Assembly: GCA_037951105.1 (NCBI GenBank)
Contig: JBAMJV010004356.1
Coordinates: forward strand, 131,001-195,000
Direction: 5' to 3'
DNA: 64,000 bases
From: Echinarachnius parma
Lineage: Eukaryota > Echinodermata > Echinoidea > Clypeasteroida > Echinarachniidae
Below, piece after piece: positions 1 through 64,000 of this stretch. Numbering within the stretch: the first letter of the stretch is position 1; every line of letters begins with the position of its first letter. A program made the position numbers and the translations under genes. The notes below the pieces were generated by a model. The model was not told the DNA's origin and searched no databases. It was given only the letters and a program-made list of their open reading frames with translations.

Positions 1-1699
1 GAAACAACGTACATTGCTGGTGGGAATTGAAGGTTCACTTTGATAATTATAGGTTTTAAATGATGCAAGCAGAAACAATTATTTCGTAGTCTAACCATCA
101 GGCTCATTCACTTTATATTATACATGTATCTGAGTATTATTATCATTATTACCATTACACCATGATACATCGCACACAAAAATCTGATATAATAAATATA
201 GTGCTGCATATCCGAAATAATGGTTAATAATGTGGATCGCAGACATCGTGACAGCATCTTTAGTGGGGACGCTTTATCCTTTTAAGCGCGTCATTGTCAT
301 TTATATAGTAAACATGACCCACACTATTGCCATTTTCAGTGAATCTATAAAGTGTGTTATTCCGTACCTGTGAAATCTCAAATCACGACGGATGCGTCTA
401 ACCTACTTTCCTGGGAGACGACACTTAACCCATTGTATTCGGGAACCTAGTGGGTCCTGTATTAACTATATGAGGATTATAACATCTAGTAGGGAACAGG
501 TTAAAGTGGTCCCGACATCAAAAGGGTCCAAAATTTGACTATATTATGACATATGTTTGTTCACAGAGAATACACATAATATTATGATAATAGTTGTTTT
601 CTTAAAAGAAGGCTTGTGACGTCATTACAGGCGGAAGTTCAAATTTGTCTGTACAGATACATTTTCGCCTGCAATGACGCAATTTAGCCGCACCCCCAAA
701 ATCGTGTCATGGGCAGCTTTTAAAATTGACGAAAACATGGCATGTGTTGTTATTGTAATCATTTTAACACTAACTCGATCAGGCTGAACAATTGACCTAA
801 TAATATTTGCATGTGTTTATCAATTTAAAAAACTATTTGGTTTGATGAGTTTATAGACAAAACGATCAATTAGACCCAATGCATGGTCTAAACTGCCTTG
901 CTAATAACCTGTTCTTCTTCATCAGACCCACACACACATGATTCAGTATGGTTAGAAGTTTTCAAATTGTGATAACCAATGTACGGGAACCCACTTTTCT
1001 GAACTTTGTAATGATATGGACTGTTCTCTTTAATATGTTGGGTTTTGGTTCGCTTTAAATAATCTGTGTGTACTGCCTGGATTGTATACCTACACGCTTT
1101 CTGACTGGACGCAGATGTGCTGTCACATGCATAGGAGAGTATCTATTTTCAATTATTGATGTGTCTGAGATAAATGCATGTTTAAAAACGTGATAACTAC
1201 AGGTTGCATATATACTAGCGATATATTATTTGAAGAGCGTAATATTTACAAAAGGTGTTATATCCACTGTATCAAGTTTGTCGGATAGAAACGCATTTAT
1301 TTCGCACATGCCTTTGCAGTCAGGGCGTGCGTGGTCGGACTGATAGGGGTAGGGACAAACGAATTATTGGGGGCACACTCTATGTATCTTTTCAATTTGT
1401 AAAGGAATTTTCCCTCATGTGTTGTTTGTATCATTTAATTAAATTATTGGGGGACGTTTCCCCCTCCCCCGCGCCGCTCCATCGGCACTGGTGTGGCGTA
1501 ATTTCACTTTATCTTTATAAAACTTAGATTCGTAGCTAGTTACGTCACGTAGCTTCTAATTGCACTGATATCGTTAACCGAATTTGAATGGAAGTGAATT
1601 TGACGCTTTTTGGAATTGATCTGTTCATTTGTGTTTCGCATTGCCAACCACGTGACTTTGGGTTGACCTGCTTGGTTTACCTTCCCGTCATCCAAACTC
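1..1699. other. intergenic, no gene seen
   Basis: AT-rich sequence with only short, non-conserved open frames (the longest, near 1255-1527, shows no recognisable motif). An imperfect 16-bp inverted repeat, CGTCATTACAGGCGGAA at 620-636 against TTCGCCTGCAATGACG at 664-679, could form a hairpin and contains a CRE-like TGACGTCA. Nothing else in this stretch can be supported. Confidence 0.7.
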
Positions 1700-2430
1700 A
1701 CTATGACCTTTGAGCAAGGCCTCGCGTCTGAATAGCTGCAGGAACGATTGAACGCGAGGGGAGACTATTAGCCGAGCGGCGTAGCAGCGAGGATCGTTCG
1801 TTGCGATAGTCGCGCTCTCCAGTCGTCCCTGCATATTGTGTACCATACCATGCATTAATAGACCGGTGTCGGAGCCCACAGAGGTTTGGTGCATCGAAAA
1901 GCGTACTGATTTCTGAACATATGAACATTTAGAGGGGAATGTAACAAATCCAAATATATGAGTCTGCCGGGGTCTTCCCGGGTACCAAAGGCTCCTTTGC
2001 GCCTCCAAAATATGGCCCCTGGGAAATACCCGATGCTTCTATTTTGTGCGAATATACCGTGTTATTCATCGCTCACTACGGGCTCAGCGAATCGCGAACA
2101 AAAGAAAACAACACGTGCATCTTTCGTTCTTCGAAATATTTTACTTTGGCTGTTTTGAAAGACGAAATACACGTTTAACGCATTCAAGATACCACCCCAA
2201 ACCTCTTGCACAAAATAGAAGCATCGGGTAGAAGCATCAGGGGCCATATTTTGGAAGCGCAAAGGAGCATTTTGTCTCCGGGATGCCCGGCAGACTCATA
2301 TATTTAGATTTGTTACATTCCCCTCTAAATGTTCATATGTTCAGAAATAAGTACGCTTTTCGATGCACCAAACCCCTCTGGGCTGCCGGTCTATAAGCTC
2401 AGCTCAGACGAGAGGCCTTGTCAAAAGGCT
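1700..2430. mobile_element. foldback element (IR family at 1.7 and 35 kb)
   Basis: About 190-bp inverted arms: 1858-2050 (from AGACCGGTGTCGGAGCCC to TTCTATTTTGTGCG) pair with 2206-2394 (from GCACAAAATAGAAGCATC to GGGCTGCCGGTCTATA). A weaker outer pairing, GAGCAAGGCCTCGCGTCTG at 1711 against CAGACGAGAGGCCTTG at 2404, extends the arms. The left arm carries about 125 bp of GC-richer sequence (1731-1857) with no partner on the right. A second partial copy lies at 34983-35340 in opposite orientation, so this is a dispersed family. No transposase is visible, so it is probably a non-autonomous DNA element. The frames 1688-2008 and 1958-2262 are products of the palindrome. Confidence 0.75.
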
Positions 2431-2548
2431 GAACTCACTCTGACCTTCCAACGTAAACTACTTTGTTAACCAGTGTATTATATAAGTAATGTGCCTGTTC
2501 ACGTAATAGCTCCAGGGTACAACCCAGTGGGGTAGCGTCGGGTCGGGA

Positions 2549-2573
2549 GGGGGGGGGGGGGGGGGGGGGGGGG
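2549..2573. repeat. poly-G tract
   Basis: An uninterrupted run of 25 G, followed by CACGGGGG. The length may be approximate because such runs slip in replication and sequencing. The proline-rich frame on the minus strand at 2499-2705 is an artefact of this tract. Confidence 0.95.
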
Positions 2574-3134
2574 CACGGGGGCACATGTCCAAACTAAATA
2601 AATAAACACAACAACGAACATACTACCGGGAACAATCTGTAACAAAATTTTAAAAAAATTAAAATACATAATAGAGTGTGTTCGCCAATAATTCTCGTTG
2701 CCCAAATCTTTTCGGCCACCCTACACAGTCCTGCACTCTGGTACAACCAAAGAACGAACATCTCCAGCTAAATCCTATATTCAATGATTGTTTTACAGAG
2801 GCACCGGAGGGCAGGTCCAAGTTATTTATCAAGTGCATCACGCTCGTCACATACATCATGAATTATCGTCATATTGGTCTAAATTATGAAAACATTTTCG
2901 GTCGATAATTAATTTTGATAATCTAGGCGTTCGTGGTCATGTTATGTTAGAAAATAGTCAGTGGTGTATACGTATTCAAAGATGAATATTAATGGTAATG
3001 TATATGGACCATGAAGACGGGACAACGTGTATTGATGACATGACGTTGCCCCAGAAAAAAATGAATATGTTACAGTGCAAATCTCTGTCATTCTGACGCC
3101 TTACTTACATCGTCATCCCTTTCAAAAATAGGAC
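2574..3134. other. no gene seen
   Basis: Ordinary AT-rich sequence. The two overlapping opposite-strand frames at 2659-2908 show no conserved motif and are not credible as genes. Confidence 0.6.
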
Positions 3135-3445
3135 CTGGGGGTGTTTCACAAAGATACTAAGTTGAACTTAACTCTAAGTGGGACTTAAAGGAATGGAAAA
3201 CCGTTAATTTCTTTGAAAACAAATTGTAAACATCCTTTTAAAAGGCATAAAATGTTGTTTCAAATCATTAATATTTTATATATTATCATGGAGATTTTCC
3301 TGTTTTTCATGTAGAATTTATGAAAGTCTAAAATACTTGCATTTTTACATTTGAATATATTTGTTATTCCATAGGCTACAAATGGCTTTCCATACTTTTT
3401 AAGTAGTGTTAAGTTCAACTTAGGATCTTTGTGAAACACCCCCTG
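3135..3445. mobile_element. MITE with GTGTTTCACAAAG terminal repeats
   Basis: A 311-bp segment bounded by inverted repeats of about 37 bp. The left end reads CTGGGGGTGTTTCACAAAG...AAGTTGAACTTAAC (3135-3172) and the right end GTTAAGTTCAACTTAG...CTTTGTGAAACACCCCC (3409-3445). The interior is AT-rich and non-coding. The structure fits a non-autonomous DNA transposon. No convincing target duplication is visible, so the superfamily is unassigned. Confidence 0.8.
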
Positions 3446-3809
3446 GAATAATTATGATCCTTTGTCCTCCTGATGCCCTTCACACATGCCAAACTTCCCA
3501 AGTCCCCTCAACAGTCTATTTTATTCGCTTAAAATGAAATAAATTACCTTTTCAGAGCAGAAAGTTACTTACATCGAAATATTGAAGTTCAATTTTTCTT
3601 CATAATTATGCGTTCAGCCTTTCTAAGAATTGTATATTTGATACACATACATAATATTGATGCCCTTATAGTGTAGATTATTTATTCGCAGAACCTATTC
3701 ATCGATTCTATCATTGTTTATATAACGCCTTAGAATGTTCTCGTGTTGTGATTGGCTGAATTCAGGTCACATGCTATTCAGAAAAAATGATCTATCTGCA
3801 CTCAGTAAC

Positions 3810-3853
3810 TGACGTCAGCCGTGCTATAGTCGAATAATGCACGGCTGACGTCA
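3810..3853. repeat. perfect 14-bp hairpin with CRE cores
   Basis: TGACGTCAGCCGTG (3810-3823) and its exact complement CACGGCTGACGTCA (3840-3853) flank a 16-nt loop. Each arm contains the CREB/ATF consensus TGACGTCA. Just upstream, TCTATCTGCACTCAG (3791-3805) resembles TCTATTGCACTCAG in the hairpin at 4705-4869, so the two hairpins may bracket one old element that contains the Crypton-like fragment. Confidence 0.85.
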
Positions 3854-4390
3854 TCAATTAAATGAGTGATGATGTACCGGCGGTACACCCTACACGTTAT
3901 TAAACGTACATTACGCGTCGTGTGAACATGCATGCATTTTTATAAGCGTGCTTTAATCGTTGTTTGTTTGTTTACTGCGTTGCGAGTTTACTCTGAATTG
4001 CGCGGACAACAAGCGCGCTAAGCGGGCACAAGCTGTCTGGTCGCGTCGTTATAAGCTAGATGTTCATAAAGGTTGTACGTACACGTCAGGTACTTCTAAT
4101 TCTCCCGTGTACAAAGACCGCGTCGCGTTTAAGCGTTCTATACTGGTACTACGCTTAGCTTAGTTCTCGCACTTTGAACTCAAGTACCTATTTCACTTGG
4201 ATTATTCATCTGGATTAAAATATTGACTCGCACCTTCTTTGGATTGTTTATCTGGATAACATTATGTTTGTTTATTGTACACTGGATCGAACATGGTATG
4301 TATATTACTTTTACGATGGCGAATTTTGTGTTATTAAACTGAAGATCGATGAACTAGGTCTACCGGCCTAGCAAATGTTCTTGATTGAAC

Positions 4391-4664
4391 GTTACTCTGT
4401 ATACCAACAAGTTAACTAAATATGCAGTGAATCCTCTTGAAGCTTTTGCAAAATGTGTAGGGCTAAACTCTCTTGATTGAGGATGTTGATCATTTGAAAG
4501 CGGATGAACTAGACAATGTGTTGAGTCGCTTTTATGCTGGTTTGAGAAAGGATGACGGGACATTGTACACAAAAAAGAGCATTCAATTTTACGGCGAGTT
4601 CTTTTGGAACTGGTTAGAGCTTCATGGACATGTTGGAACGGCATCGTTTTTCCTGGGATTATAA
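4391..4664 (+). pseudogene. Crypton/KIAA1958-like recombinase N-terminal fragment, frameshifted
   Basis: Two overlapping frames together resemble the N-terminal part of DUF3504/KIAA1958/ZMYM-like proteins, which derive from Crypton tyrosine-recombinase transposons. The first frame, 4391-4480, reads NKLTKYAVNPLEAFAKCVGL and ends at TGA. The second, from about 4476, reads ELDNVLSRFYAGLRKDDGT and then LYTKKSIQ before losing similarity and stopping at 4662. The L..FY...RK.DG..Y pattern is the family's typical signature as I know it. A one-base frameshift near 4464-4478, an upstream in-frame stop and the absence of the catalytic domain (R...HxxR...Y) make it a dead fragment. There is no ATG for the second frame. 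The assignment rests on motif memory and needs a profile search; a degenerate exon of a domesticated KIAA1958-like gene is the alternative. Confidence 0.55.
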
Positions 4665-4704
4665 AAACATATTTTGTGTCAAAAGTGTAGTTGTTATATA
4701 AAGA

Positions 4705-4869
4705 AAATAATTAATGATTTCTCGTGCGAGGGCAGTCTATTGCACTCAGCGTGCAGCCCCGTCCGTACTATTGAACTCGCTACTTCGTAGCTCGTTCAAT
4801 AGTACGGACGGGGCTGCACGATTCGTGCAAATAGACATGCCCTATCGCACTCAAAATCATCAATTATTT
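4705..4869. repeat. long hairpin
   Basis: A perfect 27-bp inverted repeat lies at the core (4750-4776 with 4794-4820; arm starts CGTGCAGCCCCGTCCGTAC). Weaker pairing extends outward through TCTATTGCAC/GTGCAAATAGA and AATAATTAATGATTT/AAATCATCAATTATT. The loop TCGCTACTTCGTAGCTC contains its own small palindrome. The hairpin lies 40 bp downstream of the Crypton-like fragment and is probably part of the same repeat unit. Confidence 0.85.
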
Positions 4870-4943
4870 CCTTAATATTATGCATGGTACATGACCAGGG
4901 AACAGAAAATGTCAGCTGTTTCTTATAGCCATTAGGTAATTGG

Positions 4944-5332
4944 TATAGCCAGTACTTACCTTAGGCCGTAGCTGTTATAATCAAGCAAGATAATATAATT
5001 CTTATGTCTGCAAACGTGATAGCTCGATCTACATGTAACTTACCATGCGGTATCTAGCACGTGGTTCCCAAGCCATCATTACTGACAATTGCGTATGTTA
5101 TTCTGGGGCGTTTATCCTTTGAGCTTTAAAACAGTATTTTATAGCTAGTACTTACCTTAGGCCGTAGCTGTTATAATCATGCAAGATAATATAATTATTA
5201 TGTCTGCAAACGTGATAGCTCGATCTACATGTAACTTACCATGCGGTATCTAGCACGTGGTTCCCAAGCCATCATTACTGACAATTGCGTATGTTATTCT
5301 GGGGCGTTTATCCTTTGAGCTTTAAACAGTAT
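4944..5332. repeat. tandem duplication, unit about 195 bp, two copies
   Basis: Copies at 4944-5137 and 5140-5332 both run from TATAGC(C/T)AGTACTTACC to GAGCTTTAAA(A)CAGTAT and differ at only a few positions, so the duplication is recent. No open frame spans it and its function is unknown. Confidence 0.95.
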
Positions 5333-5605
5333 GCTGCAAAGATATATATATTGTATTTTTATAACAAGCGTCTCAGTCACATATCTAACTGAATCTACAT
5401 TAATCACTAAATTGTAGTGAAGTCACGTAGCACACGTGTGTAATGGTGTGAGAAAAATGCACTTAACTGACACTGTTGGCATTGTATTTGATTATGTTTT
5501 ATATTATTGTGTTTAACCACAAAGAAAAATCAATCGTTGGATTGTTTGCTGGGAATTTCCTCCAACTTACGCGGCCATGCAACTTTCCGTATGAAACGCC
5601 AAACG

Positions 5606-6013
5606 TTAAAGGGTATTACATCCCACAAATAATATTCTTATAACAGAAAGGTAACGTATTGAATAGTCCATTCCACCAAAAAAATCAGAAAAATAGGTTT
5701 CCAGAAAATGTATATAATTAGGAAAAAGCACCACAATACTACAACATGTGTTCAGAGGTCTGCGTACGAAGACTACCTTTTGTCTAGGACGAACGCATCG
5801 TCCGTGATTCTATTGTCTCCAAACGTACACGTGTAAATAATTGGCGCAATCGCAAATGTTTGGCGCGTATGGAACCATTAAGTAATATTGGTTCCGTAAG
5901 TGGTGGTAATTAATTGCATTGTTTATGAATTACACAACCCTTTGTAAAATGTTGGGCATATATTTGATATCACACAACGGTATCCAAACATATAATTATG
6001 TGGTGTTCTTTAA
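5606..6013 (+). mobile_element. family B MITE, copy 1 (reference orientation)
   Basis: Starts TTAAAGGGTATTACATCCC and ends TGTGGTGTTCTTTAA, so both edges carry TTAA. Internal landmarks shared with the other B copies are AGTCCATTCCACCA, ATTCTATTGTCTCCAAACG, TTGGCGCAATCGCAAATG and ATTGTTTATGAATTACACAA. No protein is encoded. The TTAA edges suggest a TTAA-targeting (piggyBac-like) non-autonomous element, although no transposase is present to prove this. Confidence 0.85.
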
Positions 6014-7024
6014 CGCTATAAAATGATGACAATTAACGGTTATTACGAACGTTTTACAATGAGTTTAAATTGTAAAACTTGGCCAACGTTTAAACTCAGG
6101 TTATCTGACAATGCACGTATAATACTATATACTAATTATACGAGCAATATTCGTGCTTATTTCAAAATCAAAATTAAGGTACTTTACAGGGGAAGTTTAG
6201 CGAATGAAATATTCGCATAGTATGATTGGTGAAACGTACCAATTCGCCTGTATTTCTGCAACGACCGCCGTGTATTCAAATATTAACCCCTCACTATACC
6301 ATCTATACGGAGAACTTATATTCCGCAGGTTCAGGATCTTGTTTTCGTCCAACTAAGTGCCGACAAAATTGGTTAAACATTGTTTAATGAGATAAACGAA
6401 AGTGCGCATTAAAAATATATGTTTTGTTGAGTGTTCTATATAATTATATAGCGTGTATAATAATTCATAGAAATATGAACGAGTGAAAAGATTCTGTTGA
6501 CATCTGAGATTATTATCTGGAAGTTTAATCATAAACCTATTTTGGGAAGTGTTACATTTAAAGTCAGGCTAAGTTTGTTATACATCAATCTAATGAAGGT
6601 AATACCATCATATACCCGTATAAATATTTCAAGTAAAACGCTTAACTTTATCATTTGTATAATTCTCCCTGCAATAATAATATTGTTGTTGACTTTTACC
6701 CGGACACAGGAAACTACCCTCCATAAATAACCTAAAACGTCTCACCTAAATATGGGACAAGATGTTGAACGATAATTACATTTTACTCGGACGTCCATCT
6801 TACCAAATTTGCTGGTAATAATAATACATTTAACAACAAAAACAGTTCCCGGGAGCTTCTCGACTGTCTGACGCATTTTCAGACATCACCGAGTAAACAA
6901 GTCGCGAACATTTAATTTTCTCGCATTGTGCCAATATCTTTGATGACGTGAGCGCGGGGAAGTCTGCTGTAGGCTAAATTGTGCTATCAAAATGTTTAAC
7001 AAAGCGATATTTATGTGGCGCAGA
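6014..7024. other. no gene seen
   Basis: AT-rich. The frame at 6497-6730 contains a hydrophobic stretch near its end, but there is no supporting context and it begins inside unremarkable sequence. Small palindromes such as TATATAATTATATA near 6438 are expected at this composition. Confidence 0.6.
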
Positions 7025-7143
7025 TAAGGGGGTGGGGGTGGGGGGGGGTGGGGAGTTGGGGGAAAATGTCCCTCCTGTCAAATAATTATATTCTCAATGC
7101 AATGTTCCCCCCCCCCACCACCCCCCCCCCCCCCCCCCGCCCC
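7025..7143. repeat. facing poly-G and poly-C tracts
   Basis: G-rich sequence at 7028-7063 (runs of 5-9 G broken by T or A) faces a C-rich tract at 7108-7143 across a 45-bp AT-rich spacer, so the two can pair as a hairpin. Several G-runs in a row also fit G-quadruplex formation. Confidence 0.85.
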
Positions 7144-7334
7144 ACAGAATGGTGTTATCGTTTATAACTCGCGCTCAAGGAGAGCATTTTATTCAAATTG
7201 ATAAAACGATAATAATAACAAGGAAGACAACAATCTTCCACGAATGTCCACACCAGATTAAGTAGGTCCATTACTCAGTATTTGATATAGCCAATGCACA
7301 ATGAAACAATTAGTATTATTTTCATGAAAACACC

Positions 7335-7412
7335 AATATTCGGGCAAAAACACCTACTTATCGTGCAAAACAGCTATATGTCGGGCAAAACATATACATT
7401 TCGGGCAAAACA
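7335..7412. repeat. four-unit short tandem repeat
   Basis: Four degenerate units of about 20 bp, each centred on TCGGGCAAAACA (7341, 7362, 7382, 7402) with variable AT-rich spacers. There is no sign of a CRISPR: spacers are 7-10 bp and the units are diverged. Confidence 0.7.
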
Positions 7413-7698
7413 ATCCTAGCTATGCCGCTGATGTGAATCCCATTTGAGTAAATGGAATGCATTGCAAGTGCCATGTCCAGGGTATTTTGGAAATGGATGT
7501 GTAGTCTCAAAATAGTGAGGCTAATCAAGGAGGTAAGTATTTTTTATAATAATCTCCTTGGGTAAATATAGATTGAAAATTAATCTCACTTCTCCTGTAC
7601 TTTATTTAGATTATGTATCCATTTTGAATGGCCTCAAAACCGATATTTACCAAACAATAAATTAAATTAAATTCTGACGCACGACAAACGTGTATGTC

Positions 7699-7840
7699 CA
7701 GGGCCCCGTTGCAGAAAGAGATACGCGTCAGAAAATGTACGCGTTTCAACCAATCAGATTTGCGCATCTAGAACACGTGATCTGACTTACGATTAATTGC
7801 AACTTACAATCGATATATCTCTTTCTGCAACGGGGCCCAG
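7699..7840. mobile_element. family E MITE, copy 1
   Basis: About 142 bp, bounded by GGGCCCCGTTGCAGAAAGAG and its inverse CTTTCTGCAACGGGGCCC. The interior shares CAACCAATCAGATTTGCGC and TAGAACACGTGATCTGAC with the copy at 39211. It is almost wholly hairpin-forming and non-coding, typical of a very short non-autonomous DNA element. Confidence 0.9.
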
Positions 7841-7928
7841 GACTTTCCCAACAAACGTGTATAAAATATTGTAGCGGAGCAGCTGCAGCATGTTAAAAAA
7901 AACCTTAATTAATGTTTGTATTACATAC

Positions 7929-8166
7929 CAGTGGCGGATCTACAGGGGGGGGGGGGGGTTTAGGGGGTTTAACCCCCCCCCCCCCCCCCCCCTTGGGCTG
8001 CCAAGTGAAAATGTATCAGTGAAAAAAGTGAAAAAAAATCACTTACGGGGGTTCAAAATAGCAAAAGAAATTCCCGGTTGCGCGGCTCGTCGATGATACT
8101 CCGCATCGTCAATGGGTCAAACCCCCCCCCCCCCCCCCCCTTGGCAAAAAGCTAGATCCGCCCCTG
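7929..8166. mobile_element. hAT-like MITE with poly-G/C interior
   Basis: Termini CAGTGGCGGATCTA (7929) and TAGATCCGCCCCTG (ending 8166) are inverted repeats with the CAG...CTG ends common in hAT elements. Next to the left end lie a G-run (about 13 G) and a C-run; next to the right end lies a 19-C run. The flanks share CATACC but not a clean 8-bp duplication, so the superfamily is inferred from the ends only. The frame at 7890-8096 is a by-product. Confidence 0.7.
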
Positions 8167-9302
8167 CATACCGCTTGTAAACATGCAAGTAATGAGTCTA
8201 CTAACAATATTGTTATTTTTAACGTTTGAATCATAATTATTGCAAAATCTTTCATGGCTCTGCAGAAAAGGATTAGTTATAAGTATGGTCATAAGAATTT
8301 GACTACCGAGAGTTCCGAGAGACCAAGGCAATATAGCAGACCCGTGAACACATAATTCATACAATAGTGCGATGAGGAGTCCTCAAATTATGATAAAACG
8401 AATTCATGGAAACATATATTCTTCTGAACTTTTTGGTGAAATTGACTACTAAAAATATATAAATATTTAATATAAATTATTACAACAATGTTTTGAGATG
8501 CTGGTTCCCCCAAATACGATGAATGCGCATAGAGATAATACATGCACATGCACACGTTGAAGATACTTTTGAAACAAACACAAACCCGGGTAAAGGAACC
8601 CCCAATTTCTTGCAAAATAATGTTCGTGTTGGGCAAAATCGTATCACGCATGCATGCATGCATGCGGTGGACAGGGGAGTCGATAATTGTATTAGTTCAT
8701 TCCAAAAGGCGCTAAATCCACTTTTCCAACTTTGGAGTAAAGCAGGTTTTCTTTGTCAAACTTTGTATACATGCATATGGGAATATGAAAATGGAAAGTT
8801 ACATATTGTAACGGCCCTGTCTCCCTCTCGTCTTGATTTGTTGCAGGATGTTTATATTGTATCGTGAGAGAGGGCGTCGTGACCATTACCCGACCTTTAG
8901 GGTGATAGTATTCCCTGGTATACTCTAGGATTTATGTAAGATGTTAAATCAGTGTCCGAGCGGTAAGACTTTGAATCACTAGAGTCTAATAGGTCGTCAT
9001 TAATAATATAAGTGTGGGCGATGGATTCTTTGACCAAAGTATATGGTTTAAGGATGGAATTAAGGGGATCTAAGGATCTTGTATGAGGTGATTGTACAGA
9101 TTATCCAAATAATACAAAATCATACAGAGAGTGCATTTAAGCATTTTCTGAAGAATATCACGATCAATATATAATTATATACATGACTAATAATTTAGTA
9201 GTATTATCGTTATTATCATTACGATATTTTCTGATGGTAGATCAACCTCACTTCACGGGTTCACCGTTATATTATGTGCCATGTTCTTGCTATCATGTGG
9301 TG
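8167..9302. other. no gene seen; fragment of a GGCGCTAAATCCAC repeat
   Basis: The frame at 8523-8867 has no recognisable motif. AAGGCGCTAAATCCACTT near 8706 recurs in altered form near 23460, 33110 and 36200, marking a dispersed repeat end. A short (CATG)n run lies near 8649-8664. Confidence 0.6.
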
Positions 9303-9515
9303 CAATATTATACAAATAGTGCATGGTTTGGAGTTGAATATACCAGAATAGACACCGATACATTTTGAATTTTTCTCGAGTGCATTTAATATTGCATCGA
9401 GGCCGCAGGCCGAGTGCAATATAATTGCACGAGTGAAATTCAAAATGTAGAGGTGTGTATTGTGGAATATTTAACGACAAGAAGCATGTACTATTTGTTA
9501 TATAAGATGATTATT
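9303..9515. repeat. nested hairpin element
   Basis: The inner arms 9361-9398 and 9412-9448 (CATTTTGAATTTTTCTCGAG against CACGAGTGAAATTCAAAATG) enclose GGCCGCAGGCC. Outer pairing continues with ATACAAATAGTGCATG at 9308 against CATGTACTATTTGTTAT at 9485. This is the structure of a small foldback MITE. The exact ends are uncertain. Confidence 0.7.
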
Positions 9516-9909
9516 TTGAGGAACTGGTTTTGTTATCACATTGATGAACCCGAATTGACCTCACGGTTGTGACGTCACAATGCTTGTTTACATATCGAAG
9601 AAAAGACTCGCGAAAGTGATCATGAAAAAGATGGAAAATGCTTCGTTTTGTAAATTATCTGTTCCGTAGTAAATAAATGTTGGCAGTTTCGTAAAATGCG
9701 TGGTATGTGCTTTGATATTGCTAAGTTTGGGAATGGAAATGCACACAGCCCTTTGATTATTCTCACTTTAACGTACAATTTTTCGGCGATTTCGCAGCGG
9801 ACTGAATTTGACGTTACGCACTCCGAGGCCATGCCATCCTCTGCGCGACGGCTTATTGTTTGGCTCTCTATGGGAAGTTTGTACACACATACCGTGTATA
9901 CATGTATGT

Positions 9910-9945
9910 TATAGTGCACGTTTCCAGGTAGTAACGTGCACTATA
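9910..9945. repeat. perfect 13-bp hairpin
   Basis: TATAGTGCACGTT (9910-9922) and AACGTGCACTATA (9933-9945) enclose a 10-nt loop. A CCAAT-containing segment and a TGACGTCA box (near 10000) follow. That makes a promoter-like set of motifs, but with no gene next to it. Confidence 0.75.
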
Positions 9946-10946
9946 CCAGATTAAGCATCGGTAATCAACCAATAGGAATGCTCAATTTCCCTTCATTATG
10001 ACGTCATCATCTTATATAACAGTATAGCAATAATATAAATACATAATATCAGGGTTCACTATGTTATATGCCAGATAAATATCACAAGAAATTCACCACA
10101 TCATCGCGCCCATCAGTTCATTGCTAATCACTATAATCAATTACCAGGAATAGACCTGAATGTTCAACCTGTTGACAAACTAAGCGTGGATTCCAAAGGA
10201 AATTGACACTCTTGCCCATGGGAAACGTAGAATTATCCACCCCAGAGAAATATTGAGATAAGTATCATCAAAATTGCCTGACACCCGATCGATTGTTTGT
10301 AGGTTCACTATTTTCTATGTCAGATGCTATCGATCTTGCAATAAATGTAAGCTCGATTGAAATAAACAAACTAGCGTTACGCCTGACAATACACGTAGCA
10401 TGAATATACATTATAATTTGTAACCGCGGATTGGTGAGAAAAATGCTATAAGAACTCCGGGATGAAAGTCATCATTACGTTATATAACTTTCAAATTAGT
10501 AGTATTCACAACGAAGAGTAACATTTGATTAACAGCAACATAATACAATGCATACTAAAAACACGTTATAGTTCAGCTAAAATAAATAATGAACGTATTA
10601 GGAAAATAACTAAATATTAATTTAATAAAAGATTACTATTGATCATGACGATACAAAAAGTTTGTAACGTCAAGATTATTCGTTCACTACGAGATTCTGA
10701 AATCCCCATAGACTTTGTACATAGCCCACCCGGTTCCCGTAATTAAGCAACGGTTTAAGGTGGTCGTTGTTTTTGTTCATACCTTTGTACTTAGTATACA
10801 TACTATTCTTTTGATAAAGTGTAAAAATAAATTCATCAAATCAAATAAATTAAATGAGACAGGACTAGAGCTAACTAACAAGTTGCAATGTCTAGTAAGG
10901 AGGAGATTTTGTTGTAGATAGTAAAACAAAACAACATTAATTGCTT
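9946..10946. other. no gene seen
   Basis: AT-rich unique sequence. Two loosely similar strings near 10052 and 10301 (GGTTCACTAT...CAGAT) hint at an old duplication. Open frames here are short and opposed to each other, with no conserved motif. Confidence 0.55.
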
Positions 10947-11018
10947 TATGGTGTATTGGACTGAGCTCGTGACTTTCAATGCGAGGGTGACGGGTTCGAG
11001 TCCAATTATATCCGGCAA
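10947..11018 (+). pseudogene. tRNA-like sequence / SINE head
   Basis: An A-box-like TGGTGTATTGG (10949-10959) and a good B-box GGTTCGAGTCC (10993-11003) stand 34 nt apart, as in tRNA genes. The T, anticodon and acceptor stems pair poorly, so it is a decayed tRNA or the Pol III head of a SINE, not a working tRNA. A MITE starts 12 bp downstream. Confidence 0.5.
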
Positions 11019-11029
11019 AATTTGCCTTT

Positions 11030-11266
11030 CCAGGGTCCGTATTCATAAAACCACGCTAGCTTAGTTCCATGCTGACTCTATTTCAGATCATGCAGTCTAG
11101 TGAGCCACAATCAATTTTCTAAGTTCCTAATTAGGGTTATTTGGGTTCCAAATTAACCCTAGTTAGTAACTACACGAGCGTGTTTTAAATACTTAGCATG
11201 CAAGGTCATCCAAAATAGAATAACATGCAACAACTTCAGCGGTATTTTATGAATATGGGCCCCGGG
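11030..11266. mobile_element. MITE with GGGNCCGTATTCATAAAA ends
   Basis: About 237 bp between CCAGGGTCCGTATTCATAAA and TTTTATGAATATGGGCCC, an imperfect inverted repeat. The interior holds a second inverted pair, AATTAGGGTT at 11130 and AACCCTAGTT at 11154. Non-coding. The superfamily is unknown. Confidence 0.75.
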
Positions 11267-11996
11267 TGTCAACATGGGTAATATTTTGGAATTGTGAGTG
11301 TGTGTATGTGTGCATATGGTAAAGGTAGCGCGGTTGGATTGCTCCACAGGGAGTTGACAATAATTGTGGGTGTGTATCCGATGGTCGAGGTAATAATAAG
11401 ACAACTCCTTGATTAGCATCGTTGTATCGCAATATCATATAAAATACAAATATAGCATGCACCGAAATGACTTATAAATACGCTTTTTCTCTTAGGGCCA
11501 GTAACCAATAGAATGTTGTGAGTTCGGATTGTAATTTGGGACAAAAATATCCGAGAGCAAAAAACTCTATCACTTCAATTAGCGTATTTATATATATATT
11601 TGTTTTAATCACCATTATATCAATCTTTTTGCATTTTAAGAATAGCATGAGCATTTCTGATAAAAAGTATCATTTTCCATGGGGAATCGAACCATTTTGA
11701 ACAGTTAAGATGGAAGAGATCTTCTTGGCGACATTCCAAGAAAACAAAACATCATAAAAGAGAATACTTAATGCATCATCATTGGATGCGGGGTCGATGC
11801 GAAAGTAAGCCACTCGTATACCTTCGAGAAAGATGAACAATATCTATTTACATCGAAATCCACTACTAAAACAATACATTAAACAAATACATCAAACAAA
11901 TAATCTAAATATAACTGGCCTTTTCCCATGGGTGGCACAGAAAGTATGGACCTTAAGATGAAGACGATTTGCTCTGGGACACGGGAAGAATATAGC
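11267..11996. other. no gene seen
   Basis: No gene or repeat could be recognised. The small frames at 11472-11700 lie on opposite strands of the same AT-rich sequence and lack motifs. Confidence 0.5.
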
Positions 11997-12381
11997 TTAA
12001 AGGGATCTAGTAACTTTGTTGACATGTGCAAAAAGTGATGAATGGTTGATGCAATGTATATGTTGTTATCTCATATGTCCACAGGGTATTGTGTGAAAAT
12101 TTCAAGTCAAATGGACATTGTATGTCCAAGTAATGAGCGAAAATGCAAAGTGATATTCAGTAACTAACTGCACTCACTTTGTACACGGACGAAAAACTCG
12201 CCCGGAGTTTTTCTTATCTGAATACTTCAATCATACATATCTTTGTAACGAAAGGGAAATTTGAAAAACCGAAACATGTCCCATGATTTTATTGTTAATA
12301 CGAATACAACAAGGTATAAGGGAACCGCTAGAATTAAAATTTTATTTTGAGGATTTGGACAATGTTACTAAGTCCCTTTAA
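11997..12381 (+). mobile_element. family C MITE, copy 1 (reference orientation)
   Basis: A full-length copy of 385 bp, from TTAAAGGGATCTAGTAACT to TACTAAGTCCCTTTAA, with TTAA at both edges. Internal landmarks are GTTGACATGTGCAAAAAGTG, CTCATATGTCCACAGGG, AATGCAAAGTGATATTCA, TTTGTACACGG and GAGGATTTGGACAATGTTAC. Near the centre, GAAAAACTC...GGAGTTTTTCTTATC forms a hairpin. The outermost bases are inverted repeats, but the subterminal parts differ. Other copies are at 24475, 27510, 41143, 41957, 47006, 48365, 49006, 52276, 55277, 57671 and 60167. Confidence 0.9.
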
Positions 12382-13169
12382 ATTGGAAACAAACAAATTC
12401 AATAGCAAATAGGAAACTAACGACGTTAAACGCCTTCGAGAACATGTTGTTATTTACAACAGAATATAATTCAATAAGAAATTGAACAATCACTTATTCT
12501 AAATACGATTTACTTTTGCTCATGGGTAAATGGAGGAGTTTTTCGATTGCAAGATGTGATAGATTTGCTTGGGGTGGGCAGGAAATGGAATGTCAACAAC
12601 GTTAAACAGAAAACGCCATACTTCACTGCAACTATCTCGTTTCTTCCTAAGATTCTCGAATAAATATGAATGCCTTGATTATTAAAAACAAATGTACATT
12701 GTATATCCATTCCGTTTAATTGCTTTTTGAAATAATGTAATTAAAACTAATCCCGAGACGTAGATTTATTATATTTATAATTTATAAATAATGACTCATT
12801 AAAACGCCTAGTAACGGAATGGTTAGGACCATTCAAATTCGGGAGGATTTGTCTCAGAACTTGGGGAAAAAAAAAAAAGAAAGTGCGTAGTTGTTAAAGA
12901 AAATTCGTTTATATTCGTACTTTCACTTGAAACTTATTATTGATGGCCCAAATTAGATTTGATGATGATTCCAAACTAAACAGGGTCAACCTATGCATGG
13001 GTCACTTTTGTATCGAGAGGGCTGATGTGCCGTAGGGGTGTCCTTTGGAATCCAGTCTCATTTTGTAGACCATGTTGAATTGAAGTGTACATTATCTCCT
13101 CTCAGCACACGGCCATGACTGTGAAAACACTGCAAGTATACTGTGGTCAGTAAACTATTTTAAATGAAG
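12382..13169. other. no gene seen
   Basis: AT-rich, with one poly-A run near 12867. No supported coding region. Confidence 0.55.
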
Positions 13170-13536
13170 GATACATTTCTGGTCAACATTAATTTTAGTA
13201 ACTAAAACTATTTAAGACTAATAGTAAAAGTTCAACAATGCTTGAAAGGTAGAAAGATATTTTAAGTTAGAAAAAAAAGTAAGTCAGCCGCCAAACAGGG
13301 TTCCCTCAAGCCACGGGAAAGTTAAAACCATTATTAAAAAGTAACTGTTGTGCATGTAATGTTTGGTTAAAATTATGATTTAATAGAGAGGTCGTCAAAA
13401 ACAGTTTAAAAGTCACTTCGGTAAATGTTAAACAATAATGTAGGCTTTAAATGTTGCTTGTAAGTATCGGTCTCCATGGTGGTGTATATAATACGTGTGG
13501 CTTGCGGTTGCACCATGTGAGATGGGTGGATTGGTG

Positions 13537-13862
13537 AGTCCTGAAAAGGACTATGGTAGTCCTAGAAAGGACTGTTGGTAGTCCTAGAAAGGACTGTTGG
13601 TGTAGTCCTGAAAATGACTGTTGGTATTCTTTCTAGGAGAGTCCTAAAAAGAACTGGTAGTAGTCCTAGAAAGGACTGTTAGTAGTCCTAGAAAGGACTG
13701 TTGGTAGTCCTAGCAAGGACTGTTGGGATAGTCCTGAAAAGGACTGTTGGTATTCTTTCTAGGAGAGTCCTAAAAAGAACTGTTAGTAGTCCTAGAAAGG
13801 ACTGTTAGTAGTCCTAGAAAGGACTGTTGGTAGTCCTAGAAAGGACTGTTGGGGACTCCTGA
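13537..13862 (+). repeat. 22-bp minisatellite, left arm
   Basis: About 13 units based on AGTCCTAGAAAGGACTGT followed by TGGT. The unit is itself nearly palindromic (AGTCCTxxxAGGACT). A higher-order pattern is present: a variant unit followed by ATTCTTTCTAGGAG occurs twice, about 124 bp apart. Some units carry GAAAAGG or AAAAAGAAC variants. Confidence 0.92.
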
Positions 13863-14260
13863 CCACGATGGATATACATAGTGTCAAACCTGTCTATAGC
13901 AGCCAACCTGTCTATAGTGGCCATAAAATAAATCTTCTGTAGAGGAAAATAATGTTAGTGAACCTGTATGTAGTGGTTACCTGCCTGTAGTGGCCAAGTT
14001 GACTGTTTCCTTAGATGGTCAATGTACGCAGTTTACATATAATTGATTTCATGACAAATGTTTAAGTAATCTTATTATAATGTAGCAAATAATCAAATAT
14101 TTGATAATATTTACAATCCATAATATCTCATTTAGTCCATTTTGAAATAATTTGTTGTTCTATTCGAAACGTCGAGCCCCTCCTACCACACTCCTGACGA
14201 CGGATAGTCAACCTATTCGAAACGTCGAGCCCCTCCTACCATCCACTCTCTCCTCGCAAT

Positions 14261-14580
14261 ACCAACAGTCCTTTGCAGGACTATCCCAACAGTCCTTTCT
14301 AGGACTACCAACAGTCCTTTCTAGGACTACCAACTGTCCTTTTTAGGACTCTCCTAGAAAGAATACCAGCAGTCCTTTTCAGGACTATCCCAACAGTCCT
14401 TTCTAGGACTACCAACAGTCCTTTCTAGGACTACCAACAGTCCTTTCTAGGAGTACCAACAGTTCTTTTTAGGACTCTCCTAGAAAGAATACCAACAGTC
14501 CTTTTCAGGACTACACCAACAGTCCTTTCTAGGACTACCAACAGTCCTTTCTAGGACTACCATAGTCCTTTTCAGGACTC
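14261..14580 (-). repeat. 22-bp minisatellite, right arm
   Basis: The inverse of the array at 13537-13862, with units ACAGTCCTTTCTAGGACTAC and CAACAGTCCTTTTCAGGACT. The order of variants mirrors the left arm, with small differences, so the arms arose by inverted duplication of a whole array and were then homogenised or only slightly diverged. Confidence 0.92.
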
Positions 14581-14857
14581 ACCAATCCACCCATCTCACA
14601 TGGTGAAACCGCAAACCACACGTATTAATGTAGGCTTTATAAAATATTTTCTTAATGTTTCGGACCAACGTGTTTTCTAATCGGATATATCTATGGATAT
14701 GTTAGCTGTTTCTGAACCAATTTTTATCAAACAAATTTTACTTTGTCTTTAAATCATGTGCTTATTCAAATAGTACTTTGTCTTAACCTTGCAAACAAAT
14801 TTGTTTTGTAAGCGCCCTCTAAATCTACCGTTTCGACCTAGCTATACCTACCGGAAA

Positions 14858-15160
14858 GAACACAGTGTGAAGTGTGAACACATTGTGTTTCACATTGTTA
14901 ACTTGGAGCGTTTTCACAGAGTGAAACCCAACTCACACTGTGAACGCACTGTGAATTTGCTGAGATACACAGTGTGAGCGCACTATTTTACACACTGTAA
15001 ACGGAGGCAATGTCACACTGTGGCGACAGTGTGCACACAGAGTGTTTACAGTGTGTTCACAGTGTGAGTTGGTTTTCGCACTGTGAAAACGCTCCAATTT
15101 AACACTGTGGTCCACACTGTGAAACACAGTGTGTTCCCACTGTGGTCTCACTGTCCATAA
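14858..15160. repeat. CACAGTGTG-rich palindrome
   Basis: A roughly 300-bp imperfect palindrome. CACAGTGTG, CACACTGTG and GTGTGAACAC motifs recur more than a dozen times in both orientations. Paired arms include CTTGGAGCGTTTTCACAG (14900) with CTGTGAAAACGCTCCAA (15078), and CCAACTCACACTGTGAA (14927) with TTCACAGTGTGAGTTGG (15056). A diverged relative lies at 19197-19460. Dense subterminal motif repeats like these are the kind of site a transposase can bind, but the family is unidentified. Confidence 0.8.
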
Positions 15161-16332
15161 CACCACTTTCATGCCGCTACCTTATTACCGTTTCCGTCCT
15201 TGCGTGTCTATAACCTCACCTTTGGGTAGCAGCCACAAATCCCTGTATATATTCATATCGTAATCTCAAACCCGGCGGTGTGTATTTTTGTCACGGAATC
15301 CGCCCATATCTGTTTAAAAGGTGAAAGGCTATAATGGATTTTAAATTTTAAACCAATCGTGCCTACATCCAGCAGAATTACCGCTGATATGCAAAATAGA
15401 TGTGTGAAATATCATTTGTATGTATAGTATCATATCTTCGATATGATTCGCATCAAACTGTCTTTTCGCCGATCTTTTTGAAGGGATTTTAAATGTATTT
15501 TTAATATGTTAATTTCAAAGTGTTTTTGACGCTGCAATGTAAAAAGTATCACCGGTTCAGGTCGTGTTTACCCATACGCCACCGCGTGATCGCGTTATCC
15601 CAATATACGACATAAACATGCATCTTAAAGTGATCCATTAACTTCATATTTTTCCCCAAAAGTGATATTTGAGATTTCGATCACATACCAATATCATTGG
15701 AAGATTTTTGAGAGTGATATGATATCGTGAGATTTTCATAGAAAAGGAATATTTTACCTAAATAAATTAAGAGTAAATCGATGTTTGATTTTATCCCGAT
15801 CGTTCGCGTGAAGTATCCGAAATCGGATTCTCCGTATCTTACGCGTAGTGTTCATGTCGTCAAGCCTTGTTGAAGTGCCTTACATACTCCTCGTTCACAC
15901 CCGTTTACCCAGTATTTAAATCCATACGTATGTCCTCATTCCGTACGCTTAAATGTAGTCTCCCGTACATATAAATGTAGCATATACCAGTTTGCAGGCG
16001 TACAATACTGTTTGTAGATATCCCTTGAGAGTACTACTAACCTGTCGCTGAGTTGGTCGACCGTTTGGTTTTGAATCGACTTTCTATCTGCCCCAATGAA
16101 ACATTTTAATCTAAACTAGCAAATTTTAAACATGGATTGTTGTTTTAGTTTTTTGTTTATTAATGTTCGAAAACCAAATGTATTTGTTATCAAGATCTAT
16201 CGTAATTTATTAGGAAAATGTAATCTCAATTTTGTGAGAAAATATTAATAATACCAAATTATCCAATGTTAACACCACCACCGACCGTGCGCCTTATCAC
16301 TTCATCTCGTCAAAAAGTAGAATTTAGTGTGC
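15161..16332. other. no gene seen
   Basis: No repeat family or coding signal recognised. Open frames are below 60 codons. Confidence 0.55.
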
Positions 16333-16874
16333 TTATAAGGGGTAGTACAGTTTTGGTAAGGCTGAGCTTTAGTTACCCAAACCTGCACAATAACACTACA
16401 GACTATTAGTTATAACTCCACATGCTCAAAAGGTATAGAAAATTACAGACGACAAATTTAAAAGCCTGCTATTATTCAAAAAAAGAGCCATTAAAACACA
16501 AGAGGGCGCTTTCTAAAAAAAAGCATTGGTTTCAACCATTTTTCATACAAAATTATGCATGTGATGTTTTGTTGATATAATGATTGGATAGAGAGATCAT
16601 CAACAACTATTTAAAAACCTCTTTTGAAATTTTTTTGAAAAGTGTAGGCATTTTTTAAATTCCTTGAAAATCATCGAATAAATCTGGGCCCCCGATGTAT
16701 TCCGATCTGATATATTTATTGATATTTCAGCCGTTTCTGAACCGATTTTTATCAAAGATATTCTGCCATTAAAATTGTATGCTGTTTCAATTGTTACACT
16801 CCGTTTTTCATTACCTCACAACAAAATTATTTCGTGCAGCGCCCTCTATACCAAAACTGAACTACCTCTTTAAC
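16333..16874 (+). mobile_element. family A MITE, copy 2 (full length)
   Basis: 542 bp from TTATAAGGGGTAGTACAG to CTGAACTACCTCTTTAA. TIRs: GTAGTACAGTTTTGGTA and TACCAAAACTGAACTAC. Landmarks: AAACACAAGAGGGCGCTTTC, TTATGCATGTGATG, TAGAGAGATCATCAACAAC, TTGATATTTCAGCCGTTTC, CAGCGCCCTCTATACC. The left TTAA has decayed to TTAT. Non-coding. Confidence 0.92.
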
Positions 16875-17535
16875 CAAAATTAATCTAGTATGTGTGAACA
16901 CCAAGTACAAACACGAAAGTCAATAAAGGGTCTGTAACTCCTAGACTAATTACCCGTCTCTAGACAGTCATGTCGAAATATCTTATTTTAAAAATCGAAT
17001 ATTCTTGGATATGCTCATAAGACACAATTTCTTCGCAAAATATGAATGATTACGTAATGCTAAATTTCTAGGTCTATCGAAGAGACACCTTTAAGCCAGC
17101 CGACCCGTATCTTTACGTAATCTGATAAACGCCTCGTGCTCTTCCTTTTTGGTATGTTGTATAATGTCTCAGACGCGCCGTACTTCGCCATAAGATTGCA
17201 AGGTTTTTAAGAACATGGGTAACTCTTTAGTTACAGGTAATTGGTCAAACATATTTTGTTGGCATAGCAACGTCAACTTTAGCAGCAGGTGTACCATAGC
17301 AACCGTCTCTTAGATGAATGAAATACAATCATTTTATCATTATTCCCTCCTCCTGTTACAGGAAACTTGCGAAGTCTGTAAATTGACGTAGTACTGCGAT
17401 GATAAACTAGTCGGTCGAGATAATCCGTCTGGTTTTGCAGCCAGATTATGCGATTTGCATAATATCTACTTTTACACCGCTGTTAACCTTTTTCTGGTTA
17501 TTCGAGACAGCGACTAAACCAGTCGTAGTACGGCG
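16875..17535. other. no gene seen
   Basis: Unassigned AT-rich sequence with no supported feature. Confidence 0.5.
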
Positions 17536-17958
17536 TTAAACTGCCGTCACACGAGAGCCACGCTTCTCCTGCGCTCTAGACAATAGCTGGTCACCAGCAC
17601 TGGAATGTGTCTTTTGTCCAATGAGGATCTGAATGGGAAGATTATCTCACATGTGTCAAAAGATATCCTTCCATGAATGCACAGACAATAGCTCGCTGAA
17701 CAAAAGATTAGGTCGCCAGAGTTCTGCGTTTTCTTTCGACATGTCCAAAAGCTCTTCCACGACCTCACATCTGCTCAACTTTTGTTCAGGGAGCCATTGT
17801 ATGTCCATGCATGAGAGGCTATCCTTTCACCCATGTGCGATAATCCTCCCATTCATTCGTCATTTAACAAAAGACATTTGCAGATACATTCCAGAGATTG
17901 TGACCAGCTATTGTCTAGAGCGCAGGAGAAGGGAAGCTCGGTCTGACGGCACCATTAA
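17536..17958. mobile_element. family D foldback MITE, copy 1
   Basis: 423 bp, related to the near-perfect palindrome at 22985-23412. Outer inverted pairs: GCGCTCTAGACAATAGCTGG (17569) with CCAGCTATTGTCTAGAGCGC (17901), and CTTTTGTCCAATGAGGATC with its diverged right-hand partner. The centre has decayed. The flanks are TTAAACTGCCGTC on the left and GACGGCACCATTAA on the right. Overlapping open frames on both strands (17547-17968) arise from the palindrome. Confidence 0.85.
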
Positions 17959-17988
17959 CGGTGAATGACAGTAGTGGGAAACGCCCCA

Positions 17989-18012
17989 CCCCCCCCCCCC
18001 CCCCACCCCCCC
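17989..18012. repeat. poly-C tract
   Basis: C-run interrupted once by A, 30 bp after the right end of the D element. Creates a false glycine-rich frame on the minus strand. Confidence 0.9.
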
Positions 18013-18129
18013 ACAAATTAAATGAATGCTCTTATTACCAACCATGTGAAAGAATATAATTTTACTTATATGGGAAATTATGAATTTGGCCAGGAAACCG
18101 CCTACTAATTGATATATTTGCAAAATTAT

Positions 18130-18600
18130 AAAACTGATTTACTGTAAATCGTACCGCCAACGCGGAATCACGCATACGCTACGTGCAAATGACCTCGTGC
18201 TCTACACGTGGTCTTCGCTATACGGGATTGTCCCCGGCTTGTCGATATCTCCAGCCCAGCGCTAGCGGCGCGGACAGGTGCGAACGGGCGGTGGATTTAT
18301 AAATTTCACGGGCGGCCATTGGATTTCTTCCGATATTTCTGTATTAAATGATGCTTAGGTTCGGATTTTACCACACAAGCCCTTTTTAAATACGTATTCA
18401 ACAATATTGGTCAATGTAAATGTTTTCGGCTACTTTCCCCAAAACTGGTATTGGGCTTTAAACCAAGGTGGCTCGGATTCGTAAATCAGACACGAGGTGC
18501 CGTCCCGCGAACGCCTTGCGCACGGTGCGTAATGCACACTGGCTTAGTGTTATGCAGTGCGCACACACTATACTAGCCTAGTTCAACATGGCGATCCAAG
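18130..18600. other. CpG-richer island without a recognisable gene
   Basis: This segment is visibly richer in GC and CpG than its surroundings (for example GCGCTAGCGGCGCGGAC near 18260 and CCGTCCCGCGAACGCC near 18500). It could be an unmethylated regulatory stretch or part of an unlisted repeat. No exon or tRNA is seen in it. Confidence 0.4.
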
Positions 18601-18737
18601 GTGACATCCCCACTCATAGTGATCTTTAATTGTCTGTGGAACCATATCGTTAAGCTTAGGAAATTGCAAGATTCGTCCGGTTCGTAGGAAAGAGACAGTC
18701 GCTGCTTTTAGAGCAAGGTAGTGAGATGTCACCTTAG
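18597..18737. repeat. short inverted repeat
   Basis: AAGGTGACATC at 18598 is inverted as GATGTCACCTT at 18725, with a spacer of about 115 bp. It may mark the ends of a tiny MITE; evidence is limited to this one pair. Confidence 0.4.
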
Positions 18738-19196
18738 GAAATATGAGTAAGGTTAATATCGCAATTAAATTCAATAGCGGTAATTATTACATAATCATTG
18801 ATGCAGAAGACCCGATTTCCCAGATTCCCTTCGTGGCAACGTTCTAAGGAGAATCTGACGAATCTTGTATAACTAATAGGTCCTTGTCATCTTGTCATTA
18901 TATAATTATTTTATTTTTAGGGGCGGGGCTTCATGATGTTAACGTAGGTTTGCCTAAACTTGAGAAAGTGGCTTCTAATGTAATATTAAGGTCACTACCC
19001 ATATTCTCTAATCCATATCAATCAAATCATCTGATATAAACCATATCAAATTACGTTTTCCAGGTAAATTGTAACCCTTATTTTTGAGTTTATATTCGTT
19101 GATTTGTATGTTTGCTTTTTATTTGCTTTATTATATCTTTGTATAAATGGCGAATTCAAAGGGATGTGGATTTATATGCGTTCGTAAACAATTACT

Positions 19197-19460
19197 TTGT
19201 GTCAGTGTGAACACACTGCGTTTTATAGTTTTGACCACAGTGTGAACATACTTAGTTTGCTAACAAATCATATAAGGGTCGACACTCACCACACCTGTAA
19301 GCATACTGTGGGCAAACGGTGTTCACACTGCCATGCAATTTGTGTTCACAGATTGTTGAGTAATGTAAAAAGGGTGTTCACATTGTGAACTGCTCATATT
19401 GCGTTCATAGGTGTGATGACACCCTATATGAAGGAACATGTTCTATACACTGTGACAAGC
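19197..19460. repeat. diverged CACAGTGTG-type repeat
   Basis: Contains GTGTCAGTGTGAACACAC, CACAGTGTGAACATAC, GTGTTCACACTG and GTGTTCACATTGTGAAC. These are the same motif vocabulary as the palindrome at 14858-15160, so this is probably an old copy. Confidence 0.6.
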
Positions 19461-19497
19461 TCTGATTCTTCTGGTATAGGGATACTCTGAAAGCTAA

Positions 19498-19865
19498 GGA
19501 ATTAAATAGATGCCCAGCACTGTGCAAAGGGTTGTGTTATTCAATGACAGTACAATGTATTACCACCACTAACGGGACCAATATGGCCTCATGGTTCCGT
19601 ACGCGCCAAGCGTGAATTATATTCACGCGCACGTTCGGAGACAATATAATCACGGACGATGCGTTCGTCTTTTAGACAAAAGTTAGTCTTCGTATGCAAA
19701 CCCCTTAACTACATGCTTAACTACATGCTTTAGTATGGTGATGCGTTTTCCAATTTTATAATTTGTCTTGGAACATATTTGTCTGCACTTGTTGGTGGAA
19801 TGGACTACTTAGAAGGTTACCTTTCATTTATGCGAATATTATTTGTGGGTGGTGAAGCCCTTTAA
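19498..19865 (-). mobile_element. family B MITE, copy 2
   Basis: Reverse orientation. It shares TGCAAAGGGTTGTGT, TTCCGTACGCGCCAAGCGTG, GGAGACAATATAATC and GTGGAATGGACTACTTAG with other B copies, and ends GTGGTGAAGCCCTTTAA. The left terminus is missing or degraded. Confidence 0.85.
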
Positions 19866-20640
19866 GTTCGTAATAGATACAAGCACGACTTCATCTCCAC
19901 TCCACTTTGAACCAGTTGAAAATGGGTTTGACGTTGCAATAAGTAAACCTCACTTTCTAGAATAATACCTGTCGATATAGGTATTAAGCAAAAGGCTACA
20001 ATTATCACCGCAACTTCCCTTGTAATCCCAAAAAGCATGATAAGCTCCGTGGAAATCCGTAACATGTCAATACCCTCTTTAAAGATTGTTTGCGGTATAA
20101 TAAATAAAAACGAGTGTCTGTTGAGTATTAAAAGGGAAGGGCGCAAAATCACTTCTTTGTACTTTAGAGATAATCATGTCTAATGCTTGGGAGACCTGTA
20201 GAAACCATATTTAGCTCCCTTTTATTTTGTTAAATAACTTTCCAAAATTGTAAATACTTATATTATCATCTGAGGAATTGGAATCGCATTGAGAAGGTTC
20301 CATCCTATAAGATAGCATGCAAACTTCATTTTTTAGCCAAAATCAACTTAACCCCCTTCTCACTCTTGTCTGATTAATATAGAACGCTGCAAATTATAAC
20401 TGACTGCAACCGATATTAATGGACTGCCTGAGGGAACCATATTATACTTCGAAGAGGCAAGATCTCTGTGATAGGTATATTCAATGGCTTTAGGGCGAGG
20501 GTATTTAGGTGCCACCTGAATAAAACATCTAGACGAATCGAATTTCGTATTCAATTACAAATAATATTATGAAGAAGACCCGATTTCCGGCGTTTAAATG
20601 TCTACCGAAATCTGGCCAACCACACATTAAAGGGATTATA
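19866..20640. other. no gene seen
   Basis: Frame 19862-20152 on the minus strand has some hydrophobic residues, but no start context, motif or flanking exon signals. Not called. Confidence 0.5.
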
Positions 20641-20693
20641 GTAACCCTGTTTGAATCGACGCAACTTACTCACAAATCGGGTTTGGGTTTATG

Positions 20694-20722
20694 CCATGCG
20701 GTCCATGCGGTCCATGCGGTCC
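20694..20722. repeat. 9-bp tandem repeat, three copies
   Basis: CCATGCGGT repeated three times perfectly, then CCACAC. The open frames that cross it read repeated M-R-S. Confidence 0.95.
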
Positions 20723-20757
20723 ACACAGAGCCGACTCGACCCGATCCGACTGGTTTT

Positions 20758-20882
20758 CAGTCGGTTTAGCTCAGTATACGTTGCCTCAGGAATCCTGTTT
20801 TCTTTTTCGGTCAAGAGCCAGTCGGAGATCATTCGAGGCCGATTCAACATGTCGAATCGGCTACGCCTGAGCGAAACCGACT
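20758..20882. repeat. hairpin pair
   Basis: AGTCGGTTTAGCTCAG (20758-20773) is inverted as CTGAGCGAAACCGACT (20867-20882) with one mismatch. Between them GCCGATTC (20838-20845) and GAATCGGC (20854-20861) form an inner hairpin. The surrounding GC is higher than average. It may be a small foldback element, and it explains the 94-residue frame at 20651-20935. Confidence 0.65.
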
Positions 20883-21446
20883 CTAGCCTGACTGTTCCAG
20901 AGGAAACTATATACGACTACAAGTTACATGAATGAGTCACCTATCAGTAATAGCAAGCGAAAATTCCAGCGTTTCATTCCCCTTTAACATGGTAAAGGTG
21001 AAACTTAAAAGGGGGCAACGCCTTGCTAAACAGAACAAATAAAAAGTACATCTGCCAATATAATGCCAATAAAAAGGCTAGATCTCGAGATGTTTAAGAT
21101 GAATAAAACATTCGACATTTAAGATGTAAGCCAGTACCTCTGAAAATGGGGTACTAACAGGAAAGTTGGTCTTAACGCAAGATTGGGTCGAGTAACCCGA
21201 TGCCATCGTCTGTTTTCGAATCGAGAATCCTACGACTCATTTTACTCATTCGGTGCGCATTTCTCAATACAAGCACTCTTCAAAATATGCATCACTTAAA
21301 CTTGAGAAGAAATCTCATCATGGAAGACCGATCGCAATAAGCTTATTTTGTTTTTGAAATTGGGATAAAATGCTGCATGTAAATTAAAGGATAGTTCGGC
21401 TTCGCTAGAGTCTCTTATCATCGGAAGACTCCACTCCTAGGACCCA

Positions 21447-21489
21447 CCCCCCCCCCCCCCCCCCTTCCCACCCCCCTCTCTCTCTCTCT
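21447..21489. repeat. poly-C followed by (CT)n
   Basis: An 18-C run, then CCTTCCCACCCCCC, then five to six CT units. Simple pyrimidine-rich repeat. Confidence 0.95.
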
Positions 21490-21879
21490 TATTCGCATTT
21501 TGGAATATCCCTTTGTGCATGCCTCTCCTGTATCGCTGTCATAATCTCACATGTACTGTAGTTTCAATGTACAACCCCTATCGAATTGCTCTCTTGACAT
21601 CTTTCTTTTAACTCGATTCCTTAATCAGATCCCTATACTAGACCTTTTTGAGCCCCAATAATGTTAATACAGGACTCATCAGGTTCCTCTAGGCAGTGGG
21701 TTGAAATATGTTGGGTTGGTATCTTAGGTAGATCTGAATTGAGTGGAGATCGGTTTTTATTTGGTCATCAATTCGGTATCCTCCATTTATCTACTCCATT
21801 TCCCCAAAATGTATCTCATCTTCCCTCTCTACCACTTCTCTTTTAATTTTCATCATGCTCTATACCCTCACCGTCACCT

Positions 21880-21896
21880 CCCCCCCCCCCCCCCCC
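21880..21896. repeat. poly-C tract
   Basis: Run of 17 C, 26 bp before a family A copy. Confidence 0.95.
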
Positions 21897-21922
21897 TTCT
21901 AGCTTTCTCTATAACATCATAC

Positions 21923-22469
21923 TTAAATGGGTAGTACAGTTTTGGTAAGGCTGAACTTTACCGTAACCAAACCTGGACAGTAACAATATAAACTAATAGG
22001 TATAACTCCACCATGCTCAAAAGGTATACAAAATTACAAACGACTTAGTAAAAAGCCCGTTATCATTCAAAAAGAGCCATTAAAACACAAGAGGACGCTT
22101 TCTTAAGAGGCATTGGTTTCTACAATTTTCCATACAAAATTATGCATGTGATGTTTTATTGAAATAATGATTAAATAGAGAGATCATCAACAACTATTTT
22201 AAAAAAACGCTTTTGACAATTTTTGAAAAAGTGCAAGCATTTTTTTTATTTTTTGAAAAAAAACATCTAATTATTTGGGCCCCAAACAATTATAAGATCA
22301 GATATATTTATTGATATTTCAGCCGTTTCTGGGACGATTTTAGCCAAATAAACTTTATTCTGCCATTAAAATCACATGTTCTCACAAATTCGACACTCAG
22401 TTTTTCATTACCTCACAAAAAATTGTGATGTGCAGCGCCCTCTCTACCAAAACTAAACTACCTCTTTAA
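21923..22469 (+). mobile_element. family A MITE, copy 3
   Basis: Full length, from TTAAATGGGTAGTACAGTTT to CTAAACTACCTCTTTAA. It shares GGGCCCCAAACAATTATAAG with copy A at 28434, so these two form a subfamily distinct from the 16333 copy, which has GGGCCCCCGATGTATTCC. Confidence 0.92.
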
Positions 22470-22984
22470 ACTGGATATTGAGTAGAGCTGAACGCATTGC
22501 ATACAGTAAGGGCTTTTGACGGCGATCAAGTAGTTACAAACTCCTTATCTTCATCACACACGTTCCTTTTATTTCTCTATTTCTCTTCTCTGCTCTCTAT
22601 TTCTCTGCCATGCTCTTTCAAACATTCGGATGGTGCAGATCCTTAAAAAAAAACAGTTCCGCTATGTTGTCATGAAGTATTCGTACGCGCAACGGTTTCA
22701 ATGTTGTGTCTTTACTCGCTTTTCTCACCCTCGTCCTTGCAAACCCCCCTTAATGGCCGGAGATCTCAAGCAAGCCGGAACTTTATGAGAAGTGCATGCA
22801 AGGGCTGTTGAAACGGTTGTCGAATTACTCGATCCCCTTGCACCTGTCACTTATAAACGCTAGGGGTTTCCCCCTGTTCATCTCTATGATGGGTCATGCT
22901 TATACGACTTTTAAAGGTTAGTGGTGGGTTTTTTGTTGTGGTTATATTATGCTCCAAATATATTTCAATGGGCCCATGTATTTA
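22470..22984. other. no gene seen
   Basis: Contains pyrimidine-rich TCTCTATTTCTC runs near 22575-22620 but no supported gene. Confidence 0.5.
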
Positions 22985-23412
22985 ATGGTGCCGTCAGACC
23001 GGGCTACGCTCTAGCCACGATCTAGACAATAGCTGATCACAATCGCTGGAATGTATCTGCAAAATGTCTTTTGTCCAATGAGGATCTGTATGTGAGGATT
23101 ATCGCACATAGGTGAAAGGATAGCCTCTCATGCATGGACATACAATGGCTCCCTGAACAAAAGAGTAGGTCGTCGAAGACCCACGTCCGTTTTCAACATG
23201 TCGAAAGAGAGCGTGGGTCTTCGACGACCTACTCTTTTGTTCAGGGAGCCATTGTATGTCCATGCATGAGAGGCTATCCTTTCACCTATGTGCGATAATC
23301 CTCCAATTCAGATCCTCATTGGACAAAAGACATTTTGCAGGTACATTCCAGCGATTGTGATCAGCTATTGTCTAGATCGTGGGTAGAGTGTAGCCCGGTC
23401 TGACGGCACCAT
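22985..23412. mobile_element. family D foldback MITE, copy 2 (near-perfect palindrome)
   Basis: 428 bp with arms of about 200 bp that are almost exact complements. The outer ends are ATGGTGCCGTCAGACCGGGC and GCCCGGTCTGACGGCACCAT; the inner ends are GTCGTCGAAGACCCACG and CGTGGGTCTTCGACGAC around a loop of about 30 nt. TAA lies immediately outside TGGTGCC on the left and follows GGCACCA on the right, which would fit a 3-bp TAA (PIF/Harbinger-type) or a TTAA target. The high arm identity suggests a recent insertion or arm homogenisation. Confidence 0.92.
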
Positions 23413-24133
23413 AAGTGGTGGTGGCTGGAAAGATAAGCAAATCGATATTCAATGAAGAGCTTAATTCCAAAAGGACTAAATCCACCTTACCAATTTGGGA
23501 CAAATGTATGTTTATAGGTCCGTCTCGGACATGTGTCGCAAATATTACAAACACATTACGTTCTATAAAAGTGTGTTTGATTGCGTAATTTGTCAGTAAC
23601 ATAAGAAGGTTAATAAAATAAAATAGTTTGATTGCATATAGCCTAGTATTGCACGGATGTTGATGGCTGAACGTGCTTTCTAACCCAAATTGTATCCATG
23701 ATAAATTTACACTTGAGTAGATGTCACGCATGTGAACACTTTGTTTTTTTAATCGCTGATATCGACGATAGGAACTGATGTTTTATGCGAATGGTTTCAT
23801 CTTATTGATATGCCAATCGTTTCTGGACATGTGGCGCGTTTTCAATGTCTTATCTTATTTTGTCTCTATATACCTTATACAAGGAAATGTCAATTTTGTA
23901 ATCACCCTCTCTATAAGATCTACACTTTCCCTTTAATGCATTGAATTACATTGTTGCTCATGATTGTGTCACTGTCTAATGGGATAATAATCCGTTTGAC
24001 ATTTTCTGGTACTGGGGGATTTTCCCAGCTTAATTAAATCGATTCCGCTTTGAATTAGCATTTACGCAGGTCTTTAGATAAATATTAGCATCAATTATCT
24101 TATGTGGGAGGAGGCCATGGAACATGTTTCTGT
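23413..24133. other. no gene seen; repeat fragment at 23450
   Basis: ATTCCAAAAGGACTAAATCCACC near 23463 (here split by change) relates to the GGCGCTAAATCCAC repeat end at 8706. The 119-residue minus-strand frame at 23372-23731 starts in unique sequence and runs into the D terminus. No family recognised. Confidence 0.5.
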
Positions 24134-24385
24134 TTAAAGGGATAGTTTAGTTTTGGTACAGAGGGCGCTGCACACAAATATTTGTTTGTGAAGTAATGAA
24201 AAACTGAGTGTCAAAATTGAAAGAGCATACAATGACAGAATAAACTGTATTATGATCAAAATCGGTTCAGAAACAGCTGAAATATCAATAAATATATGTG
24301 ATCGGAATAAAACCTAGGGCCCCAGGATTTTGGTTCCTAAAATTCAGTTTATAAAAACTTTACCAAAACTCAACTATCCCTTTAA
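24134..24385 (-). mobile_element. family A MITE, internally deleted
   Basis: Only 252 bp. Both termini are present (TTAAAGGGATAGTTTAGTTT and CAACTATCCCTTTAA), but the middle is missing between the GGGCCCC region and the opposite TIR. Reverse orientation. Confidence 0.9.
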
Positions 24386-24474
24386 CAAAAAGTGTTAAAC
24401 TTTTTCTTCGTTATACATTCTATAATTAGTTATGTATCGATTGGTCATGCAAGCAGAAAATTGTTATGTCTTTG

Positions 24475-24830
24475 TTAAACAGATCCAGTAACCTTTTTGG
24501 TCAAGTGCATAAAGTGATGAATGGTTGGTAAAATAATATGTAGTGTTGTGATCTGATATGTACTCTGAGCATATTGTATACAGTTACATGGGCGAGTAAT
24601 GAGCAAAAATGCAAAGTGATATTTGCTTTAAACTCATTGCACTGACGTTGTACACAGTTATGACTATCCAGTGGATAGTTAAAAGTCCAGACACGTCAAT
24701 CGTTAATGTAATGGAAATTCGAAAAACCAAAACCTGTTCCATGCTTCTATTGGTAAAACAAGGTATGAGAGAACCACTATAATTTTTATGAAGTTTTGAG
24801 GATTTGGACAATGTTACAAGATCCCTTTAA
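24475..24830 (+). mobile_element. family C MITE, copy 2
   Basis: Begins TTAAACAGATCCAGTAACC and ends ATGTTACAAGATCCCTTTAA. It retains GTGCATAAAGTGATGAATGG and CAAAAATGCAAAGTGATAT. Just 89 bp separates it from the preceding A copy. Confidence 0.9.
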
Positions 24831-25841
24831 CTTACTGTTTATAATTTATGCAGAGAACAGCGTCGTATGACGTACTCATGCTTAGGGTGAACATTTGGGG
24901 TGAACGATATATAGCGCCTGGGATTTACTCCCCTTTAAATAAATTCGCTTTTATACTATGACTTTTGATTTGCGTAGGTTTTAGCACAATTTGCATGACA
25001 TTAAGTTTGCGGCTCGCTAGTTGTTCGGAAGGCTATACTGAGATGACATTTATTATAAACTTAATTTATTGAATTCGTAATGAAATATTTTCGTGAAAAA
25101 TATGTTCGAAACCTGGGATTTCTCCCCTGCTTAATTAAATCGATTCCTCATGAATTGTCACTGTGCGTAGGCCGCTAATCCCAAAGAAACCAGACACCGC
25201 AGGAGGGGCGATTCGCACATCATATTTCATTTTTTTTTTTAATCTATAAACCACAATGTCCTTGAAATGCTAATACACACATTACTAGCTTAACTTATTG
25301 AATTTAATTTCTCCTTAAATTTGCCTCATCATAAATATTTCGATGTATACATATGGATAGAACCGAGGGTTTTTCCCAACTTGAATTCAAAAACTCCCTC
25401 TGAATAAATTGAACTTGATGCTAGTACGAAATGCTAGAATTTTCATTTACATTTTAGTACATTGCATACCGGGTTCCATTAGCCCCAAACATGCCTAAGG
25501 GTTAAACGAATGGAGAAAGAACATTTTTGCGTAGAGCATGTAATAATATTCCGTATGAACAGATTTTAGTCCTTCTGGTATATTTTTTCTAATAATCATT
25601 CTGATATTTGTCAATGACGAATTTGTTATGCCAAACAAAACTAAACGTACTAGGAGAGCGGTATAATATATTAAATTTGATCTGGTTTAGCATTTTAATG
25701 ACTTTCCATTTCGTGTTTTTTCAAAACGGGTTTATTAAACAGCGGATTTCCCCTTTTAATCCCGTAGTTCCCCTGGTTCCTTAGTGTCGGGACATATCTA
25801 GGGATTATATATATTTTAGGGTTTTAACTTCTCAGCGCAGC
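24831..25841. repeat. loosely repeated TGGGATTTxTCCCC motif region
   Basis: Strings of the form GGGATTT(A/C)TCCCC...TTAAxTAAATxGATTC occur near 24913 and 25117, with weaker relatives near 24007, 25370 and 25750. This looks like an ancient degenerate tandem array; individual unit limits cannot be drawn by eye. Confidence 0.35.
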
Positions 25842-26415
25842 TTAAAGGGATAGTTGAATTTTTGTATAGAGAGTACAGTTTTGGTCAAACTGAATTCGAA
25901 TAACCAAAACCTGCACCATGACATTACAAACTAATAGTTATAACTCTACCATGCTCGAAAGGTATAACAAATCACAAACGACTATTAAGTAAAAACCCCG
26001 TTATCATTTGTTTAAAAGAGCCGTTAAAACTCAAGAGGGCGCTTTCTAAAAACCCATGGTTTCATCCACTTCGAATAAAAACATTATGCATGTCATGTTT
26101 TGTAAATAATGATTAGAGAGACCATCAACAACTATTTAAAAAACTCTTTTGTAAATTTTTGAAAAGTGTAAGCATATTTTTTGTCAACGGCTGGTTCAAA
26201 ATTATTTAATTATTGTGGGCCCCCACAATATTTACAAATTGTTAAATATATGAATATTTCAGCCGTCTCTGAACCGATTTTGATCAAATAAATTTATTAT
26301 GTCATTAAAAGTGGATGTTCTTTCATATTTGACACTCAGTTTTTCATTACCTCACACCAAAACAATATTTTGTGCAGCGCCCTCCCTCTATACCAAAACT
26401 CAACTATCCCTTTAA
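25842..26415 (+). mobile_element. family A MITE, copy 5 with doubled head
   Basis: TTAAAGGGATAGTTGAATTTTTG is followed 30 bp later by a second head-like string, AGAGTACAGTTTTGGTCAAA. The rest follows the A consensus to CAACTATCCCTTTAA. The doubled start suggests template switching or a nested deleted copy. Confidence 0.9.
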
Positions 26416-27003
26416 CATTATAAGACTTGTGTATGAAATATATCATATTCTTACTGTTGTTTAGGAACTCTTGGAAGCGCTTGAAAAACGTTCCTAAGCA
26501 ATATTACACCATAATTCCCCAGGGATATCCCATAATACGTTCCACCCAATCTTGATTGATGTTGTGCTTTAGCGTGGGTGACCGTAGGGTGTGAAAAGTG
26601 CACTCATTTTATTGTCAAAATCGGCTCGTGTTTTGGCAGCTACATTTAAAGCGTAAATAAAGAAATGATACATGATGATACTGCCTAGCCTTTAGGTGAG
26701 CACGTATCGAGTGCTATTGGTGGCCATGTTGGGCAAGGACGATCGGAAAACGAGATTTAGAAAAAACGATCCACAAAGGAGAACTGACGTCATAACATGT
26801 TTGTGTTTCGACTCTTTCTGTTTTGCTTCTGGTTGTGGCGTTCCCATTTACTTCCCTGGTTCATATTCATGCCCTGACGGATCGCCACTTAAACTTGTTG
26901 AACGCCATTAACATGGTTTACGCCCTTGCACCAACATGTGCAAGATAAGTTATATAGCGGATCGCAGCATGTGGCGCATACAGAGTTAAACCAGTGCCAT
27001 GCC
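26416..27003. other. no certain gene
   Basis: A plus-strand frame at 26696-26911 (starting from GTG) covers somewhat GC-richer sequence containing one TGACGTCA. No domain recognised and no splice context clear enough to call an exon. Confidence 0.4.
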
Positions 27004-27352
27004 CTAGGGGTCGTTCGTTAACTCACATCCATCCGGTCTCGTCTCCAACATCAAGCCATTCGTATAGATCGTATGCATGACACGCAATGTGTTAATCAGC
27101 GTGCCCTGAAGGATCTCGATACTCACTGTGTTCTTTGTTCCCGGATCGTGTAGGATCAAGAGCCAATGATGGCGGATCACTGTGCAACAAGGTCGCCCAC
27201 CTACCCGGGGCAAAATGACAATAAAACCAGGGCACGTCATCAATTATTGACGATAAAAATGCTTTGAAAAATGGAAGCTCCAATTTGATGAGGAATTGTG
27301 CGAAATGCCACCGGACGGAAGATATGAGAAAGCGATACAAAAAGTGAAGCAT
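27004..27352 (-). other. candidate orphan coding exon, unrecognised
   Basis: The minus strand holds two overlapping frames in locally GC-richer, non-repeat sequence. The frame at 27004-27243 has coding-like codon choice (CTG, CAG, GTG, ACG) and reads NTVSIEILQGTLINTLRVMH near its end. A possible acceptor (pyrimidine-rich sequence, then CCGGGTAG) lies near 27190 and a GTGAGT near 27117. There is no protein family I recognise and no neighbouring exon. It could be chance, an exon of a long-intron gene, or a non-coding RNA. Confidence 0.2.
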
Positions 27353-27509
27353 TCACCATTTACCGGTGCACTTGAAATACAATAATAGACAACCCTTGAT
27401 ACACATTATGTCAATATAAGAAGTACAATAAAATATCAGAGCCTACAAGCAAAGGATGAAATTTAATTATCTATCATCTTAATCAGTAAACTTGTTTGCC
27501 TATCCACCT

Positions 27510-27811
27510 TTAAAGGGATCTAGTAAACTTGCTGACGTCTGCAAAAACTGGCAAAGAGTGTGGTCTGATATGTCCACTGGGTGATGACTGTGTGGAAATT
27601 CCATGTTAAATAAATGTCGTATGACCAAGTAATGAGAGAAAAATGTATGCAAAGTGATTTCTGCTAATTAATTGCACTGTCTGTATACATAGTAATTATT
27701 ATCTAGTAGATAATTATGAATCGGAACACTTTAATCATATATATCTTTATAACGGAAGAGGAATTTGGAAAGCCAAAATATGTTCCATGCTTCTATTAGT
27801 GATACAAATAT
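27510..27811 (+). mobile_element. family C MITE, 3'-truncated
   Basis: Starts TTAAAGGGATCTAGTAAAC and follows the C consensus through ATTAGTGATACAAATA, then switches abruptly to a TATAGGTTTTCCC end of another element. The remaining C end is not found downstream, so this is a truncation and not a clean insertion. Confidence 0.85.
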
Positions 27812-28230
27812 AGGTTTTCCCGCTCAATTTTGCACTTTTTTTCAATCGAATTCATTTAGGGTCATTCGAATTCGCGCGTTGCCGCGTAATCGTTGGTATC
27901 GGTCTTCCAAATTCCGAATAAGTGCATGCGAATTCATGCATACACACACGCTTTCGTGAATAGACACAGAAGTTCATTTATGGGCATTCGAATTCGCGAA
28001 TGTGCAGCCAACTGTCAACTGCCCTTTCGCGAATTCGAATGACCATTGATGAAAAGGTATGCACTTTGTGCAAATTCACGACTATTTACGAATTCGAATG
28101 CTGCTTTGGTATGGCGATCGCAAATCGCGCGAATTCGTTTGCTCCTATTATCAATTCGAACTATCAATAACAAACTAGCTACGATATTCGGACATGTTCT
28201 ACGATTCCCATGCACGCATTACAATATTGA
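27812..28230. mobile_element. element with TATAGGTTTTCCC end and CATTCGAATTCGCG motifs
   Basis: The left end, TATAGGTTTTCCCGCTCAAT, matches the terminus of the 36882-37305 MITE. Inside, GTCATTCGAATTCGCG (27861-27876) has an exact inverse, CGCGAATTCGAATGAC (28028-28043). Related CATTCGAATTCGCGAA and TACGAATTCGAATGC occur at 27986 and 28088. The expected right terminus is absent, so the element is incomplete or diverged. The short open frames on both strands follow from these palindromic motifs. Confidence 0.55.
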
Positions 28231-28433
28231 ATCCGAGGAGACGACTCTAACCACGGGATAATATTGGATTTTGCAAATTGTCTATTCGTCGGGTATCCGT
28301 TTACGCTATCCGGTGATATGAGACCGGGCCTGTAAGTCCGACCATCCCGAAAGACCGCTACGTGATATGTTTGTTGTTTGTAACAACATTCTTGATTACC
28401 ATTTCGAGTTTCATTTAGTTACAGATGTCTTGA

Positions 28434-28976
28434 TTAAAGGGGTAGTTCAGTTTTGGTAAGGCTCAACTTTAGTAACCAAACATGGACAGTAACATTATAA
28501 AACTAATAGTGTTAACTCAACCATGCTCGAAAGGTATACAAAATGACAAACGACTAAGTAAAAAGCCCGTTATCATTAAAAAAGAGCCGTTAAAACTCAA
28601 GAGGGCGCTCTCTAAAAAGGCATTGGTTTCAACCATTTTTCATACAAAATAATGCATGTGATGTTGTATTGAAATAATGATTAAATAGAGAGATCATCAA
28701 CAACTAATTAAAAAACGCTTTTGAAAATTTTTGAAAAAGTGCAAGCATTTTTTAATTTTTTTGAAAAATTCAGCTAATTATTTGGGCCCCAAATAATTAT
28801 AGGGTCAGATATATTTATTGATATTTCAGCCGTTTCTGGGCCGATTTTGACCAAATAAAGTTTATTCTGCCATTAAAATTGCATGTTCTCGCAAATTCGA
28901 CACTCAGTTTTTCATTACCTCACAACAAAATTGTGATGTGCAGCGCCCTCTCTACCAAAACTAAACTACCCCTTTA
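28434..28976 (+). mobile_element. family A MITE, copy 6 (full length)
   Basis: From TTAAAGGGGTAGTTCAGTTT to AAACTACCCCTTTAA, with perfect TTAA at both sides and close matching TIRs. One of the best-preserved A copies. Confidence 0.95.
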
Positions 28977-29254
28977 ACTATTAAGCGTATTAGTTGTTAT
29001 TGCAGTTTAAAATAGAGTTACTGGAATCTAGCCCTGCTTTGGTCTGCTTATTCTGAAAGACATGCTTAATCTCTATCTATCATGAAGATACTATATAGGG
29101 AGTTTTCTTGAAAAACGAGGTGTCTTCTTGTATTCAATGAAATGTATGATCGATTTGATGGAAAGGGGTGTTTATTCTAGTAGCTTACCCCCAGAGCGTA
29201 TACATCGACCATGTCGATGGAAATTAAAAGACAGCCTGCCTGCCTATAGGGTCG

Positions 29255-29690
29255 CTATCATGACATTATAACGGGCGACCCTTTTATTACATTATAAAAA
29301 GCAAACCCTGATGTTGTATTACGAATAGCGACCCTCTTTTTACATTATGAATATAAGGACCCTGATATCGCATTATGAATAGCGACCCTCTTTTTACTTT
29401 ATGAATAGCAAACCCTGATTTCGTATTACGAATAGCGACCCTCTTTTTACCTCGTGAATAGCGAACCCAATTTCGTATTATGAATATCGACCTTATTTTT
29501 ACCTCATGAATAGCGAACCCGATTTTGTTTTATGAATAGCGACCCTCTTCTTATATTATGAATTGCGACCCTCATTTCGTTTTATGAATAGCGACTCTTT
29601 TCTTAGATTATGAACCCGTAGGAATAATTACCCTTTTAAATAATGAACCCTTTTTCAAGTCATGAATAGCGTTTCTTATGACAAGTTGAC
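29255..29690 (+). repeat. dimeric minisatellite, about 53 bp per dimer
   Basis: Alternating half-units ATTATGAATAGCGACCCTC (then TTTTTAC) and TTATGAATAGCAAACCCTG (then ATTTCGT) run for about eight dimers and become more diverged towards the right edge. Not palindromic; non-coding. Confidence 0.85.
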
Positions 29691-29980
29691 CCTAATGAAT
29701 AGCGGTAGTATGCATAGCCAGCAGACCCCTGCCGAATGGGTGCACATAATGTGTAGTGCCCTTAGAATAAATTGTAAAATAAATTGTAAATGTGTAGCTT
29801 CCAGTATTAATGCAATTGTTATTATGTTTTAATTTTGTTCATTACACATGTTTTACTATATACACGAAGTGTATTTTTTCTGTATTGTTTGGATAATTAC
29901 TTTGTACCATGTGATTATGTTGAAAATAAAATAAAATGAATCAAATTAAATGAATCAAATCAAATGCCTCCTCTACAGCT
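29691..29980 (+). other. possible retrotransposon or transcript 3' end
   Basis: Ends with TTGAAAATAAAATAAAATGA and short AAATGAATCAAAT repeats, i.e. AATAAA signals followed by a simple A-rich tail. The upstream GTGTAGTGCCCTTAGAATAA resembles LINE 3' UTRs I have seen in invertebrate genomes. No reverse transcriptase remains. Could equally be a processed transcript tail. Confidence 0.35.
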
Positions 29981-29988
29981 TCGTTAGG

Positions 29989-31069
29989 TAGGGGTGTCGA
30001 TCCGTTTTTGAGATTGGGGGGGCGAAATTTGAAAAAATTTCCAGAGTGACCACTGAGAGAGCTAAAAGTCCCACATTGGCATCCCCGGAAGTTTTTATTA
30101 TGCGCTCATTGAAAGTGTCTTGATGGCTCGAAGACCTGACTTTGGGGGCACCCACTTAATGGGGGTCCAGGGGGCGGAGCCCCCGGAAGCTTTTAGATTT
30201 CAGACATTTGCTCCTAGCATGGGTGTTAAAATTGTATAAAATAGTGAACCTACTCATAACGTATTTCTAAAGGGCAAAGCGAGGAAAAGACTGAGCCTTG
30301 CATGAGATGGATCCACGTGATCATGTATACTATAGAGCCATCGATATAGTCTAGGGCATTGGGCTCCCATGAAACTAAGCAAGGGCGTCAACAATTTCTT
30401 AAAAGTGTAGGGGAGACATTGCGAGGAAGCGAAGCGACCGAGCGGGGGAGGGGACACCCACTCCCACAGTAGGGAGTTTTTGTATTTTTGGGCGTGAAAT
30501 TGTGCGATTTGGTTCACACCTGAGACAGAAATTTCACGTAATATGAAGTATATAGGTATGGAACCAAACATACATAATGACAAAGGGAGGGAGACAATCT
30601 GCTCCTTTTTCAAATGTGGGGGGACATGATATTCCAATTTGATTTGCGTTCAGCGCATATGTACCGAGATTATTTTATTTTCTGTGACGGTGTGCTATCT
30701 ATAGATGAGGGTTTAATAAACTTCGTTTGAGGTGTGCGTTTGAGAAATTACGCTGCCCAACACATTTCAAAAAGTGAGTTCCCGCAACCCAAATGAAACT
30801 TGCAATATGAGAAACTGTATGCGCGCGAAGCGCGCGGCAAAAAAGAGATTTACAGTCCTTTTCAAACTAAAAAAACGGCTATTTCGAAGATTAATTATTG
30901 ATAAATGTGTCTTTCCCCTCTTTGGCATTATATCACTCGATTTTTTTCTTCCTCATTTTCGGAATTATTGGGGGGGGGCGAAATGATATGTTCGCCCCCC
31001 CAATATTTTCATTGGGGGGGCGACCGCCCCCCTGCCCCCCCCCCCCCCCCCCCAGGATCGACACCCCTG
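29989..31069. mobile_element. non-autonomous hAT-type element with 8-bp TSD
   Basis: Terminal inverted repeats TAGGGGTGTCGATCC (29989) and GGATCGACACCCCTG (ending 31069) differ at the outermost base only. The flanks are a perfect 8-bp direct repeat, TCGTTAGG (29981-29988 and 31070-31077), the size typical of hAT transposition. Subterminal G/C runs occur on both sides (GGGGGGGCG near 30016; a C-run of about 19 near 31035-31053). The 127-residue frame 30254-30637 and the proline/glycine-rich frames near 30898-31139 have no hAT dimerisation motif, so it is non-autonomous. Confidence 0.9.
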
Positions 31070-31086
31070 TCGTTAGGACTGGACCT

Positions 31087-31430
31087 TTCAAGGGATAGTT
31101 CAGTTTTGGTACAGAGGGCTCTTTAAGACTTTTGATCAAAATTGGTTCAGAAAAAGCAGAAATATCAATAAATATACGCGATTAGAATTAATGTGGGTCC
31201 CACATTTATTCAAGAATTAAGAATTAAGAAAAACGTTTGTGATGCCTACACTTTTCCGAAAATACCAAAGATGTTTTTTCTAGTTGTTTAATGATCTCTC
31301 TATTAAATTATTATTTCAACAAAACATCACATTCACAATTTGTTATAAAAAATGAAGTGAAACCAATCTGATTTTAGCGAGCGCCCTCTTTTGTTTTAAC
31401 GGCTGCATTTTGAAGGATATCAGCATTTTA
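31087..31430 (-). mobile_element. family A MITE, truncated by family B
   Basis: Starts TCAAGGGATAGTTCAGTTTT, only 10 bp after the hAT target duplication. It runs through GAGCGCCCTCTTTTGTTTTAAC, then breaks into the B end at about 31430. The opposite A terminus is not present. Confidence 0.85.
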
Positions 31431-31735
31431 ATGGGGACCACCAATCAAAGAACAACACATTATTATATGTTTTGGTACCGTTTTGTGTTATCAAATAGAT
31501 ACCCAACATTTTGCAAAGGGTTGTGTAATTCATAAACAATGCAATTAATTACCACCACTTACGGAACCATTATTATTTCATGGTTTCATACGCGCCAAAC
31601 ATTTGCGAGTGCGCCAATGCTATTCACGCTTACGGACGATTCACTCGCTCTGGACAAAGGTAGTATTCGTACATGCAAACCCATGAACGCATGCTTTAGA
31701 ATTGTGATGCGTTTTATATTTTATATCTTTTTTTT
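31431..31735 (-). mobile_element. family B MITE, copy 3, truncated
   Basis: Starts ATGGGGACCACCAATCAAAG and shares TTTTGCAAAGGGTTGTGTAA, GGTTTCATACGCGCCAAACA and CGGACGATTC with the other copies. It stops near a poly-T at 31727, losing the GGTGGTxCCCTTTAA end. The 81-residue frame here is transposon-derived. Confidence 0.85.
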
Positions 31736-32450
31736 TTTCACTTTTGACTTTGCCCTACACTTGGATGCAATGCACATTCCATGATAAAATACTCATAGCA
31801 AATGTTATATCAATGTAAAGGGGAGAATTCACGCTTTCCGATGAAACCAAATTTATCAATGGTAATAACCTAATAAAAAAGTTATTAATGCGCAAACCTC
31901 GATTGCGGAACTTTTTGTGCGAGGTATAGATAAAGCGAAAAAGAGAAGGGTGCTTGGGTTTCCTTGGCTCAATAAGCTTGAGGTAGGCGTATACATATCC
32001 GGGGGATAAGTAATAATCGTATTTTGTGTTTGTTATAAGGTGCATTTACATAATATATATATTGATATTTGAAGGAAAACAGATACAATCTTTGATTAAT
32101 TCTTGGAATGTGATAAGCGTTCCACAGAAGTCGAAGTTAGTTTCACTCTTGTGAGCCAATCTGTTATTATTTGCTGGACATTTAAGTATGATAAGCATTG
32201 ATAGAAAATGTCATCTAAAGAGACAACAAAAACCTTCGAATATTTCTAGGAATTTTATTTTATAGTATCATTAAAGCGTTGTTTTCAGATGTCTCTATAT
32301 AATATAAAGTACAGCGTAGTGTAATTATCTCTGTTTCGGGGAGTTGTTAATTCTCTTTTGTAACCATTATGAGGGGATACATGTGATTGTAAACTGCATT
32401 GATCGGAAATTGTAAGGAACAAAGGAGATGTTTTTGTTTTATTTAACCAA
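31736..32450. other. no gene seen
   Basis: AT-rich. Minus-strand frames at 31755-32045 and 32285-32554 have no conserved features and are not called. Confidence 0.5.
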
Positions 32451-32622
32451 CTGGGCCCCGTTGCAGAAAGATATACAATCGATTGTAAGTTACAATTGAT
32501 TGTAAGACAGATCATGTGTTCTAAATGAGCAAATATGATTTTTGAAACTCGCAAATTTTCTGATTTAAAATTAATTGTAACTTACAGTGGATTGTATCTC
32601 TTTCTGCAACGCGACGCTGGGA
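32451..32622. mobile_element. family E MITE, copy 2
   Basis: CTGGGCCCCGTTGCAGAAAG at left and CTTTCTGCAACGCGACGCTG at right, the latter decayed. The internal arm ATACAATCGATTGTAAGTTA pairs with TTACAGTGGATTGTATC. Confidence 0.9.
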
Positions 32623-32724
32623 ATATACACGTTTAGTCGAATGTTTGCTACTGAAAGAAAATCTGCTATTTTCAGAAACTTCCGTTTGTTTCAAACATGT
32701 CAATAGACTCTAAAGTATAATATT

Positions 32725-32828
32725 ACCCAGCTAGCCACCTGACGTTGGGCCGATGTCGGAATTTGGTTGCCGGATGTCGGCATATCGCCGTTGGGCACAT
32801 CGGCCCAACGTCAGGTGGCTAGCTGGGT
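32725..32828. mobile_element. short MITE with perfect 32-bp arms, copy 1
   Basis: ACCCAGCTAGCCACCTGACG...CCGATGT (32725-32756) and its exact inverse (32797-32828) enclose a 40-bp centre with GGATGTCGGCATATC. Ends of the form ACCCAGC...GTTGGGCCGA recur widely in invertebrate genomes as I recall. A second copy is carried in the duplicated unit at 33376-33479. Confidence 0.85.
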
Positions 32829-32941
32829 ATATCCATTAAGGAGGGCCAGTGTTTATATCAAAGAAATGAGACAAGTGAGACTTAAACACAAGACTATTTC
32901 AAGTTAATTATCAAGACAAGTTTCAGCAAATGGAGATATAC

Positions 32942-33361
32942 AGCGACATTTCCATTGTTTACCTCAACACTGTCCTGAACATGTACCCACTAATTCTTCA
33001 TCTATTATGTTTCCCTCCAAATATCTTGTTTCTGCGTGGAATAAACTGCTATAATTGCAATGAATTGTTGCCAATCCGGCTTTATTATTCCAACTTTGGA
33101 GATTGCTTAAAAAGGCGCTCAATTCACTTTCCATGAAAATTGATAGGATACATTTCTCCAAAGAGAACACGGTGGATTTAATTTAGCGCCTTTTTAAGCA
33201 ATCTCCAAAGTTGGAATAATAAAGCCGGATTGGCAACAATTCATTGCAATTATAGCAGTTTATTCCACGCAGAAACAAGATATTTGGAGGGAAACATAAT
33301 AGATGAAGAATTAGTGGGTACATGTTCAGGACAGTGTTGAGGTAAACAATGGAAATGTCGC
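32942..33361. repeat. foldback, arms about 179 bp
   Basis: 32942-33120 (GCGACATTTCCATTGTTTAC...) is the inverse of 33183-33361, with a 62-bp loop. The same core (CCTCCAAATATC, CTGCGTGGAATA, GCTATAATTGCAATGA) is found in the three tandem units at 33944-34977. Confidence 0.92.
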
Positions 33362-33375
33362 TAAAGTATAATATT

Positions 33376-33479
33376 ACCCAGCTAGCCACCTGACGTTGGG
33401 CCGATGTCGGAATTTGGTTGCCGGATGTCGGCATATCGCCGTTGGGCACATCGGCCCAACGTCAGGTGGCTAGCTGGGT
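33376..33479. mobile_element. short MITE with perfect 32-bp arms, copy 2
   Basis: Identical to 32725-32828 and part of the 651-bp duplication, not an independent insertion. Confidence 0.85.
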
Positions 33480-33943
33480 ATATCCATTAAGGAGGGCCAG
33501 TGTTTATATCAAAGAAATGAGACAAGTGAGACTTAAACACAAGACTATTTCAAGTTAATTATCAAGACAAGTTTCAGCAAATGGAGATATACAGCGACAT
33601 TTCCATTGTTTACCTCAACACTGTCCTGAACATGTACCCACTAATTCTTCATCTATTATGTTTCCCTCCAAATATCTTGTTTCTGCGTGGAATAAACTGC
33701 TATAATTGCAATGAATTGTTGCCAATCCGGCTTTATTATTCCAACTTTGGAGATTGCTTAAAAAGGCGCTCAATTCACTTTCCATGAAAATTGATAGGAT
33801 ACATTTCTCCAAAGAGAACACGGTGGATTTAATTTAGCTCCTTTTGAAAATAGGACCCTCGTTTATTAGTAGCAAACGTATTCCAAGTGAATTATTAACG
33901 ATATAAGGAGGGTTGGTCAAGTAAAAACTAGAGATCTACATTT

Positions 33944-34977
33944 ACATCTAGTTATTTTCCAAGGCGTACACCACTAGACTGTGGGCGGGATCAACATGAA
34001 ATCCCCACCTGAGTGTGTTTAATACCTCAGCACTTGAACATGTATACAGAAATAATCTACATAATCCTCCCTCCAAATATCCCGCCTCTGCGTGGAATAA
34101 ATACACTGCTATAATTGCAATGAGTTGTGGAAAATCCCGCTTCAATATTTTCTTAAATACTTTTGGAGATTTTAAATTGCTTTAAAATGCTAAGGACTGG
34201 CAGAAGCTCGTTATTTCCAGAAAGATCTGGAATACTCGGCTCCGACTTTAGCCTACAAACATATACAATTGATGGCTTATCTGTAATACTACATGTACAT
34301 CTACATGTACATCTAGTTATTTTCCAAGGCGTACACCACTAGACTGTGGGCGAAATCAACATGAAATCCCCACCTGAGTGTGTTTAATACCTCAGCACTT
34401 GAACATGCATACCGAAATACTACATCTACATAATCCTCCCTCCAAATATCCCTCCTCTGCGTGGAATACACTGCTATAATTGCAATGAGTTGTGGAAAAT
34501 CCCGCTTCAATATCTTCTTAAATACTTTTGAAGATTTGAAATTGCTTTAAAATGTTAAGGACTGGCAGAAGCTCGTTATTTCCAGAAAGATCTGGAATAC
34601 TCGGCTCCGACTTTAGCCTACAAACATATATATACAATTGATGGCTTATCTGTAATACTACATGACATCTACGTGTACATGTAGTTATTTTCCAAGGCGT
34701 ACACCACTAGACTGTGGGCGGGATCAACATGAAATCCTCACCTGAGTGTGTTTAATACCTCAGCACTTGAACATGTATACAGAAATACTGCATCTACATA
34801 ATCCTCCCTCCAAATATCCCTCCTCTGCGTGGAATACACTGCTATAATTGCAATGAGTTGTGGAAAATCCCGCTTCAATATCTTCTTAAATACTTTTGGA
34901 GATTTGAAATTGCTTTAAAATGTTAAGGACTGGCAGAAGCTCGTTATTTCCAGAAAGATCTGGAATACTCGGCTCCC
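33944..34977 (+). repeat. three tandem units of about 366 bp
   Basis: Units begin at 33944, 34309 and 34678, each with ACAT(C/G)TAGTTATTTTCCAAGG. They include GACTGTGGGCG, CCTCAGCACTTGAACATG, CTCCAAATATCCC, GCGTGGAATA, TTGCAATGAGTTGTGG and AAAGATCTGGAATACTCGGC. The third unit stops at CGGCTCC. They share their centre with the adjacent foldback, so the whole 32.9-35.0 kb block was built from one sequence by inverted and direct duplication. Confidence 0.93.
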
Positions 34978-34982
34978 TATTA

Positions 34983-35340
34983 TAAGAGGTTTGAGGTATA
35001 ATCCCGAATGCGTACAACGTGTATTTTTTCTTTCAAGCCAACGTACAATGTTCGAAGAAGGTAACATGCATGACTGATTTCCTTTTGTCTACGGATGCGC
35101 TGACCCCGCCGCGGCGCGTCTTGAGCGATGATTAACACGGTACAATCGCACAAAATAGAAGCATCGGACAATCCCCAGGGGCCAAATTTTGGAGGCGCAA
35201 AGGAGCACTTTATCCCCGGGTAGACCCCAGGAGACTCATATTTTTGGATTTGTTACATTCTCTTCTAAATATTCATATGTTCAGAAATCAGTACGCTTTT
35301 CGATGCACAAAACACCTCTGGGCTGCCGGTCTATATGTAG
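34983..35340 (-). mobile_element. second, half-length copy of the 1.7-kb foldback family
   Basis: Inverse of 1858-2205, sharing GCACAAAATAGAAGCATCG, GAGACTCATAT, TTCATATGTTCAGAAATCAG and GGGCTGCCGGTCTATA. Only one arm plus the loop is present. It abuts the truncated third tandem unit. Confidence 0.85.
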
Positions 35341-35654
35341 TAGGTTCGTGATCTAAGGATCGGCGCCTAAAAACCTTATGAAGTCCCATCTATTTTGGGC
35401 GTTCCAATGGGAGGCACGAGCACAGAATTCTCCCTCCTCATTCTAATTAATTCATCAAATTTTCGTCGTTCAACGAAATGCTCCAGGTAGGGTAACCATG
35501 CATTGCAAAGAAACTGAAACAAGTGACTCAATAACGACACATTAAACGCGAAGTTACTGTTGGAATATAATGGTTATAAATAAATTTAAAAAATGAAAAC
35601 AAATGAGCGTTGATAACTGGCAACCGATTGTTTGAAAATCTAAACATATCTAAG

Positions 35655-35688
35655 TTTTTTTTTTTGTTTTTTTTTTTTTTTTTTTTTT
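35655..35688. repeat. poly-T tract
   Basis: 34 bases, all T except one G at 35666. It could be the A-tail of a minus-strand retroelement, but nothing recognisable precedes it. Confidence 0.9.
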
Positions 35689-35825
35689 ACATGCCGTGAT
35701 TACTTATAATATTCCATTGAAAGATTAGGGGTCATTTGGAATTTAAAAACTACTTGTTAAATGTGTCATTAGGAAAAGAACGTGTATCGATTTGTAATAT
35801 TTTGACTGGGTCTTATTGAGTTGAA

Positions 35826-35846
35826 CCCCCCCCCCCCCCCCCCCCC
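35826..35846. repeat. poly-C tract
   Basis: 21 consecutive C. Confidence 0.95.
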
Positions 35847-35947
35847 TCCATAAGCATTTCCCGTTCTGCAATGAAGACAAAACAGAAATGGCCAGTGATA
35901 AGTATGATTTAAATTGATAGTTGTAAAAATGAACTTTCTGCTGAAAT

Positions 35948-36058
35948 GGGACTCCAGACTATTCTGGAATGAACCACAATCTGGCTCTTTCCTCTACAAA
36001 AACAATTCCAAAGGGACTCTAGACTATTCTGGAATGAACCGCATTCTGGCTCTTTCCT
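35948..36058 (+). repeat. two-copy tandem repeat, period about 65 bp
   Basis: GGGACTC(C/T)AGACTATTCTGG begins at 35948 and 36013 and both units end in CTGGCTCTTTCCT. The 63-codon frame at 35914 runs across both units and has no known motif. Confidence 0.9.
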
Positions 36059-36195
36059 TAAAAAAAAAAACATCCCAGGTGGGGATACTGAAGCTGGATT
36101 TGTAACACTCCCACGGGGAACCGTTCATTTTGATCCGAGCTTTAGTACAACTGGGAAAACATTGTGAAATAACCCGTTGAACAGCTTTATGCCAT

Positions 36196-36378
36196 AGGGC
36201 GCTAAGTCCATGTTATTAACGTGTATGTGTTGCCCGAGCACACATGCCGCTGGGAATATGAGAATGGAATGTTCCATGTGTTGCTGTTTTGTATTAATTA
36301 ATTTATATTAACATTTCGGACTTATAGTTAGTTACGCATGTCCATGGCAAATTGTGTAGAAAGTGGATTTAGCGCCCT
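36196..36378. repeat. inverted pair AGGGCGCTAAGTCCA
   Basis: AGGGCGCTAAGTCCA (36196-36210) and TGGATTTAGCGCCCT (36364-36378) are near-perfect inverses about 150 bp apart. They match the repeat-end sequence near 8706 and 33110, so this is probably a complete small MITE of that family. Confidence 0.6.
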
Positions 36379-36881
36379 TTGCTATTTAGGTATTTAATAT
36401 AATAACTAGATATACTCACGTGTTATGGTCCGTGGGAAATGTTCGAAGGAAGTATTCTGAGCTTATACATTCTCAGTATTAACCCATTCACACCTCTGGA
36501 ACCTGGTGTATTATGCATTAACCGTATGTGAGTTACAGTATCATGTACTTAAATGGTTAAGCCCTAGAAGGCTACCTTTCATCCATTAATTATAATAGGC
36601 TTTCGTTTCTCTGGAATAGTTTGCCATTTCAATTATGCTACGAGAGCGATATTGATGGTACGAGTTCAACATAACAAGGATAATGTTTTCACCAAAACGT
36701 ACATTAGGGAACTCTCAGAAAAAAAATACAATATAGGATGCTTCTAGAAATAACGGATTATGATCATTTTTTTTAAATAGTTCCACTAAATAATAATTTA
36801 TCCAAGACATTGAAGTTCTCTTTCATTGTCTTTCCGGAACATCTGTTTCCTACCCAAATTACCCAAATAAATTTATATAAT
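36379..36881. other. no gene seen
   Basis: No repeat or coding signal identified. Confidence 0.5.
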
Positions 36882-37305
36882 ATAGGTTTTCCCATCCATT
36901 TTCATACTTTTTTCATTCAATTGTATTAACTTGTACTTCAATTTCGTCCCGAGGAGCCTGGAATGTGCTAATCCCAACTGCAATTTCGTCTTTAGTCGAT
37001 CGATTTCACCAAAAGTCCAGTAAGTTTAGTCGTTTGTCATATATACGTTAACGTCAATAACAATTCAAATTCGTCCGTTATATTGTTGCCGAAGACATCT
37101 GTGTCCGACGAACTTGAAATGTAATGGACGATAATGTGTGACAAATTACTAAATTGAGTGGACTTTTTGTGAAATTGATCGACCAAAGACGAAATTGAAG
37201 TTGGGATTAGCACATTCCAGGCTCCTCGGGACGAAATTGAAGTATACATTTATAAAATTGAATGAAAAAAGTGTGAATATGGACGGAAAAACCTATATTA
37301 TGTGA
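36882..37305. mobile_element. MITE with ATATAGGTTTTCCC ends
   Basis: Arms of about 140-150 bp: ATATAGGTTTTCCCATCCAT (36884) and its inverse ATGGACGGAAAAACCTATAT (37281). They include CAATTTCGTCCCGAGGAGCC with GGCTCCTCGGGACGAAATTG, and GGAATGTGCTAATCCCAAC with its inverse. The centre of about 120 bp is unpaired. Non-coding. Confidence 0.9.
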
Positions 37306-37512
37306 ACAGACTATATATAATATATACAGCTTACAACCCACTTATCTAAAGAGGCATATTTGTAATTATGAATTGTATAACTTCGTCAATTGCTCCCACC
37401 TCTGCTATAACGCTACTCATGAGTTTGTTGTTAAGCTAGTAGCTACATCATATTTCATCGTTTCATTATGTATTTGTTTTGTAATTTAATCAAATATTCG
37501 TATAAGCCGCAC

Positions 37513-37929
37513 TTTAAAGGCAAAAAACAACACATAATTATCAGTGTTGGTACCCTTTTGTGATATATCAAATAGATACCCAACATTTTGCAAAGGGTTG
37601 TGTAATTCATAAACAATGCAATTCATTACCACCACTTACGGAACCACTATTATATCCTGGTTCCGCGCTCGCCAAACATTTGCGAGTGCGCCAATTCTAT
37701 TCACGCGTACGTTTGGAGACAATAGAATCTCGGACGATTTGTTCGCTCTGTACAAATGTAGTCTTCGTACATGCAGACCCATATACACATGGTGTAGTAT
37801 GGTGATGCATTTTCAATTGTTTTTCTTTTTCTAGAAACATATTTGTCTGTACTTGTTGATGGAATGGACTACTAGAGATGTTATCTTTCATTTATAAGAA
37901 TATTATTTTTGGGTGGTGGTACCCTTTAA
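37513..37929 (-). mobile_element. family B MITE, copy 4 (full length)
   Basis: TTAAAGGCAAAAAACAACAC at left and GGGTGGTGGTACCCTTTAA at right. Clean full-length copy in reverse orientation. Overlapping frames at 37560-37891 are its by-products. Confidence 0.93.
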
Positions 37930-39210
37930 CTGTAAGTTATATTAGTTGATGTGTATGTCGATATAAGTTCATATGTAAAATGTAGATATTAGATATAAAA
38001 CGAATTGAGAATTCCTCCTGTTTTAAAATGCACTATGAAATAGACATTTATTATTATTATTACATTCATAATCTTGAACCTAAAAGCTAGTTTCATCGTC
38101 TTTGTTTAATGATGTTGTTTGTGTTTGCCTTGTACTTTATCAAATCGCTAAACAAAAACTAGCTTGTAGCCAACGACAGGCCTGCACACCTGAAATAACT
38201 GACTTTTATATCGTTTTATACTGCAATATGAACAAATTCTACCATGTGAGACAATTTATAATATGAACTGCAAATGAGCCAATGGCGCCTCTCGTGGGAA
38301 TTCTGTAGAATAAACGTGACTAGCGTACACAGAAACTCTCGATTTTTCCTCCGGATCATGCGATAGGAAATGTTATGAACTATAAATGTACCCTCGAATT
38401 TCCTGGAAACATTCTAGACAAAATTATAACCGAATTGTATGCATGCAGTAAAACATGACTCAATAATTATCTCAAAAGTTCTATGGGATAAAACTTCATA
38501 TTCAAAGATATTATGTATTACATCACATAAAAACACAAAGGCGTGGGAATTAATTGTAGTGTTAAATGTAGTGTACAAGTTCATTAAAACAGTACATGGG
38601 CCACAAGGATACTGCGAATATCGAGTTATGATAAAGGATTTGAACGCTGCAAAAAAAATTAAATTGCTCCCACAAATCAATGGCAGAATACTTTGCATTA
38701 AATATGACTGGCTCATGAAAGGATCTCACTGACCGGTTATTATATCAAGATTCCACGGAAATCATGTTTAAGTCCTAATCTTCACTGGCTAGCCGTTAAT
38801 GATAGGTTCATCACAAGTTTAGAATATTGTCTTGCAAAAGAGACGTGTAACTATATACACTCTGTTTAATAATGTACATCATGATAATTGTAACATCATA
38901 TACCAGTCGTCCAACATTAAGTCATGACCATGAAAGATTATGATAGAGAGTTAATAACCTGCGGTATCAAGTGTTGTCTGCCTCGGGATTTTAATTGAAT
39001 TGAACAAAGGAATTCGACGTGACTTTTATTTCATTCTTCCCGATCAAAGATACCCTCGTTTTTCTTCGAAATCCTGCAGACCGGGTAACCAAGATGCATC
39101 AAATTGCAGCTGTTTAATTATGCATTTATACTCCTGCAAGCTCTCTTGGGTCGATCGTCGAGTTTGGCATAGGTCTTTGTTTGCTTACTTCATGCATACC
39201 TCATGCATGA
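37930..39210. other. no gene seen
   Basis: Contains a short TTATTATTATTA run near 38048. Opposed 97-100-codon frames at 38414-38732 occupy the same bases on both strands, with no recognisable protein, and are treated as chance. Confidence 0.5.
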
Positions 39211-39363
39211 CATGGGCCCCGTTGCAGAAAGAGATACAATCGATTGTAAGTCAGAAAATGTACGCGTTTCAACCAATCAGATTTGCGCATCTAGAACACG
39301 TGATCTGACTTACAATTAATTGCAACTTACAATTGATTGTATCTCTTTCTGCAACGGGGCCAT
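39211..39363. mobile_element. family E MITE, copy 3
   Basis: GGGCCCCGTTGCAGAAAGAG to CTTTCTGCAACGGGGCC, with CATGG on the left and CCATGG on the right. Interior nearly identical to 7699-7840, so these two are the youngest E copies. Confidence 0.93.
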
Positions 39364-39895
39364 GGAGATGAATGGGTGGATGTTAATCCGATCTACTACA
39401 TGATGCATGGCATTTCTAATTCCAAAATTAACCCTATAATCTTAATCCTTAATCGTAAAGTTTCAAAGTGACATTATTGTCAAAAAGTGATATTTGAGGC
39501 TTCAGTCTTATACCAAAACCACTGTAAGATTATCATGAATGATGTGTGTTAGTTTCATTAAAAATGAAGACTGCTGTTCAACCTAATGATGTCCTTTGAT
39601 TTTGATCATAAACGACAAGCGTTCCGGATGCTTTTCATTCAATCATAAATATCTCCAAATTGACAAATCAAAACCCATTTCAATCTTCTGCTACCATAAG
39701 CTAAACGACAAGGTGCACGCTAACCCTAGGTCCAATCTATTTAGGTTGAATTCGAAAAAGATAATGGATCACTACAACAGTAATTAATTACAAATAATTA
39801 GGTTGTGATTATAGATACTATTTCAATGTGAGTACGTGTAAATAAGTGAAATCAGCGGGAAAATGTATTTCTTCAGTGTGTAATTTATTATTATC
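39364..39895. other. no certain gene
   Basis: The plus frame at 39596-39787 has no motif. It lies upstream of the LINE-like tail but shows no similarity to reverse transcriptase that I can see. Confidence 0.45.
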
Positions 39896-40055
39896 GGGGC
39901 TAACCTCGACTAGCATTGTACTATTTTGTTAGCCCCTTTTGTCCATTCTTCCATTGTATTATTACTTTCAAGATGCATTATTTATCTGTAATATGAATAT
40001 GTATGTATATTTATTGTAAATTGTAAATATTGAAGTGATTATTGTTGACAATAAG
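39896..40055 (+). mobile_element. possible LINE 3' tail
   Basis: Hairpin GGGGCTAAC (39896-39904) and GTTAGCCCC (39928-39936), then CTTTTGTCC and an AT-rich run ending GACAATAAGC. A GGGGCTA hairpin followed by T-rich UTR is familiar to me from 3' ends of LINEs in marine invertebrates. The body of the element is absent, as expected for a strongly 5'-truncated copy. Confidence 0.4.
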
Positions 40056-40931
40056 CAAATTGCATTTCATATATCATACTCAGCCTCGGATGTTGAATTA
40101 CGTTACAATACTAAATGGAAGTAGGGCAATGGAAGTAATATTGGATTCCATTATATTACAACGGAACGACTCGCAACAGGATTACCAGCAGACAGAAATG
40201 GATGTGGTTACGCATCTGCTGTAATATGTATATCCCTATAGTTCCACATGCACATCGGAGACGATTTTTTTGTTTTGTTTTAATGTTAACGAGATCCCAT
40301 ATAATTCGAGACAAATATTTTGTAAAAGCTCATCAAAACCAGGAACAAAATAGGACATAAAAAATTATAAAGAATTCAAATGTTCTAATGCATTTCTATG
40401 TTTTTTTTATAATGTTTGAATTGGTTTTATTGTATTTTCTCTCACATGCTCACATAAATGCTTATCAAAAGGTATTTCGAATTATAATTATGATGTTACA
40501 GCTTGAAATTGAGATCTTTGCACCTTTCAAAATTACGATGCATTTTACACACCAAATGAATGGGAAACTGCACTTTTTTGTCATCATGTGTGCGACATGT
40601 GACCATAAAATGACACGTGACTACACAACCGTAGTCGCGACGTGCGCACATGTCAAAGTAGCAAAGGATGTGCAAGACTCTAAAGAGAAAAGTCACAGAG
40701 CGGCGAGGTGTGATAATTGCAACAAATCGAGGGGGTGTAAATCAGCCCACAACCCCAATTACCCCCCCCCCCCCCCCCAGTTTGTTTGGGGTAAGTCACA
40801 ACAAGTTAGTCATCTCCCATGCACGTCGGTGTCTGATCCCGGCGCGACACTCGAGGAGGCCGCGTGCAAGGCTGCCAGGTCAGTCGGTGTGATGTGCGTT
40901 GAAATCACCAAGGAAGATCACAGACTGGGTG
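40056..40931. other. no certain gene; GC-rich stretch after a poly-C tract
   Basis: The longest open frame of the window (40388-40984, 198 codons) starts in AT-rich sequence, crosses a 17-C run at 40762-40778 and ends inside a family A terminus, so it is not a real gene as drawn. The 150 bp after the C-run are GC-rich and read ATLEEAACKAARSVGVMC, which could be a remnant exon, but I recognise no family. Confidence 0.4.
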
Positions 40932-41844
40932 TTAAAGGGGTAGTTCAGTTTTGGTATAGAGGGCGCTTCAAGAGACAATTTTGATGTGAGTTAATGAAAA
41001 CCTGAGTGTCAAATTTGAAAGAGCATACAATTTTAAAGACAGAATAAATTGTATTAGATCAAAATCGGTTCAGAAACGGCTGAAGTATCAATAAATATAT
41101 CCGATTGGAATAAACCTGGGGCCCCAGCTTTATTCGATAATTTTAAAGGGACTTAGTAACATTGTCCAAATCCTCAAAATAAAATTGTAATTCTAGCGGT
41201 TCCCTCATACCTTGTTGTATTCGTATTAACAATAAAATCATGGGACAGGTTTCGGTTTTTCAAATTTCCCTTTCGTTACAAAGATATGTACGATCGAAGT
41301 ATTCAGATAAGAAAAAACTCCCCCGGAGTTTTTCTTATCGTGTACAAAGTGAGTGCAGTGAGTTAGTGAATATCACTTTGCATTTTCGCTCATTACTTGG
41401 CCATGCAATGTCCATTTGACTTGAAATGTTCACACAATACCCTGTGGACATATGAGATAACAACAATATACATTGCATCAACCATTCATCACGTTTTGCA
41501 CATGTCAACAAAGTTACTAGATTCCTTTAAGAAAACAAAATACATTCTTACACTAAAAGAGGTTTAAGATAGTGGTTGATGATTTCTCTATTTAATCATT
41601 ATTTCAACAAAACATAAAATGCGCATTTTTTTATTTTAAAAATGGTCTAAGCCAATACATTTTTAGAGAGCATCCTCTTGCGTTTTAACAGCTCTTTTTG
41701 AATGATAACAGGCTTTTTACTTAGTCGTTTGTAATTGTGTTTACCTTTCGAGCATGATTGAGTTATAACTATTAGTATGTAATGTTATGGTGCAGGTTTT
41801 GGTTACTAAAATTAAGTTTAACCAAAACTGTACTATCCCTTTAA
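40932..41844 (-). mobile_element. family A MITE, copy 8, interrupted by family C
   Basis: TTAAAGGGGTAGTTCAGTTT (left) to CTGTACTATCCCTTTAA (right). The A sequence breaks at ATTCGATAATT/TTAA (41146) and resumes after 41530. Removing the insert restores a copy of about 525 bp. Confidence 0.93.
41143..41530 (-). mobile_element. family C MITE nested in family A
   Basis: Full-length reverse C copy, TTAAAGGGACTTAGTAACAT to TACTAGATTCCTTTAA, with TTAA at both junctions. It is nearly identical to the reverse copy at 52276-52662, so both are young. It gives direct order: A inserted first, C later. Confidence 0.95.
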
Positions 41845-41859
41845 GCTCGGTGACTTTAG

Positions 41860-41956
41860 GAAAGATGGCAGAGTCAACGAAAATCAACGATGTTGCTGAA
41901 ACGCTGTTGGTAGCTGTGCGTATGTGGATTGCTGCACAAAGGACTGTTTGTGTTCT
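41860..41956 (+). other. short orphan frame, unrecognised
   Basis: Sequence between an A copy and a C copy reads M-A-E-S-T-K-I-N-D-V-A-E-T-L-L from an ATG in acceptable context (AAAGATGGCAG) and continues into the C end. Too short and without a motif. Probably chance, noted because it is one of few non-repeat segments here with coding-like composition. Confidence 0.15.
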
Positions 41957-42199
41957 TGAAGGGATCTAGTGACATAGTCAACATCCACATAACATACTTA
42001 GAACTTTAGCATTTCTCAAATAAGTATTTTTTGTTTGTATATTCAATGCAAGCATGGAACAGGTTCCGGTTATCCAAATTATCATGAAATGTTCACACAT
42101 TAATCAGTGGACGTATCAGATTACAGAAATTACATTTGATCAACCCTTAAGCTTCTTCAGTTTGTGCACATGTCAACAAAGTTAAAAGATCATTTTAAG
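41957..42199. mobile_element. rearranged family C copy with two like ends
   Basis: The left end TTGAAGGGATCTAGTGACAT and the right end GTCAACAAAGTTAAAAGATC...TTTTAA are both the same C terminus, in opposite orientation. The opposite C terminus (GTTACTAAGTCCC) is absent. The interior keeps GGAACAGGTTCCGG and GAAATGTTCACACA. Confidence 0.75.
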
Positions 42200-43249
42200 A
42201 CCAGTGTGAACCCGGTGTGAACCACATCAGTTCAAAGTCGACAGGATCGAGATCCACCTAGATGGCAATTTCTTCCAGGCAGTAGACAGCAATCCTCCAA
42301 CAGTTGTGTTATGTCGGTCTCTGCGACAACAACATGAGTAGCTTGGAATGGTACAGTCGGCTTCATCTATAAGCCTTTTTTAGGCAGTTAGTACATCTAT
42401 ATATTTGTTTATTTACGCATTAGTGTGAACATAACAACCATTCATGTGCTTTGAATACAAGGTCTATGATAAACAAAAAAATGCTTTTGTAACCGAAACA
42501 CTGGGTTGTATAGTGGTAATCGGTCGATCACGATGATATATTATTGCCCCAAAAAAATCAATATTACCAAACATTCCATGTATTTATCATAGATTGTTTT
42601 AGAGTGGAGATGTCTGGGTTATTTGGCGCACTTGGCGCAAGAGCTATCAATCGGGTTTAAATAGTTAACAATGAAATGTCGGTTAAAGGAACTACAGCGT
42701 CTAGATGGCCTAGTTTTCACTATTCGGCTCTCTATATGTAATTTTTCCCGAAGAAAAATAATTTGGCAGTCATTTCTCATGAAATCAATCAATTTTGGGG
42801 TAATTAGTAAATGTATAATTGTCATGGGAACGCCCCTTTTAAATCGCCAAAATGTGACGTCATCTGAAGAACGGACTAATGAACTAAATTCTGTAGATGA
42901 CGCGGCATGACGTAATCCAATGAATTGTCAATCACATGTCGATCACGCTGCCGATTCCGGACCCTAAATGTGGGTGGGGCGTAAATTGGCTGCTAAGTGA
43001 GATTTGGCATCAGAAAACTAGTCTGAAATCACTATTGTGTTTATTTTCATGGATTTTGTTTCGGCAGACCTATGTTCCAAGTCATTAACTATGGAATAAG
43101 TGTCAAAGTACGTTGTATTCTTTAGGTCCTTTAATATTCCCCAGCGTGTATCAAATGACATGTGTCTGGGTGCAGGTGAATGTATCTAGAAAGGACTTAA
43201 GGCTGGTCTACTTACTTATATGCTTCTTTTCTTGTAGATATTATCAGAC
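42200..43249. other. no gene seen
   Basis: Plus frame 42671-42910 and its minus shadow have no motif. A TGACGTCA-like GTGACGTCATC lies near 42853. Confidence 0.5.
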
Positions 43250-44240
43250 CTCTTGATCGAGAGCTAAGGAATCTCTACATCCGTTGGTTGAGTTGAAACA
43301 CGGGCCTAAGATAACTCAATTGAGGTATTATTCATAGCTTTGGCATTATGCTGAGTACGATATTTGTGTCTGATTTCTCTGAAATAATAATCAAATGTTT
43401 GTTTCTGAAAAAATAGAATCACCGCGAACAATGTCTGAAACACATTATTATAAGTACCGAATGTGTATTTTCGGATTGGAACAACCCATTAGTCCGACGC
43501 TGCGGGTTTCAGTTTAATCTTCTAAGATAGTTAATTTGAGGTCTTAATCATAGGTTTTACATTATGCTGAAGAACCTTATTTGTTTCTGACAGCATGTCG
43601 GACTGCCTTAGTGAAGGTAGAATCCATTAGGCTAACGATGCGTTTTTTGTTTGATCTTCTAAGTTAACTCACTTGAGGTGTTATTTATATCTTTGAGAGC
43701 TTTGACATTATACTGAAGAACATTATTTTTGTCTGATTACTCTGAAATAATAATCAAATGTTTTGTTTCTGAAACAGATAATATCTTTGAGAGCTTTGAC
43801 ATTACACTGAAGAACATTATTTTTTGTCTGATTACTCTGAAATGTTTTTTTTCTGAAACAAATAAAATCACCTCGAACAATGTTTGAACAAAATCATTGT
43901 AATAACCGAATGTGTATTTTCGGATCGACGTAATAAGAGATCAATCCATTAATCTAATGATGCGGGTTTTTGCTTAATCTTCCTAGATATTTCGCTTGAA
44001 ACTTATCCATAGCTTTGATGTATGCTCAAGAACCCTGTTTGTGTCTGATTACTCTGAAATGATAATCAATGTTTTGTTTCTAAAAAACGAAAACAGGGAA
44101 CATAATTTCAATAACATAATTATAAGTAACGTATATATTTCCGGACTTCGTTTTGTGAAGGTACACTTCATTAGTCCAACGATGCGTTTTTGTAATTACT
44201 TTTTCTTCTGTAGCCAATGGGAGTTAGTTAATGAGTAGTT
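43250..44240 (+). repeat. degenerate tandem array, unit about 330 bp
   Basis: The anchor string TCTGAAATAATAATCAAATG occurs near 43378 and 43749, with altered versions near 43838 and 44055. Each is followed by TTTGTTTCTGAAA, and then by GAATGTGTATTTTCGGA (43458, 43908; weaker at 44128) and GATGCG(G/T)TTTTTG strings. An outlier unit lies at 46060-46380 (GTTTCGTTTCTGAAAAACAAA). Units are too diverged to delimit. Confidence 0.65.
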
Positions 44241-44919
44241 AAAGGAGGGGGGAAATCCCGGCTTTGATTCAGGTTTATAGCTTTAAATATGTGCCTTTAT
44301 TGATATACCACACTCTTTTTTTCAAAGAAATCCTTAAGTTGGGAAAAAAAGTAAATTTCATGCAACTGTTTTGCTTTATTTCGCATCGGCGTTCCATGCT
44401 CCTAAAAAAAGTCATTTATAGCAGAGCGGGAATGTGCGCACGTGTCACCCGATTCATGACATCACATGCAGACCGCAACGCGGAGGAATGTGGATTGTTT
44501 ACATGCAGAGCCTATGACTTGCTTGTAAAACAAACTCGTTTTTGCTTGTAAATTGAGGTTTTACTGAAAATGCTTAAGAATTGCTAAGAAATTAATTGTA
44601 GCAGGATTCAGCTACACATCTGAGTGTATATCGTCCATGATATAAACCTGAACAAACGTGAGTATTGCACTCAGCGTGTACGTCTATGACCGATCTAAAC
44701 TGCGATTGCCTGCAGGTGACGTCACAAAGATGACGTCATTTTTTGTTCGCCCGGGACTCAGTTTTTTTACGGGGGTTCCGAAAGTGAATTTACAAGTTGA
44801 TTTTTTATTTTACCGGGTTTTCCCACGAGGAAAATATGTTTGTATTAGTAATCTTTATGAAAATCTACCTTAGATACAGTAAAACCCAATTTTGAGGCAG
44901 TTTTCTTGTCACCATACCT
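44241..44919. other. unassigned; possible repeat with paired CRE boxes
   Basis: Contains GTGACGTCACAAAGATGACGTCA near 44717 (two CRE-like boxes, written here with its native spacing broken by CACAAAGA) and TATTGCACTCAGCGTG at 44663-44678, identical to 4740-4755 in the hairpin beside the Crypton-like fragment. Frame 44264-44551 is unrecognised. Probably a dispersed repeat seen once in full. Confidence 0.35.
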
Positions 44920-45355
44920 TTAATGGGAACCACCTCCCAATAATGATATGTTTTATACATGTACATGAAACGTAATAGTTTTAGTACGCCATTCCACCAA
45001 CAATTTCAAAAAAACATGTTTCCAGACAAATCATAAAATTGAAAAACTCATCACCATATTAATAAAGCATGTGTTCATGGATCTAAAGAAAAAGACTATA
45101 ATTGTTTTGGACGTACGCGTATTCCGTGGTTCTATTGTCTCCAAACGTACGCGTGTATAATGTAATTGGCGCTATTGCAGATGTTTGGAACATATGGAAC
45201 CATGAGGCTGAGTCTGTTGGTTTCGTAAGAGTTGGTGATTAATTGTATTGTTTATGAATTACACAACCGTTTGCAAAGTGTTAGCCATATATTTAATATT
45301 ATAAATGGTATCAAATCATATAGACTGTTATTGCTAGTTGCGTGCTGGTCCCCTG
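44920..45355 (+). mobile_element. family B MITE, copy 5
   Basis: TTAATGGGAACCACCTCCCA at left; AGTACGCCATTCCACCA, GGTTCTATTGTCTCCAAACG and TTGTTTATGAATTACACAAC inside; right end TGCTGGTCCCCTGAA, decayed. Confidence 0.9.
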
Positions 45356-45420
45356 AAGAGAGGAAAAGTGCATCTTTTCCAGATTTGCTTGATAGATAAC
45401 TCAGAAATATATACTTCAGG

Positions 45421-45934
45421 TTTAAAGGTATCGAGGGCGCTTCAAGAAATACTTTTTTTGTGAGGTAATGAAAAACTGAGTGTAGAATTCGGAAGAGCAC
45501 ACAATTTTAATGACAGAATAAACTTTATTTGATCAAAATCGGTTCAGAAACGGTTTAAATATCAATAAATATATCCGATCGGAAGATGTATTCGATGATT
45601 TTTTCTTTTATTTAAAAAATGCTTACACTTTTTCAAACATTTTCAAAAGAGGTTTTTATATAGTTGTTGATGATCTAATAATTTTATCAACAAAACATCA
45701 CATACATAATTTGGTATGAAAAATGGTTCAAAATCAATGCCTTTTTTTTAGAGAGCGCCCTCTTGTGTTTGAATGGCTCTTTTGGAACGATGACAGGCTT
45801 TTTACTTAGTCGTTTGTAATATTTTTGTCTATACCTTTCGAGCATGGTGGAGTTATAACTATTAGTTTGTAATGTTATTGTGCAGGTTTTGGTTACTAAA
45901 GCTCAGCCTTACCAAAACTTCACTACCCCTTTAA
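45421..45934 (-). mobile_element. family A MITE, copy 9
   Basis: TTTAAAGGTATCGAGGGCGC has lost about 20 bp of the usual terminus; the right end CTTCACTACCCCTTTAA is intact. It shares GAGAGCGCCCTCTTGTGTTT and TACCTTTCGAGCATGGTGG with the consensus. Confidence 0.92.
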
Positions 45935-46403
45935 GTATTAAGATTTTATAGTATGCTTATGTACGATAGCTATGAAAAAGAAGTCTTGAATCTGGCAAAG
46001 AAAACCCGAGAATAAAGTAAAAAGTAAAAACAACATCATACGTATAAGCAAAGGATGTTTTCGGACAGTGTTACTTAAGATTCACTTTATTAGTCTGAAG
46101 ATGTATTTTAGTTTTTTTAGCTAGCATATAATCATGATAATGATATGGCCTAATGCGGTTCAAAAGGCTGAGAGTGGGATAAAAAGAAGTGAAAATGTAC
46201 CCTCTGCAGATTGTTGTGGGTATTTTACTAAGAAAAAACATACTGGAAAATAAAGTCATAGCTTTTTACATTATGTTAAAGAACGTTATTGTTGTGTACG
46301 GTTCATCTAAACTATAATCCAACGTTTCGTTTCTGAAAAACAAAAACCGAGAACAAAAACATATCTATAAGTACTGTAATATATCGTAATATGTTAAAGG
46401 GAG

Positions 46404-46945
46404 TATAATAATAATAATAATAATGAAACACTTTTATATAGCGCATAGCACAATTTCATATCCCTATGCGCTTTTATTATTACCCTTGATCATTAGGTCA
46501 AGCGGAACCTAAAGCGGAGGCAAATTGACACGGTCAAGCGGAACCTAAAGCGGAGGCAAATTGACCTTAAGACATGGACAACTGTTGCAGGCCAGCGAGC
46601 TGTACGGAGATCAGCTGTGAAGTGAATCTGAAGACGGTCATTGTCGCTTCGCGACCGACGGCTACTACTAATACTGATCATTAGGTACAGGTCAAACCCG
46701 CACAATTATCTTGCGCACCATCTCAACTCCCCGGGGAGCATACTAGCCAATGGCAACCATATGATAGCGCCCAGGCTAATTTAACACCCGACCAAGTTCC
46801 CATTTACACTCCTGGGTAGAGAGCAGCAATGTGGATTAAATGCCTTGCTGAAGGACATACGGAGTGGGCAGGGTTCGAACTCGGGATCTCGAGATCGGAA
46901 AGCGCGCGCTCTACCAATCTTGCCACACTACGTCCCAATATCCAC
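46404..46945 (-). mobile_element. tRNA-derived SINE
   Basis: Read on the minus strand, the head (about 46945-46860) has an A-box-like TTGGTAGAGCGCGCGCTTTC and a B-box GAGTTCGAACCCTGC, the two Pol III promoter elements. The body follows, with AGCAAGGCATTTAATCCACA and CCAGGAGTGTAAATGGGAAC, a body type common in SINEs of marine invertebrates. The 3' end has AGCGCATAGGGATATGAAAT with a GCGC hairpin, then (ATT)n at 46412-46424. A 34-bp direct duplication (46496-46529 and 46532-46565; GGTCAAGCGGAACCTAAAG) lies in the tail part. Confidence 0.85.
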
Positions 46946-47005
46946 CATTTACAAATTATCTGAACGTTTTCAGTAGATAGTTGTAACGGGTATGTTCCGA
47001 CCCTG

Positions 47006-47397
47006 TTAATGAAATGGGATCCAGTAACTTTGTTGACAAGTGCAAAAAGTGATGAGTGATTAATAAAATGTGTATTGGTGTGATCTGATATGTCCACAAA
47101 GTAATATGTGAGAATTTCACGTTAATTGGATGTTTTGGGAGGATGATATGAGCAAAAATGCAAAGTTATATTCAATTACTCATTGCACTTACTTTGTACA
47201 CGGCTTAAATTATCCCGTAGACAATTTAAGATCTGAACACTTCAGTCGTAAATATCTTTTGAACGAAATAGAAATTTGAAAAAACCGAGACCTGTTCCGT
47301 GTTTGTATTGTTAATATGAATAGGATAAGGTATTGGAAAACCACTAGAGTTCCAAGTAAGTTTTGAGGATTTAGGCAATTTTACTAGGTCCCTTTAA
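47006..47397 (+). mobile_element. family C MITE, copy 6
   Basis: Starts TTAATGAAATGGGATCCAGT, 60 bp after the SINE head, and ends TACTAGGTCCCTTTAA. It shares the AGACAATTTAAGATCTGAAC variant with the 55277 copy, so these two form a subfamily. Confidence 0.92.
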
Positions 47398-47689
47398 GGC
47401 TAAGTTTGTGTTGTTGTTTAATCTTCTTCAGCCAAAAGTGTTTGCCTAAACATGTTTCAAAAGTGTGCTAAAAAGTTAGTGGGTTGGTTGGTTGATTGTT
47501 TTGTTGTATTAAGGGCACATTTTTAGCTAATAATTAACACAATGAATGTTATTCAAGTTCAAAGTAGAATGAAAAACATAATACCAATCAACCCATTACC
47601 AAGAGAAACCTGATGGGTCCTGTACTATCTCTAGCGAGATTGAAACAAACAAATAGTAGATATCAAGAAACCAAATGGTTCTACACAAT

Positions 47690-47722
<33 letters not shown>

Positions 47723-47829
47723 GTGATGGTGATGATGATGATGACAATGACGATGATAATGATGATAATGATGAGGATGATGATGATGATCATCATCATG
47801 ATGATCAGGATGATGATAATGATGGTGAT
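47690..47829. repeat. (ATG)n microsatellite
   Basis: About 140 bp of ATG-type trinucleotides, beginning with eleven or so perfect units and then mixing GTG, ACG, AAT and a CATCATCATC inversion. The poly-Met and poly-Ile frames in this stretch on both strands are artefacts. Confidence 0.97.
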
Positions 47830-47931
47830 CTTGAGTTTTGTAGATAGTCAAATCAAGTACATTTCCACTGTTCTTACTGTTCTATATTGAACTCAAATAA
47901 AATTACAGTATTTATATTTAGTCAAAGTTGA

Positions 47932-48309
47932 ATCAAGAGAATGAGGTATGCTCGATCAAATTTATGATGTCTTAATCCAACGAGGATTGGATTAAGTAAT
48001 GCTCGTTGGATTAAGACATCATAACTATGCATCGAGTATGCCTCATATCTTGATAACTTTGCCGTATATATAACTTCAGGTAAAGCCGTACAGATCAGCT
48101 ATGTAGTGGGCATGGCGGGTTGAAGATTAACAAAATACATATTTTGTGAAAGTAATCCTCGCTGGATTAAGACATCATAAACATTCATGGAGCTTACCTC
48201 ATCTCTTGATAACTTTGCCGTATGTATAACTTCAGGCAAAGCCGTACAGATCAGCTAGGTATATTGTGGGCATGGCAGGTTGAAGATTAACAAAATATAT
48301 ATTTTAAAC
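47932..48309. repeat. palindrome plus 157-bp tandem duplication
   Basis: TTATGATGTCTTAATCCAAC (47966) pairs with GTTGGATTAAGACATCATAA (48005), with outer pairing GAATGAGGTATGCTCGAT/ATCGAGTATGCCTCAT. The right arm then starts a direct duplication, 47997-48153 and 48154-48309, each containing ATAACTTTGCCGTAT, AAAGCCGTACAGATCAGCTA and GGTTGAAGATTAACAAAATA. Confidence 0.85.
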
Positions 48310-48364
48310 AAATAATGCATTACTATTTCTCATACTAATGCATGTAAGCCCCCTTCCCCCACGT

Positions 48365-48599
48365 TATATGGCCATGTAATGAGCAAAACATGCAAGGTGA
48401 AATTCACCAACTCATTGCACTGACTTTGTACACGGTTACGACTATCCAGTGGATAGTTAAATATCTGAGCACTTCAATCGTTAATACCTGTTTAACAAAA
48501 GGGACATTAGAAAAACCGAAACTTGTCCCGTGCTTCTATTTTTAATACAAATACAACAAGAATTTTGAGGATTTGGAAAATGTTACTAAGTCCCTTTAA
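48365..48599 (+). mobile_element. family C MITE, 5'-truncated
   Basis: Begins inside C at TGGCCATGTAATGAGCAAAA and runs to TACTAAGTCCCTTTAA. Lacks about 150 bp of the left part. Confidence 0.88.
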
Positions 48600-48930
48600 G
48601 CGTCTCCTGATCGTGCTGCTGATAATCTTACATCTTTCTCGTTAACATAAAAGTGGATTTTCACTCCGAATGTATATATTATTGTAATAATCTTGCCTCT
48701 TATTTCATGAAGTCGTGAGAAAATAGATTGAGGGGTGATGCAGGTCAACATGTAAATTTTAAATCATACTCAACAATATATGAAACGATCGTAGAGAAAT
48801 GTAGTGAAACTTAAAACAAAAAGTTCAGAACATTATTTAAACAACTGATTAAAAAGAAAATGCGATATACAAGGATTCGTTTATTATTGTTACACAATTG
48901 AAAGAGTCGCCAAATATACGGGCAAAATTG

Positions 48931-49022
48931 TGCCCGTACGGCGTACGGGCACAAGATCCCTTTCAACGGGCACTAGATCCCTTTCAATGGGCGTACGGCG
49001 TACGTCCATTGAAAGGGATCTA
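48931..49022. repeat. stacked palindromes containing family C ends
   Basis: GTGCCCGTAC/GTACGGGCAC (48931-48953, 3-nt loop) is followed by two AGATCCCTTTCAA(C/T)GGGC strings and a 50-bp palindrome, 48973-49022. In the latter, AGATCCCTTTCAATGG pairs with CCATTGAAAGGGATCT across CGTACGGCGTACG. The AGATCCCTTT strings are reverse family C termini, so several C ends are stacked head to head here. Confidence 0.75.
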
Positions 49023-50550
49023 AACCCCTCAAAAAAAGTTCGGAAACTCAAGTTTGATCGATCATATCTCTCATATTTTTTAATTAGCATATTCGAAATT
49101 GGTGTCACAATAAAGCCTCATTATATACCTTTCAAACGGTGCATTATGTGTAGTGATTATGCAATTGGGGCGATTGCAGTAGCCCAGAGAATAGGGGGAG
49201 GCAGGAAGTGAAATGTCGCAAAATGGCTCAATGCATTTAATTTACGAGTGCATGACTGTGCTGACCATTTTTTTAAAAGTTCACTTTCTATTGAATACTG
49301 CCACCCTTTCCATTCATCAAAATCATTGGAATTTGATACCATTTTAATGGAAATGATCTCTTAATTACAATGGCATATTAATCGTAAGGATTATGCAAAT
49401 GGGGTGTGTGAAGCGAACAGGAATATGGAGATGGGTCGAGTGTGAAATCAAACAAAAAGATATGGAGTTGACACAAAATCAGAGGGTTGCATTTTTTTCG
49501 AGCTTTTGGGAGGATTTTTTAGCATTTCAAATAAAATATTCATGATTCAAATTGTTATCAACCGAAAGCCCAACAACTCTTCTGTATGAAAATGTAAAAT
49601 TTATAATGATTTTAGTAAAGGGCGGCTGCAGGGAGATGAATGTGGGGGAGCCTCAAAAGTGACCCATTTCAAAACGCTCTGATTTCAAGGCACAACTGAG
49701 TCACTATTCATGCGTTTTCAATTGAATTCTTCTCATTCATGGCCAACTCATTCAAGTCGCATTACATCCTCCACACAATGGTAAAAGACACCGACAACAA
49801 ATCAGAGCGTTTTGAAATGGGTCACTTTTGAGGCTTCCCCATATTCATCTCCCTGCAGCCGCCCTTTACAAAAATCATTATACATTTCACATTTTCATAC
49901 AGAAGAGTTGTTGGGCTTTCCGTTGATATCAATTTGAATCATGAATATTTCATTTGAAATGCTAAAAAATCCTCCCAAAAGCTCGAAAAAAATGCAACGC
50001 TCTGATTTTTTGTCAACTCCATATTTTTTGTCTGATTTCACACTCAACTCATATCCATATTCCGGTTTGCTGCGCACAACCCATTTGTCTAATCATTACG
50101 ATCAATATGCCATCGTAATGAAAAGATAATTTCCATTAAAATGGTATAAAAATCCAATGATTTTGATGAATGGAAAGGGTGGCAGTATTCAATAGAAAGT
50201 GAACTTTCAAAAAACTGGTCAGCACAGTCATGCACTCGTAAATTAAATGCATTGAGCCATTTTGCGACATTTCACTTCCTGCCTCCCGGCTTGGTACGAA
50301 CAGTCACGTCACGTTCACGTTCACGTCACGTGAAGGTTCTGTACCTTTTGTGAAACAGGTCACCCAAATCTACGAAGTGTTGGGTTACGTGACCCAACAG
50401 TTTGTAGATATACTATATGCAATTCATGAAAGCTCACGTAAATTGGCGCTTGCGTAAAACAAATTAATGTAAATTGTCGTTGAGAAGAGACTAATTCTCG
50501 GTAAATTTAATCGTGAACGAACCCGTCCTACCTATACTGTAAATACCAAT

Positions 50551-50800
50551 TATAGGCGTACACAGGCCTGGGGGCAGGGGGATGGACACCCCCTACCCCC
50601 ATCCCCACCCCCTTACATAATTCAAGAAATGTCTTGGTCTCGGTCTCGAAATTTGTGACCGGTCCTGGTCTCGTCCTCGGCTGCGGTCATTTTCTACGGA
50701 CACCCCCTACCCACACTCCCCCCGCTTACTTCAATTTGTCTGACGAAATATCCCCCCCCCCCTACATCCACCCCTTGAAAAAATCCTGGGTACGCCACTG
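50551..50800. mobile_element. degraded hAT-like MITE
   Basis: The right end CCTGGGTACGCCACTG matches the common CAGTGGCGTACCCAGG terminus. The left end, TATAGGCGTACACAGGC, is decayed. The interior has C-rich runs and a TCTTGGTCTCGGTCTCG repeat. No target duplication seen. Confidence 0.55.
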
Positions 50801-51046
50801 CCTACAAGTAGCTAGTTCGAATGTCAAATACATTAATTGATTGATTTAATATCGATTGGTTGGTGTGATTGTTTCATTATAATGATTGACTGATTAATTG
50901 ATTGTTTATTAGCTTAAATGACTGATTTATAGATTGACTCGATTCAATAACCATAAATAAACACTATTAATCAAATCATTGTTTTATTACTTTTAAACTC
51001 ATTGATCACTGCAGTCACTCACTCACTCACTCACTCACTTTCACAG

Positions 51047-51193
51047 GCATGCACATACAACACCGTTAAGGGCCAGTACGCTCAGACGTCGAGCACGGGA
51101 ACTTCAGGCGTATGCGAACTGAATTGTCCGCTGCGTGTAGCAATTCAGCTGGAAATCAACATTTGCCAAAATCCACGCACGACACGTCTTTAG
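51047..51193 (+). other. candidate captured terminal exon
   Basis: (ACTC)n and CTTTCACAG form a plausible splice acceptor. The following GC-richer frame reads ACTYNTVKGQYAQT, then SGVCELNCPLRVAIQLEI, and ends ICQNPRTTRL before TAG. Four cysteines in 45 residues would fit an extracellular domain fragment. It lies inside the 9-bp-TSD element, which would make it a gene fragment carried by a transposon. I do not recognise the family, and it may be chance. Confidence 0.25.
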
Positions 51194-52275
51194 AAATACT
51201 CCAATAACAAGACAAATAATGCAAGTGGTATGGTTGTACATTACCTAAATGACAGAACTGCATATTATCGTCTCAGATTACTCTGAATTATGCACGTACA
51301 TATTATAAACATAATGAGTGAAAAGATTTGATAAGGGGGTATCGGCATTTTCGTCGACATTTTAAAATCTCTTTGTGCGTGTATGTCTAGTCTTAGTAAC
51401 AAGCGTTTGCAATTTTAAAAATCTTGATTAAACGCTCACGTCACGATTTGGTTAACGCGACACTTCGAGTTTTACCGGCATGGAAAACGACAAATTGTTG
51501 GGTCACTTTACCCTACACTTCGTAGATTTGGGTGACCTGTTTCACAAAAGGTACAGAACCGTTCACGTGACGTGAACGTGAACGTGACGTGACTGTTCGT
51601 ACCAAGCCCTGCCTCCCCCTATTCTCTGGGCTACTGCAATCGCCCCAATTGCATAATCACTACACATAATGCACCGTTTGAAAGGTATATAATGAGGCTT
51701 TATTGTGACACCAATTTCGAATATGCTAATTAAAAAATATGAGAGATATGATCGATCAAACTTGAGTTTCCGAACTTTTTTTGAGGGGTTTAGTAACTTT
51801 GTTGACAAGTGCAAAAAGTGATGAGTGATATTTATATTGGTGTGATCTGATATGTCCTCAAAGTACTGTGTGAACATTTCACGTTCTTGGATGATTTTGG
51901 GGCCGAGAAATCAGCAAAAACGAGTGATATTCATTAACTTATTGCACTTACTTTGAACACGGCTTAAATACATGTGTACCTATACGCATGCTGCCTTACA
52001 TAGTCTTATATAACTCTCGATGAAAGAACTAGTAGAAATTACACTCCGAATATAAATTATATGAAGTCCTCTACTTTTCATATAAATTGTAGTTTCCGTA
52101 TAAATAATAATATTTAAGATATACTCTAGTATACCGATTGTTTCTTCTCTTTCACATGCACACAATAGTTGGGTCCTTATTTTTCCAAACCTGGTATTTG
52201 GCTTTAAGCTGACAAAGAGAGTTATCAGTCAAACTTGAAAAGAAAACCAGCCATTATGCAACACCGTGTGAATGG

Positions 52276-52662
52276 TTAAAGGGACTTAGTAACATTGTCC
52301 AAATCCTCAAAATAAAATTGTAATTCTAGCGGTTCCCTCATACCTTGTTGTATTCGTATTACCAATAAAATCATGGGACAGGTTTCGGTTTTTCAAATTT
52401 CCCTTTCGTTACAAAGATATGTACGATCGAAGTATTCAGATAAGAAAAACTCCGGTGGAGTTTTTCTTACCGTGTACAAAGTGAGTGCAGTGAGTTAGTG
52501 ACTATCACTTTGCATTTTCGCTCATTACTTGGCCATGCAATGTCCATGTGACTTGAAATTTTCACACAATACCCTGTGGACATATGAGATAACAACAATA
52601 TGCATTGCATCAACCATTCATCACTTTTTGCACATGTCAACAAAGTTACTAGATCCCTTTAA
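52276..52662 (-). mobile_element. family C MITE, copy 9 (full length)
   Basis: TTAAAGGGACTTAGTAACAT to TACTAGATCCCTTTAA with intact TTAA at both sides. Its central hairpin GAAAAACTCCG/CGGAGTTTTTC equivalent is preserved as GAAAAACTCCGGTGGAGTTT. Confidence 0.95.
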
Positions 52663-53843
52663 GGTGCCGGGTATACTTTTTTTGCAGGGAAGCTTGAAGT
52701 TGCATCGGCATCAACCCTGATTTAAATTATCTATTGCGGATTTGTCCGGAATAGGCGGGTGAAATGTGGTAAACCGCTTCCAGTCCGAAATCGATGGCTT
52801 TATTTAGCTGAAAGCTGTACTATTCCTGACACGTAGCCTGCTTCGGACGTGAACTAGATAGCAAAACTAAACAAAGCAGGTTTTTCTCTTAAAGTGATGC
52901 CTGTAAAGTGTCTAAATCCACGAAAAATACTTGGAGCTTCCTCGTTTCTTTTCTGCTGTGTTGTTTAGCTTGTTCTGCTGTGTTGTTTAGTAAGAGAAGA
53001 ATAAAATACGGTTAGATGTTTTCAAATGTCCCTTTGGTATGAAGATAATTATCATTGAAAATCATTATTTCAATACCGTTGCCCAACGGTATTGAATAGT
53101 CGCAGCTAATTGCGTCCGCATTGCAGCATGCGTGGGAACATACCGGAGAGTGAACTTTGAACCCAGCGAGCGTGAATTCCATGAATTCTGTACTACGTGT
53201 GTAAACATACAGGGGTGCAAATATCTCAAACGGCTAATTATTTCTATGACAATGTATGGAAGACTATCAGTATTCGGTGATAAAATATGAACTCAATATT
53301 CGTTTTTTTCACTAGGTAAACAGTGTTTGTTTTCTTTCAAACTTTCACAAATCTTTCAATTGTATTTTACAATGATATTGATATAGGATTGAAGTCTCAA
53401 ATGTCATTTTGTGCAATATCTGACACTTTACCTGAATCACTTTAATCCATGCATGGTCTACAAAAAACCGATAACCCATGTATCTGTTTCTATGGAAATC
53501 GCAACATTTCGTATCAAACAGGTATGATTTGTTTGAATAATATGTAGATCTAGTACGGTAGTCCAATGCCTAAAATTATGGAATACAATGGCAGCAATGA
53601 CAACTTATCCAAAGTGTTGCCCATGCTATGTTAGGTAATGCATCGCGTGTATGTATAGCTTCTGGTCTGTCTGTGTGCCCTGTTCAGATGTGCGTGTAAC
53701 TCTCTTGATCAACCCACACAAATGTCTTATGCACCTTCACAAATCTCTGGGGACCGCAAAATATCGTATGATGTGCTTTCGTGGTCGCATGTTGGTTGTA
53801 GGTTTAAACTCTTGTTTTGAGTCTAGTCTGCCATCCCTCCCCC
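52663..53843. other. no gene seen; small repeats
   Basis: TTCTGCTGTGTTGTTTAG occurs twice (52950 and 52974). A perfect 13-bp hairpin, TTCAATACCGTTG/CAACGGTATTGAA (53069-53096, 2-nt loop), is the only other structure. Frames here lack motifs. Confidence 0.6.
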
Positions 53844-53844
53844 G

Positions 53845-53925
53845 CCCCCCCCCCCCCCCCCCCCCCCCCACCACGACCGATTATTATTGCAACGTTGATC
53901 ACCGATTATTATTGCAACGTTGATT
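53845..53925. repeat. poly-C then 25-bp duplication
   Basis: A 25-C run at 53845-53869, then CCGATTATTATTGCAACGTT twice (53877 and 53902). Confidence 0.95.
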
Positions 53926-54464
53926 GGGAATGCAATTTGTATTGCTTCACTTTAAAATCATCAGTCGCGGCTCCGCCCTATATATCGTCGCTAATTTTGA
54001 TTGTTTTCAAAAAATCATTTGAACTGTTCGTATTATCATAATGGGTTTCAGTGGGAATTTCCCAAAGTAACTACGTATCTTGTTATTGATATATGTATAA
54101 CTCAAGTGATAAAAATACCGTAATAATCGGTTGTTTAATGTTACAATTCGTATTAAAGGAAAATGAAATTCAAGCAGAATGTCGCTTGTGTAGACTCTAA
54201 GTTTAGGAAGAATAATCTCTGAAAGTAAAGGCATAAAAAAAGGGCAAGAAACAAGAAAAACCTATGGCTCTTTGAACATTTCAATTTATTTTTATTCGGG
54301 ACTCAAATTGGCAATGCACTCGAATAAGTTTGTAGACAACTTCCCTATATGTTTTGTACGCAAATTTTCAAATTTGTTCGGTTTTGCTGATTGTTACAGT
54401 TGTCCTCATTGTCTCACTTGTCCATTCTCTAAACTCATAATTATGTTGTGAATAAATGTTTTCT

Positions 54465-54720
54465 AAACATATATTTTGAGAAAATGTAATTTTGCGTTTC
54501 TTTTAAAGCAAAAACAAAACAACCGAATTACGCCAAAAATAGAGACATACAAAGATTGAAATGTTTTCTGCAAAACATGATGAACTTAAACCCAGGGTAA
54601 ACATATATTTTGAGAAAATTTAAGTTTGCGTTTCTTTTTAAACAATAACAAACCAACCAAATTACGACAAACACTGAATAATATTAAAATGCTTCATACT
54701 GCAAAACTAGTTTAAAGTGG
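54465..54720 (+). repeat. tandem duplication, period about 134 bp
   Basis: AAACATATATTTTGAGAAAA starts both units (54465 and 54599), followed by TTTGCGTTTCTTTT and AACCxAATTACGxCAAA. The second unit's end, TACTGCAAAACTAGTTTAAA, links it to the segmental duplication near 57.6 and 59.7 kb. Confidence 0.8.
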
Positions 54721-55276
54721 TCGTTTCTGAGAATATAATTGTTAAGTGGCACATGACGCGATTGCCTCCTCCCTTAAGAAGCTTAATACTCGCACTTAGA
54801 TATCCTGGGGAATTTTGAGAAATTTACCAAAACCTACTTAATATGAAAACACACATGTAATTTGAGCCAGACTGACATAAGTAGTGGCCAAGCACCACTC
54901 CGCGAAGCCGTGTGTGCGCGCATAGAAACCTGTATAATGTTTGCGATGTGAGTCTCTGACAGTGCGTATAAACATGTGTGATAGACTCACCGAATAGTTT
55001 CCCGTGGTCGGGATTTAGAGCGCAATATGGATTTAGACGCCACAGATATTTTAAGATAGTAGATTGCACCCACAAGTCTAGTAGAGTAAGGTACGCTTTT
55101 TCACTTGGAAGAGAGCTCCATGAAAAAGTATTTTAAAACAGTGAAACAAACGTGAAACAAACTTATTACGAGAAAAGTTAATTTTTAATGTGAACTAAAT
55201 AGGGTACAAAAGTTATATAACAAATATTGTATATGTGTCTGTTGAATTGTGTTGCCATTTGTTTAAGCACTTCATC
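54721..55276. other. segmental-repeat relic, no gene
   Basis: GATTGCCTCCTCCCTTAAGAAGCTTA near 54761 (shown in full only in part here) corresponds to CGGCTCCTCCGTCTAAGAAG at 58114 and CGACTCCTCCCTCTTAGATG at 59800, so this is a third, more diverged copy of that unit. Confidence 0.5.
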
Positions 55277-55671
55277 TTAAAGAGATCTTGTAACTTTGTT
55301 GACAAGTGCAAAAAGTGATTTGTGATTAATATAATGTTTATTGGTGTGATCTGATATGTCCACATACTTTTTGGACATATCATGTGTGAAAATGTAACGT
55401 TAATTTGATATTTTTTGGCCGAGAAATGAGCAAAAAATGCAAAGTGATATCCACTAATTATTTGCACTTACTTTGTACACGGCTTAAATTATCCCGTAGA
55501 CATCTGAACACTTCAATCGTAAATATCTTTGGAACGAAATGGAAATTTGAAAAACCGAAACCTGTCCCGCGATTTTATTGTTAATAAGAATATGACAAGA
55601 TATGAGAGAACCACTAGAGTTCAAAGTAAGTTTTGAGGATTTGGAAAATGTTACTATTAAAGTCCCTTTAT
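55277..55671 (+). mobile_element. family C MITE, copy 10
   Basis: TTAAAGAGATCTTGTAACTT to TACTATTAAAGTCCCTTTA. A five-base insertion, ATTAA, lies in the right end. Confidence 0.92.
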
Positions 55672-56538
55672 TACGACACATACTGCGGCACCGCCCTAGT
55701 TATCTATCACGTATAATGAATATTTGCAATTAAGTAAGATTAAATTGTGTCCATTAGCTGCTATGGGAATTTCCCAAAGCAACGATACGTAATAGCACGC
55801 ATTATGTTCAAGTGGTAAAAAAACACCTCAGATCGTCCTGTTTGGCACGAATGTTTGATCAAATGATACATCGGATTCCGGTCATGTTCATTTATCAAGC
55901 AGACGTTCCAATATAAACCGAACACAAAAAGTAACTACCCCCAAAACAATTGCTCATAATTTCATAACCGATAATTGTTCCAAGTTGTCATCTTACCACA
56001 ATATTTATGCAGTTGTACATTTTGTGTGAAAATCAGAGATATCCATCACTTCATGGCTGAATGAGCACAGATTAAAAAACCGGCGCATGCCGGCACATTG
56101 TTGTGAAACAGCACATGTTTTAATGCATTGATTATGGTTTGTGAAACAATGCTCTTGAATATTCCATCCATTTGGATTTTGTTATGGCACATGTGGTTAA
56201 ATGCATTAATTGCAATTGGAAAACAGTGCAATTTGAAATTTTCCAATACTCGATGAACTGCAATAAAAAAAATGTACTTTTGCGATTTTTTTAATATGAC
56301 AATTTTATCTTGTATGAGTGCTTACTAAGCCATGGATTAATATTTACCACTTATTTTTACACATTGTATTCCTAACTACCGTATTAATATTTTGGCAAGA
56401 CGACATTTTGAAACGATTATTGGTTATGAAATTATGAGTAGTTTAGGGGGTAGTTACTTAATTATTGTGTCATCATTCTTATCAGCGATTAGACACATTA
56501 TGTTGTACTAAACGCTATATAAAATAATGGTATATCAT
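55672..56538. other. no certain gene; 84-bp repeat at 56046-56246
   Basis: GGGAATTTCCCAAAG at 55767 also occurs at 54054, part of the local segmental duplication. At 56046-56246 two diverged units about 84 bp apart share GGCACAT, TTTAATGCATTGATT and GTGAAACA(A)TG. The minus-strand frame stays open through both units (unit texts FKSIVSQTIINALKH and FKLHCFPIAINAFNH). Confidence 0.5.
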
Positions 56539-57314
56539 ATATGGGCCATTCTTTGAAAAGTGAAACTTTTTCGGAAAAATTGAAGTTTTATTTTTCTGTA
56601 GTTTTGTTCCATTTTTGGAATGATCCATGTGTAAAGTTTCATGAAATACATGATTTGAAGTTTAAAATGAAACTTTTTTACTCATTTGCATAAATTTACA
56701 TATTTCAATATTTTTCTAATAATCATAATTCAGAAAATAATCAAGATATCAAAAGGAAAATTAGCAAGCTCATTCTTCTCACTTTCCTGTACAGGTTGAT
56801 ACCAACTTTGTAAAAATTCAACCTTTCATTCTTTTCTAAACCCGATATTATAAAATTCCCATTTTTCCATTCATATTGTACATGTCACACACGTGACCAC
56901 CCCAAAATGTCACACACGTGACCAGACGTTGCCACATAATTAAGTACTATAAAAAACAACGGTTTGATATAATTCTCATTCATTGCTATTGTTGTACTTA
57001 CAAATGTATAGTACTTCTCTGGTAATAAGATGAACATTATAGCTATTCATATTTTAAAGAATTTTCCAAATGAAATTTAGTTATGAAAAAAGCGCTCCGT
57101 GCGAAGTCACACACGTGACCCATGCCATTTGACCTCTGACATTGAGTTACGTAATCCTTATAAAATCTTTTGTGTTAAGTTTGAAAGACTACAACATATT
57201 CAAGTCACATATGAAGTAAAAATCATTATAGTCTCATACTTACTGAAATATAAGCATCCCATTTCAAAATTTGTCATGTTTTGGGTCACACACGTGACCA
57301 AGAATGGCCCATAT
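56539..57314. mobile_element. TIR element with repeated CACACGTGAC motifs
   Basis: ATATGGGCCATTCTT (56539-56553) and AAGAATGGCCCATAT (57300-57314) are perfect 15-bp inverted ends, 776 bp apart. The interior has GTCACACACGTGACC at four places (about 56885, 56909, 57106 and 57284); each is close to a palindrome (E-box CACGTG). Non-coding: the frame at 57099-57344 spans the right terminus. Superfamily unknown. Confidence 0.8.
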
Positions 57315-57539
57315 GGCGAATCTTTCTATAAAGAACTTAATTAACCAATCGGAGATATCTTTTCGAAGATAAGATCTTTATTAAGTGTTCTCCGTTCAAT
57401 ATACCATTCAGATTTTAGGGGAGCTCCAAATGAATACATAAGTAAAGTCTGACAAGAAAAACAATTTAATCTGAAAACTGAAATTGATTTTTTTATATTT
57501 GTCATGTGCAATTGCAAATAACAAGATTAAATAATGTTA

Positions 57540-58360
57540 TGTTGTTGATTGTGCATGTTGTAATAACAACAAAACATCGGATTTAGTTTGTGTTTAGTTA
57601 TTATTTAGCAATAAAAATACCAAATTGCGTCAAACAATAGGTTTTTTAAGGCTTCTTAGTGCAAAACTACTATAAAGGCATCTAGTAACGTTGTCGACAT
57701 GTAAAGAAAAATGGCAAATAGTTGACAAAATGTGTATGTTTGTGATATGATATATCCACTAAGTTATGGGTAAAAATATCACGTTAAATTGATGTTATTT
57801 TTCTTAATAATGAGAGAAAATGCAAAGTGATATTCGCAGTCTTATTGCAGACTTTGTACACAGTTATAACCTTCCAGTGGATAATTAAATATCCGAACGC
57901 TTGAATCGTAAATATATATCTTTACGAAAGGGAAATTCAAAGAAAAAAACAACTGTTCCGTACTTATATTGGTAATAATTATGAATACAACAAGGTATGC
58001 GAGAACCACTGGGTAAGTTCTGGGTAAGTTTTTATTGGGTTTAGCAATGTATTAGAGCCCTTGAATGTGTTTTATAGTTTTGTCATATCATACATGTTTT
58101 TAAATAGTACATAATGCGGCTCCTCCGTCTAAGAAGCTTATACTTATAATGAGAGGTCTATTAAAAACTTAGGGGTTTTGAAATATATAGGATACAACAA
58201 CCTAATAAATATGGCTACGCCATTGTATTTTAAGTGGTTATGGGTTACTTGAAAACATGTTATTTTTAAAACATGTATATTGCACCAACTAAATCAAATT
58301 TTCGCAAAAGATTGTAAAGATCTCTTAAGACTTTGAATGGACAATCGCCCATTATGGGGT
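57540..58360 (+). repeat. segmental duplication, copy 1
   Basis: Matches 59600-60050: GTGCATGTTGTAATAACAAC, ACCAAATTGCGTCAAACAAT, TGCAAAACTACT, AATGAGAGGTCTA and ATCAAATTTTCGCAAA. Diverged, with many small indels. A family C copy sits inside copy 1 only. Confidence 0.8.
57671..58063 (+). mobile_element. family C MITE, copy 11
   Basis: TATAAAGGCATCTAGTAACG to GTATTAGAGCCCTTGAATG. Both outer TTAA motifs have mutated. The matching position in the other duplicate (59748-59751) is an empty TTAA. Confidence 0.88.
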
Positions 58361-58467
58361 AAATAATACCACACATGATAATAATCATAATAACATCAAT
58401 TGTACTAATGGTCACCGTTAACCATATAATAAAGATAGAAAATTAAGACAATTTTGAATTTTCTAAA

Positions 58468-58538
58468 GTCTTTGTGGCTCGATGGTTGAGCACCGGTCTA
58501 GCAATCCGGAAGTGTCGGATTCGATTCCCGGCGAAGCC
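58468..58538 (+). tRNA. tRNA-Ala(AGC)-like, possibly a SINE head
   Basis: A cloverleaf can be drawn: acceptor GTCTTTG/CGAAGCC (6 of 7 pairs, one wobble), D-stem GCTC/GAGC, anticodon stem CCGG/CCGG around CTAGCAA (anticodon AGC) and T-loop TTCGATT. The T-stem has an A-C mismatch at its first pair and the Pol III boxes TGGCTCGATGG and GATTCGATTCC are good. A T-run follows (TGTTTTTC), suitable as a terminator. A second copy with the same 3' flank lies 278 bp on, so it may belong to a SINE and not be a functional tRNA gene. Confidence 0.45.
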
Positions 58539-58745
58539 TGTTTTTCTTTGCTCATTTTTAAAACATTTAAAATATTTTAGTCAGTTTCCTTTATGTTTGA
58601 ATCAATTATTAAAAAGCTCCATCACTGATCCCGCGCACTATCTTTAGAAAATTCAATTTAGTTATCCTTGGGTTAGTGCGGTTTATATAGCTTCTGACCA
58701 TTCTAGCAATGAAAAGGGTTTCGTTAGATCGTCCCCCATTCAAGG

Positions 58746-58820
58746 GTCTTTGTGGCTCGTTGGCTCGATGAGCACCGGTCTAGCAATCCGGAGGTGTCGG
58801 ATTCGATTCCCGGCGAAGCC
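58746..58820 (+). tRNA. second tRNA-Ala(AGC)-like copy
   Basis: Same as the copy at 58468 except for a 4-base-longer D-loop (GCTC GTTGGCTCGAT GAGC) and G for A in the variable region. It ends directly at TTTTTTC. Both copies are followed by TTCTTTGCT and, about 45 bp later, by AGTCAGTTTCCTTTATGTTT, so a unit of tRNA plus tail was duplicated. Confidence 0.45.
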
Positions 58821-59599
58821 TTTTTTCTTTGCTAATTAGTAATAATTTTAAATAGCTTTAGTCAGTTTCCTTTATGTTTGAGAAAAATGATTTCGACTAT
58901 ACGTTAGAGAGGAGAACATAGTTATAACTATGACGGAGGAATCATACAAAAGCAAAATAACAGTCGAAGAATGAGAATGGTTAAGAAACCATAGAAAATA
59001 TAATGGACAAGTTGAATAAAGATAACATAGAATGAAAACATAATGAAAGGATGACTATAATTATACTCAGTGAACAAAAACATAATAGAAAGATGAATAT
59101 ATTCAGTGAATGAGTGAATTAATGGAAGGTTTTTACCGATATACATAACTGGTATGTATGACCTGTGAGCAAGTTCAATAATTACACGAGTATACATGAT
59201 ACCAGATTTGAAAATGCAAATATATATATATAAATATATATAAGTGATGAATTAACAGAACAAAATAACAGAAGAACTAGACAAATTTCTATATCAAACC
59301 AAACCGAATGCATAAAATACGAATTCGGGTGCACATATACAACTTTGAATGCCTTAACGCAGACCATAGAATTGTCCACGCTAAATCTAATGCTCTTTCG
59401 TCAACTGTTTAAATTGGATACTCATTTTTAATTTTTGTTTGACAGGATTTTACGATTGAATGATCGAATCGTAAGTTTGTTTGCTGTTCTGACGAATTTA
59501 TTAAAATCCAGTATGTGACTGGTGTCAATGAATGTGACTCTCCCTTGAAAATGATGCAGTGTAAAAACATGCTTAATTGAAAATAACGAGCTTTAACCA
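58821..59599. other. no gene seen
   Basis: Very AT-rich. Short repeats GAAxAGATGAxTATA...TTCAGTGA occur near 59040-59115. The minus-strand hydrophobic frames at 58928-59379 are composition-driven. Confidence 0.5.
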
Positions 59600-60050
59600 T
59601 CTTGTGTTGTTGTTTGCGCATGTTGTAATATCAACAAAACATCGGATTTATTGTGTTTATAATTATATAGCTATTATTTAGCCATACAAATACCAAATTG
59701 CGTCAAACAATAGGTCATATGTTATGGTTTCATACTGCAAAACTACTTTAATATTTTTATTTTTGTCATATTCATAAATATTTTCAAATATTATATAATG
59801 CGACTCCTCCCTCTTAGATGATTATACTTCTAATGAGAGGTCTAACGACTTAGGGGATGTTGAGATATGTAGTATACAACAACGTAATCAATATCGCTAC
59901 AAACATTGTATGTCAAGTGGTTAATCGTTACTTGAAAAACATATTATGTTCAAAGCATGTATATAACCACAACAACATCAAATTTTCGCAAATGATCGTG
60001 AGGATCCCTAAAGGCTTTGAATGGAAAATGGCCCATTCTTAGCTCAATAC
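59600..60050 (+). repeat. segmental duplication, copy 2 (lacks family C)
   Basis: Counterpart of 57540-58360. At TGCAAAACTACTTTAATATT (59736-59755) the sequence runs straight through the point where copy 1 has a 393-bp C insertion. Confidence 0.8.
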
Positions 60051-60166
60051 TAATACTATTTATAGTTACAGTAATTATACTACCTATGATATCAATAATA
60101 TTAATAATAATAATTATATTGAATGAAAATAATACTGTTACGAATAATAATAATACTAATAAGGAT

Positions 60167-60463
60167 CAAGCGATCTAGTAGTACTGAAATATGCATAACT
60201 CATAAAGGGTTGAGAAAATGTGTATTTCAATGACTTGATATGTCCATGTCAACTCATTGAATCATTGCCTTAAATCTGTGCACAATTGAAATTATCCCCA
60301 ATATTAAACTAAATCATAAATATTTAAATAACTAAGACAATTTGAAAACCAAAATGGTTGTGTACTCTATTAACTATTCTTTAGAGGAAAACAAAACATA
60401 CATTTATAAAGAACCGCTAGAGATGCAACTGAGTTGGATCGCCACATATTATAGATCCCTTAA
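60167..60463 (+). mobile_element. family C relic
   Basis: GCGATCTAGTAGTACTGAAA, ATTTCAATGACTTGATATGT, AAACCAAAATGGTTGTG and ATAGATCCCTTAA follow the order of C landmarks, with many changes. The 3' TTAA is shared with the start of the next B copy. Confidence 0.6.
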
Positions 60464-60849
60464 AGAGAACCACCACCCAAAAATTATATTCCTATAAATT
60501 AAATGTAATAGTTTTAGTAGTCCATTCCACCAACAAGTTCAGAAAAATTGGTTTCCAGACAGATTGTATAATTTGAAAACACATCATAATACTACAGTAA
60601 TTATTCATGGGTCTGCAGACGAAGAGGAATCCAACGTCTAGAACGTACGTGTCTACCGTGCTTCTATTGTCTCCAAACGTATATAATTGGCGCACTCGCA
60701 AACGTTTGGAGCGTACGGAACCATCGGCCCTGAGTTTCGGTGATTTATTGAATTGTTTATGAATAACACAACCCTTTGCAAAGTGTATAAACAAAACAGT
60801 ACCAAAACATATAACCATGTGTTATTCTTTGCATGGTGGTCCCCTTTAT
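60460..60849 (+). mobile_element. family B MITE, copy 6 (full length)
   Basis: TTAAAGAGAACCACCACCCA to GCATGGTGGTCCCCTTTA. It abuts the C relic at a shared TTAA, showing that two TTAA-ended families can use the same site. Confidence 0.93.
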
Positions 60850-61803
60850 TTAAAAAAAAAACATTTTTACAATAGTTATAATTATCATATCCCCATAAGC
60901 GTGTATCAACATATAAAAAAATCAACTATGTGACAACAAAAATGAGACAGAATACAAACATTTGCTATGCCTTGTCTAATCTCTTTAACCTGTTCAAAGC
61001 TATGTTATTGTGCTTGTAACATGCATTCTCCATTGGCCCCAGCCCGAGTAATTGTCAGGACCAGTCCTGAGTGGGTTAATAGAAAACAAACACAATAAAT
61101 AACCCTTTTTTCCAGGGCGGTACAAATATTTAAAAAACGAAAAAAAAAACAATAACATAATAGAAACCTTACACAACTTGTTATTAAAACTTGTTTTCGA
61201 ATAAGTTTGGGTCCAATTTTTATGTCAATTGTTATTGTGAACTAACATACTTAGTGGTGACCTATTATAAGCAAAAGGTTAGCATAACGATCAAACTTAT
61301 TTAAATAACATCAATGTGCACAGAAATGTCACGCCGCGATAGAGAAAACACTTTTATACGGCTCTCGTGTGTAGAGATTCGTTGAGCGCATAAAAATAGT
61401 ATATAGAAAATGACAATATTAGAAAGCCATCCGTGACAAAATGATTAACAACAAACCAATTTACCCTAGAATTCTCTGTGTGATAAAATATTCCAACCGA
61501 AATACTACACTACAAACTATTTTTACCATGTTAAATGACGTTAAGTATAATTATTAAGAATATCAGATTATACAGAATACAGTAGTCACTGACTTCATTT
61601 ATAAGTCACTTTCAATAGAAAACCAATACCGATGTAAAACGATAAAATTATACAATGGCTTACTCATTTTATGATTGTATCCATTAAAGATATTATGTAA
61701 TAAACATCATTGGGAGATTATGAATTAGTCGTATAACACAAGGTGAAATATTTACATTTTAATCTACATGTAGGTAGCCAATTAGTGAACAAATAAAGTT
61801 GTA
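60850..61803. other. no gene seen
   Basis: AT-rich. No repeat or exon recognised. Confidence 0.5.
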
Positions 61804-62315
61804 TTAAAGGGGTAGTACAGTAGTAACCAAAACCTGAACAGTAACATTACAAACTATAGTTATAACTCCACCATGCTCGGAAGGTATCAAAAATGATAAA
61901 CCACTAATAAAAGGAGCAATTGAAACACAAGAGGGCGCCCTCTAAAAAAGCATTGGTTTCAACTATTTTTCATACAAAAGTATGCATGTGATGTTTTGTT
62001 GATATAATGATTAAATAGAGAGATCATCAACACCTATTTAAAAACCTCCTTTGAAAATTGGTTAAAAAAAGGTGTAAGCATTTTATTTTTATTTTATTTT
62101 TTATTTTTTTTAAATAAATCTTGGCCCCAGATTTATTCCGATCGGAAATATTTATTGATATTTCAGCCGTTTTTGAACCGATTTTGATCAAATAAAGTTG
62201 ATTCTGTTATTAAAATTGTATGCTCTTTCGAAATTGACACTCAGTTATTCATTATCTCACAACAACAAAAAGTTCGTGCAGCGCCCTCTATACCAAAACC
62301 TAACTACCTCTTCAA
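61804..62315 (+). mobile_element. family A MITE, copy 10
   Basis: TTAAAGGGGTAGTACAGTAG (20 bp of the usual head deleted) to CTAACTACCTCTTCAAG. It shares TTCCGATCGGAAATATTTAT (a local palindrome) where other copies have the CCGAT(C/T) site. Confidence 0.93.
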
Positions 62316-62449
62316 GCTACAGTTTCAAGTTTACTGTTTACAGCTGTTATCCTGACTGAGCTTCACTCATTTTCTATTAATTTATATTCTCAAGTGGTAA
62401 CCTATTTCTCATCAGAAAAATACTATCAAGGTCTGTTACGTGAATTACT

Positions 62450-62561
62450 TTAAAGGGAATCACATCCCAGTAAACATTGCTTCGATGGGTGATATTATTT
62501 CTATATTATTTCTATGGCAATTCATTCCACCATAAACTATAGAAAATGTCGTTTCCATCAA
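62450..62561 (+). mobile_element. family B MITE, 5' fragment
   Basis: TTAAAGGGAATCACATCCCA, then GCAATTCATTCCACCA and AATGTCGTTTCCATCA. It is broken by the mariner-like insertion. After 63157, TAATACACATGATGAC may be a short continuation, but the rest of B is not recognisable. Confidence 0.75.
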
Positions 62562-62563
62562 TA

Positions 62564-63155
62564 CAGGGTGGCCCAGAAAGGATGCAACACATACGATCGT
62601 TAATTTAATCAACACCATCGACCAAATGTCATTGTGTTTTGTTTGATTGGGTAGAACATTCTTTTTCCAACCAAATGATACCATGAGCATTGATTTTGGG
62701 CAAGGCGTTTGGATCTTAGGGCCATTTTTCTGAGGCAATGTCGTTTCCTAAATTTGCTACTTTTTCGTCTCCAGCGATCCTCGGAACACTGAGACATTCT
62801 CGCCCCACGGCCTGCCGTAGAATAAGCTGTACATAAGAATGGCTCACTTTGTCTTCCTTACAAAGGGAGAGCAGTCATGCGGTTCTTCTGTACAGCTAAT
62901 TATATGGCAGGCCGTGGAGCGAGAATGTCTCAGTGTTCAGAGGATCGCTGGAGACGAAAAAGTAGCAAATTTAGGAAACGACATTGCCTCAGAAATATGG
63001 CCCTAGGATCCAAACGCCTTACCCAAACTCAATGCTCATGGTATCATTTTGTTGGAAAAAGAATGTTCTACCCAATCAAAAAAAAAATGACATTTGGTCG
63101 ATGGTGTTGATGAATTTAACGACCGTAGGTGTTGCATCCTTTCTGGGCCACCCTG
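62564..63155. mobile_element. Tc1/mariner-like foldback element
   Basis: 592 bp with arms of about 270 bp. The ends are CAGGGTGGCCCAGAAAGG and its exact inverse, flanked by TA on both sides (62562-62563 and 63156-63157). CAGGGTGxCCCA with a TA target is characteristic of the mariner/IS630 group. The arms differ by a few substitutions. The frames 62460-62797 and 62877-63110 are two readings of the same arm; neither shows the DDE signature, so it is non-autonomous. Confidence 0.9.
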
Positions 63156-63157
63156 TA

Positions 63158-64000
63158 TAATACACATGATGACAAACCATACTACTGGCAACTGTTTATA
63201 ATGGGTTCAGAACTTAAAATTTCGTTTAGAACTTTAATCACCCGTTAGTGCAAAGGGAATTAGACTTAGGCTTGTAGGCTTATTGGACGGTTTGCAATCA
63301 GTAAAGGTTAATGTTAATGTTTAATCATAATTGTCTCGTACAACGTAATGTTTGGTTACTTCTTTCTGGAATTGATGAGGGAATAGACTACTATATACTT
63401 TAACCTGCCCACTACTACATTTTGCAATGAGTCATGCATCAATTTGTGAGGTTTCTTTAAATATGGAAACAATTGTCACAAGTGCTGTAATTTGCGCGTC
63501 AAATATAGAATATCATGAGCAATGTAAGTACCTAAGGGTGTGTATGATACAAATGAAGAAACAAGACGATTAAAACGGGAAAATCACTCTATTTGCTTGA
63601 TATTGGGGTCACATATGTAACCACAAATTTGACACATTTACGATGAACTAAGTCGTAAGGTTGTGCAACAGAAATAGGAGAGTTGCGTGGGCGAGATAAC
63701 GTTGGAATTGATGTATCACACGAGTAACAGCCGAGTGTTCTTTAGACCATTTCAAATTACATGGGAACACACAATTAAAACGAAACACATAATGTACCTG
63801 TGTATCGATATGGTTTTACCAAATTAGCAGAATTCCCCACGTTCCGATTTTACTTGCCGCCGTGCGCCATTATTGTATGACTATCAGCCAATCACATTGC
63901 GGGGAAACTTATCATGCTTATAGATCCATTTTAGAATACTAAATGACGCACATTTACAAGTGAGTAATTTACTTATTTGCAAACATTAGTCTCGTTTACA
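63158..64000. other. no gene seen
   Basis: Mostly unique AT-rich sequence. No open frame, tRNA or repeat could be supported up to the window edge. Confidence 0.55.

Follow-up and report, generated by a model that had tools for sequence, protein, structure and literature searches.

Serial nesting of three DNA transposons at a locus of Echinarachnius parma and a recurrent target site in a MITE tip

Introduction

Does a stack of nested transposons record separate insertions that can be placed in order, or is it one composite repeat? The question is raised by positions 49006 to 51965 of a 64,000-nucleotide stretch of Echinarachnius parma DNA (contig JBAMJV010004356.1, positions 131,001 to 195,000; hereafter the window). 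An earlier note, made from the letters of the window alone, had described this locus as a stack of four layers that dates four events relative to one another. The window is part of a 1.2-Gb genome in 14,790 contigs, and each layer was searched separately genome-wide. We find that three transposons, here called C, B and D, are nested one in another and that the stack peels exactly.

Results

Peeling of the stack restores the interrupted elements

Element B is a palindromic (foldback) element at 49023..51790; without D it measures 1438 bp. It consists of a left arm (49023-49685), a loop (49686-49798) and a right arm split by D (49799-50287 plus 51618-51790). As the earlier note had proposed, B splits a copy of family C at TA: the dinucleotide stands on both sides of B, at 49021..49022 and 51791-51792, where C copies have a single TA. 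Removal of B together with one TA gives an unbroken alignment to C copies through AAAGGGATC-TA-GTAACTTTG, and the stretch restored in this way is a C tip together with the ~190 bp that begin this copy of the family. The right arm of B is itself interrupted by D, a non-autonomous element with terminal inverted repeats (TIRs), 1321 bp long (50288..51608), and the perfect 9-bp duplication claimed for it is there: CTGCCTCCC lies at 50279..50287 and again at 51609-51617, and the left arm of B has one copy. Once D and one 9-mer are deleted, the right arm aligns to the left arm over 666 columns, the first 248 bp of the two arms being identical. Separate genome searches found B, C and D each alone elsewhere in the genome. 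A search of the assembly, in which the left flank is unique, found no allele without B or D.

The host copy of C was located by alignment across the peeled joint and by a tip scan. Its 5' tip, TTGAAAGGGATC with the target TA, lies at 49009..49022 on the forward strand, and the sequence upstream of 49009 is not C. The rest of the same copy, starting with TA GTAACTTTG, follows on the forward strand at 51791..51969 and breaks off near C position 200. The C layer is thus a 3'-truncated copy, made of a 14-bp left piece and a right piece that extends to near 51969. On the left, the window offers 14 bp of C only, with one change in the TTAA, and this support is weakened by similar AGATCCCTTTCAA tips close by at 48951-48987. 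Several C-tip-like AGATCCCTTTCAA pieces occur at 48951-49022, in both orientations, around GGCGTACGGCGTACG; the 49-bp palindrome that they form around GGCGTACGGCGTACG ends exactly at the left TA of B.

Family C comprises MITEs of about 386 bp with tips TTAAAGGGATC-TA-GTAAC. It is a high-copy family (40 scored of 1789 candidates), and within the window 10 other matches of at least 115 bp to one C copy were found. Eight C copies were fetched, with flanks common to L011 and L012, and 7 of the eight carry TTAA at each end. C may be a TTAA-type MITE of the piggyBac/Kolobok-like kind. A complete inverted C copy, 95-97% identical to the C copies at 11996-12381 and 41142-41531, lies at 52276-52663, some 300 bp beyond the right end of the stack. 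Elsewhere in the window, a large inverted repeat occupies 13489-14627; its palindromic units, AGTCCTAGAAAGGACT, follow one another in tandem at a spacing of 22 bp.

D belongs to a family of its own and entered B at this locus

The TIRs of D, about 118 bp long (50288-50405 and 51490-51608), are 96% identical. Among 40 scored of 2413 candidates, at least 35 were other full-length copies, with 94-99% identity, and the same ends delimit all 35. Their target duplications are exact 9-mers in 24 copies and exact 8-mers in 6, carry one mismatch in 2 and were not recognised in 3; shared flanks were seen only for L023/L024 (both flanks) and L030/L041 (one flank). The 26-mer of the D tip occurs 1507 times in the genome (reversed control, 0). 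With the window's copy included, 36 D copies lie 0.2-1.9% from their consensus, the window copy at 0.76%. D is thus a young, independent family.

Among the loci fetched, the association of D with B was specific to the window. None of the 39 fetched D loci (all 35 full-length and four partial) had a B arm in its flanks (up to 500 bp), and D was absent from the 29 other B loci fetched. The 27-mer spanning the B/D junction, with up to two mismatches allowed, occurs once in the genome. This single occurrence indicates that D inserted into this B copy, at this locus, and rules out one composite repeat for B and D.

A D tip pair 7.6 kb wide, L086, was considered as a candidate autonomous D. It turned out to be a D copy with a 6.3-kb nested insert, whose sole stop-to-stop frame of at least 100 aa has 116 aa. 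In this 7671-bp locus D is interrupted at about position 421 but still lies between intact copies of its 9-bp duplication. Neither B nor D could be tied to an autonomous partner or a transposase.

The earlier note had counted a hAT-like MITE inside D as a fourth layer. An inner GC-rich piece with weak hAT-like ends is present at about 50551..50800; every other full-length D copy examined (35 of 35) contains it, which makes it a constant component of the family. Of 1500 candidate matches to it, 40 were scored, the window's among them, and every one of the 40 extends into D on both sides; free-standing copies may sit among the unscored candidates. The piece was therefore acquired by an ancestor of D before D amplified and is not an event at this locus. 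Three insertions (C, B and D) are recorded here, not four. As for the hAT label, it derives from one 12-bp terminal match, a borderline result (11 of 500 shuffles were as good), and inspection of the sequence revealed no convincing 8-bp duplication around the piece.

B is an abundant element with a TA duplication

The genome search for B scored 39 other places of 1479 candidates, 29 of which were fetched. Both ends could be located in 25 of the 29, and all 25 have TA on both sides. The 20-mer of the B tip has 2639 exact occurrences in the genome (control, 0), and the window copy lies 1.32% from the consensus. The only stop-to-stop frame of at least 120 aa that touches B begins outside B.

Twelve of the 25 B loci (L061-L067, L069, L070, L077, L079 and L085) have near-identical flanks over 1.3-1.5 kb per side where the contig allows, and therefore represent one duplicated insertion; we read this group as B carried along within a bigger unit that was duplicated or is mobile. 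Immediate flanks are also common to L080, L082 and L084.

In the window copy, the outer arms of B (49023-49268 versus 50215-50287 plus 51618-51790) are identical over ~245 bp, unlike those of 25 other copies: with indel bases counted, the outer 246 bp hold 1 arm difference here and 5-41 in the others. Its 14 private changes, relative to 13 other copies, all fall at 341-1130 of 1438. This pattern, noticed after the fact and with a chance of about 2e-4 by simple arithmetic, is suggestive of gene conversion or homogenisation of the outer arms before D entry. The same two right-arm alleles of B are also present in other copies. That the arm identity stops at the D insertion point was ruled out, as it spans 248 columns and continues past the point of D insertion at arm position about 174-183.

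The C/B junction recurs in diverged copies of C

According to the earlier note, layers always found together with the same boundaries would be one composite repeat. The B/D boundary does not recur; the C/B boundary does, but in diverged C copies. A B end followed by TA-GTAAC has 36 exact occurrences in the genome versus 3.65 expected (about 10-fold), and GGGATC-TA followed by a B start has 24 versus 1.71 (about 14-fold). Expectations were derived from TA contexts in 129 kb (the window without B, D flanks and the flanks of 12 independent B copies), and the fold values are rough because this background is only 129 kb, half of it the C-rich window; duplicated loci were screened for in part of the 36 and 24 B ends. 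Pairing of the two exact-junction lists gave ten copies, the window's included, with both junctions exact, versus about 0.7 expected if 1320 copies are assumed.

The left side was opened at sixteen further paired loci. Both junctions are exact at nine of these, while one junction is changed at the remaining seven, and no two of the sixteen have the same outer flank. TTAAAGGGATC is exact in 7 of the 16 and one to three letters off in the others, these C tips being partly given because the loci were picked by junction patterns. At five of the sixteen (C10955, C12895, C1110, C4028 and C1725) the right side was read past the junction, and all five enter C-family sequence; C10955 reaches the other end of C and C12895 is truncated. 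A shorter junction pattern had 8 exact occurrences and 58 with at most one mismatch (control, 1). Ten of its loci were opened: B sits at the joint in seven, including L089, which departs from C shortly past the tip, and the remaining three (L088, L094 and L096) are C-like tips without B. The shorter pattern was dropped as a B-specific marker on account of these three, and the longer patterns were counted instead.

When the window is compared with five other loci, the C parts are 77-82% identical and the B ends 93-96%. Among L087, L092 and the L090 group, the values are 71-79% for C and 86-99% for the B ends, and the C parts of L090, L091 and L093 are 96-97% alike. B has entered C at either tip, GTAACTTTG as well as GTAACATTG. 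Because the C parts are far more diverged than the B ends, we conclude that most of these loci represent repeated independent insertions and not an amplified composite; one composite repeat for C and B is ruled out for pairs with differing C parts.

B favours a target sequence that the C tip provides

A target consensus for B was drawn from 32 insertions, or 64 half-sites, with the window's excluded (12 independent fetched loci and 20 paired tips taken in listing order). Reading outward from TA, the first position is T or G in 59 of 64 half-sites and A in 1, the second is never C (0/64) and the third is T or A in all 64; the background for these positions is about 50%, 83% and 65%. The C tip GGGATC-TA-GTAAC, whose two sides read GAT and GTA, fits this consensus, whereas the sister tip GGGACT-TA-GTAAC reads AGT on one side and does not. 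GGGACT was not found among the 24 exact left B junctions, though the search pattern permitted it; in the 129-kb background, GGGACTTA and GGGATCTA occur 6 versus 14 times in any context. By simple arithmetic, the product of the per-position ratios for the six C-tip bases is about 12. The excess observed, 10- to 14-fold, is of similar size, so that the target sequence is a sufficient explanation, and the best one. C-tip-type TA sites stand at 0.06% in the 129-kb background, and none of the 32 sampled insertions looks like a C tip, so that B lies mostly outside C. The preference of B would be driven by the target sequence and not by recognition of C as an element. It is unlikely that the terminal repeat of C is a docking site for B beyond the local target consensus of B, for example through an interaction between transposases or end-binding proteins of B and C. 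If it were, C would act as a permanent source of composite elements.

Discussion

Could the C/B boundary have been inherited, C with B inside being a composite amplified by the transposase of C, instead of arising by local insertion? The same boundary at 16 other loci with different flanks is what a moving composite would give, and some of L090, L091 and L093, with C parts 96-97% alike, could be copies of one composite. However, C parts only 71-82% identical among the window, L087, L092 and the L090 group, next to B ends 86-99% identical, the insertions in both C tips and the lack of any resemblance to a C tip in the 32 sampled insertions (the window's excluded) make this origin very improbable. 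It is just as hard to credit that B fell into C tips merely because C is abundant. C copies are dense, with 10 other matches of at least 115 bp in the window, and the copy number of B is high, yet the background already contains the C-tip TAs and B ends remain in 10- to 14-fold excess over it; moreover, B has a clear target consensus, and exact left junctions are devoid of GGGACT tips (0/24).

An assembly error in the palindrome or in its D insert can be considered next to negligible. In its favour, the arms show no difference here over their outer 245 bp, which is not so in other copies, and the assembly is in 14,790 contigs. Against it, exact TA and 9-bp duplications and the family structures recur on many other contigs, and the left flank occurs only once in the assembly.

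The exact peeling, the duplications, the independent families, the recurring C/B junction and the target consensus are direct observations on which we base a three-step account, very probably correct as a whole: C, then B at a preferred TA, then D in the right arm of B. An old C MITE is present here as a 3'-truncated copy. B inserted by cut-and-paste at a TA 11 bp inside the C tip, duplicating the TA; its preferred targets read, outward from TA, T/G, A/T/G and T/A, and the C tip offers GATC-TA-GTA. The same base pair of the C terminal repeat has been struck many times independently, probably through this preference. Later, D, probably Mutator-like, entered the right arm of B and duplicated 9 bp. 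Transposases would have been involved for both B and D. The serial order from C to B to D is supported, and the order of divergence agrees with the nesting: C is 77-82% identical to other copies, and B and D lie 1.32% and 0.76% from their consensus, the latter two values being rough and from samples of different sizes.

The locus illustrates serial transposition cleanly, and it carries its own empty sites. A second lesson is that recurring identical junctions need not imply a composite, as a sharp target preference and an abundant older element suffice. The target consensus of B and the hot spot in the C tip are open to a direct genome-wide test.

Comparison with known systems

The four element tip sequences had no match in the papers searched, and titles and abstract openings of the listed papers on nested insertion preference name none of these elements. 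Dating by nesting is established: the younger element interrupts the older, deletion restores the older, and the order of activity follows (TinT, PMC3014933). REANNOTATE (PMC2672092) likewise uses nested transposons for relative dating. TinT counts many pairs genome-wide, whereas here a single locus holds three DNA transposon families.

D is probably most like a Mutator-like element. Its long TIRs, about 118 bp, and its 8-9-bp target duplications, 9 bp in the window, compare with the 8-11 bp given for MULEs (PMC6446971). Unlike MULEs, D had no MULE transposase that we could find inside it or linked to its TIRs; the 24 MULE-domain matches in the genome were counted without regard to D tips. B resembles FB elements in its long inverted arms and Tc1/mariner elements in its TA duplication. 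It differs from both in combining arms of about 660 bp with a 2-bp TA duplication, since FB4 has target duplications of 9-10 bp and Tc1/mariner TIRs are generally <100 bp (PMC8277862).

Nested transposons with a target preference are of a kind already known. MITEs of maize and rice, reportedly described by Jiang and Wessler in 2001, are nested at preferred sites in other elements. Plant LTR retrotransposons are reported to have preferred insertion sites inside other elements (PMC6911290). Our case is like such LTR and MITE nesting in that one family of elements is hit repeatedly, at particular places, by another, and differs from it in that a TA-duplicating foldback DNA element inserts into the terminal repeat of a MITE.
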